From positions 1 through 33,969 of the forward strand of contig JANXYG010000124.1 in assembly GCA_025350245.1 (NCBI GenBank): a stretch of DNA of 33,969 bases. The letters are read 5' to 3'. Under the pieces are notes generated by a model. It worked only from the letters and a program-made list of their open reading frames with translations. It was not told the origin of the DNA and did not search any database. The translations under genes and the position numbers were made by a program. Below, one piece after another: positions 1 to 33,969 of the stretch (its first letter is position 1; each line of letters starts with the position of its first letter). This DNA comes from Betaproteobacteria bacterium (lineage in GTDB: Bacteria > Pseudomonadota > Gammaproteobacteria > Burkholderiales > Ga0077523).

Positions 1-10
1 TTAGTGGTCT

Positions 11-1393
11 TTAGTCTCGCCCCGCCAACGCGGCGATCGGAAAAGTCACCCGCACCCGAGTGCCGGTAGCGTCGGCGGCGTTGTCGAGCCTCGCCTCACC
101 GCCATGCGCACGCGCGATCTCGCGCACGATGGATAACCCGAGACCGCTGCCCGGTTGTCCGCTCCCGAGCACGCGATGAAAACGCTCGAATACCCGCGCC
201 CGATCGGCTTCGGGAACGCCGGGTCCGTTGTCCTCGACCACGAGGTCGACGTCGTTCCCGTGCGCCAGGACCGACACGGTCACCTCGGACCCGCGTGGGC
301 AATACGTCAGGGCGTTGTCGATCAGGTTGCTGGTCAGCTCGCGCAACAGCGTGGGTTCGCCGTTGATTGGCGCCGGTGTCGCGATCGACGCGAAGCCGAG
401 GTCGATGCCTTTCTCCAGCGCGCGGGGAATCCAGTCGGCCGTGACCTCGCGCAGCAGGTGTTCGAGGTCGAGCGGAACCAGATCGAGCCGGCCGCCGGTC
501 TCGGGTTCGGCCCGCGCCAGCGACAACAATTGATTCACCAGATGGGCGGCGCGATCGGTCGCCTCGACGATGTGCACCAGCGACGCCCTCGCGGCCTGCG
601 GATCGGTGGCGCGCAATGCCAGCTCGGCCTGCGTCTTCAGGCCGGTTACCGGTGTGCGCAACTGATGCGCGGCGTCGGCGACGAACCGCCGTTGCGCCGC
701 CAAGACGTGGTCGAGTCGTGCCAGCAATCCGTTGAGCGCATGCGCGATCGGGCGCATTTCGAGCGGCGACGCGGCCTCGTCGATCGGACGCATGTCGGCG
801 GCCGACCGGTTGCGGATTTCGGCGGCGACCTCGGTGAGAGGTCGCAATCCGCGGGTCACGCCGACCCACAGGCCCCAGGCGGCGAGCACGATCGCGGCCG
901 CGAGCGGCGCCAGCATGCCGGCAACGATCTCCAGCGCCAGCGTGTCGCGCTTGCGGGTGGTTTCCGCAACCTGGACCTGGGTCCCGGATGCCGTCCGGTA
1001 ACTTGCGACGCGCACGGGTTCGCTGTTGAAGACGCCGTCGTAGCAGAACGGTTCGGCGTCTTTCGCCAGCTTGCTGGGCGGCGATGGCAGGCCGCGGTGA
1101 CCGGCGATGAACGCGCCGCTGTTGGTGCTGACCTTGTAGTAGAGGCGATCGCGCTGGTCGGCTGCGAGCATGGTGAGCGCCGCCGGCGGCAGATCCATGC
1201 GATATTGCTCGCCATCGCTTCGCACCAGGCGCGACAGCGCCATGGCGGTGTCGGAGATCCAGCGGTCGTACACCTGGTTGGCGAAGCGGAACGCCGTGCC
1301 GTAGGCGGCGAGCGTGCTGATCACCGCCAGCGCGATCATCGGCCCGATGAGCCACGCGAACAGGCGTCGTCGGAGCGACCCGGCTTCAGGCAC
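11..1393 (-). CDS. Sensor histidine kinase, TctE/QseC-like
   Basis: Inner-membrane sensor kinase of 460 residues that would phosphorylate the regulator encoded just upstream. A transmembrane helix near residues 12-34 (LFAWLIGPMIALAVIS) is followed by a periplasmic sensor region of about 110 residues, a second helix (AGMLAPLAAAIVLAAWGLW) and a HAMP-like linker. The dimerisation/phosphoacceptor motif DAAHQLRTP places the catalytic histidine at about residue 243. The ATPase domain shows the N box (NLIDNAL), G1 (DNGPGVP), F box (FERFHR) and G2 (GSGLGLSI). The start is chosen as GTG at 1393 because it overlaps the regulator's stop by 8 nt and puts the first helix at the N-terminus; longer readings add a low-complexity peptide lying inside the regulator gene. 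The signal sensed is not visible; the neighbouring pump suggests metal or envelope stress. Confidence 0.9.
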   Translation of the reverse strand: MPEAGSLRRRLFAWLIGPMIALAVISTLAAYGTAFRFANQVYDRWISDTAMALSRLVRSDGEQYRMDLPPAALTMLAADQRDRLYYKVSTNSGAFIAGHRGLPSPPSKLAKDAEPFCYDGVFNSEPVRVASYRTASGTQVQVAETTRKRDTLALEIVAGMLAPLAAAIVLAAWGLWVGVTRGLRPLTEVAAEIRNRSAADMRPIDEAASPLEMRPIAHALNGLLARLDHVLAAQRRFVADAAHQLRTPVTGLKTQAELALRATDPQAARASLVHIVEATDRAAHLVNQLLSLARAEPETGGRLDLVPLDLEHLLREVTADWIPRALEKGIDLGFASIATPAPINGEPTLLRELTSNLIDNALTYCPRGSEVTVSVLAHGNDVDLVVEDNGPGVPEADRARVFERFHRVLGSGQPGSGLGLSIVREIARAHGGEARLDNAADATGTRVRVTFPIAALAGRD

Positions 1394-2060
1394 CGGGGTT
1401 CTTCTCCAGCAGGTAGCCGAGGCCGCGCACGGTGCGAATGCCGACCCCGGCGGGCTCGAGCTTGCGGCGCAGGCGATGCACATAGACTTCGATCGCATTG
1501 ATGCCGACCTCGTCCTCCCAACTGGTCATCGATTCGAGCAACTGCTCCTTGCTGACGACGCGACCCGCACGCCTGGCCAGCAGTTCGAGCACGCCGAACT
1601 CACGGGCCGACAGATCGAGCCGCTGTCCGGCGTGCCACGCGCTGCGGCCGGTGATGTCGACCATCAGCGGGCCGATCTCGATGCGCCCCGACACGCTGGT
1701 TTCGCGCCGCCGCAACAGCGCGCGCACGCGCGCCTCGAACTCGGGCAGGTCGAAGGGCTTGGCGAGGTAATCGTCGGCGCCGGCATCCAGGCCGACCACC
1801 CGATCCGACAGCGAGTCGCGTGCAGTCAGGATGAGCATCGGCGCGTTGCTGCCACGGGCCCGGGCGCGGCGCAACACGTCCATGCCGTCGAGGCGTGGCA
1901 GGCCAAGATCGAGCACCACCAGATCGTAGGGGTACTGCGTCAGGGCTTCGTCGGCGGCGCCGCCATCGGTCGCGTGGTCCACCGCGTGGCCCGCAGCGCG
2001 CAGCGAGCGGATCAGCCCGTCGGCGATCACGGGGTCGTCTTCCACCAGCAACAGGCGCAT
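1386..2060 (-). CDS. OmpR-family response regulator
   Basis: DNA-binding response regulator of 224 residues. The receiver domain (about 1-115) has the acidic pair ED at 7-8, the phosphoacceptor D51 in VVLDLGLP, T79 in LILTA and K101 in LAKPFD. The C-terminal winged helix (about 125-220) carries LSAREFGVLELLARRAGRVVS and the recognition segment NAIEVYVHRLRRKL. It is the first gene of a two-gene minus-strand operon and its 3' end overlaps the kinase start. It is divergent from the RND efflux operon, a usual arrangement for metal-responsive pairs such as CzcRS, CopRS and TctDE; which of these it matches cannot be settled by eye. Control of the adjacent pump is an inference supported by a direct repeat between the two genes. 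Confidence 0.93.
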   Translation of the reverse strand: MRLLLVEDDPVIADGLIRSLRAAGHAVDHATDGGAADEALTQYPYDLVVLDLGLPRLDGMDVLRRARARGSNAPMLILTARDSLSDRVVGLDAGADDYLAKPFDLPEFEARVRALLRRRETSVSGRIEIGPLMVDITGRSAWHAGQRLDLSAREFGVLELLARRAGRVVSKEQLLESMTSWEDEVGINAIEVYVHRLRRKLEPAGVGIRTVRGLGYLLEKNPGA

Positions 2061-2088
2061 GGTCCGGTTTCCCCAGTCAGCGTGGCGC

Positions 2089-2106
2089 GTAAGGTCTCAG
2101 TAAGAC
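2089..2106. promoter_or_regulatory. Candidate response-regulator binding direct repeat
   Basis: The pentamer GTAAG occurs at 2089-2093 and again at 2100-2104, giving an 11-bp start-to-start spacing, with further partial match (GTAAGGT, GTAAGAC). OmpR-family dimers bind tandem half-sites on one helix face at this spacing, as in PmrA/QseB boxes. The site lies in the 136-bp region between the divergent regulator and efflux operons. No convincing -35/-10 pair was recognised around it. Confidence 0.4.
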
Positions 2107-2196
2107 TAGCAAGGCAATCTGCATCGCGTCGAGCATCGCACGGTATCGGATGCGACGAACAACAACATCACGTTGAACCGGGAGACCCGAAAGGCA

Positions 2197-3480
2197 ATGA
2201 TCCAGGCAAGGCTGTTCGCGCTCGCCACTGCGGGTCTGTGGTTGTTTGCCGCGCTCGCCTCGGCCGCGGAAACGGCGCCGGGAGAGCGCGCCCTGGGCTT
2301 TACCGAGGCGCTCGGGCTGCTGCGGGCGCGTAATCGTGATCTGCTCCAGGCACAGCGGTCGATCGACTTCGCCCAGGCCGACAACCTGTCGGCCCGGGCG
2401 CGACCCAATCCGAACCTCACGGTGACCACGGCTGCGATCAATCCGCGCGTTGTCACCAATGCCGATCCGCAATATCGCAAGATCGACGCGATCGCCCAGC
2501 TGTCCCAACTGATCGAACGCGGCGACAAGCGCGAACTGCGCATCGAAGCCACCCGCCTGGCGATCGATGCTTCACGCGGCGACTACGCCGATGCCTTGCG
2601 CCAGCTCACGATCGCGCTCGCGGCGTCGTACTACGATCTCCTGCTGACCCAAGACCGGGTGCGCATCGCCGACGAAACCAGTGCGCTGTTCAGGCGCACC
2701 GTTGCCGCGGCTGAATTGCGGCTCAAGGCGGGCGACATCGCACCTTCCGACCTCTCGCGCATCAAGGTCGACCAGCTGCGCGCCGACAACGATCGTCGCC
2801 AGACGATGGCCGATCGCGAGCGGGCGCGCGTGGCGCTGGCCTACCTGGTGGGTCTCGATGCCGAGGCCGCGGGGCTGAGCGCGACCGATCCCTGGCCGGC
2901 GGCGGAGGCGCCCGATCGGGGCGCGGCTGCCGCCGTGATCGAAGCGCGGGCCGACGTGCGCGCCGCGGCGCTGCGCGTTCAGGTCGCTGCAAAGGCGCGC
3001 GATCTCGCCCGCGCACTGCGCTCGCGCGACGTGACACTCTCGGTGCAATACGAGCACTTTCCCTCGCAGGTGCAGAACAACACCGTCGGTATCGGCATCA
3101 GCGTGCCGCTGTTTCTCGGTTACAACTTCGAGGGCGAGATCCGGCGCACCGAGGTCGGATTGCAGGCCGCGACCGAAGCGCTGGGACGCACGAGAGCGTT
3201 GGCGCTGGCCGAAATCAACCGTGCCTGGAGTGATCTTGCCTCGGCGAGCGAGCGGGTGCAGCGCTACGACAGCGGCCTGCTTGGAGAGGCGCAGCGGGCC
3301 GCGGAGGCGGCGGAGTTCGCCTATCGCAACGGCGCGCTCGGCGTGATCGATCTGCTCGATGCACGCCGGGTCTTCACAGCCACTCGCAACGATGCTGCGA
3401 GTGCCCGGTCGGATCTCGCGCGCGCTCTGGTGGCGTGGCGCGGCGCCAACAGCGCCTACACCCCGGCCTCTCCGCCATGA
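2197..3480 (+). CDS. TolC/CzcC-type outer-membrane efflux factor
   Basis: Outer-membrane channel subunit (427 residues) of a tripartite RND efflux system. The N-terminus MIQARLFALATAGLWLFAAL ending near ASA-AET is a signal peptide. Two outer-membrane-efflux repeats follow: the first contains the NPNLTVTTAA strand and a long coiled helix with LAASYYDLLLTQDRVRIADE, the second contains LSVQYEHFPSQVQNNTVGIGISVPLF and the C-terminal helix ending GVIDLLDARRVF. The length fits CzcC/CusC relatives. ATG 2197 is preferred over an in-frame TTG at 2173 because it sits about 10 nt after GGGAG and starts directly at the signal peptide. The stop overlaps the adaptor start by ATGA, so the two genes are translationally coupled. 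Confidence 0.9.
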   Translation: MIQARLFALATAGLWLFAALASAAETAPGERALGFTEALGLLRARNRDLLQAQRSIDFAQADNLSARARPNPNLTVTTAAINPRVVTNADPQYRKIDAIAQLSQLIERGDKRELRIEATRLAIDASRGDYADALRQLTIALAASYYDLLLTQDRVRIADETSALFRRTVAAAELRLKAGDIAPSDLSRIKVDQLRADNDRRQTMADRERARVALAYLVGLDAEAAGLSATDPWPAAEAPDRGAAAAVIEARADVRAAALRVQVAAKARDLARALRSRDVTLSVQYEHFPSQVQNNTVGIGISVPLFLGYNFEGEIRRTEVGLQAATEALGRTRALALAEINRAWSDLASASERVQRYDSGLLGEAQRAAEAAEFAYRNGALGVIDLLDARRVFTATRNDAASARSDLARALVAWRGANSAYTPASPP

Positions 3481-4640
3481 AGCGTCGCAGTCTTGTCGTC
3501 CTTGCCGTTGTCGCCATTGTCCTGATCGCGGCTGCGGGCTGGTTCTATCCCCGTCTGGACCTCGGCAAGAGCCGGCAGCAGCCGCGGCCCGCGCCGTCGG
3601 CACCGGCCGCCATGGGCGGCAGCGTGCTGCGCTTCGAGAGCAGTGCGCCGCAACTCGCCTATCTCAAGGTCCTGCCGGCCGAAGCATCGCCCGAGCCGCT
3701 GATCGAAGCCCTGTCCGGCCGCGTGGCCTACGACGAGAATCGCACCTCGCGCGTGAGCGCGCCGATCGCCGGGCGTGTCACCCGCATCGTGGCGCAACTG
3801 GGCGAGCGGGTCGCCAGCGGGGCGCCACTGGCCTTTGTCGATGCGCCCGATTATGCGCAGGCAACCGCCGACCTCAAGCGCGACGAGATCGACGTCAAGC
3901 AGCAGCGTGCGGTCTACGAGCGCGCGAAGCTGTTGTTCGAGGGCGAGGTGATGTCGCGCAAGGAGTTCGAGGTGGCCGAGACCGGTCTGCGCGAATCCGA
4001 GGTCGAACTCGGGCGCGCCAAGCGGCGCCTGGAGGCCCTTGGCCAGAGTGGCGGCGCGACCCCGACCGGCGATCTGGTGCTGCGCGCGTCGGTTGCCGGC
4101 GTGATCACCGAACGCAATATCAACCCAGGCACACAGGTGGGCCCCGATGCGACCAAGCCGCTCTTCGTGATCTCCGATCCGGAAAAGCTCTGGATCGTCG
4201 TCGACCTGCCGGAACAGCATCTGGGTGTGCTCGAGGCCGGACAGGTTGCCACGGTCGAGGTCGATGCCTATCCGGGCAAGTCGTTTCGCGCCACGGTGGT
4301 GAATGTCGGTGACGTGCTCGATCCGGCCACGCGCCGGGTGCAGGTGCGCTGCGCCGTCGATAACAGCGAGCGCCTGCTCAAGCCCGAGATGTATGCGCGG
4401 GTGACGCCGCTCGCCTCCAAGAGCGTGCCCAGGGCCCGCATCCCCAATACCGCGCTGGTTTCGGTCGGGATCAGCAACTATGTGTTCGTGGAACGCGAAC
4501 CGGGCGTGCTCGAACGGCGCAAGGTGGTGCTATCGGTGCAGGGGCGCGATCAGTCCTGGGTCCGCGACGGCATCGCGCCGGGCGATCGGGTGGTCGTCAG
4601 CGGCGCGCTGCTCCTGAACGCCGAGCTGCAGGGCAACTAG
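3477..4640 (+). CDS. RND efflux periplasmic adaptor, CzcB-like
   Basis: Membrane-fusion protein of 387 residues joining the inner-membrane pump to the outer-membrane factor. Residues 5-22 form an N-terminal membrane anchor (VVLAVVAIVLIAAAGWF). Next come the barrel-sandwich/lipoyl half motif (SAPIAGRVTRIVAQLGERVASG), an alpha-hairpin with FEGEVMSRKEFEVAETGLRE, the second lipoyl half (LRASVAGVITERNINPGTQV) and beta-barrel segments (LWIVVDLPEQHLGVLEAGQ, GDVLDPATRRVQVRC). The end GDRVVVSGALLLNAEL is typical of the CzcB/CusB group. No histidine-rich N-terminus or extra metal-binding cysteines were seen. ATG 3477 overlaps the upstream stop (ATGA). Unusually, a 327-nt repeat array separates it from its pump gene. 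Confidence 0.9.
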   Translation: MKRRSLVVLAVVAIVLIAAAGWFYPRLDLGKSRQQPRPAPSAPAAMGGSVLRFESSAPQLAYLKVLPAEASPEPLIEALSGRVAYDENRTSRVSAPIAGRVTRIVAQLGERVASGAPLAFVDAPDYAQATADLKRDEIDVKQQRAVYERAKLLFEGEVMSRKEFEVAETGLRESEVELGRAKRRLEALGQSGGATPTGDLVLRASVAGVITERNINPGTQVGPDATKPLFVISDPEKLWIVVDLPEQHLGVLEAGQVATVEVDAYPGKSFRATVVNVGDVLDPATRRVQVRCAVDNSERLLKPEMYARVTPLASKSVPRARIPNTALVSVGISNYVFVEREPGVLERRKVVLSVQGRDQSWVRDGIAPGDRVVVSGALLLNAELQGN

Positions 4641-4641
4641 G

Positions 4642-4971
4642 ATGAAACACCCACCCCCAGGCTGCGCTGCTCTGCGCCTTCCCCCTCAAGGGGGCGCCCC
4701 GTTCCTCGGGGGACCCTGCGGAGATGGACGCCCACCCCCAGGCTGCGCTGCGCTACGCCTTCCCCCTCGAGGGGGCGCCCCGTTCCTCGGGGGACCCTGC
4801 GGAGATGGACGCCCACCCCCAGGCTGCGCTGCGCTACGCCTTCCCCCTCGAGGGGGCGCCCCGTTCCTCGGGGGACCCTGCGGACGGGGCCTCTTCGCTG
4901 GTGGGCCCTCCTTTCTGCACCCCCAGGCTGCGCTGCGCTTCGCCTGTCTCGGCCGCCGTCGGCTGCGATGA
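4642..4971 (+). CDS. Possible leader ORF across repeat array, coupled to pump gene
   Basis: An open frame of 109 codons starts at ATG 4642, directly after the adaptor stop at 4640, and ends in TGA 4969-4971, overlapping the pump's ATG at 4968 as ATGA. It is almost wholly made of the 81-bp repeat, so it encodes a 27-residue period rich in Pro, Gly, Cys and Arg (PPPGCAALRLPPRGGAPF). No protein family is recognised and GC-rich sequence often stays open by chance. Its possible value is as a re-initiation device, since no Shine-Dalgarno sequence is seen before the pump start. Low confidence that a stable product exists. Confidence 0.2.
   Translation: MKHPPPGCAALRLPPQGGAPFLGGPCGDGRPPPGCAALRLPPRGGAPFLGGPCGDGRPPPGCAALRLPPRGGAPFLGGPCGRGLFAGGPSFLHPQAALRFACLGRRRLR
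4651..4945 (+). repeat. 81-bp tandem array of palindromic repeat (3 copies plus fragment)
   Basis: Units begin at 4651, 4732 and 4813 with an exact 81-nt period, each opening with CCACCCCCAGGCTGCGCTGC and containing the near-perfect palindrome CCCCCTCGAGGGGG (first copy CCCCCTCAAGGGGG), then CGTTCCTCGGGGGACCCTGCGG. The third unit diverges after about 4885 and a fragment of the unit's start reappears at 4918-4945. The start block CCCCCAGG can pair with CCTCGGGGG later in the unit, enclosing the inner hairpin, so each unit can fold as a nested stem. The same element occurs singly at two other loci in this window. Confidence 0.9.
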
Positions 4972-7900
4972 TCGAGAAGCTGGTCACCTTCGCGCTGCAA
5001 CAGCGCGTGTTCGTGGTTGCGGCCGCCGTGATCCTCGCCATCTCGGGGTGGTTCGCCTGGACCAATCTGCCGATCGAGGCTTTTCCCGACGTGCAGGACG
5101 TGCAGGTGCTGGTCGTGACCCAGTATGTGGGCCAGGCCCCCGAGGAGGTCGAGCGGGCGATATCGCTGCCGATCGAGCGCGAGATGAATGGGGTCGCGCG
5201 GCTCACCGCAATCCGCTCGGTGTCGATCTTCGGTCTGTCCATCGTCACCATCACCTTCGCCGACAAGACCGACGACTACTTCGCTCGTCAGCAGGTGCTG
5301 GAGAAGCTGCAGAGCGTGACGCTGCCCGCGGGCGTGACGCCGACCATCGCCCCGCTCACCAATTCCGTGGGCGAGATCTACCGCTATGTTGTTCAGGCGC
5401 CGCCCGACATGCCGATCACCGAGGTGCGGGCGTTGCAGGACTTCGTGATTCGGCCGGCGTTGCGGCGCGTGGTCGGCGTGGTCGACGTGGTGAGTTTCGG
5501 GGGTGTGGTCAAGGAGTATCAGGTCCGCGCCAATCCACAGCTGCTGCGCAAGTTCGACGTGACCCTCGACCAGGTGTCCGCGGCGCTCGGCGCGGGCAAC
5601 GGCAACGCCGGCGGCGGCGTGATCCGGCGCGGCGACGAAGGGCTGGTGGTGCGCACGCTCGGCCTGTTCCGGAGCGTCGGCGATATCGGCCGGGTCGTGG
5701 TCGCGGCCCGCAACGGCAGCCCGATCTTCGTGTCCGATGTCGCCACCGTGGCCATCGGCGCCCGCAACCGCTCGGGTATCGTCGGCTTCAACGACCAGGA
5801 CTCGGTGGTGCAGGGCATCGTCCAGATGACCAAGGGGTACAACGCGACCAAGGCGGTCGAGGCGCTCAAGCGCGAGCTGGCCGTGCTGGCCGTCAAGCTG
5901 CCACCGGGCGTGAAACTGGTGCCCTACTACGACCGCACCGAACTGGTGAAGCACACGGTTCACACCGTGACCGAGAATCTCGCGGTCGGCGCGGTGCTGG
6001 TGGTGAGCATCCTGCTCATCTTCCTGCGTGACTGGCGCGCCACCGTCATCGTGGCGTCGATCATCCCGCTCGCGCTGTTCTTCGCCTTCCTGATGATGGA
6101 CTTGCGCGGCATCTCGGCCAACCTCATCTCGCTCGGTTCGGTCGACTTCGGCATCATCATCGACAGCGCGGTGGTGATGGTGGAGGCGCTGATGGTCAAG
6201 CTGGCGCTGGCCAAGGAAGACCCGTCGGTGCAGTTCACGGCCGTTGGCTGGCGCATCCGGGCGCTGCGCGAAACGGCGCTCAGCATGGGCCCACCGATCC
6301 TGTTCTCGAAGGCCATCATCATTCTCGCCTTCCTGCCGATCTTCACTTTCGAGCGCGTCGAGGGAAAGATCTTCTCGCCCATGGCGTGGACCCTGTCGTT
6401 CGCACTCGGCGGCGCGATCCTGCTCACGCTCACGCTGGTGCCGTCGCTGCTGTCATTTGCGGTACGTGCGGCCGACCTGTCGGAGCGCCACAGCAACTGG
6501 ATGGAGGCTTTGCGCAACGGTTACCGGCGTTCACTGCTGTGGGCGCGCGGACGCCGCTGGGCCATCACCGGACTGTCGCTGCTCGCGCTGGTGCTCACCG
6601 GCGCCGCGGCAACGCGGCTCGGCAGCGAGTTCCTGCCCAAGCTGAACGAAGGCAACATCTGGCTCACCGTCACGTTGCCGCCGTCCACCGCTATCGACAA
6701 GAGCAAGGAGGTCGAGCGCAACATCCGCACCATCCTGCGCAGCTATCCCGAGGTGCACAACGTGATCGGCCAGGTCGGTCGCCCGGATGACGGCACCGAT
6801 CCCAAGGGATCGAACAACATCGAGATCATGGCCGACCTGAACCCGAAGGACGTCTGGCGATTTCCCGACAAGGAGGCCCTGATCGCCGACATGGGGCGGC
6901 GCATCCGCGCGATGCCGGGCGTGCCGACCAACTTCTCGCAGGTGATCGAAGACAACGTCGAGGAGGCGCTGTCGGGCGTCAAGGGCGAGATCGCGGTCAA
7001 GATCTTCGGCGCCGATCTCGACATCCTCGAAGACAAGGGCGAGCAGGTGGCGACCATTCTCTCGGGAATTCGCGGCAGTACCGACGTCGCGGCGATCAAG
7101 GTCGGCGGACAGACCGAACTCGACGTCGTGCTCGACCGTGAGCGTATCGCGCGCTATGGCCTCAACGTCGCCGATATCAACACGACCGTGCAGACCGCCA
7201 TGTCGGGCACGGCGGTGAGCACGTTCTATGAACCGGGTCGCAACTTCGACGTGACGCTGCGCTTCGACGCGCCGTTCCGCCAAGCCGCCGACGATGTCGC
7301 CGAGTTGCCGATCACGTTGCCCGGCGGCAGCGCCACCATTCCTCTGGGCGAGGTCGCGCGCATCGAGGTGCGCCAGGGCGCCGCGCGCATCTCGCGCGAG
7401 GCGGGCGGACGCAACGTGTCGGTCAAGGCCAACCTGCTCGGCCGCGACCAGGGCAGTTTCGTCGCCGAAGCGCAGAGCAGGGTTGCCGAGCAGGTGCACC
7501 TGCCGCCCGGCTACACCATGACCTGGGGGGGGCAGTTCGAGAACCAGCAGCGCGCCATCGAGCGCCTCAAGGTAATCATCCCGTTGTCGCTGCTGATGAT
7601 CTTCGTGCTGCTGTTCTGGGCGTTCAAGTCGATGGGCAAGGCGCTGCTGGTGCTGGGCATGATTCCGTTCACGCTCATCGGCGGCATCGCCGGCCTCGCG
7701 TTCGCCGGCCTGCACCTGTCGATCTCGGCGGCGGTGGGCTTCATCGCCGTGGCCGGCATCTCGGTGCAGAACGGCGTGATCATGGTCGAGCGCTTCATGG
7801 AATCGATCCGCAACGGCGCGAGCGTGGACGACGCCGTACTCGAAGGCGCGGTCGAGCGTCTGCGCCCGATCGTGATGACGGCGTTGATGGCCGGGCTCGG

Positions 7901-8069
7901 CTTGTTGCCCGCCGCGCTGTCGCACGGCATCGGCTCCGAGACCCAGCGCCCGTTCGCGGTGGTGATCGTTGGCGGTATCGTGTCGGCCACCTTGTTCACC
8001 CTGCTGCTGCTGCCGCTGCTGTTCCCGTGTGTGACCGCCGATCGGGCGTCGGGGCAGCCGGTGAGTTGA
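4968..8069 (+). CDS. Heavy-metal efflux RND pump, CzcA-like (HME family)
   Basis: Inner-membrane proton-driven pump of 1033 residues, the normal size for CzcA/CusA. The start MIEKLVTFALQQRVFVVAAAVILAISGWF gives the first helix, followed by the porter domain beginning NLPIEAFPDVQDVQV. The fourth transmembrane helix carries DFGIIIDSAVVMVE (D393, D399, E406), the proton-relay signature of divalent-cation HME pumps rather than the Cu/Ag form. The second half repeats the fold (SEFLPKLNEGNIWLTVTLP, then ISAAVGFIAVAGISVQNGVIMVERF) and ends in a helix bundle. Most relatives have DG and EN where this protein has DS and EA. ATG 4968 is secure by homology but has no visible ribosome-binding site and overlaps the repeat-derived frame upstream. 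Zn/Co/Cd/Ni efflux is the likely role; the exact metal is unknown. Confidence 0.92.
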   Translation: MIEKLVTFALQQRVFVVAAAVILAISGWFAWTNLPIEAFPDVQDVQVLVVTQYVGQAPEEVERAISLPIEREMNGVARLTAIRSVSIFGLSIVTITFADKTDDYFARQQVLEKLQSVTLPAGVTPTIAPLTNSVGEIYRYVVQAPPDMPITEVRALQDFVIRPALRRVVGVVDVVSFGGVVKEYQVRANPQLLRKFDVTLDQVSAALGAGNGNAGGGVIRRGDEGLVVRTLGLFRSVGDIGRVVVAARNGSPIFVSDVATVAIGARNRSGIVGFNDQDSVVQGIVQMTKGYNATKAVEALKRELAVLAVKLPPGVKLVPYYDRTELVKHTVHTVTENLAVGAVLVVSILLIFLRDWRATVIVASIIPLALFFAFLMMDLRGISANLISLGSVDFGIIIDSAVVMVEALMVKLALAKEDPSVQFTAVGWRIRALRETALSMGPPILFSKAIIILAFLPIFTFERVEGKIFSPMAWTLSFALGGAILLTLTLVPSLLSFAVRAADLSERHSNWMEALRNGYRRSLLWARGRRWAITGLSLLALVLTGAAATRLGSEFLPKLNEGNIWLTVTLPPSTAIDKSKEVERNIRTILRSYPEVHNVIGQVGRPDDGTDPKGSNNIEIMADLNPKDVWRFPDKEALIADMGRRIRAMPGVPTNFSQVIEDNVEEALSGVKGEIAVKIFGADLDILEDKGEQVATILSGIRGSTDVAAIKVGGQTELDVVLDRERIARYGLNVADINTTVQTAMSGTAVSTFYEPGRNFDVTLRFDAPFRQAADDVAELPITLPGGSATIPLGEVARIEVRQGAARISREAGGRNVSVKANLLGRDQGSFVAEAQSRVAEQVHLPPGYTMTWGGQFENQQRAIERLKVIIPLSLLMIFVLLFWAFKSMGKALLVLGMIPFTLIGGIAGLAFAGLHLSISAAVGFIAVAGISVQNGVIMVERFMESIRNGASVDDAVLEGAVERLRPIVMTALMAGLGLLPAALSHGIGSETQRPFAVVIVGGIVSATLFTLLLLPLLFPCVTADRASGQPVS

Positions 8070-8189
8070 GGCCTGACCCCAAACAAATGGCCTGAAAAGG
8101 CTTGATGGTTGCAGTGCGCCGGCAAGGTCCGCCGTACCGGTTCCCCCCGCACCTGCGTTTGCTGGCGTCAGGCTCTGATTGTTGCTATG

Positions 8190-8215
8190 TTTCGGCTACT
8201 CAAGGTGAGCCGAAA
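8190..8215. promoter_or_regulatory. Perfect 8-bp inverted repeat upstream of endopeptidase gene
   Basis: TTTCGGCT at 8190-8197 and AGCCGAAA at 8208-8215 are exact reverse complements separated by 10 nt. There is no T-tract after it, so it is not an evident intrinsic terminator; it could be an operator or an mRNA hairpin. The rest of the 258-bp gap (8070-8327) shows only a direct repeat of GGCCTGA at about 8070-8100 and no recognised gene. Confidence 0.35.
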
Positions 8216-8327
8216 AGTGCCGTTAGCCTCATGAATTGGGTACCGATCGTCTCGCTGTTTCGATGGTCAGCGCCTGCGCAGGTACCGATAATCGGCCTCA
8301 TCGCAGCTCCGCCCGAACAAGGACACC

Positions 8328-9224
8328 ATGAAAAGCAGGCTTCCGATTGCGTTGTTGACGGTTGCGCTCTGCGCGGCTCCCGCTTTTGCGGCAGGGCAGC
8401 GCGGCACCAATGGCGGCCCGCCTCGTCTCGAATCGAGTTCGGTCATCGTGGTCGACCAGCAGGAAGGCACCGCCCTCTACGGCAAGAACACCGGCGCGGT
8501 CACCCCGATCGCCTCGATCACCAAGCTGATGACGGCGGTCGTCGTTCTCGATGCGCAGCTCCCGCTCGACGAGCCGCTCGCTGTGAGCAACGACGATCTC
8601 GATTTCGTCAAGGGCACCCACTCGCGCCTCAGTGTCGGCACCGTGCTCACCCGAGGCGAAATGCTGAAGCTGGCCCTGATGGCCTCCGAAAACCGCGCCG
8701 CGTCCACGCTCGGCCGGCACTATCCGGGCGGTATCGGCGCGTTTGTCGAGGCGATGAATCGCAAGGCTCGCGATCTCGGCATGCGCGACACCCACTTCGT
8801 CGATTCCACCGGCCTGAACCCGCTCAACGTATCCACCGCGCAAGATCTCGTGAAACTGGTCCAGGCCGGCTACACGCATGACCTGATCCGCGCCTTCACC
8901 ACCTCCGAATCGCACATGGTCGAAGTCGAAGGCCGGATCCGACCGCGTCTGGTGGCGTTCAACAACTCGAATCGCCTGGTACGCAGCAGCGACTGGGACA
9001 TCGGCCTGTCGAAGACGGGCTACATCTCCGAAGCCGGGCGTTGCCTGGTCATGCAGGCACGCATTGCCACCAAGCCGGTGATCATCGTGCTGCTCGACTC
9101 GTGGGGCAAGGTCGCGCGCATCGCCGACGCCAACCGCATCAAGCACTGGATCGAGGGCGAAGTGCGGCGGGCTGACGCCAAAGCCCTTTCCGGCGCCCGC
9201 CCCAAGACGCTGTCGGCGCTATAG
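8328..9224 (+). CDS. pbpG: D-alanyl-D-alanine endopeptidase (PBP7-like)
   Basis: Periplasmic penicillin-binding enzyme (298 residues) that cleaves D-Ala-meso-DAP cross-links in peptidoglycan. A signal peptide MKSRLPIALLTVALCAAPAFA is clear. The three catalytic motifs of the S11 family are present and well spaced: S63-I-T-K66, S120-E-N and K229-T-G. DSTGLNPLNVSTAQDL and the short C-terminus without a DacA-type beta domain favour PbpG over the carboxypeptidases DacA/DacC. It appears monocistronic, starting 258 nt after the pump gene, and its stop is followed after only 4 nt by the dispersed repeat element. Expression control is not evident beyond an inverted repeat upstream. Confidence 0.92.
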   Translation: MKSRLPIALLTVALCAAPAFAAGQRGTNGGPPRLESSSVIVVDQQEGTALYGKNTGAVTPIASITKLMTAVVVLDAQLPLDEPLAVSNDDLDFVKGTHSRLSVGTVLTRGEMLKLALMASENRAASTLGRHYPGGIGAFVEAMNRKARDLGMRDTHFVDSTGLNPLNVSTAQDLVKLVQAGYTHDLIRAFTTSESHMVEVEGRIRPRLVAFNNSNRLVRSSDWDIGLSKTGYISEAGRCLVMQARIATKPVIIVLLDSWGKVARIADANRIKHWIEGEVRRADAKALSGARPKTLSAL

Positions 9225-9228
9225 ACGT

Positions 9229-9390
9229 CCACCCCCAGGCTGCGCTGCGCTTCGCCTTCCCCCTCGAGGGGGCGCGGCGTCCTCGAGGGACCCTGTGGGC
9301 GCCGCCCCTTCGTTGCCGATGTGCCCTTCGCCTTTCCCCTCGAGGGGGCGCAGCATGCCTCGGGCGATCCTGCGGATGCTGCCCCTCCGC
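9229..9390 (+). repeat. Dispersed palindromic repeat, one full and one partial copy
   Basis: A full unit starts at 9229 with CCACCCCCAGGCTGCGCTGC, contains CCCCCTCGAGGGGG and continues CGTCCTCGAGGGACCCTGTG to about 9314. A second, partial unit at about 9326-9390 keeps CCCCTCGAGGGGGCG and CCTCGGGCGATCCTGCGG. It occupies nearly all the space between the pbpG stop (9224) and the convergent IclR gene stop (9415), so it may serve as a bidirectional terminator or RNA-stabilising structure there. Confidence 0.88.
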
Positions 9391-9414
9391 TCCGGACCTG
9401 ATCCGGTCGCCCGC

Positions 9415-10194
9415 CTACAGTGGCGCGCCCGCGCCGCCCCAGCCGATGGCGCGCGAGATGTTGTCGGCCATGAGTCTCACCCGCTGGCCCCAGGTCTTGT
9501 CGAGCCGGTTCGACGGCGCCGACACCGACAACCCCGCCACCAGCCGCCCCTCGTCGTCGCGAATGCCGGCACCAACGCACGAGATGCCGTTCTCCGCTTC
9601 TTCGTGGTCGAACGCATAGCCGGCCTTGCGCACCTTCTCCAGCTCCTTCGACAGCGAACCCAGGTCACGGATGGTGTTGCGGGCCAGGCCTTCGAGGCGG
9701 GTGCGCAGGGCGTATCCCTTGCAGGGTTCCGGCCCGTCTTCCAGCAGGAACAGCTTGCCCACCGCGGTCACGTGCAGCGGCGCGCGGGCGCCGATCAGGT
9801 GGGCGACGCGCATGGTCTGCCGGTCCGACACCATGCGCTCCACATAGACCATTTCATCGCCCTGCCGCACCGACAGGTTGACGGTCTCGTGCAGTTCCTC
9901 GTGCAATACCTGCATCCACGGCAAGGCTTCCACCCTGAGGTCGATGCGCGTCTTGACGATGTGACCCAACTCGAGCAGCCGGATGCCCAGCCGATAGGTG
10001 CCCGGTTCGATGCGGTCGGCGAGGCGGTGTTCCACCATCATGCCCAGGATGCGATGCGCGGTGGACGGGTGCAGGCCGGTGTCTGCGGCGAGGCGCTTGA
10101 GATTGATCGGTTCGGGGCTCGCCGCGAGCGCGTCGAGCAGGCCCATCATGCGTTCGATCACCTGGATCGTGGTCTTGCCGTTGGCCTGGGACAC
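9415..10194 (-). CDS. IclR-family transcriptional regulator
   Basis: Transcription factor of 259 residues. The N-terminal winged helix (about 8-75) reads TTIQVIERMMGLLDALAASP then LKRLAADTGLHPSTAHRILGMM, followed by the wing YRLGIRLLELG. The effector domain has the IclR features VNLSVRQGDEMVYVERM, APLHVTAVGKLFL and a C-terminal GISCVGAGIRDDEGRLVAGLSVSAP. The ligand, usually a small organic acid in this family, cannot be read. It is divergent from lutABC with a 219-bp gap, so control of that operon by a lactate-related or other carboxylic acid is a reasonable inference. Its convergent neighbour pbpG is separated by repeat DNA. Confidence 0.92.
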   Translation of the reverse strand: MSQANGKTTIQVIERMMGLLDALAASPEPINLKRLAADTGLHPSTAHRILGMMVEHRLADRIEPGTYRLGIRLLELGHIVKTRIDLRVEALPWMQVLHEELHETVNLSVRQGDEMVYVERMVSDRQTMRVAHLIGARAPLHVTAVGKLFLLEDGPEPCKGYALRTRLEGLARNTIRDLGSLSKELEKVRKAGYAFDHEEAENGISCVGAGIRDDEGRLVAGLSVSAPSNRLDKTWGQRVRLMADNISRAIGWGGAGAPL

Positions 10195-10413
10195 GGAGCG
10201 GAGGGGGCGGAACGGGAGCCGATGCGAAGAGACGCGGCCGATTCTAGCAGCCCACCCGATCTTTCCGAGGCTGGCTGGCCGCAGGGTGCCGGCGGCGGGC
10301 CGGGCGGGCGTTGTGATACTCTAAAAAGTCGTTCGCAGTAGCGCCCGCTAGTGCTATTGCCTGCCACGGCGGTCCCGACCCCCCGGGCGCAGCGGATCAA
10401 CTTTTTGCTCTCC

Positions 10414-11166
10414 ATGTCCATGTCTCGTCCCCCCTTGCGCGTCGGCCTGTTTGTCACCTGCCTGGTCGATCTGATGCGCCCTGGCATCGGCTTCGCGGCC
10501 ATCCGCCTGCTCGAAGCGGCCGGCTGCGAAGTGGTGGTGCCCGCCACCCAGACCTGTTGCGGACAGCCGGCCTACAATTCCGGTGATCGCAAGGCCGCGC
10601 AGGAACTGGCACTCAAGGTCGTGCGCGAATTCGCCGGCTTCGAACATGTGGTGGCGCCCTCGGGGTCGTGCGCCGGCATGATCCGCGCGCATTTCGCCGA
10701 GTTGCTCGCCGATTTTCCTGTGGAGCTTGCGCAGGCCGAGAAGCTGATCGCCAGCACCCGCGAACTCACCGATTTCCTGGTCAATGTCGCCGGCCTCACG
10801 TCGGTTCCGGGTCGGCTGGAAGGCGCGGTCACCTATCACGATTGCTGTTCCGGCCTGCGCGAGATGGGCGTCAAGACGCAACCCCGCGCATTGCTCGCCC
10901 AGGTACCGGGCCTCGAGTTGCGCGAGATGACCACGCCCGAATACTGCTGCGGCTTCGGTGGCATGTTCTCGGTGAAGTACGGCGAGATCTCGGCCCGCAT
11001 CGCCGACCGCAAGTGCGACGACATCGCCGCCACCGGCGCCAACGCGGTGGTGCTCGGCGATCTCGGCTGCATGCTCAACATCGAAGGGCGGTTGCGCCGT
11101 CGCGGCGACACCACCACCCGGGTGCTGCACGTGGCCGAAGTGCTGGCCGGCACCGAAGGAACCTGA
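10414..11166 (+). CDS. lutA: LutA/YkgE-type lactate utilisation Fe-S protein
   Basis: First subunit (250 residues) of the LutABC system that oxidises L-lactate to pyruvate. It has two cysteine-rich CCG-type domains: QTCCGQPAYNSGD near residue 50 and TTPEYCCGFGGMFSVKYGEIS near residue 175, plus TYHDCCSGLREMG. These motifs bind iron-sulfur centres in heterodisulfide-reductase-like proteins. Two in-frame ATGs (10414, 10420) precede RPPLRVGLFVTCLVD and either may be used; neither has a strong ribosome-binding site. A GTG at 10351 would add a non-conserved leader. The gap to lutB is 5 nt, so the operon is tight. The 219-bp gap upstream, shared with the IclR gene, holds no other gene. Confidence 0.9.
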   Translation: MSMSRPPLRVGLFVTCLVDLMRPGIGFAAIRLLEAAGCEVVVPATQTCCGQPAYNSGDRKAAQELALKVVREFAGFEHVVAPSGSCAGMIRAHFAELLADFPVELAQAEKLIASTRELTDFLVNVAGLTSVPGRLEGAVTYHDCCSGLREMGVKTQPRALLAQVPGLELREMTTPEYCCGFGGMFSVKYGEISARIADRKCDDIAATGANAVVLGDLGCMLNIEGRLRRRGDTTTRVLHVAEVLAGTEGT

Positions 11167-11171
11167 TCCGC

Positions 11172-12605
11172 ATGCAGAACCTCACCGAATCCACGGGGCA
11201 GAGCGCCACAGCCGCCGGCAGCACCTTCAAGCAGCGTGCGCACATCAAGCTGCACGATGTGAAGGTGCAGCGCGCGATGAAGAATTTCAACCTCGCCGGG
11301 GCCCGCGCCCGCGCCATGGTCGAACTCGACAACCTCGAGGACATCCGCACCGACGCCGCCGGCATTCGCGACCGTGCGCTCGCCGACCTGGACGTCTGGC
11401 TCGAGCGTTTCGAGACCGAGGCCCGTCGCCGCGGCACCCACGTGCACTGGGCCGAGACCCACGCCGACATCAACCGCATCGTGCTCGAGATCGCCGCCAA
11501 AGCATCGGTGCGCAAGGTCATCAAGTCGAAGTCGATGGTGAGCGAGGAAAGCCATCTCAACGCCGCGCTCGAGGCCAACGGCCTCAAGGTGGTCGAGACC
11601 GACCTGGGCGAATACATCATCCAGCTCAGGGGCGAGACGCCGTCGCACATCATCGCGCCCGCCATCCACCTCAACCGCGACGACGTCGCCGATCTGTTCG
11701 CGGAGCATCACAAGACCCCGCGCAACAACGACCCGGCGGTGCTCACCATGGAGGCGCGCAAGTTCCTGCGCGAGCACTTCCTGAGCGGCGACATGGGCAT
11801 CAGCGGCGGCAACTTCCTGATCGCCGAGACCGGCTCGGTATACCTGGTCACTAACGAGGGCAACGGGCGGCTCACCACTACCATGCCGCGCGTGCATGTG
11901 GCCATCACCGGCATCGAGAAGGTCGTACCGACCCTGGAGGACGTCTCGTCGGTGCTGCGGGTGCTCACCCGCTCCGCCACCGGCCAGTCGATCAGCAACT
12001 ACGTCACGATCCTGACCGGACCGAAGCGCGCCGGCGACACCGACGGCCCCGACGAGATGCATGTGATCATCGTCGATGCCGGCCGCAGCAAGCTGCTCGG
12101 CACCGACATGCAGGAAGCGTTGCGTTGCATCCGTTGCGGCGCGTGCATGAACCACTGCCCGGTCTACCAGAACATCGGTGGCCACGCCTATGGCTGGGTC
12201 TACCCCGGCCCCATCGGCTCGGTGCTGACGCCGAACTACATCGGCCTCGAAAACGCCATCGATCTGCCCCACGCCGCCACGCTTTGCAACCAATGCGGCG
12301 TGGTGTGCCCGGTCAAGATTCCGCTGCCCGACCTGATGCGCAAGCTGCGCGAGAAGCAGGTGGATCGTGGTTTGCGACCATGGCAGGAGCGCTTCGGATT
12401 GCGAATGTGGGCCTGGTTCGCGGCCCGTCCGGGCCTGTATGGACTGGCCGCGAAGATCGCTGCCCGGGTCGGACGCATGGCCGGCGGATCGAGCGGTCTC
12501 ATCCACAAACTGCCGGGCAACGGCTGGACCGAGGAACGCGATTTCCCGGCGCCGAGCGGCAAGACCTTCCGCGAACTTTACGCGGCCCGAAAGGCCGGGC
12601 GATGA
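11172..12605 (+). CDS. lutB: LutB-type lactate utilisation Fe-S protein
   Basis: Central electron-transfer subunit (477 residues) of the LutABC complex. The N-terminal LUD domain includes RRRGTHVHWAETHADINRIV and KSKSMVSEESHLNAALEANG, with GISGGNFLIAETGSVYLVTNEGN in its second half. Two ferredoxin-type cluster motifs follow: C319-x2-C322-x2-C325-x3-C329-P and C372-x2-C375-x3-C379-P. The C-terminal tail is DUF3390-like and ends ERDFPAPSGKTFRELYAARKAGR. Upstream in-frame ATGs extending to 10668 lie wholly inside lutA and are ignored. The stop TGA overlaps the lutC start (ATGA), implying coupled translation. Confidence 0.94.
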   Translation: MQNLTESTGQSATAAGSTFKQRAHIKLHDVKVQRAMKNFNLAGARARAMVELDNLEDIRTDAAGIRDRALADLDVWLERFETEARRRGTHVHWAETHADINRIVLEIAAKASVRKVIKSKSMVSEESHLNAALEANGLKVVETDLGEYIIQLRGETPSHIIAPAIHLNRDDVADLFAEHHKTPRNNDPAVLTMEARKFLREHFLSGDMGISGGNFLIAETGSVYLVTNEGNGRLTTTMPRVHVAITGIEKVVPTLEDVSSVLRVLTRSATGQSISNYVTILTGPKRAGDTDGPDEMHVIIVDAGRSKLLGTDMQEALRCIRCGACMNHCPVYQNIGGHAYGWVYPGPIGSVLTPNYIGLENAIDLPHAATLCNQCGVVCPVKIPLPDLMRKLREKQVDRGLRPWQERFGLRMWAWFAARPGLYGLAAKIAARVGRMAGGSSGLIHKLPGNGWTEERDFPAPSGKTFRELYAARKAGR

Positions 12606-13249
12606 GTGCGCGCGACAACATCCTCGGTCGCATCCGCGCCGCGCGTGGTGCCGGTCCGACGGTCACCGCCGCCGAGCGAGCCGCGGTCGACGAGCGGATC
12701 GCGAAGCACCCGATCGGCGTGCGCCCGGCGATGCCCTGGGAAACGGTGCCGCGCTTCATCGAACAATGCGTGCGCATGTCGAGCACCGTCGATCGCGTCG
12801 CAGCCGTTGGCGATGTGCCCGCGGCCGTCGAACGCTATTTCGACGACGCGAACCTCGGCAAGCGCGCGGTCGTGTGGCCCGAGATCGCGCAACTCGACTG
12901 GAGCGCCACCGGTGTCGTGGTCGAGGCGCGCCCGGCGGCCGGACCCGACCTGGTCGGCATCACCGGGGTGCACCTCGGTGTCGCCGAGACCGGAACGCTC
13001 ATGTTCCTGTCGGGCGCCCGAACGCCCGCTGCCACCAGCCTGTTGCCCGAGACCCACATCGCGGTGGTGCCCATCGGCCGCATCGTGCGGGCGATGGAAG
13101 AGGCATGGCAGCAAACCCGCGACGAAATCGGCGATCTGCCGCGTGCGGTCAACTTCGTATCCGGGCCTTCACGCACGGCCGACATCGAGGGGCTGCTGCA
13201 GATCGGCGCCCACGGCCCGTTCAGGGTGCATGTGATCTTGGTCGGCTGA
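12602..13249 (+). CDS. lutC: LutC-type lactate utilisation protein
   Basis: Third subunit (215 residues), a LUD-domain protein. It starts MSARDNILGRIRAARG, typical for LutC, and contains VGITGVHLGVAETGTLMFLSG, LLPETHIAVVPIGRIV and the end motif SGPSRTADIEGLLQIGAHGPFRVHVILV. Genetics in Bacillus shows LutABC is needed together for lactate growth; the exact catalytic role of LutC is not settled. It overlaps lutB by 4 nt and closes the operon. Downstream, 53 bp separates it from a convergent small gene. Confidence 0.93.
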   Translation: MSARDNILGRIRAARGAGPTVTAAERAAVDERIAKHPIGVRPAMPWETVPRFIEQCVRMSSTVDRVAAVGDVPAAVERYFDDANLGKRAVVWPEIAQLDWSATGVVVEARPAAGPDLVGITGVHLGVAETGTLMFLSGARTPAATSLLPETHIAVVPIGRIVRAMEEAWQQTRDEIGDLPRAVNFVSGPSRTADIEGLLQIGAHGPFRVHVILVG

Positions 13250-13258
13250 CCGGTATCC

Positions 13259-13274
13259 CGCCGCCGCGGCGGCG
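13259..13274. terminator. 16-bp GC palindrome between convergent genes
   Basis: CGCCGCCGCGGCGGCG is perfectly self-complementary and lies 9 nt after the lutC stop, in the 53-bp gap to the convergent small-protein gene. No T-run follows on either strand, so an intrinsic terminator is only possible, and a GC-rich palindrome of this kind may arise by composition alone. Confidence 0.3.
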
Positions 13275-13302
13275 CGCCGTCACCGCGCCGATCCGGACCG
13301 GG

Positions 13303-13554
13303 TTACTTCGTCTTCTCTTTCTCGTAGAAGCGCGTGGCCTGCTTCAGCGACATCTCCGGATACTTGTCGAAGGTCGCCTTTGCGGCGGCGCTGCTGAAGC
13401 AGAGCGTCTTGCCACCGCTCACTTCGCTGATCGAGCAATCGGTTTTTACGTGCTTGCCCATCGACAGTGCGAACGCGCACTCGTCGCCGAATTCACCGGC
13501 GAACACCGATACCGACACTCCCGCCAACAGCGAGGCGAACAAAATTCTGTGCAT
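13303..13554 (-). CDS. Small secreted cysteine-containing protein, YHS-like
   Basis: An 83-residue protein with a signal peptide (MHRILFASLLAGVSVSVFAG) and a short mature part. The core GKTLCFSSAAAKATFDKYPEMSLKQATRFYE resembles the YHS fold pattern (cysteine-phenylalanine, then KxxFxxxP and a helix) found in metal-binding and transport accessory proteins. Two further cysteines precede it (DECAF, TDCSI). ATG 13554 is chosen because GGGAG lies a few bases upstream and the signal peptide starts there; a longer reading to 13710 adds a basic, non-conserved leader. It is convergent with lutC. The 257 bp upstream (13555-13811) holds nothing recognisable. Function unknown; export to the periplasm is the firmest inference. 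Confidence 0.7.
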   Translation of the reverse strand: MHRILFASLLAGVSVSVFAGEFGDECAFALSMGKHVKTDCSISEVSGGKTLCFSSAAAKATFDKYPEMSLKQATRFYEKEKTK

Positions 13555-13811
13555 GCTTTTCTCCCGGATGATCGGACTGGCCGAACGGCCTCGCCGCTGA
13601 TATTGCGGCCGGATTAAATCACGGCTCGAACCGCGCCGCAGCGCGGCCAGGGTGCTCGCGTTGCAACGCCGGTGGCCATGCATCCCGGTCGGCAGAACCG
13701 GACGGCGCACAAATCACTGGCCGAGTAGAAATCGACTTTTCTACCTCGGCGGCGATATGAGCTGTCGCTCGGAGAAGAAGAGAAGATGTCATTGCCGACA
13801 ATCATCGTCCC

Positions 13812-14831
13812 CTATCGCACCTTGTATTCGCGGATGCGGGTGTGCTCGACAAGCAGTGGCATCGTGGTTAGCGTGAACACCTTGCCGTCGGTGGCATGGA
13901 GAAGTCGCCGCATGTCTTCGCGGCGCACCTTGAAGCCGCGCCCGGCGATACAGGCGATGACATCGTAGGTTTGTTTGCTCTCGTCGCGAAGTGCGCGCAA
14001 CCGTTGCACCCTCGTTACCTTGTCCCGGGCGGTACCGTCGTCTTCGGTCAGCTTGGCCTCGATCAGAGCTACGGGGTTGAATTCGCTCGGAATGATGAAG
14101 TCCGGCGCCTGATCGAACCCCTGGATGCGCTCCGCCCGATTGGTTTCCCGAAACTCCACCTTCGCTGCCGTCAGCACGTCTTTTACGGCACCCTCCACTA
14201 CCGCTCCCACCAGTTCGCTAACGGAATCACGATGCGTGGCAAATGGTCTACCCAGAAACCGTTCGTACAACAGCGCTGCATACGGAACACCGAGATCGGC
14301 AAGTGGCTGAAGACTGCGCAAGCCATCTCTGGTATCCACCTTGTCGAGGCGGTGTATGACGGTGCTCAGGCGGGTTTGTGCACCCTGCAGGAGAGTCTGT
14401 ACGCCGGCGTCGATCATGGCTCTGATGCGCTGATCGGTAAGCTTCGTCCCCAGTGAACGTTGCGCCAGTGGCTTAAGGCGGATACTGCGATCGATGGCAC
14501 GGGCAGGACCCTGATCGATTTCGAGAAGACCTATCGTGGAAGTAACGTTGGCCCATTCCGGAGGTGTAAAGCCGAGAATGGTTCGGAACACGATGAATGC
14601 GATCGGGGCCGCCTCGACGGCTGCTTGAATGGCTTCAGGCGTGATTGTGGTGAAGGCATCGGTGGTCTTCTTGAGTGTCTGATAGCCATGTTCGAAGGTA
14701 GGGTAGTCTATAAATCCCTCCCCTTTTGGCATCTCGATGAACTTGGATTTCAGTTCACCGAAGACCTCATCGATAAAGTCGTCGTAGCGCAGCTTAGGAT
14801 CGGAAAAATCGGCTTCAAAACGCGACGGCAT
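13812..14831 (-). CDS. Putative type II restriction endonuclease, PD-(D/E)XK fold
   Basis: A 339-residue protein with no family name I can give. Residues 243-260 read PDFIIPSEFNPVALIEAK, matching the nuclease signature PD-x(n)-E-x-K (D244, E258, K260), and the preceding helix with E213 fits the usual N-terminal catalytic helix. The N-terminal half is helical, possibly for DNA recognition or dimerisation. Its ATG at 14831 overlaps the 3' end of the DNA methyltransferase gene by 17 nt, so the two are co-translated, methyltransferase first. That order and coupling is typical of restriction-modification operons, allowing protection before cleavage. Base composition is visibly less GC-rich than the flanking operons, suggesting transfer. 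A role as a nuclease in some other defence function is possible. Confidence 0.7.
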   Translation of the reverse strand: MPSRFEADFSDPKLRYDDFIDEVFGELKSKFIEMPKGEGFIDYPTFEHGYQTLKKTTDAFTTITPEAIQAAVEAAPIAFIVFRTILGFTPPEWANVTSTIGLLEIDQGPARAIDRSIRLKPLAQRSLGTKLTDQRIRAMIDAGVQTLLQGAQTRLSTVIHRLDKVDTRDGLRSLQPLADLGVPYAALLYERFLGRPFATHRDSVSELVGAVVEGAVKDVLTAAKVEFRETNRAERIQGFDQAPDFIIPSEFNPVALIEAKLTEDDGTARDKVTRVQRLRALRDESKQTYDVIACIAGRGFKVRREDMRRLLHATDGKVFTLTTMPLLVEHTRIREYKVR

Positions 14832-17016
14832 CGAGCATCTCCGTGGGGTTTCCAGAGGCGAATAGGGAGCCCGGAGCAAATTCTGGCGCAATCGCCGGTG
14901 CACTAACGAGCGCGTTTCGAAGATGATCGATGGTGCCGATGGAATCCATGGCGTCGCGCACGCGTGAGAGCTTTTGCTCCATGCTGACCGCCGGCTCCCA
15001 CACAGGGCGAAGTTTCCAGACAGCCATGCGGGTGAGATGCCCCCACGCGATGCAGCGAATGTCGCCCGCGGTAGGCTTCATCCCGGCAACACGCAGCTCT
15101 GCGAGATCCCGGGTGACTACACGCTCCAGACCGGACGCATCTTCGAACAGCCAGGTACGTGGGGTATTGCCGCTGTCGCGGCAGACGAACACCGTATCCA
15201 CGATCGAGGATCCTGTTCCATGAATATGGATAGACCCGCCCATTTCTGCCGGGCATGGCAGGGAGGCCGAGCAGTTGAGACCCGCATCGAGAATTGCGGC
15301 GCCCACAGCGCAGTAGGCGCCTTGCCGGTTATGGTGGTAAGTGAACACAAGCGGTGCCCCGGGCTTCAAGGCCGCAGCCATTCGGCCATACACTTGCGCG
15401 AGGCCTTGTGCGAAATGGGCGAGATCGCGCTCGGCCGTGTTGTTACCGGTAAGTTCCTGCGTGTGACGGGTGGTTTCCTGTTCGAGACCAGGGAACGTGC
15501 TTCCCATGAGTTTGCGTAGCCACACATAGCAGAAGTGCATCAGTTCCCCGTATTGCACCATTCCGAAATAGGGCGGATCGGTGAACACTGCGTCAAGGCT
15601 GCCGGGCGGGAGCGAGAGGTCTGTTCCAGAGCCGCACCGAACATCGATTCGCCGCAGTGGGGCGTTGGGGTATTCCGTGGAGGCATCGCCGATCCACTCG
15701 CCGCGGATGGGCAGGTTGAGCTTTTTTTTGCCCTGAACAAATACTTCGAAAGGGGCGCCACAGTAACGCTTGGCTTTCGTGTACTTGTCGATGATGTTGA
15801 TCCAACCACCGGAGCCTACAGGCGCGGCGCTACCGTTTCGAAGCCCGAGGATGTTCGACTCTACTTGCACGTAGCTCACCGGAAAGCCGTGGATCGAGAA
15901 CACATCCAATGACTTGAGCGCCATGGTGTCGTAGCGGCAAAGCATGTTCTGGTAGCGCAGCAAGTCGGAGAAGTTGGTCGCGAGAGCCCGGCGCACCCGT
16001 TGATCCGCCACTTGGGCGATGAATCGCGCACTGATCTCCAGAGCGAGCAGTTGGCGGGGGTTGAAGAGTTCACGGAAGTGCTGGTAGCCCCAACGATGCA
16101 ACCGGGACGACTCGTCGCCCGCCGGGATCGCGTCTTCCGGGACATACGTGGGCACGAGGGCATGCCATCGCGCCAGGGCGTCCGCCACGCGTTCGAGGTC
16201 GGCCGCGTCCGGTTTCTTGAAGAGGCGCCCTGGGCGACCCTTCAGTTCCGGATTGTAGTATTCCATGGCGAAGAGACGGTGTTCGGGCGGACCGTCGCCG
16301 TGGAAGGGCGAAGCGTTGACGTGGCCGCAATGCGGGCAAGCGCATTTGCTGCGCGCGACCGGGCCGTCCACGGCAAGCTCCTTGCCACAGTTGCAATGGC
16401 CCGGGGCGTTGGGGTCCCCAACCTCGTTCAGATCACCACAGACTGGGCATACCAACACGTAGGACGTGTGACGTACATCTTCTGCCAACACGTAACTGGG
16501 AAAAAGATCGAAGCGCTCGTGGCAGGCGCCGCAGGTACTTTGCTTGACCCAGAGGAAGTATTTCACGTCCGCGTCGGCGCGGCCCGTGATCGGGCAGCGC
16601 GTCTTGTAGAAAGCGCCAATCTCTTGTTGCAGATGGCCGAGAAGCGCCGTCGAGGCACTGGCGTAGGCCATGAGATCGATGGAATCGATCTCCTCGCGCA
16701 CGATCCAGGTGGCCATCGGATTGATATCGGTGCCGATGACATGGCAGCCTAGCCGATTCGCCTCCAGAAGCGGAGTGCCGCCTCCCATGAAGGGGTCGGC
16801 GATGGTGACGCCATCGAAGCAATGGGTTTCGTAGTAGGAGGCTTCGATCGGTTTGCCGCCGAATTCGGAAAGGAGCAGCCCGCGGAACAGTGTGCCGGGC
16901 CGTCGTGCAAACCATTTGTGGACGGCGATAATCGGGCGGTAATTCTGTTGAATCTGTTTCTCGCGGAGCGCATGGGCTGCGATGAACGGGATGCTGAAAT
17001 GTGTTTCGATGGACAT
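14815..17016 (-). CDS. Zinc-ribbon DNA methyltransferase, COG1743/DUF1156-like
   Basis: A 733-residue SAM-dependent DNA methyltransferase. The N-terminus IPFIAAHALREKQIQQNYRP and HKWFARRPGTLFRGLLL is characteristic of DUF1156/COG1743 enzymes. Motif I is ADPFMGGGTPLLEANRLG (about residues 73-90), followed by the acidic GTDINPMA (95-102). Residues 162-230 hold several cysteine pairs (CGAC, CPVC, CNC, CPHC) forming probable zinc ribbons. Motif IV TDPPYFGMVQYGELMH is at about 479-494, and a later block is VFTYHHNR. The order motif I, long insert, DPPY resembles alpha-class amino-methyltransferases, so N6-adenine or N4-cytosine methylation is expected. With the overlapping nuclease it forms a likely restriction-modification pair. 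The target sequence cannot be read. Composition is lower in GC than neighbours. Confidence 0.85.
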   Translation of the reverse strand: MSIETHFSIPFIAAHALREKQIQQNYRPIIAVHKWFARRPGTLFRGLLLSEFGGKPIEASYYETHCFDGVTIADPFMGGGTPLLEANRLGCHVIGTDINPMATWIVREEIDSIDLMAYASASTALLGHLQQEIGAFYKTRCPITGRADADVKYFLWVKQSTCGACHERFDLFPSYVLAEDVRHTSYVLVCPVCGDLNEVGDPNAPGHCNCGKELAVDGPVARSKCACPHCGHVNASPFHGDGPPEHRLFAMEYYNPELKGRPGRLFKKPDAADLERVADALARWHALVPTYVPEDAIPAGDESSRLHRWGYQHFRELFNPRQLLALEISARFIAQVADQRVRRALATNFSDLLRYQNMLCRYDTMALKSLDVFSIHGFPVSYVQVESNILGLRNGSAAPVGSGGWINIIDKYTKAKRYCGAPFEVFVQGKKKLNLPIRGEWIGDASTEYPNAPLRRIDVRCGSGTDLSLPPGSLDAVFTDPPYFGMVQYGELMHFCYVWLRKLMGSTFPGLEQETTRHTQELTGNNTAERDLAHFAQGLAQVYGRMAAALKPGAPLVFTYHHNRQGAYCAVGAAILDAGLNCSASLPCPAEMGGSIHIHGTGSSIVDTVFVCRDSGNTPRTWLFEDASGLERVVTRDLAELRVAGMKPTAGDIRCIAWGHLTRMAVWKLRPVWEPAVSMEQKLSRVRDAMDSIGTIDHLRNALVSAPAIAPEFAPGSLFASGNPTEMLDAVAF

Positions 17017-17345
17017 TCAAGTGTTCCGTAAGGGGCATGCGGCGCACGCGCCCCCGTTCTGTGTGGACTACCAGTCCTAAACCACCGCGGCCAAATGGCT
17101 CTTGGGCGACCGATACGTGCGCCTCAACGGAACATACCTCGCAACGACCAAGCAGAGGGAAGTTCGGCCTGCATATAATAGGGTAGGTCTGTGGCTACGA
17201 CGCGTTGTCCGCGTTTTCTGGATCCTCCGCACATGATTCCGAAGTCGAGCCGCGACGAAAATCGCTTCCGCGATTGTTTGCGATCGCACACGCTGCGGAG
17301 TCCAAAATGCGGCGCATCGCTGCCCGCAAGGCGAGCGTAAAGGCC
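17017..17345. other. Intergenic stretch upstream of methyltransferase, no gene seen
   Basis: This 329-bp gap lies between the minus-strand methyltransferase start and the minus-strand dehydrogenase stop. Short frames crossing it show no recognisable protein and no tRNA fold was found. It contains the GGACT-ACC-AGTCC palindrome (17065-17077) and a plus-strand TATAAT at 17174-17179 without a matching -35. It probably holds the promoter of the restriction-modification operon and marks the edge of the inserted segment. Confidence 0.5.
17065..17077. promoter_or_regulatory. C-box-like palindrome upstream of methyltransferase
   Basis: GGACT at 17065-17069 and AGTCC at 17073-17077 flank a 3-nt centre. 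The core GACT-N3-AGTC is the half-operator pattern bound by controller (C) proteins of several type II restriction-modification systems. It sits 49-61 bp upstream of the methyltransferase ATG. Against it: only one such box is visible and no C-protein gene is in the window, so it may be coincidence. Confidence 0.3.
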
Positions 17346-18479
17346 TCACACCCAGGCTTCCTCCAGCAGCGCCCGATACTCCGCCACGCTTGCGGCGCGC
17401 GGGTTGGTCCCATGGCAATGGTCTTTCGGTGCCGCTGTCGCGATCCCGTCGAGCGCGTCGTGCGGAACACCCATGGAGCGCAGGCCCGGCGGCAGGCCGA
17501 GGCGCGCGTTCAAGCCGGCAATCGCCACCGCGATATCCGCTCCCGGCGCCAATCCCATCACCCGCGCCAGATGTGAGTACTTGTCGCCCACGTTCGGCGC
17601 GTTGAACCGCAGCACCGGCGGCAGCAGCACCGCGTTCAAGGTACCGTGGTGCAGCTTGAGATCGTGCAACGCGCCGAGTGGATGCGAGAGCGAATGCACC
17701 GCCCCGAGGCCTTTCTGGAACGCCATCGCGCCTTCCATCGCGGCCATCATCATGTTCCAGCGCGCGTCACGATCGCTGCCGGTGCTGGTGGCGCGTTCGA
17801 TGTTGGCCCAGGCGCGCGTCAGCCCGTCGAGCGCGATCGCTTCCGCCGGCGGATTGATCAGGGGTGACAGATAGGTTTCGATGCAGTGCGCGATGGCGTC
17901 CATGCCGGTCGCGGCCGTGAGCATCGGCGGCAGGCCGAGAGTGAGATCCGGATCGCAGATCGCCACCTTGGGCAGCAGGAAGGGCGACAGGAAACCGAGC
18001 TTGCGTCCGTCGTCGAGGAGGATGACGCCGGCGCGCCCGACCTCGCTGCCGGTGCCTGCAGTGGTCGGGATCGCGATGACGGGCGCCACCGCCGCGGTGA
18101 TCCGCGCGACGCCACCCTCGATCGCGGCGTACCGGACCAGGGGTTCCGGATGCGTGGCCATGAGCGCCACCGCCTTGGCCAGATCGAGCGATGAGCCGCC
18201 GCCGATGGCGATGATGCCGTCGGCATTCGCGGCGCGATAGGCGGTCACACCGAGCTTCACGGCGACTTCGGTCGGGTTGGCCGGGGTCTGGTCGAACACC
18301 GCGAAGCCGAGTTCCGCCGGCAGGTTGTCGCGCAGGCGGTCGAGCAGGCCGGACAAGCGGATGCCGGGATCGGTCACGATCAGTGGGCGCCGGATGCCCA
18401 GGCGCGCGCATTCGGCGCCGATCAGACGGATCGCACCGTGATCGAACTGGACCGTGGTGAGGTAGTTGATGACTGCCAT
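17346..18479 (-). CDS. Iron-containing alcohol dehydrogenase
   Basis: Group III metal-dependent alcohol dehydrogenase of 377 residues, using NAD(P) to interconvert an alcohol or hydroxyacid with its carbonyl. The nucleotide site is IIAIGGGSSLDLAKAVAL and the second conserved block is IPTTAGTGSEVGRAGVI. Metal-ligand regions are CDPDLTLGLPP, TGMDAIAHCIETYLSP and the histidine-rich GLGAVHSLSHPLGALHDLKLHHG, which includes the usual HSLSHPLG signature. The substrate is not evident; relatives include 1,3-propanediol dehydrogenase, lactaldehyde reductase and maleylacetate reductase. ATG 18479 is preferred since GGGAG precedes it and MAVINYLTTVQFDHGA matches family starts. It is divergent from the antiporter gene across 95 bp. 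Confidence 0.9.
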   Translation of the reverse strand: MAVINYLTTVQFDHGAIRLIGAECARLGIRRPLIVTDPGIRLSGLLDRLRDNLPAELGFAVFDQTPANPTEVAVKLGVTAYRAANADGIIAIGGGSSLDLAKAVALMATHPEPLVRYAAIEGGVARITAAVAPVIAIPTTAGTGSEVGRAGVILLDDGRKLGFLSPFLLPKVAICDPDLTLGLPPMLTAATGMDAIAHCIETYLSPLINPPAEAIALDGLTRAWANIERATSTGSDRDARWNMMMAAMEGAMAFQKGLGAVHSLSHPLGALHDLKLHHGTLNAVLLPPVLRFNAPNVGDKYSHLARVMGLAPGADIAVAIAGLNARLGLPPGLRSMGVPHDALDGIATAAPKDHCHGTNPRAASVAEYRALLEEAWV

Positions 18480-18574
18480 GGTTGCTCTCCCGCGTTGTTC
18501 TGTGTGAATGCATCGGATTATCGCCCGCCTGTTCAGCAAGCGGGAGGACGGCTACCCTAAGAGGCTCTGAGCCC

Positions 18575-19930
18575 ATGATGCGACCACCTGCCCGTTGGCT
18601 GACCTGCCTTGCCGGTGCCGCGCTCGCCGCGCCGGCGCTCGCCTGGGCCGCGGGCGATGCCGCGCATCACGCCGGATTGTTGCTATGGATCGGTGCCATC
18701 CTGATCGCGGCCCGCGTCGGTTCGCTGGTGCAACGTTTCGGCCAACCGGCGGTTCTCGGTGAACTCGCGGCTGGCATCGTCCTGGGAAATCTTGCGCTGG
18801 TCGGCTGGACCGGCGCCGCGGTCGTCGCAACCGATCCGGTGCTCGTGTTTCTCGCCGAACTGGGCGTGGTGGTGCTGCTGTTCCAGATCGGGCTCGAGTC
18901 GAATGTGCAGCAGATGCTGGCGGTCGGCGCGCGGGCGATGGCGGTTGCCGTGGTCGGTGTCGTCGTGCCGTTCGTGCTCGGCACGCTGGTGGTCGGTCCG
19001 TGGCTGCTGCCGGGGTTGGGCGCCAACGCCTACCTGTTCATCGGCGCCACGCTGACGGCGACCTCGGTCGGGATCACCGGCCGGGTGTTCCGCGATCTCG
19101 GTCAGTTGCAGCGACCGGAGGCGCGCATCGTGCTCGGTGCCGCGGTGATCGACGACGTGCTCGGGCTGGTGATTCTCGCGGTCGTTTCCGCGATCGCCAC
19201 CACCGGCTCCGTGGCAACCGGCGCGGTGGCCATTATCGTATTCGAGGCGCTGTTGTTCCTGGTCGGTGCCATCGTCATCGGCCGCACCGTCGCGCCGCCG
19301 CTGTCACGGCTGTTCGCGCGCATCCATGCCGGCGCCGGCATGAAGCTCGCGCTGGCGCTGAGCACCTGCATGCTGTTCGCGTGGGTCGCCGCGCAGATCG
19401 GCCTGGCGCCGATCGTCGGCGCGTTTGCCGCTGGTCTCGTGCTCGACGATGTCGTCTTCAGCGACTACGACCCGCCGTCGTTCGAGCGCGATGTACGCGC
19501 GGCATTGGCCGGCGCCGACCGCGATACCCACGGCCGGGTGGAGGCCGTGCTCGATATCCATCGCAACCGGCATCTCGAGGATCTGGTCGCGCCGGTCGGC
19601 CACTTCCTGGTGCCGTTCTTTTTCGTGGTCACCGGCATGCAGGTCAAGCTCGATCTGCTGGCCGATCCGCGTGCGTTGATGGTGGCGCTCGCGCTCACCG
19701 TCGCCGCGGTGGCGGGCAAGATCGTCGCCGGCGTCGTGGCCGGCCCGGTGGATCGCTGGCTGGTTGGCTGGGGCATGGTGCCGCGCGGCGAGGTCGGGCT
19801 GATCTTCGCCGCGACCGGGATGGCGCTCGGGGTCGTGTCGGCCGCCGTATTCGCGGTGATCGTGATCACCGTGCTGGCGACGACGCTCATCACGCCACCG
19901 GTCCTGGCGAGGCTGCTGCGCCGGCGCTGA
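18575..19930 (+). CDS. CPA2-family cation/proton antiporter
   Basis: Inner-membrane antiporter of 451 residues with about 12-13 helices. Conserved CPA2 elements are RFGQPAVLGELAAGIVLGN in the early helices, the broken-helix motif GATLTATSVGITGRVFRDLG, and the ion-site pair in GAAVIDDVLGLVILAVVS, where two adjacent aspartates are typical of electrogenic Na+/H+ exchangers. QIGLAPIVGAFAAGLVLDD and VPRGEVGLIFAATGMALG complete the core. There is no C-terminal TrkA-N/RCK domain, unlike KefB/KefC, so glutathione gating is unlikely. ATG 18575 or 18578 may be used; the upstream extension to 18482 falls in the divergent promoter region. The stop is followed after 8 nt by a dispersed repeat element. Confidence 0.88.
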   Translation: MMRPPARWLTCLAGAALAAPALAWAAGDAAHHAGLLLWIGAILIAARVGSLVQRFGQPAVLGELAAGIVLGNLALVGWTGAAVVATDPVLVFLAELGVVVLLFQIGLESNVQQMLAVGARAMAVAVVGVVVPFVLGTLVVGPWLLPGLGANAYLFIGATLTATSVGITGRVFRDLGQLQRPEARIVLGAAVIDDVLGLVILAVVSAIATTGSVATGAVAIIVFEALLFLVGAIVIGRTVAPPLSRLFARIHAGAGMKLALALSTCMLFAWVAAQIGLAPIVGAFAAGLVLDDVVFSDYDPPSFERDVRAALAGADRDTHGRVEAVLDIHRNRHLEDLVAPVGHFLVPFFFVVTGMQVKLDLLADPRALMVALALTVAAVAGKIVAGVVAGPVDRWLVGWGMVPRGEVGLIFAATGMALGVVSAAVFAVIVITVLATTLITPPVLARLLRRR

Positions 19931-19938
19931 GAGAAAGC

Positions 19939-20030
19939 CCACCCCCAGGCTGCGCTGCGCTCCGCCTTCCCCCTCAAGGGGGCGCAGCGTCCTCGGGGGA
20001 CCCTGTGGGCGCTGCCCCTTCGCTTCGGAG
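19939..20030 (+). repeat. Dispersed palindromic repeat, single copy
   Basis: A third locus of the element: CCACCCCCAGGCTGCGCTGC at its start, CCCCCTCAAGGGGG in the middle, then CGTCCTCGGGGGACCCTGTG and a tail GGGCGCTGCCCCTTCGCTTC that also matches the copy after pbpG. It begins 8 nt after the antiporter stop. Position and orientation relative to the upstream gene match the other two loci. Confidence 0.9.
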
Positions 20031-20058
20031 GGCGCTTCGTGCCGCGCCTGCCTTACAG

Positions 20059-20089
20059 TTGTCACGATCCGCGACGGTGCCGGTAGAAT
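20059..20089 (+). promoter_or_regulatory. Possible sigma-70 promoter for hydroxyacid operon
   Basis: TTGTCA at 20059-20064 and TAGAAT at 20084-20089 give a -35/-10 pair with a 19-nt spacer, slightly longer than ideal. It lies about 80 bp upstream of the first gene of the 20169-24373 operon and just after the repeat element. Confidence 0.35.
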
Positions 20090-20168
20090 CGGCCCCGGGG
20101 AGTCGCGGGCGTCATGGCGGGCGTCATGGTCTGCGAAGCCGGAAAATGAACAAGACCACAGGAAATTC

Positions 20169-21149
20169 ATGAAGCCGCAAGTTCTGGTGAGCCGAGAGGT
20201 GTTCGACGAAACGCTCGCGTTGCTGAACGCGGTGTGCGAGGTCGACTCCAATCAGGCCGACACACGCTATTCCACCGATGAGCTGGTGGCCCGCCTGCAG
20301 GGCAAGCAGGGTGCCGTGATCTCCACCGCCGACCGCATCGACGCTGGGGTGCTCGATCGCTGTCCCGGATTGCGCATCGTCAGCAACGTGGGCGTCGGTT
20401 ATAACAACATCGACGTACCGGCCTGTACCGCGCGCGGGGTCATGGCCACCAACACGCCCGGCGTGCTCACCGACAGCGTCGCCGACTACACGTTCGGCCT
20501 GGTCATCGCCACCTGCCGGCGCATGACCGAGGGCGAGCAGCACCTGCGCAGCGGCGACTGGAAGGGCTCGTTCCTCAAGCAGATGCTAGGTCACGACGTG
20601 CATGGCGCGACTCTCGGCATCGTCGGCATGGGGCGCATCGGCCAGACGGTGGCGCGGCGCGCGTCCGGCTTCGACATGAAGATCATCTACCACAACCGCA
20701 ATCGCATCGATGCCGCCATCGAAGCCTCTCTGAAGGCCGAGTACCGCAGCCTCGAGGCGCTGCTCGGCGAGGCCGACATCGTTGTGCTGCTCACGCCGTA
20801 TTCGCCGGCCAGTCATCACATGATCGGTGCCGCGCAACTCGCGCTGATGCGCCCGAGCGCGGTGCTCATCAATGTCGCGCGCGGTGGCATCGTCGATGAC
20901 GCCGCGCTGATCGGCGCCTTGAAGGCGCGCCGCATCTGGGCGGCCGGGCTCGACGTCTACGAGAACGAGCCCGCGTTCAATCCGGGTTTTCTCGATCTCG
21001 GCAACGTCGTGCTGTCGCCGCACCTCGCCTCGGCGTCGGAACCAACGCGCAAGGCCATGGCCCACACCGCCGCCCGCAATTGCATCGCCGCCCTGACCGG
21101 GGGCGTGCCACCGAACCTGCTCAATCCCGAAACGGCGACGGCGCGATGA
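20169..21149 (+). CDS. D-2-hydroxyacid dehydrogenase, GhrB/glycerate dehydrogenase-like
   Basis: NAD(P)-dependent reductase/dehydrogenase of 326 residues acting on 2-oxoacids such as glyoxylate or hydroxypyruvate. NVGVGYNNIDVPACTARGV and NTPGVLTDSVADYTFGLVIA are the usual substrate-domain blocks. The Rossmann motif is LGIVGMGRIGQTVARRA. Catalytic residues are in NVARGGIVDD (Arg), VYENEPAF (Glu) and SPHLASAS (His). ATG 20169 follows AGGAAA at good spacing. It begins a tight plus-strand operon with an amidase and two beta-hydroxyacid dehydrogenases, suggesting a pathway that releases a hydroxy- or oxoacid from an amide and interconverts it. The real substrate is unknown. Confidence 0.9.
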   Translation: MKPQVLVSREVFDETLALLNAVCEVDSNQADTRYSTDELVARLQGKQGAVISTADRIDAGVLDRCPGLRIVSNVGVGYNNIDVPACTARGVMATNTPGVLTDSVADYTFGLVIATCRRMTEGEQHLRSGDWKGSFLKQMLGHDVHGATLGIVGMGRIGQTVARRASGFDMKIIYHNRNRIDAAIEASLKAEYRSLEALLGEADIVVLLTPYSPASHHMIGAAQLALMRPSAVLINVARGGIVDDAALIGALKARRIWAAGLDVYENEPAFNPGFLDLGNVVLSPHLASASEPTRKAMAHTAARNCIAALTGGVPPNLLNPETATAR

Positions 21150-21225
21150 AGCCCGCACGGCAGTGTCCCGGCACCTCGACGTAACGGTGGGTTCCCATGC
21201 CGCAGTCCAGCTCGATACGGTTCCG

Positions 21226-22602
21226 ATGATCCCACTTTGCCACCTCGGCTTGCGGGAAGCCGCTGTGCGCATCTTTCGTGGCGAGATCTCCAGCGAGGCG
21301 CTCACCCGCAGTTGTCTCGATCGCATCGCCGAGCGCGAAACCGACATCCTTGCCTGGGCCTGGATCGATCCGGAGCGGGCACTGAACCGGGCGCGCGCCG
21401 CCGATCGTGCTCATGCGCTGCGGCTGCAGGCCGGCAGCGACGATCCGGTCGATGCACTGCCGGTGGCGGAACGCGGGGTTCTCGCCGGCGTGCCCATCGG
21501 CGTCAAGGATGTCATCGACACCGTCGGCATCCCGACGCGCATGGGCTCCCCGGTCTACCAGAACTGGGTGCCCGAACGCTCGGCGGAGCTGGTGGATTCG
21601 CTTGCCGCCTCGGGCGCGTTCGTGATGGGCAAGACGGTGACCACCGAATTCGCGTTCATGGTGCCCAACAAGACCCGCAACCCCTGGAATCCGTCGCGCA
21701 CGCCGGGCGGTTCGTCCAGCGGCTCGGCGGCGGCGGTGGCCGCAGGCATGGTGCCGGCCGCGATCGGCACCCAGACCAATGGCTCGGTGATCCGGCCGGC
21801 AGCCTTCTGCGGCGTGGTCGGTTTCAAGCCCGGCATGGGCACCATCTCGACCGTCGGCATGCTGCCGTTCAGCCCCACTTTCGATCAGCCCGGCGTGTTC
21901 GCGCGCGACGTGAGCGATGCCGCGCTGCTCGCCTCGTGGCTCACCCGCAGCGACGGGGTGATCGCTCATCTGCCGGTGCCGCTGCGCGCCGCGCCGACGC
22001 TCGCGGCGGTACGTTCGCCGGTGTGGGACAAGGCGCAGCCCGAGCAGCGCGAACGCTTCGCCACCGACATCGCGATCCTGCGGCGCGCCGGTGCCACCAT
22101 TCAGGAGCGCGAGCTGCCCCCTGACTTCGCCGATGCGCACCGCATCCACCGCGCGATCATGTTGTACGAGGCCGCGCGCATCTCCGCCAGGGCGCGCGAA
22201 AAAAATCGCGACAGCATCAGCGACTTCCTCAACCGGGCGCTCGACGAAGGCGCGGCGACGTCCGATGCCGACTACGCTGCCGCGATGCGCGCCCGCGCCG
22301 GCCTGATCGGGCAGCTCGCGGCGTTCATCGGCGACGGCTGCGCGGGCATCATCACGCCGCCCGCCGCCGGCGAGGCGCCGGGCATCGAGACCACCGGTGA
22401 TCCGGCGTTCTGCTCGCTCTGGACGCTGTGCGGCGGGCCGTGCATTTCACTGCCGACGGGCCTCGGTCCCAACGGCATGCCGCTCGGCCTGCAGCTCATC
22501 GGCCGCGACGGTGAAGCCAACTACCTGCTCGCGGTCGCGGCCTGGTGCGAGGTGCAGTTCGCCTTCGAAGGCCTGCTCTCGAGAACGTCGGAGGCGCGTT
22601 GA
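21226..22602 (+). CDS. Amidase signature family hydrolase
   Basis: Amidase of 458 residues that would hydrolyse a small amide to acid and ammonia. The Ser-cisSer-Lys triad is visible: Lys in PIGVKDVIDTVG, the cis-Ser and nucleophile region in TPGGSSSGSAAAVAAGMVPAAIG, followed by TQTNGSVIRPAAFCGVVGFKP. The C-terminal part has GDPAFCSLWTLCGGPCISLPTG and GLQLIGRDGEANYLLAVA, as in AtzE-, GatA- and allophanate-hydrolase-type amidases. ATG 21226 (MIPLCHLGLREAAVRIF) is preferred; an in-frame GTG at 21163 is possible. It is not GatA, as no gatB or gatC is near. It sits second in the operon, 76 nt after the hydroxyacid dehydrogenase, and its stop overlaps the next start. Confidence 0.88.
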   Translation: MIPLCHLGLREAAVRIFRGEISSEALTRSCLDRIAERETDILAWAWIDPERALNRARAADRAHALRLQAGSDDPVDALPVAERGVLAGVPIGVKDVIDTVGIPTRMGSPVYQNWVPERSAELVDSLAASGAFVMGKTVTTEFAFMVPNKTRNPWNPSRTPGGSSSGSAAAVAAGMVPAAIGTQTNGSVIRPAAFCGVVGFKPGMGTISTVGMLPFSPTFDQPGVFARDVSDAALLASWLTRSDGVIAHLPVPLRAAPTLAAVRSPVWDKAQPEQRERFATDIAILRRAGATIQERELPPDFADAHRIHRAIMLYEAARISARAREKNRDSISDFLNRALDEGAATSDADYAAAMRARAGLIGQLAAFIGDGCAGIITPPAAGEAPGIETTGDPAFCSLWTLCGGPCISLPTGLGPNGMPLGLQLIGRDGEANYLLAVAAWCEVQFAFEGLLSRTSEAR

Positions 22603-23486
22603 ACCTGGGTTTCGTCGGCCTCGGCATCATGGGGCGGCCGATGGCGCTGCACCTGCTCGCGGCCGGACACGCCGTCGCGTGTTGCTCGCGTCGAGCGGTG
22701 TCGATGCAACCGCTCGTGGCGGCCGGCGCGACGGCGTGCACGTCGCCAGCCGACGTGGCGAGGCAGGCCGACATCGTGTTCACGATGGTTCCGGATACGC
22801 CCGATGTCGAACAGGTGATCCTCGGCGCGGATGGCATCGCGCAGACGGCACGCGCGGGTTCGGTGGTGGTCGACATGAGCACGATCACGCCTCAGGCCAC
22901 GCGCACGATCGCCGCCGCGCTCGCCGAACGTGGCGTCGACATGCTCGACGCGCCGTGTTCCGGCGGCGAGGCCGGCGCCATCGCCGCGAAGCTGTCGATC
23001 ATGGTTGGCGGCAGGCGCGACGTGTTCGATCGCGTGCAGCCGCTGTTCGAGTGCCTGGGCACCACCATCACCTACATCGGCGACAGCGGCGCGGGCCAGG
23101 TCGCGAAGGCGTGCAACCAGATCGTCGGCGCCGTGACGATGGAAGCCGTGGCCGAAGGCCTCAATCTCGCACGGCGCAACGGCGTCGATCCGGCGCGGGT
23201 GCGTGACGCGCTGCTGGGCGGATTCGCCAGGAGCCGCATGCTCGAACTGGCCGGCGCCCGCATGATCGTGCGTGATTTCACCCCCGGATTCCGGGCGAAA
23301 CTCCATGCGAAGGACCTCGACATCGCCATGCGCACCGCCTACCAGCTCGGGCTGGCGTTGCCGCAGGCCGCGCTGGTCGCGCAGCACCTCAATGCGCTGG
23401 TCGGTGGTGGCGGTGGCGAGCTCGATTCCTCGGCGATCATCACGGTGCTCGAGCGGATGGCGGGCGACCTGGTGGATTCGCCGTGA
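22599..23486 (+). CDS. 3-hydroxyisobutyrate/tartronate-semialdehyde reductase family, copy 1
   Basis: Beta-hydroxyacid dehydrogenase of 295 residues. It has the N-terminal NAD(P) site LGFVGLGIMGRPMALHLLAAGH, STITPQATRTIA, and the helix with catalytic lysine GAGQVAKACNQIV. The substrate loop reads DAPCSGGEAGA where most relatives have DAPVSGG, and it differs from the next gene in the same way. The start is taken as TTG 22599: GGAGG lies at 22590-22594, the codon overlaps the amidase stop (TTGA), and the Rossmann strand begins immediately. Earlier ATG 22545 would add a non-conserved extension inside the amidase. Substrate unknown. Confidence 0.87.
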   Translation: MNLGFVGLGIMGRPMALHLLAAGHAVACCSRRAVSMQPLVAAGATACTSPADVARQADIVFTMVPDTPDVEQVILGADGIAQTARAGSVVVDMSTITPQATRTIAAALAERGVDMLDAPCSGGEAGAIAAKLSIMVGGRRDVFDRVQPLFECLGTTITYIGDSGAGQVAKACNQIVGAVTMEAVAEGLNLARRNGVDPARVRDALLGGFARSRMLELAGARMIVRDFTPGFRAKLHAKDLDIAMRTAYQLGLALPQAALVAQHLNALVGGGGGELDSSAIITVLERMAGDLVDSP

Positions 23487-24373
23487 ACGTCGGCTTCATC
23501 GGTCTGGGCGCGATGGGTTTGCCGATGGCGGCGCGCCTGGCCAATGGCGGCCATGACCTGGCGGTCTGGGCGCGGCGACCGGAAGCGGCCGATACGCTGG
23601 TGCGCGACGGTGCCACGTGGTGCGCGTCGCCGGCCGCAGTGGCCGCCCGCAGCGACGTGGTGTTCACCATGGTCATGGGCGGCGCGGATGTCGAAGCCGT
23701 CGTTCTCGGCGCCGACGGCCTGGTGCACGGCGCGCGTCCCGGCATGGTCGTGGTCGATTGCAGCACCATCGTTCCAGCGACGACCCGGCGGGTCGCGGCG
23801 GCGCTGCTCGAGCGTGGCATCGACATGCTCGACGCGCCGGTGTCGGGTGGTCTGCCCGGCGCCACCAACGGCACACTGTCGATCATGGTCGGTGGCGATG
23901 AGGCGGTGTTCGAGCGTCTGCGTCCGCTGCTCGGCTGCATCGGCACGACGCTGGTGTACATCGGCGAGAGCGGGGCGGGCTCGGTCGCGAAGGCGGCGAA
24001 CCAGCTCGCGCTGGTGGTCACCATCCAGGGTGTCGCCGAGGCGATCGCGCTGGCGGTGGCGAGCGGGGTCGGCGTGGCGCCGGTGCTGCAGGCGATGGCG
24101 AGCGGCATGGCCGGCAGCCGGATGATGGAGATCATCGGCCCGCGCATGCTCGAGCGCCAGTTCGAGATGGGCATCGACGCCAGTCTGCACTACAAGGATT
24201 CGAACATCGTCCTCGCCTGCGCCGCCGAGTCGCACACGCCGGTGCCGGCGGCGGCGCTCGCGGCGCAGGCGTTCAACGCGCTCACGGCGCGTCCCGGCGT
24301 ACGGTGGGATTCGGCGGCGCTGCGACTGATGATGGAAGACATTTGCGGCATGCGCCCCGATGCCGGTGGTTGA
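23483..24373 (+). CDS. 3-hydroxyisobutyrate/tartronate-semialdehyde reductase family, copy 2
   Basis: Second beta-hydroxyacid dehydrogenase, 296 residues, clearly paralogous to the preceding gene along its whole length. The NAD(P) motif is VGFIGLGAMGLPMAARLANGG, the signature loop is canonical DAPVSGGLPGATNGTLSIMVGG, and the catalytic lysine is in GAGSVAKAANQLAL. It starts at GTG 23483 overlapping the upstream stop (GTGA), so the pair is translationally coupled. The conserved active site but different substrate loop suggests two related substrates or two steps, not simple redundancy. It ends the catabolic operon; the Mrp operon begins 30 nt later and could share transcription. Confidence 0.89.
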   Translation: MNVGFIGLGAMGLPMAARLANGGHDLAVWARRPEAADTLVRDGATWCASPAAVAARSDVVFTMVMGGADVEAVVLGADGLVHGARPGMVVVDCSTIVPATTRRVAAALLERGIDMLDAPVSGGLPGATNGTLSIMVGGDEAVFERLRPLLGCIGTTLVYIGESGAGSVAKAANQLALVVTIQGVAEAIALAVASGVGVAPVLQAMASGMAGSRMMEIIGPRMLERQFEMGIDASLHYKDSNIVLACAAESHTPVPAAALAAQAFNALTARPGVRWDSAALRLMMEDICGMRPDAGG

Positions 24374-24403
24374 GGGTTCGGCGGCGCGGGTGATCGCCCG
24401 ACG

Positions 24404-27193
24404 ATGACATCGGCCGCGGGCCTGGTCGCGCTGGTGGCGCTGCCGTTCGCCGGCGCGCTGCTGCCGGCGCGGGTGTCCGGGTTCGGTCGAACAACCATCG
24501 CGTGGTCTGCGGCCGTGGCACCGCTATGCGGTCTGGTGCTGCTGTATGCGATGGGGTGGGGGGTATTCGACGGCGCCGTCGTGTCGATGTCGCAGCCCTG
24601 GGTCAGCGACCTCGGACTCGACTTCTCCCTCCGGCTCGACGGCCTGGCGCTGCTGTTCGCCACGCTCATCTTCGGCATCGGTGCGCTGGTCATCCTGTAT
24701 GCGCGCTACTACATGGCGCCGGCGGATCCGTTCGCACGCTTCTATTCGATGCTGTTGGTGTTCATGGGTGCGATGATCGGCATCGCGCTTTCCGACAACC
24801 TGCTGCTCACCCTGGTGTTCTGGGAGCTCACCAGCGTGGCGTCGTTCCTGTTGATCGGCTATTGGCATCGGCGCCCCGACGCCCGCCAGGGCGCGGTGAT
24901 GGCGCTCACGGTCACCGGCCTGGGCGGGCTCGCGCTGATCGCCGGTGCGCTGCTGCTGGGTCACATCGCCGGCACCTTCACGTTGTCGGAAATCGTGCAG
25001 CGGGGCGACGCGATCCGCGCCCATGCCCTGTATCCGGCCGCGCTGGTGTTGATCCTCCTGGGCGCGTTCACCAAGTCGGCGCAGTTCCCGTTTCATTTCT
25101 GGTTACCCAACGCGATGGCGGCGCCGACGCCGGCCTCGGCCTATCTGCATTCCGCGACCATGGTGAAGGCCGGGATCTTCCTGCTGGCGCGCCTGTGGCC
25201 GGCGCTGTCCGGCACCGATCTGTGGTTCTGGCTGGTCGGCGGCACCGGCATGGTCACGCTGGTGTTCGGCGCGTACACCGCGATGTTCCGCCACGACCTG
25301 AAGGGGTTGCTGGCCTATTCCACCATCAGCCATCTCGGGTTGATCACGCTGCTGCTCGGCCTCAACAGCCGGCTGGCCGCCGTTGCCGCCGTGTTCCACA
25401 TCATGAACCACGCCATCTTCAAGGCGTCGCTGTTCATGGCGGCCGGCATCATCGACCATGAAACCGGCACGCGCGACATGCGCAAGCTGGCCGGCCTGTG
25501 GCGTTCGATGCCGCACACCGGCGCGCTCGCCATGGTGGCGGCCGCGGCGATGGCGGGGGTGCCGCTGCTCAACGGCTTCCTGTCGAAGGAGATGTTCTTC
25601 GCCGAGACGCTCGAACTGCAATCGCTGGGTGTCGTCGGCTATCTGGTGCCGCTCGCCGCGACGCTGGCCGCCGTGTTCAGCGTGGCGTATTCGGCGCGCT
25701 TCATCCACGACGTGTTCTTCAACGGCGATGCCAAAGGGCTGTCGCGCACGCCGCACGACCCGCCGCGATGGATGCTGATTCCGGTCGAGGTGCTGGTCGC
25801 CATCTGCTTGCTGGTGGGTATCGCACCGCGCTTTGTCATCGGGCCGTTGCTCGATGCCGCGGCCGCCAGCGTGGTCGGTGGCGCGGTACCGGTCTACAGC
25901 CTGGAACTCTGGCACGGATTCAACCTGCCGTTCGCGATGAGCGTGGTGGCCATGGTCGGCGGTGTGGTCGTCTATTTCGTCCTGCAACGGCGGTTCGGCT
26001 TGCACGCCCGCGATCGCCATGACCGGTTGAGCGGTCACCGGCTGTTCCAGAATGCACTCGATGCGCTGACCGGCGTGGCGACCCGGGTCACCGGTGTGGC
26101 GGACGGCACCCTGCGGCGGCAGGTGGCCGGGCTGCTGCTGGTGGCGCTGGCCGGTGCCGCGCTGCCGTTCGTATCGTCGACCGCGCCGCGCGAGCTTGCC
26201 GTGGTCACCGACATGACCCCGGTGGCGATTCTCGCGTGGCTGGTGCTTGCCATCGCCACCGTCGCCGTCGTGGCGTTGCACCGGCACCGGCTGACGGCGC
26301 TGGTGCTCACCGGCGCCATCGGTCTGGTCGTGTCGCTGGCGTTCGCGTTTTTCTCGGCCCCCGATCTTGCGCTCACGCAGATCGCCGTTGAGGTCGTGAC
26401 CGTGCTGGTAATGCTGTTCGCCCTGCCATTCCTGCCCGACACCGCGGCGCGCGATTCGTCGGCGCTACGGCATGCGCGCGACGTGTGCATCGCCGTCGCA
26501 GCTGGCGTTGGCATGGGTGGCGGCGCCTGGTTCATGCTGACCAGCGAGGGGCGCAGCGTCTCCGCCGAGTATCTGGCGCGCAGTGTTTCCGAGGCCGGCG
26601 GCACCAACGTCGTGAACGTGATCCTGGTCGATTTTCGCGGGTTCGACACCTATGGCGAGATCACCGTGCTGGCCATTGCCGCGCTCGGCATCGCGGCGCT
26701 GCTCGGGTCGCGTCCGGCCGCGTCGGTGATGCCCGGGTCGCCCGCCGATGCGCGCGCGTTTCCGGTGATGCTGGCGCTGCTGTCGCGCTTGCTGGTGCCG
26801 CTCGGCCTGCTGCTCGCGGCCCACCTGTTCCTGCGCGGCCACAACCTGCCCGGTGGCGGTTTCGTTGCCGGTCTGGTGGCCGGCGTGGTGCTCGCGGTGC
26901 TGTCGATCGGCAACGGTCACGTCTGGGTGAGCGAGCGACTGCGGCTTGATTTCAGTCGCGTCCTCGCCAGCGGTCTCGCCATTGCCGGCGCCACCGGCCT
27001 CGGTGCCTGGGTCTTCGGCCAACCCTTCCTGAAAAGTGCCCACGGGCATCTGCACCTGCCGCTGCTGGGCGATCTGCACTGGGCGTCGGCGGCGTTGTTC
27101 GATCTGGGCGTGTTCCTGGTCGTGGTCGGCGTGGTGATGCTGATCCTCGATCCGCTCGGCAAGCTGGCGCCGCCGCGGCGCCTGCCGGGTTGA
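24404..27193 (+). CDS. mrpA: Mrp Na+/H+ antiporter subunit A fused to subunit B (MnhA-MnhB)
   Basis: Large membrane subunit of the multi-protein Mrp antiporter, 929 residues. Residues about 1-500 are an NADH-dehydrogenase ND5-like proton channel: E141 in TLVFWELTSVASFLLIGYW, K224 in FTKSAQFPFHFWLPNAMAAP, and the later lysine in MNHAIFKASLFMAAGI are the expected charged residues. The middle carries the MrpA-specific C-terminal domain with FAFFSAPDLALTQIAVEVVT. From about residue 785 the MnhB domain follows (SRLLVPLGLLLAAHLFLRGHNLPGGGFVAGLVAG). This fused A/B form is the proteobacterial PhaAB arrangement. ATG 24404 starts 30 nt after the previous stop with only a weak ribosome-binding site. It heads a complete operon for Na+/K+ extrusion in exchange for protons. 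Confidence 0.93.
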   Translation: MTSAAGLVALVALPFAGALLPARVSGFGRTTIAWSAAVAPLCGLVLLYAMGWGVFDGAVVSMSQPWVSDLGLDFSLRLDGLALLFATLIFGIGALVILYARYYMAPADPFARFYSMLLVFMGAMIGIALSDNLLLTLVFWELTSVASFLLIGYWHRRPDARQGAVMALTVTGLGGLALIAGALLLGHIAGTFTLSEIVQRGDAIRAHALYPAALVLILLGAFTKSAQFPFHFWLPNAMAAPTPASAYLHSATMVKAGIFLLARLWPALSGTDLWFWLVGGTGMVTLVFGAYTAMFRHDLKGLLAYSTISHLGLITLLLGLNSRLAAVAAVFHIMNHAIFKASLFMAAGIIDHETGTRDMRKLAGLWRSMPHTGALAMVAAAAMAGVPLLNGFLSKEMFFAETLELQSLGVVGYLVPLAATLAAVFSVAYSARFIHDVFFNGDAKGLSRTPHDPPRWMLIPVEVLVAICLLVGIAPRFVIGPLLDAAAASVVGGAVPVYSLELWHGFNLPFAMSVVAMVGGVVVYFVLQRRFGLHARDRHDRLSGHRLFQNALDALTGVATRVTGVADGTLRRQVAGLLLVALAGAALPFVSSTAPRELAVVTDMTPVAILAWLVLAIATVAVVALHRHRLTALVLTGAIGLVVSLAFAFFSAPDLALTQIAVEVVTVLVMLFALPFLPDTAARDSSALRHARDVCIAVAAGVGMGGGAWFMLTSEGRSVSAEYLARSVSEAGGTNVVNVILVDFRGFDTYGEITVLAIAALGIAALLGSRPAASVMPGSPADARAFPVMLALLSRLLVPLGLLLAAHLFLRGHNLPGGGFVAGLVAGVVLAVLSIGNGHVWVSERLRLDFSRVLASGLAIAGATGLGAWVFGQPFLKSAHGHLHLPLLGDLHWASAALFDLGVFLVVVGVVMLILDPLGKLAPPRRLPG

Positions 27194-27224
27194 TGTCGAT
27201 CCGATTCGAGGCGTCGGCCTGACC

Positions 27225-27572
27225 ATGGAACTGCTGCTCGCCTCCGCCATCGCGCTCCTGACCGCCGTCGGCGTCTACCTGTTGCTGCGCGCCCGCACGT
27301 TTCCGGTGGTGCTCGGCCTCACTTTCCTGTCGTATGCCGTGAACCTGTTCATCTTCAGCGCTGGTGGCGTGCGCGTGGGCCAGGCGCCGATCGTCGGTGC
27401 GTCGATCGCGCCTGCCGACCCGCTGCCGCAGGCGCTGGTCCTGACGGCGATCGTCATCGGGTTCGCGATGACGGCCTACCTGGTCGTGCTCGCGATCGAC
27501 GCGCGAGCCCATCATGGCACCGACCATGTCGACGGCGCGGAACCGAGCACCACCGATCCTGAAGGCCAATGA
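27225..27572 (+). CDS. mrpC: Mrp antiporter subunit C (MnhC)
   Basis: Small membrane subunit of 115 residues homologous to NuoK. Three helices are seen: ELLLASAIALLTAVGVYLLL, a central VVLGLTFLSYAVNLFIFS and LVLTAIVIGFAMTAYLVVLAI. The conserved blocks GLTFLSYAVNLFIF and ADPLPQALVLTAIVIGFA identify MnhC. It begins 31 nt after the A/B subunit, and its stop overlaps subunit D by ATGA. The C-terminal tail past about residue 92 is hydrophilic. Confidence 0.93.
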   Translation: MELLLASAIALLTAVGVYLLLRARTFPVVLGLTFLSYAVNLFIFSAGGVRVGQAPIVGASIAPADPLPQALVLTAIVIGFAMTAYLVVLAIDARAHHGTDHVDGAEPSTTDPEGQ

Positions 27573-29098
27573 CGCACTGGCCGGTCATCCCTTTCCTGCT
27601 GCCCGCGGCCACCGCCTGCGGGCTGGTGGTGTTGTCGGGCCGGCTCGCGGCGCAGCGCGTGCTGTCTCTCGTCTCGGCGGTGCTGTTGTTGTTGGTGTGC
27701 GCCGTGCTGGTGCGACAGGCAGACGATGGCGATATCGCGGTCTACGCCATGGGTGCCTGGCCGGCGCATCTGGGCATCGTGTTCGTGGCCGACCGGCTGT
27801 CGGCGTGGATGCTGTTGCTCACCGCCGCCATCGCGCTCGCGAGCCTGTTGCATGCGGTGCACGGATGGGACCAGCGCGGCGCCCATTTCCATCCGCTGTT
27901 CCAGTTCCAGATCATGGGCTTGAACGGTGCGTTCCTGACCGGCGACCTGTTCAACCTGTTCGTGTGTTTCGAGCTGATGCTGATGGCGTCGTACTGCCTG
28001 CTCCAGCACGGCGGTGGCGGCGCGCGGCTCAAGGTGGGCATCCATTACGTGGTGCTGAATCTCGTGGGCTCCGCACTGTTCCTGATCGCCGCGAGCCTGC
28101 TGTATCGCGTGGCCGGCACGCTCAACCTCGCCGATCTCGCGCGTCTGTTGCCGCACGCGGCGCCGGCGCAACTGCCCTGGGTCCACGCCGCCGCCGCGCT
28201 GCTGCTGGTGGTGTTCCTGCTCAAGGCGGCGATCGCGCCGCTCTACCTCTGGCTACCCGGCACCTACGCGGTTGCGGCGGGGCCGGTCGCGGCGTTGTTT
28301 CCCATCCTCGCCAAGGTCGGTGCCTACGCGGTGCTGCGACTGACCACGCTGGTGTTCGCCACGAGTCCGGTACTCGAACCGATGCGGGCGGTGGTGCTGC
28401 CTCTGGCGCTGGTGACCGTGGCGGTAGCGGCGTTGGGCGCGCTCGCGTCGCACTCGCTGAAGCAGCTCGCCGCATGGCTTGCCCTCGGATCGACGGCGAT
28501 GCTGCTGGTCGCATTCGGTCTGTTCCACCAGGCGGGCATCGGCGCCGGCCTCTTCTACCTGCCCGCCAGCACGCTGGCGATCTCGGCGCTGTTCGTGCTG
28601 GCCGATCGCATCGCCGAGGCCAGGGGCGCGCATGCGGACCGCCTGTGCCGGGCGCCGCCGATGGCGGGCGCCGGACGCCTCGGCATCCTGCTGCTGCTGG
28701 TCGCGATGGCAGTGCTGGGGCTGCCGCCGCTGGCCGGTTTCATCGGCAAGCTGCTGATCCTGCGCGGCGCCGCAGGCATGCCATGGGTCTGGGGCGTGGT
28801 GCTGGTCGCTTCGCTGCTGCAACTGGTGGCGGTTGCGCGGGCCGGTGTCCGCCTGTTCGGGGCGGTGACCGACGAGCCCCCGGTCGCCAATGCCGTGGCC
28901 CCGTGGCGCCTCGCGCCGGTGATCGGATTGCTGATCGGCGTGGCGTTGCTGAGCGTGTTCGCGGATTCGGCCGAACGCTATGCGCGTCTGGCCGCCGAAC
29001 AGGTGCTGGCCCCGGCCGACTATATCGGCGCCGTTCTCGGCCGCGATGCGTTCGCGCCGTCGCCGGTGCTGTCGGCCGGCGTCGGCATTCGCCCATGA
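27569..29098 (+). CDS. mrpD: Mrp antiporter subunit D (MnhD)
   Basis: ND2/ND4-like proton-channel subunit of 509 residues with about 14 helices. Key blocks are LTGDLFNLFVCFELMLMASYCLL with the membrane glutamate, FLLKAAIAPLYLWLPGTYA with the lysine, and FPILAKVGAYAVLRL. SLKQLAAWLALGSTAMLLVA corresponds to the later conserved lysine region. It overlaps mrpC and mrpE by 4 nt at each end, so translation is coupled through the operon. Together with subunit A it forms the two antiporter-like channels of the complex. Confidence 0.93.
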   Translation: MTHWPVIPFLLPAATACGLVVLSGRLAAQRVLSLVSAVLLLLVCAVLVRQADDGDIAVYAMGAWPAHLGIVFVADRLSAWMLLLTAAIALASLLHAVHGWDQRGAHFHPLFQFQIMGLNGAFLTGDLFNLFVCFELMLMASYCLLQHGGGGARLKVGIHYVVLNLVGSALFLIAASLLYRVAGTLNLADLARLLPHAAPAQLPWVHAAAALLLVVFLLKAAIAPLYLWLPGTYAVAAGPVAALFPILAKVGAYAVLRLTTLVFATSPVLEPMRAVVLPLALVTVAVAALGALASHSLKQLAAWLALGSTAMLLVAFGLFHQAGIGAGLFYLPASTLAISALFVLADRIAEARGAHADRLCRAPPMAGAGRLGILLLLVAMAVLGLPPLAGFIGKLLILRGAAGMPWVWGVVLVASLLQLVAVARAGVRLFGAVTDEPPVANAVAPWRLAPVIGLLIGVALLSVFADSAERYARLAAEQVLAPADYIGAVLGRDAFAPSPVLSAGVGIRP

Positions 29099-29592
29099 CC
29101 GGGATGCGCCGCTGGCTGCCGTTGCCACGTTTCAGCGCCACGCTCGCGCTGACCTGGCTGCTGTTGAACAACACGCTCTACCCGGGTCACGTCCTGATCG
29201 GGGTCGTGCTCGGGATCGTGATCCCCCTGCTGACGCGCGACCTGCTGCCGCCGCTGCCGGTGATTCGTCGCCCCGGCAAGGCGATCGCCTTCGTGCTGCT
29301 GGTGCTGGGCGACATCGTCGTCGCCAACCTGCGAGTGGCGCGCCTGGTGCTGGGCCCCCTGTCGGCGCTGCGGCCGCGGCTGGTGTCGGTGCCGCTCGAC
29401 CTCGCCGATCCGGTGGTCGCCAGCATTCTCGCGGGCACGGTTACACTCACGCCAGGTACCGTGTCGGTCGATCTCGATGTCGAGGCGGGCGTGCTGCTGG
29501 TTCATGCCCTGGACGCCGCAGACGACGCCACGGTCATCGGTGCGATCAAGACGCGCTACGAAGCCCGTCTCAGGGAGATTTTCGGATGCTGA
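29095..29592 (+). CDS. mrpE: Mrp antiporter subunit E (MnhE)
   Basis: Membrane subunit of 165 residues. It has two N-terminal helices (FSATLALTWLLLNNTLYPG, VLIGVVLGIVIPLL), the conserved IAFVLLVLGDIVVANLRVARLVLGP and the soluble end SILAGTVTLTPGTVSVDLD, all hallmarks of MnhE. ATG 29095 overlaps the mrpD stop by 4 nt and the 3' end overlaps mrpF by 7 nt. Longer in-frame readings reach back through mrpD but are only shadows. Confidence 0.93.
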   Translation: MTGMRRWLPLPRFSATLALTWLLLNNTLYPGHVLIGVVLGIVIPLLTRDLLPPLPVIRRPGKAIAFVLLVLGDIVVANLRVARLVLGPLSALRPRLVSVPLDLADPVVASILAGTVTLTPGTVSVDLDVEAGVLLVHALDAADDATVIGAIKTRYEARLREIFGC

Positions 29593-29855
29593 ACGGCGTG
29601 ATCGCGGTGGCGGCGGCCATGCTCGGCGTGGCGATGCTGCTCAACCTGTGGCGGCTGCTGGTCGGCCCCGGCATGGCCGACCGCGTGCTGGCGCTCGACA
29701 CGCTGTCGCTGAACGCCGTGGGCCTGATCCTGCTGCTCGGCCTGGCCACGCACACGACCCACTATTTCGAGGCGGCGATGCTGGTGGCGGCGCTGGGGTT
29801 CGTGGGCACCGTCGCGTTTGCGCGGTTGCTGATCCGAGGCGCACTGGTCGAGTGA
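29586..29855 (+). CDS. mrpF: Mrp antiporter subunit F (MnhF)
   Basis: Small hydrophobic subunit of 89 residues with three helices. The block WRLLVGPGMADRVLALDTLSLNAVGL is the family signature (pumps of this type keep GPxxxDRVxALD). ATG 29586 lies inside the end of mrpE, continuing the chain of overlapping genes. It is needed for assembly of the complex in characterised Mrp systems. Confidence 0.92.
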   Translation: MLNGVIAVAAAMLGVAMLLNLWRLLVGPGMADRVLALDTLSLNAVGLILLLGLATHTTHYFEAAMLVAALGFVGTVAFARLLIRGALVE

Positions 29856-29862
29856 GCAAGAA

Positions 29863-30174
29863 ATGAGTCCGACGGAGACGATCGTCGCGGTGCTGGTGCT
29901 CATCGGCGCAGGTTTCGCCCTGCTCGGGTCGATCGGGCTGGCGCGGTTTCCCGACCTGCTCACGCGCCTGCATGGCCCGAGCAAGGCCACCACGCTGGGC
30001 ATCGGCAGCCTGCTGCTCGCCTCGATGGTGGGCTTCAGTGCCGAGGGCACCCTGAGCGTGCACGAACTCGTCATCACCCTGTTTCTCGTCATCACCACCC
30101 CGGTCGGCGCGCAGTTCATCGCCCGCGCGGCCATGCGGCGCGACGCCGTCCCCCCACCCCGTGAAGGCCCATGA
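29863..30174 (+). CDS. mrpG: Mrp antiporter subunit G (MnhG)
   Basis: Last canonical Mrp subunit, 103 residues with three helices. LIGAGFALLGSIGLARFPDLLTRLHGPSKATTLGIG contains the MnhG signature RFPDxxxRxHxxTKxxTLG in slightly altered form (PSKATTLG). It starts 7 nt after mrpF; AAGAAATG gives only a weak ribosome-binding site. Its stop overlaps the next gene by ATGA, tying the TerB-like protein to the same mRNA. Confidence 0.92.
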   Translation: MSPTETIVAVLVLIGAGFALLGSIGLARFPDLLTRLHGPSKATTLGIGSLLLASMVGFSAEGTLSVHELVITLFLVITTPVGAQFIARAAMRRDAVPPPREGP

Positions 30175-30587
30175 AGACCTACAGCGACAACAGCCCCGAA
30201 GCCATCGCCCGCGTGCTGGCGATGGCCATGATCACCGACGCCAAGCTCGACGATCGCGAACTCGACGCGATGGAATCGTTCGGCATCTACGCCAGGCTCG
30301 GCCTGACCAAGGAAGAGTTCGCGATCGTCGTGGCGGACTATTGCGACGAACTGGTCGAGGCCGGCGACATCGACGGCAAGATCAACCTGATGGACCACGA
30401 TCGCATCGAGGCGATCCTGGCGCCGGTGACCGACGCCGCGCGCCAGCTCGACGTCGTGGCCATGGTGCTCGCGATCGTCAAGGCCGATGGCGGCATCCAT
30501 GACACCGAGCTGGAACTGCTGCGCACCATCCTCGACCGCTGGGATCTGTCGCTCGAAGACATCCGCGCCGCCGCCGATCGGGAGTAA
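30171..30587 (+). CDS. TerB-like domain protein
   Basis: Soluble, acidic, all-helical protein of 138 residues. The pattern AMAMITDAKLDDRELDAMESFG and VLAIVKADGGIHDTELELLRTILDRW matches the two halves of the TerB/DjlA-N-terminal fold, where acidic DxxxDxxE groups can bind divalent metal. No other tellurite-resistance genes are nearby, so a tellurite role is not indicated. It overlaps mrpG by 4 nt and is therefore probably co-expressed with the antiporter. A regulatory or membrane-associated accessory role is possible, but nothing in the sequence proves it. Confidence 0.8.
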   Translation: MKTYSDNSPEAIARVLAMAMITDAKLDDRELDAMESFGIYARLGLTKEEFAIVVADYCDELVEAGDIDGKINLMDHDRIEAILAPVTDAARQLDVVAMVLAIVKADGGIHDTELELLRTILDRWDLSLEDIRAAADRE

Positions 30588-30633
30588 ATCCGGATCCATT
30601 CACGTACCGGGCTCCCGAACCCCGACACCGCTC

Positions 30634-32298
30634 TTGATCGCGCTCCTCGAAGCCCACCGGGCCGGCCTGCTCCGCCGCGAGCACTGGTTGCCAAACATCG
30701 TCGCCGGGGTCATCGTCGGCGTGGTGGCGCTGCCGCTGGCAATGGCGTTCGCGATCGCCTCCGGCGCCAAGCCGGCGCAGGGGTTGTACACCGCGATCGT
30801 GGCCGGCCTGGTCGTATCGGCGTTCGGCGGCAGCCGGCTCCAGATCGCCGGCCCCACCGGGGCCTTCATCGTCATCCTGGCCGGGGTGACGGCAAAGCAC
30901 GGCATCGACGGGCTGCAGATCGCCACGCTCATGGCCGGTGTGATGCTGCTGCTGTTCGGCGTGGCCCGTCTCGGTGCCGTCATCCGGTTCATCCCGGATC
31001 CGGTCGTGGTCGGCTTCACCGCCGGCATCGGCGTGATCATCTGGGTAGGCCAATGGAAGGACTTCTTCGGCCTGCCGCCGGTGACGGGCGCGCATTTCCA
31101 CGACAAACTGTGGCACCTGCTGCAAACGCTGCCCGGGCTCGACCCCACCACCACCGGGCTCGCGCTGGGCTCGCTGCTGCTGGTGATCTTCGCGCCGAGA
31201 GTGCCGGGGCTGAAGCGCGTGCCGGGGCCGCTCGTGGCGCTGGTCGTCGCGACCGTCCTGCAGGCGGTGTTCCAGTTCGATGGCGTCGCTACCATCGGCA
31301 GCGCTTTCGGTGGCATTCCCCGCGGCCTGCCGTCGCTGCATGTTCCCGACGTGACCGCGGGGCGCGTGATCGAGCTCATCGGGCCGGCCTTCACCATTGC
31401 CATGCTCGGCGCCATCGAGTCGCTGCTGTCGGCCGTGGTCGCTGACGGCATGGCGGGCACGCGTCATGACTCCAACCAGGAACTGGTGGCGCAGGGCATC
31501 GCCAATATCGCGGCGCCGCTGTTCGGCGGCTTCGCCGCGACCGGCGCCATCGCGCGCACCGCCACCAACATCCGCAACGGTGGTACCGGTCCGCTGGCCG
31601 GCATCGTTCACGTGGCGACGCTGGTGCTGATCGTCCTGCTCCTCGCGCCGCTGGCGGTGCACGTGCCGCTCGCCGTGCTGGCCGCCATCCTGTTCGTGGT
31701 GGCGTGGAATATGAGCGATCTGAAGCACCTGGCCCGAATGGTCAGGCGCGCCCCCCGCGCCGACGTCGTCATCCTGCTCGTGACGTTCGCGCTCACCGTG
31801 TTCGCGGATCTCGTGGTGGCGGTGAACATCGGTGTCATCCTCGCCACGATGCAGTTCCTGCGGCGCATGGCCGCGAGTGTCGAAGTGCGCGAAGCCACCG
31901 AAACCGACCTGCGGCAGGAGTTCGGCCATCGCGGCTTCACGGCGCTGCCGGCCGGGGTGCTGGTCTATGCGGTCGAGGGACCGATCTTCTTCGGCGCAGT
32001 CGAGAATTTCGAGCGGGCGCTCGCCGCGACGCACACCGATCCGCGCATCGTGATCATCCGGCTGCGCTGGGTGCCGTTCATCGACATCACCGGACTCCAG
32101 ACGCTCGAATCCGTGATCCGCGATCTGCAGAAGCGTGGCGTGCGGGTCATGCTCACCGGCGCCAATGCGCGCGTGCAGGCCAAGCTGGAACGCGCCGGCC
32201 TGATCGACCTGGTGCGGCCCGAGAACGTGATGAAGGATTTTCCGGAGGCGATTGCGGCGTGCGAGAGGGTCGCGCGCGAGCAGCTCGCCCCGGGATAA
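30634..32298 (+). CDS. SulP-family anion transporter with STAS domain
   Basis: Inner-membrane anion transporter of about 554 residues. The SulP core begins LPNIVAGVIVGVVALPLAMAFAIASGAKPAQGLYTAIVAG and includes GPTGAFIVILAG, the RFIPDPVVVGFTAGIGVII block and GIANIAAPLFGGFAATGAIARTATNIRNG. The C-terminal STAS domain (about residues 430-540) has VEGPIFFGAVENF, VPFIDITGLQTLE and KRGVRVMLTGANARV. No ATG lies between the upstream stop and the conserved region; TTG 30634 is the best start, though no ribosome-binding site is clear, and longer readings lie inside the TerB-like gene. Sulfate, bicarbonate or dicarboxylate are possible substrates. Its place after the Na+/H+ antiporter suggests a sodium-coupled anion uptake, as an inference. 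Confidence 0.87.
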   Translation: MIALLEAHRAGLLRREHWLPNIVAGVIVGVVALPLAMAFAIASGAKPAQGLYTAIVAGLVVSAFGGSRLQIAGPTGAFIVILAGVTAKHGIDGLQIATLMAGVMLLLFGVARLGAVIRFIPDPVVVGFTAGIGVIIWVGQWKDFFGLPPVTGAHFHDKLWHLLQTLPGLDPTTTGLALGSLLLVIFAPRVPGLKRVPGPLVALVVATVLQAVFQFDGVATIGSAFGGIPRGLPSLHVPDVTAGRVIELIGPAFTIAMLGAIESLLSAVVADGMAGTRHDSNQELVAQGIANIAAPLFGGFAATGAIARTATNIRNGGTGPLAGIVHVATLVLIVLLLAPLAVHVPLAVLAAILFVVAWNMSDLKHLARMVRRAPRADVVILLVTFALTVFADLVVAVNIGVILATMQFLRRMAASVEVREATETDLRQEFGHRGFTALPAGVLVYAVEGPIFFGAVENFERALAATHTDPRIVIIRLRWVPFIDITGLQTLESVIRDLQKRGVRVMLTGANARVQAKLERAGLIDLVRPENVMKDFPEAIAACERVAREQLAPG

Positions 32299-32311
32299 TG
32301 CTGTGGGACGC

Positions 32312-33226
32312 TCACTCCACGGAGAGGAGCTGGCGCTTGTAGATGTCTTTCTTCTCGACGGAGTCCCAATACTTGGCCGTCTCCACCTTGATTCGAGCTT
32401 GAGAGGTGATGGTGAGTCGCTGGACTTGATCCGTCAGCCGAAGAGGGAACCTGATAGAGATTTTGCCGTCCTCCGTGCGCAGGTCCAGCTTGCCTGTGTC
32501 GGTAATGCCGGCCACGCGTCCCTCGACAAACTCTTCGTATCGCTCAGGCTCACGGATAGTGTCCAGCAACGCTCGGATGCGGGTAATCTCGTCCGAATGC
32601 CCCTCCCAAAACTGCCGTCCGCGAGGTGACTGCCACGTGAACTGCGCGGCGAGTCCAGCGCCGTCCAGGGCCTTCATGAACTCGCCGAGCTGGTGGGCCG
32701 ATCGGCCACCAACGGCGTCTACCGCATCGTAGAACTCGTCCTGGTGGGCGTTGAGAAGGCGGAACATCTGCGTCAGCGTCGCTTGGAGGAGGCTCTGGCC
32801 CGTCAAGTCAGGGAGACCGTTGCCGGTGACGAAGATGCGAGTCGACCCGTAGCTGAGACCAGCCAGTTTCAGGTTGAGTGCACTGACCACGTCGGCGCCC
32901 ACGCCGCGGGCAGCGTCATGCCCATACCTAAGTCGGTGGGCGGCGAGCTTCCAAGTCTTGGATAGCGGCTCCATTGCCGCGATGAACCAATCAAGCGAGA
33001 TGCTGCCGTTCGCGCGCGGGCCAATGAGGCGGAGGTCCACTAGCTCGCCTGCCTCCTGGGCTTCCTCGAGCAGCAGCTGGTGCTCGACGCCTTGGGCGGA
33101 CTGCTCCTGGTTCTTCGCGGCGAGCTGGAGGAAGAAATCATCTGGCGTCGCGCGCGCGCGATCCGCCGTCTCTATCGCGAACCTTGACAGCGAATCAGCG
33201 TGCTCGCGCAGGAACTTGCTGCTCAT
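32312..33226 (-). CDS. Unrecognised protein paired with DUF6932-type protein
   Basis: A 304-residue cytoplasmic protein with no signal peptide or membrane helix and no family I recognise. The N-terminal third is helical and charged (MSSKFLREHADSLSRFAIE). The middle has VDLRLIGPRANGSISLDWFIAAMEPLSKTW and LAGLSYGSTRIFVTGNGLPDLTG. The C-terminus looks like a small beta-barrel (VEGRVAGITDTGKLDLR, ISIRFPLRLTDQVQRLTIT). ATG 33226 has GGAGAT at 33233-33238 on the minus strand and overlaps the upstream gene's stop (ATGA), so the two proteins are made together. It is convergent with the SulP gene only 13 nt away. Composition is lower in GC than the neighbouring operon, consistent with acquisition. Confidence 0.75.
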   Translation of the reverse strand: MSSKFLREHADSLSRFAIETADRARATPDDFFLQLAAKNQEQSAQGVEHQLLLEEAQEAGELVDLRLIGPRANGSISLDWFIAAMEPLSKTWKLAAHRLRYGHDAARGVGADVVSALNLKLAGLSYGSTRIFVTGNGLPDLTGQSLLQATLTQMFRLLNAHQDEFYDAVDAVGGRSAHQLGEFMKALDGAGLAAQFTWQSPRGRQFWEGHSDEITRIRALLDTIREPERYEEFVEGRVAGITDTGKLDLRTEDGKISIRFPLRLTDQVQRLTITSQARIKVETAKYWDSVEKKDIYKRQLLSVE

Positions 33227-33687
33227 AAGTTTATCTCCGCGAAACCCTTCGCCGTGCGTCTGTCGTGGCCGAATCCAAAGATGCCTCGCCAGTACGCCTC
33301 CCGGTGTAAGACCATATTCGGTGCGGGCGTCTCTACGTAAAGGTCGAGACCGAAGAGATTCTCCGCCGCCGCCTTGTCCAGAAGACGGGTCACCTGCTGC
33401 TGCATCGTCGCGGTGACGTTCGCGCCGCCGTTGATCCACTGCGGGCTCCAAAGCACACAATCGATGTCTCCGGGCCCAAGCTTCTGTGTGAGGAAAGACC
33501 CATCCAACCACAGGGTACCACCCACGCCCACGGCCTGCAGGGCCCCGACCCAAGCGGCCAGCTTCTGGTGCAAGTCATGGCGCCGCTGGTCTTGTGCGAA
33601 CGGCGCAACTGCCAGAGCGTGAATCCCCTGAACGGTTACGTTGTGCATCCCTGGCGGGAGCAGGGGTAAGAAATCAGGCTTGGCCAT
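33223..33687 (-). CDS. DUF6932-type nucleotidyltransferase-like protein
   Basis: A 154-residue protein. The start FLPLLPPGMHNVTVQGI and the central LWLDGSFLTQKLGPGDIDCVLW match the DUF6932 pattern as I know it (LPPGIHxCT, then DGSFxTxKxxPxDIDxVL). G63-S64 with D74 and D76 forms the GS-x(n)-D-x-D metal and nucleotide motif of the polymerase-beta nucleotidyltransferase fold. Such minimal nucleotidyltransferases appear in toxin-antitoxin and defence modules. ATG 33687 is preferred; an in-frame TTG at 33708 is possible and both have weak ribosome-binding sites. It is the first gene of a coupled two-gene operon next to a transposase remnant. Activity (AMP or CMP transfer, or a degenerate binding role) is unknown. 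Confidence 0.75.
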   Translation of the reverse strand: MAKPDFLPLLPPGMHNVTVQGIHALAVAPFAQDQRRHDLHQKLAAWVGALQAVGVGGTLWLDGSFLTQKLGPGDIDCVLWSPQWINGGANVTATMQQQVTRLLDKAAAENLFGLDLYVETPAPNMVLHREAYWRGIFGFGHDRRTAKGFAEINL

Positions 33688-33763
33688 TTTTCTTGTGCGG
33701 TTCGCCAATCAATGTGGATGGGTGGCGCGACGGCACATCCCCATCCCCCTATGGATTCAGATA

Positions 33764-33969
33764 TTAGCAGTCACATGTCGCTCCGCAGCCTTGCAGATTC
33801 ACACTCTTCGGCCTGTGCCAATGCCAGGCATCGGCCTCCAGCACCTGTCGCATGAACATCGACAGCGTCACCGCCGGCGGATACAGCCGCTCGCGGTGCT
33901 CGGGCAACAGCGCTTCGGTCGCCTCAAGCAATTGCGGACTCGTCAGCAGGTTGAAAAACTCCACCGTTT
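33764..33969 (-). pseudogene. Transposase fragment, IS4-like, runs off window edge
   Basis: From the window edge the minus strand reads VEFFNLLTSPQLLEATEALL, then EHRERLYPPAVTLSMFMRQVLEAD, which resembles the N-terminal region of IS4-family transposases. After LEAD (about 33836) the frame continues with AWHWHRPKSVNLQGCGATCDC and stops at 33764, which does not look like the family's continuation. This suggests the gene was cut or fused to other DNA. The true start lies outside the window. No terminal inverted repeat or target-site duplication could be defined from this side. Confidence 0.55.

Follow-up and report, generated by a model that had tools for sequence, protein, structure and literature searches.

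A stop-anchored, structured repeat between the adaptor and pump genes of a CzcCBA operon

A structured repeat anchored to stop codons occupies almost the whole of the 327-nt gap between the adaptor and pump genes of a CzcCBA operon, an identity that we hold to be close to certain. Our preferred explanation, adopted with moderate confidence, is that the tandem array found there is an enlarged copy of a dispersed REP-like repeat, acting as a hairpin boundary at the adaptor message's 3′ end. Since the array is one copy of a structured repeat that is scattered genome-wide and usually sits just after stops, such an RNA hairpin boundary is more likely than a purpose-built coupling gene. The window, i.e., the whole 33,969-nt stretch of DNA analyzed here, comes from a 3.99-Mb draft genome (G000; 156 contigs, 96% complete).

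The tandem array and its setting

The operon is encoded on the + strand by an outer-membrane channel gene of the OEP/TolC type (2197–3480; gene call, Pfam OEP at 2.7e-38), a CzcB-like periplasmic adaptor gene (3477–4640; gene call, HlyD_D23 at 3.2e-41 and RND_mfp at 2.8e-43), and an RND pump gene of the CusA/CzcA family (4968–8069; TIGR00914 at 2.2e-295, above cut-off). The ATG of the adaptor gene overlaps the stop of the channel gene, and its own TAG stop lies at 4638–4640. An 81-bp tandem array between adaptor and pump, reported by a sequence-only reading of this DNA, is real: TRF placed 2.9 copies with a period of 81 and 98% matches at 4650–4884 (+), the sole strong array found, and by sequence reading these resolve into units at 4650–4730, 4731–4811, and 4812–4884. 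Units 2 and 3 read as identical as far as 4884, and unit 1 deviates at few positions. An extra repeat core belonging to a partial fourth copy follows at 4918–4938 (+), 104 nt past the core of unit 3. On the other side, the stretch adjoining the adaptor stop (4641–4649, +) is probably the repeat's own 5′ end and the source of an ATG at 4642, because ATGAAAC stands at this place in 8 of 103 stop-anchored copies, the window copy included.

Unit 3 carries two hairpins on the + strand: hairpin 1 is the perfect palindrome CCCCCTCGAGGGGG at 4843–4856, and hairpin 2 (4859–4889) is built from arms at 4859–4864 and 4884–4889, of a type that covaries across copies. Units 1 and 2 are without the right arm of hairpin 2. 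Elsewhere in the genome, short-period clusters (about 81–84 nt) likewise have upstream units without this arm and only the last unit complete, 13 sampled units directly adjoin a further unit downstream, and the copies read in long-period clusters (104–108 nt) keep the arm.

Two further copies were found in the window, both on the + strand and with approximate ends: one 3′ of a D-Ala-D-Ala carboxypeptidase-like gene (stop at 9224; copy at 9225–9376), the other 3′ of a Na+/H+ exchanger-like gene (stop at 19930; copy at 19931–20050). Neither terminator-like nor promoter-like sites were detected at 4600–5000 of the window, and a scan of the same interval for a hairpin followed by a T-run, as in intrinsic terminators, returned 0 sites. 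Rfam yielded for 4300–5300 a single chance-level match, well under the gathering score and on the opposite strand of the adaptor gene, and the plasmid and phage collections held nothing matching 4641–4900.

A dispersed repeat placed just behind stop codons

The array had been taken as special to this operon; it is instead one of 139 repeat clusters among the genome stretches sampled. Copies are scattered across many contigs of the draft, where the core 20-mer has 302 sites at ≤2 mismatches and its backward control 0, and BLAST with the array as query returned at least 48 matches (40 of 304 candidates scored). A profile search of 80 genome stretches plus the window (1,526,465 nt, 1259 called genes) gave 202 matches, which formed 89 single, 38 double, 11 triple, and 1 quadruple clusters; these were built from same-strand matches, with mixed-strand clusters outside the count. 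The repeat is mostly extragenic, with 3 of the 139 clusters lying within gene calls; these, and 12 more at contig edges, were left out of the orientation count (15/139).

Among the 124 clusters retained, the upstream gene was in sense orientation for 112 (P = 2e-21), the others being antisense on both sides (8) or divergent (4). Downstream of these 112, the next gene was sense in 75 and antisense in 37. Co-directional gaps thus hold 75/112 copies behind a sense gene, to be set against 75% of gene ends generally, and convergent gaps are slightly over-represented (37/112 vs 25% of gene ends, P = 0.06), so that the repeat may also have an end-of-transcript role. Anchoring to the stop is tight: a core was located in 109 of the 112 sense-upstream clusters (none was found in 3), and it lay ≤16 nt from the stop codon in 98 of them and 6–16 nt away in 92, with a median distance of 11 nt. 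A first, smaller sample had given 72 of 80 cores within 16 nt, compared to 30.2 expected from uniform placement in the same gaps. Usage of the stop codons themselves is not special (TGA at 52/77 copies vs 667/967 for all genes). The usual account of REP-like repeats is of extragenic palindromes whose preferences are less strict.

Within clusters, cores follow each other head to tail at spacings of 79–108 nt. The sequence-only reading had seen in the 81-nt period, a multiple of three, a means of keeping the reading frame; across the repeat family frame-keeping is no rule, since spacings fall 22/15/9 into classes 0/1/2 modulo 3 (P = 0.06) and copies often differ in length by one base. One locus of the same genome (L153, near 1151 on contig C42) holds an inverted pair of copies that forms one large palindrome visible from both strands. 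Five contigs (C15, C45, C65, C82, and C123) start within about 120 nt of a repeat copy, so the assembly may break at the repeat, which would then be undercounted. When the 1.53 Mb sample was compared with itself by BLAST to look for a larger parent element, it returned 3 matches of ≥300 nt (two on C65, one on C72). The 15-letter core was absent from openly licensed PMC papers, and no title among those listed describes the repeat.

Structure was assessed across copies. RNAalifold returned no structure for 94 copies, and pairing was therefore counted directly: the arms of hairpin 2 covary between copies, with an average of 5.97 contiguous pairs over 76 copies as opposed to a mean of 4.07 and a maximum of 4.58 over 500 shuffles of the arm partners, the register being free for both the observed and the shuffled arms. 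Among the arm types with six pairs are ones containing CAGCG/CGCTG, CCCCG/CGGGG, CAACAT/ATGTTG, and CCGGC/GCCGG, in a listing that leans towards structure in that the register was picked per copy by pairing. For the hairpins proposed earlier for this gap, support therefore comes from the covarying arms and not from the whole-array fold, which was not significantly better than shuffles (z = −1.5, equaled by 7 of 100 shuffles).

The many extragenic copies (the 302 core sites) and the conserved stem-loop indicated by arm covariation are features of REP/BIME elements; likewise, the REPs and BIMEs associated with RAYT transposases are, in the passages of PMC2817692 consulted, extragenic stem-loop repeats with >100 copies that are partly clustered. 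The genome encodes two genes of the REP-associated transposase type (PF01797), at C99:31154 and C34:30175. Unlike a RAYT gene of the REP/BIME type, neither lies between two inverted copies: the first has no repeat core within about 1.5 kb, and for the second the one match at up to 3 mismatches is inside the transposase match itself, leaving no copy beside the gene. The counted clusters, built from same-strand matches, are direct rather than alternating, and at least one inverted pair exists (at L153). We rejected a RAYT as resident mobilizer on the grounds that no copy adjoins either gene, with the proviso that a 96% complete genome may be missing one. An integron attC array, considered in view of the placement after stops, would have clustered cassettes with an integrase and R-box; the copies here are spread over many contigs.

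The open frame and the junction in relatives

An open frame of 109 codons runs from the adaptor stop to the pump start (4642–4971, +), as had been read from the sequence: its ATG at 4642 is 1 nt past the adaptor TAG, and its TGA at 4969–4971 falls within the ATGA of the pump start. This openness is unremarkable and weak evidence, because the 81-nt unit is stop-free in every + frame, the spacer is fully open in two of its three frames, and the frame stays open in 284 of 1000 dinucleotide shuffles, in line with the caveat of chance openness attached to the frame from the outset. Nor is the frame coding-like: its coding score is −8.6 per 100 nt, whereas called genes have a median of +7.1, the adaptor scores +7.8, and the opening 330 nt of the pump score +10.0. 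It matched no Pfam or NCBIfam family, and these two results speak against a coupled small gene, for which a coding-like frame or a known family would be expected. The pump ATG does lack a Shine–Dalgarno (SD) sequence, as claimed (longest match 0), and the pump gene has no in-frame ATG, GTG, or TTG upstream of 4968; by eye, an SD is likewise missing before the pump in same-genus orthologues without this repeat.

A survey of the junction produced 102 rows with both genes placed, several being one genome under two identifiers. The adaptor–pump gap was ≤60 nt in 93 of these rows and >60 nt in 9, which represent 7 distinct loci. Within the genus, the spacers measured 327 nt in the window, 335 in G010, 245 in G009, 124 in G005, 29 in G004, 27 in G003, and 22 in G002. 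In same-genus relatives this gap has another repeat or none at all. Judging from sequence comparison, unrelated repeats have entered the junction on more than one occasion, since the gap of G010 and G009 holds a different dispersed repeat with core CCCCCATCCCGACCTTCCCCC, found at up to 2 mismatches at 282 sites in G010 and 405 in G009. The G009 repeat also lies near gene 3′ ends, more loosely (11 of 27 sense copies ≤16 nt from the stop) and with 27 sense vs 10 antisense copies, 6 of 43 clusters having been dropped at contig edges. Two more distant relatives, L147 (157 nt) and L093 (131 nt), have other inverted-repeat-like spacers between adaptor and pump.

We then asked in how many relatives a relay frame, i.e., one crossing from the adaptor stop to the pump start, is present. 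Seven same-genus loci with both ends were available from 12 genus genomes including the window; G001 and G011, with the pump cut at a contig end, were left out, as were G006, G007, and G008, in which the best match was 38–41% identical and was not accepted as an orthologue. In 6 of these 7 loci a frame begins ≤4 nt from the adaptor stop and ends at the pump start, vs 1 of 14 frame-shifted controls with the spacer shortened by 1 or 2 nt, in a test whose idea came from the window itself, whose criteria were fixed after the relatives' spacers had been read, and in which G009 and G010 share one insertion. The six frames start with ATG in five cases and TTG in G005, and some of the spacers are mutually unrelated. 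A shuffle null gave P = 6.6e-7, for a null that destroys start codons, counts G009 and G010 separately, and includes the window. The comparison with relatives that the sequence-only reading had called for hence returned the frame at most loci of the genus, and failed to do so in G003 (27 nt) and, outside the genus, in L093, L147 having a relay frame. Overall, the relay pattern at this operon is strong but small-sample, and translational coupling would seem to gain some support from the genus comparison, because 6/7 loci are bridged compared to 1/14 shifted ones.

Genome-wide, bridging was evaluated for same-strand gaps of 60–400 nt, with 62 of the 75 sense/sense clusters within the gap and distance limits and with start codons that are approximate, the gene calls coming from a simple in-house caller. 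Repeat gaps were bridged in 22/62 cases vs 10 and 7 in the shifted frames (P = 0.0026, or 0.0044 excluding the window), and gaps without the repeat in 54/300 vs 35 and 19 (P = 0.00025). The bridged rate was higher in repeat gaps (Fisher P = 0.0034) and the true-frame share was not different (Fisher P = 0.58); alongside this higher rate, open frames are more numerous in repeat gaps and start codons close to the stop more frequent (56/62 repeat gaps vs 206/300 gaps without repeat). By length, repeat gaps were bridged in 9/17 cases at 60–150 nt (shifted, 3 and 2) and 11/32 at 150–250 nt (5 and 5), with no in-frame excess at 250–800 nt, the class of the window (2/19 vs 2 and 0). Gaps of 30–60 nt without the repeat likewise displayed no excess (21/124; shifted, 22 and 8), and all same-strand gaps in 20 stretches of G009, repeats included, were bridged in 13/98 cases vs 7 and 5 (P = 0.04). 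SDs were not weaker in bridged pairs (P = 0.26). For the relay proposed earlier, the genome-wide count therefore reproduces an in-frame excess at repeat gaps, and shows it to be shared by gaps without the repeat and absent from the longest class; the lack of coding character and of an SD effect also speak against the relay. Coupling, small genes that escaped calling, or a bias in the calling of starts could each account for a mild general in-frame tendency of this type.

A proposed hairpin boundary and its alternatives

We propose that the repeat expanded in this lineage and settled, sense-oriented, about 11 nt after stop codons. At the czc junction, this would place mRNA hairpins at the adaptor message's 3′ end, directly behind the ribosome as it terminates, where they would obstruct 3′ exonucleases and loosen the translational coupling of pump to adaptor, leaving more adaptor than pump much as the malE–malF structure does. 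By analogy, an excess of adaptor over pump is the likeliest effect here, and we give it an even chance. The 109-codon frame would then be mainly a by-product of the GC-rich, stop-free repeat, perhaps tolerated because a few ribosomes still reach the start of the pump through it. The frequency of relay frames (22/62 repeat gaps; 6/7 loci in the genus) counts against the boundary reading, as translation may cross some gaps.

The probabilities attached to the alternatives need not sum to one, since these are not all mutually exclusive. Because mobility does not preclude an effect, this holds for the reading of the repeat as a selfish, non-autonomous element, put behind stops by a mobilizer or by survival bias and merely tolerated in the czc operon, which we consider unlikely. 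It is supported by the lineage-specificity of the repeat, whose exact 20-mer is present in 2 of the 399 genomes sampled from the order (143 sites in G000 and 2 in G178), with no exact site in 11 genus relatives (0 to 3 sites each at 2 mismatches). The identity of units 2 and 3 up to 4884 points to duplication, and different repeat-like spacers occupy this gap in G009/G010 and, by reading, in L147. Anchoring at 6–16 nt (92/109) and compensatory arm changes instead imply a constraint on position and structure, and no mobilizer was found, neither PF01797 gene having a copy beside it. That the repeat partially terminates or attenuates transcription at gene ends is very unlikely: its sense orientation behind stops and the slight convergent excess (P = 0.06) would fit, as opposed to the position of the array inside an operon, the lack of a T-run terminator-like site at 4600–5000, and a co-directional share of 75/112 vs 75% of gene ends in general. 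An assembly artefact affecting the array or its copy number is harder still to credit, for a draft of 156 contigs, five of them beginning within about 120 nt of a copy, must be weighed against single, double, and triple clusters that recur at many loci (89, 38, and 11, plus one quadruple) and against the position of the array, which is surrounded by a coherent operon within a contig of 34 kb.

In the remaining alternative, ribosomes would re-initiate at the ATG 1 nt past the adaptor stop, cross the 109 codons, and start the pump from the ATGA, a course of events that we judge improbable. It draws on the genus comparison (6/7 loci, partly with unrelated spacers, vs 1/14; shuffle P = 6.6e-7), on the bridging of repeat gaps (22/62 vs 10 and 7, P = 0.0026; vs 54/300 without repeat, Fisher P = 0.0034), and on a pump without an SD match. 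Gaps without the repeat display an equal in-frame excess, however (54/300 vs 35 and 19; share, Fisher P = 0.58), repeat gaps of 250–800 nt display none (2/19 vs 2 and 0), the frame is not coding-like, bridged pairs have no SD effect, G003 and L093 do without the frame, and G009 and G010 amount to one shared insertion. Translational coupling is moreover optimal below 25 nt according to the excerpt of PMC7538156. Like the ATGA-overlap coupling treated there and in PMC12548453, the czc junction has a stop/start overlap where the pump begins and a start codon adjoining the adaptor stop; here, though, ribosomes would have to be relayed past strong hairpins over 109 codons that are not coding-like. 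A broader version, in which the repeat is targeted to stops or survives only there, insertions into operons persist preferentially if the start codon of the repeat, together with its stop-free body, makes up a relay frame ending at the next gene's start and taking ribosomes across the hairpins, and unrelated repeats of sister species reached the same czcB–czcA solution, we find similarly doubtful.

The hairpin-boundary reading has precedents of its own. Structure just 3′ of a stop correlates negatively with coupling in the portion of PMC12548453 consulted. In E. coli, 260 of 496 REPs lie within 15 nt of stop codons, or 446 of 4,072 as counted by RepRanger, in figures quoted from Liang, Rudd and Deutscher (2015) in the consulted part of PMC12306157. 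The same excerpt portrays these REPs as we find the present repeat, i.e., as many dispersed extragenic hairpins just behind stops, within operons and at their ends; here, however, 98/109 cores lie ≤16 nt from the stop, nearly all copies are sense, and clusters are mostly head-to-tail with cores 79–108 nt apart. By analogy, the repeat would work like the translation-linked REPs of E. coli, whose within-15-nt placement it shares (98/109 cores ≤16 nt away, median 11). In the E. coli malEFG operon, the malE mRNA is stabilized by structure between malE and malF, according to passages of PMC5927463; in both cases stable RNA structure separates two cistrons of an operon for a transporter, where unequal subunit dosage makes sense, the effect on stability being demonstrated for malE–malF and inferred for the czc array. 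With its near-fixed distance and orientation to stops, this family from an uncultured lineage amounts to a natural experiment on how operon subunit ratios are set by hairpins lying behind ribosomes at termination, and a stop-anchored repeat raises the question of how repeats find stop codons. Recurrent relay frames at one operon junction bear on re-initiation across long structured spacers, which is open to a reporter test.

Partial relatives of the repeat were detected elsewhere in the order. BLAST of one copy matched 3 of the 399 genomes at E 1e-6 (G000, G107, and G178, with 2 candidates scored per genome), the matches in G107 and G178 covering the left half only; a pattern search found 1 site in G107 and 4 in G178. 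In G178, as read from the sequence without gene calls, one left half (L259) lies 11 nt past a TAG ending a 1329-nt open stretch and another (L255) 18 nt past a TGA ending a 360-nt open stretch. That these related left halves are fused to a different right half with GACCGGCGGAGCCGGATC suggests modular relatives of the repeat elsewhere in the order.
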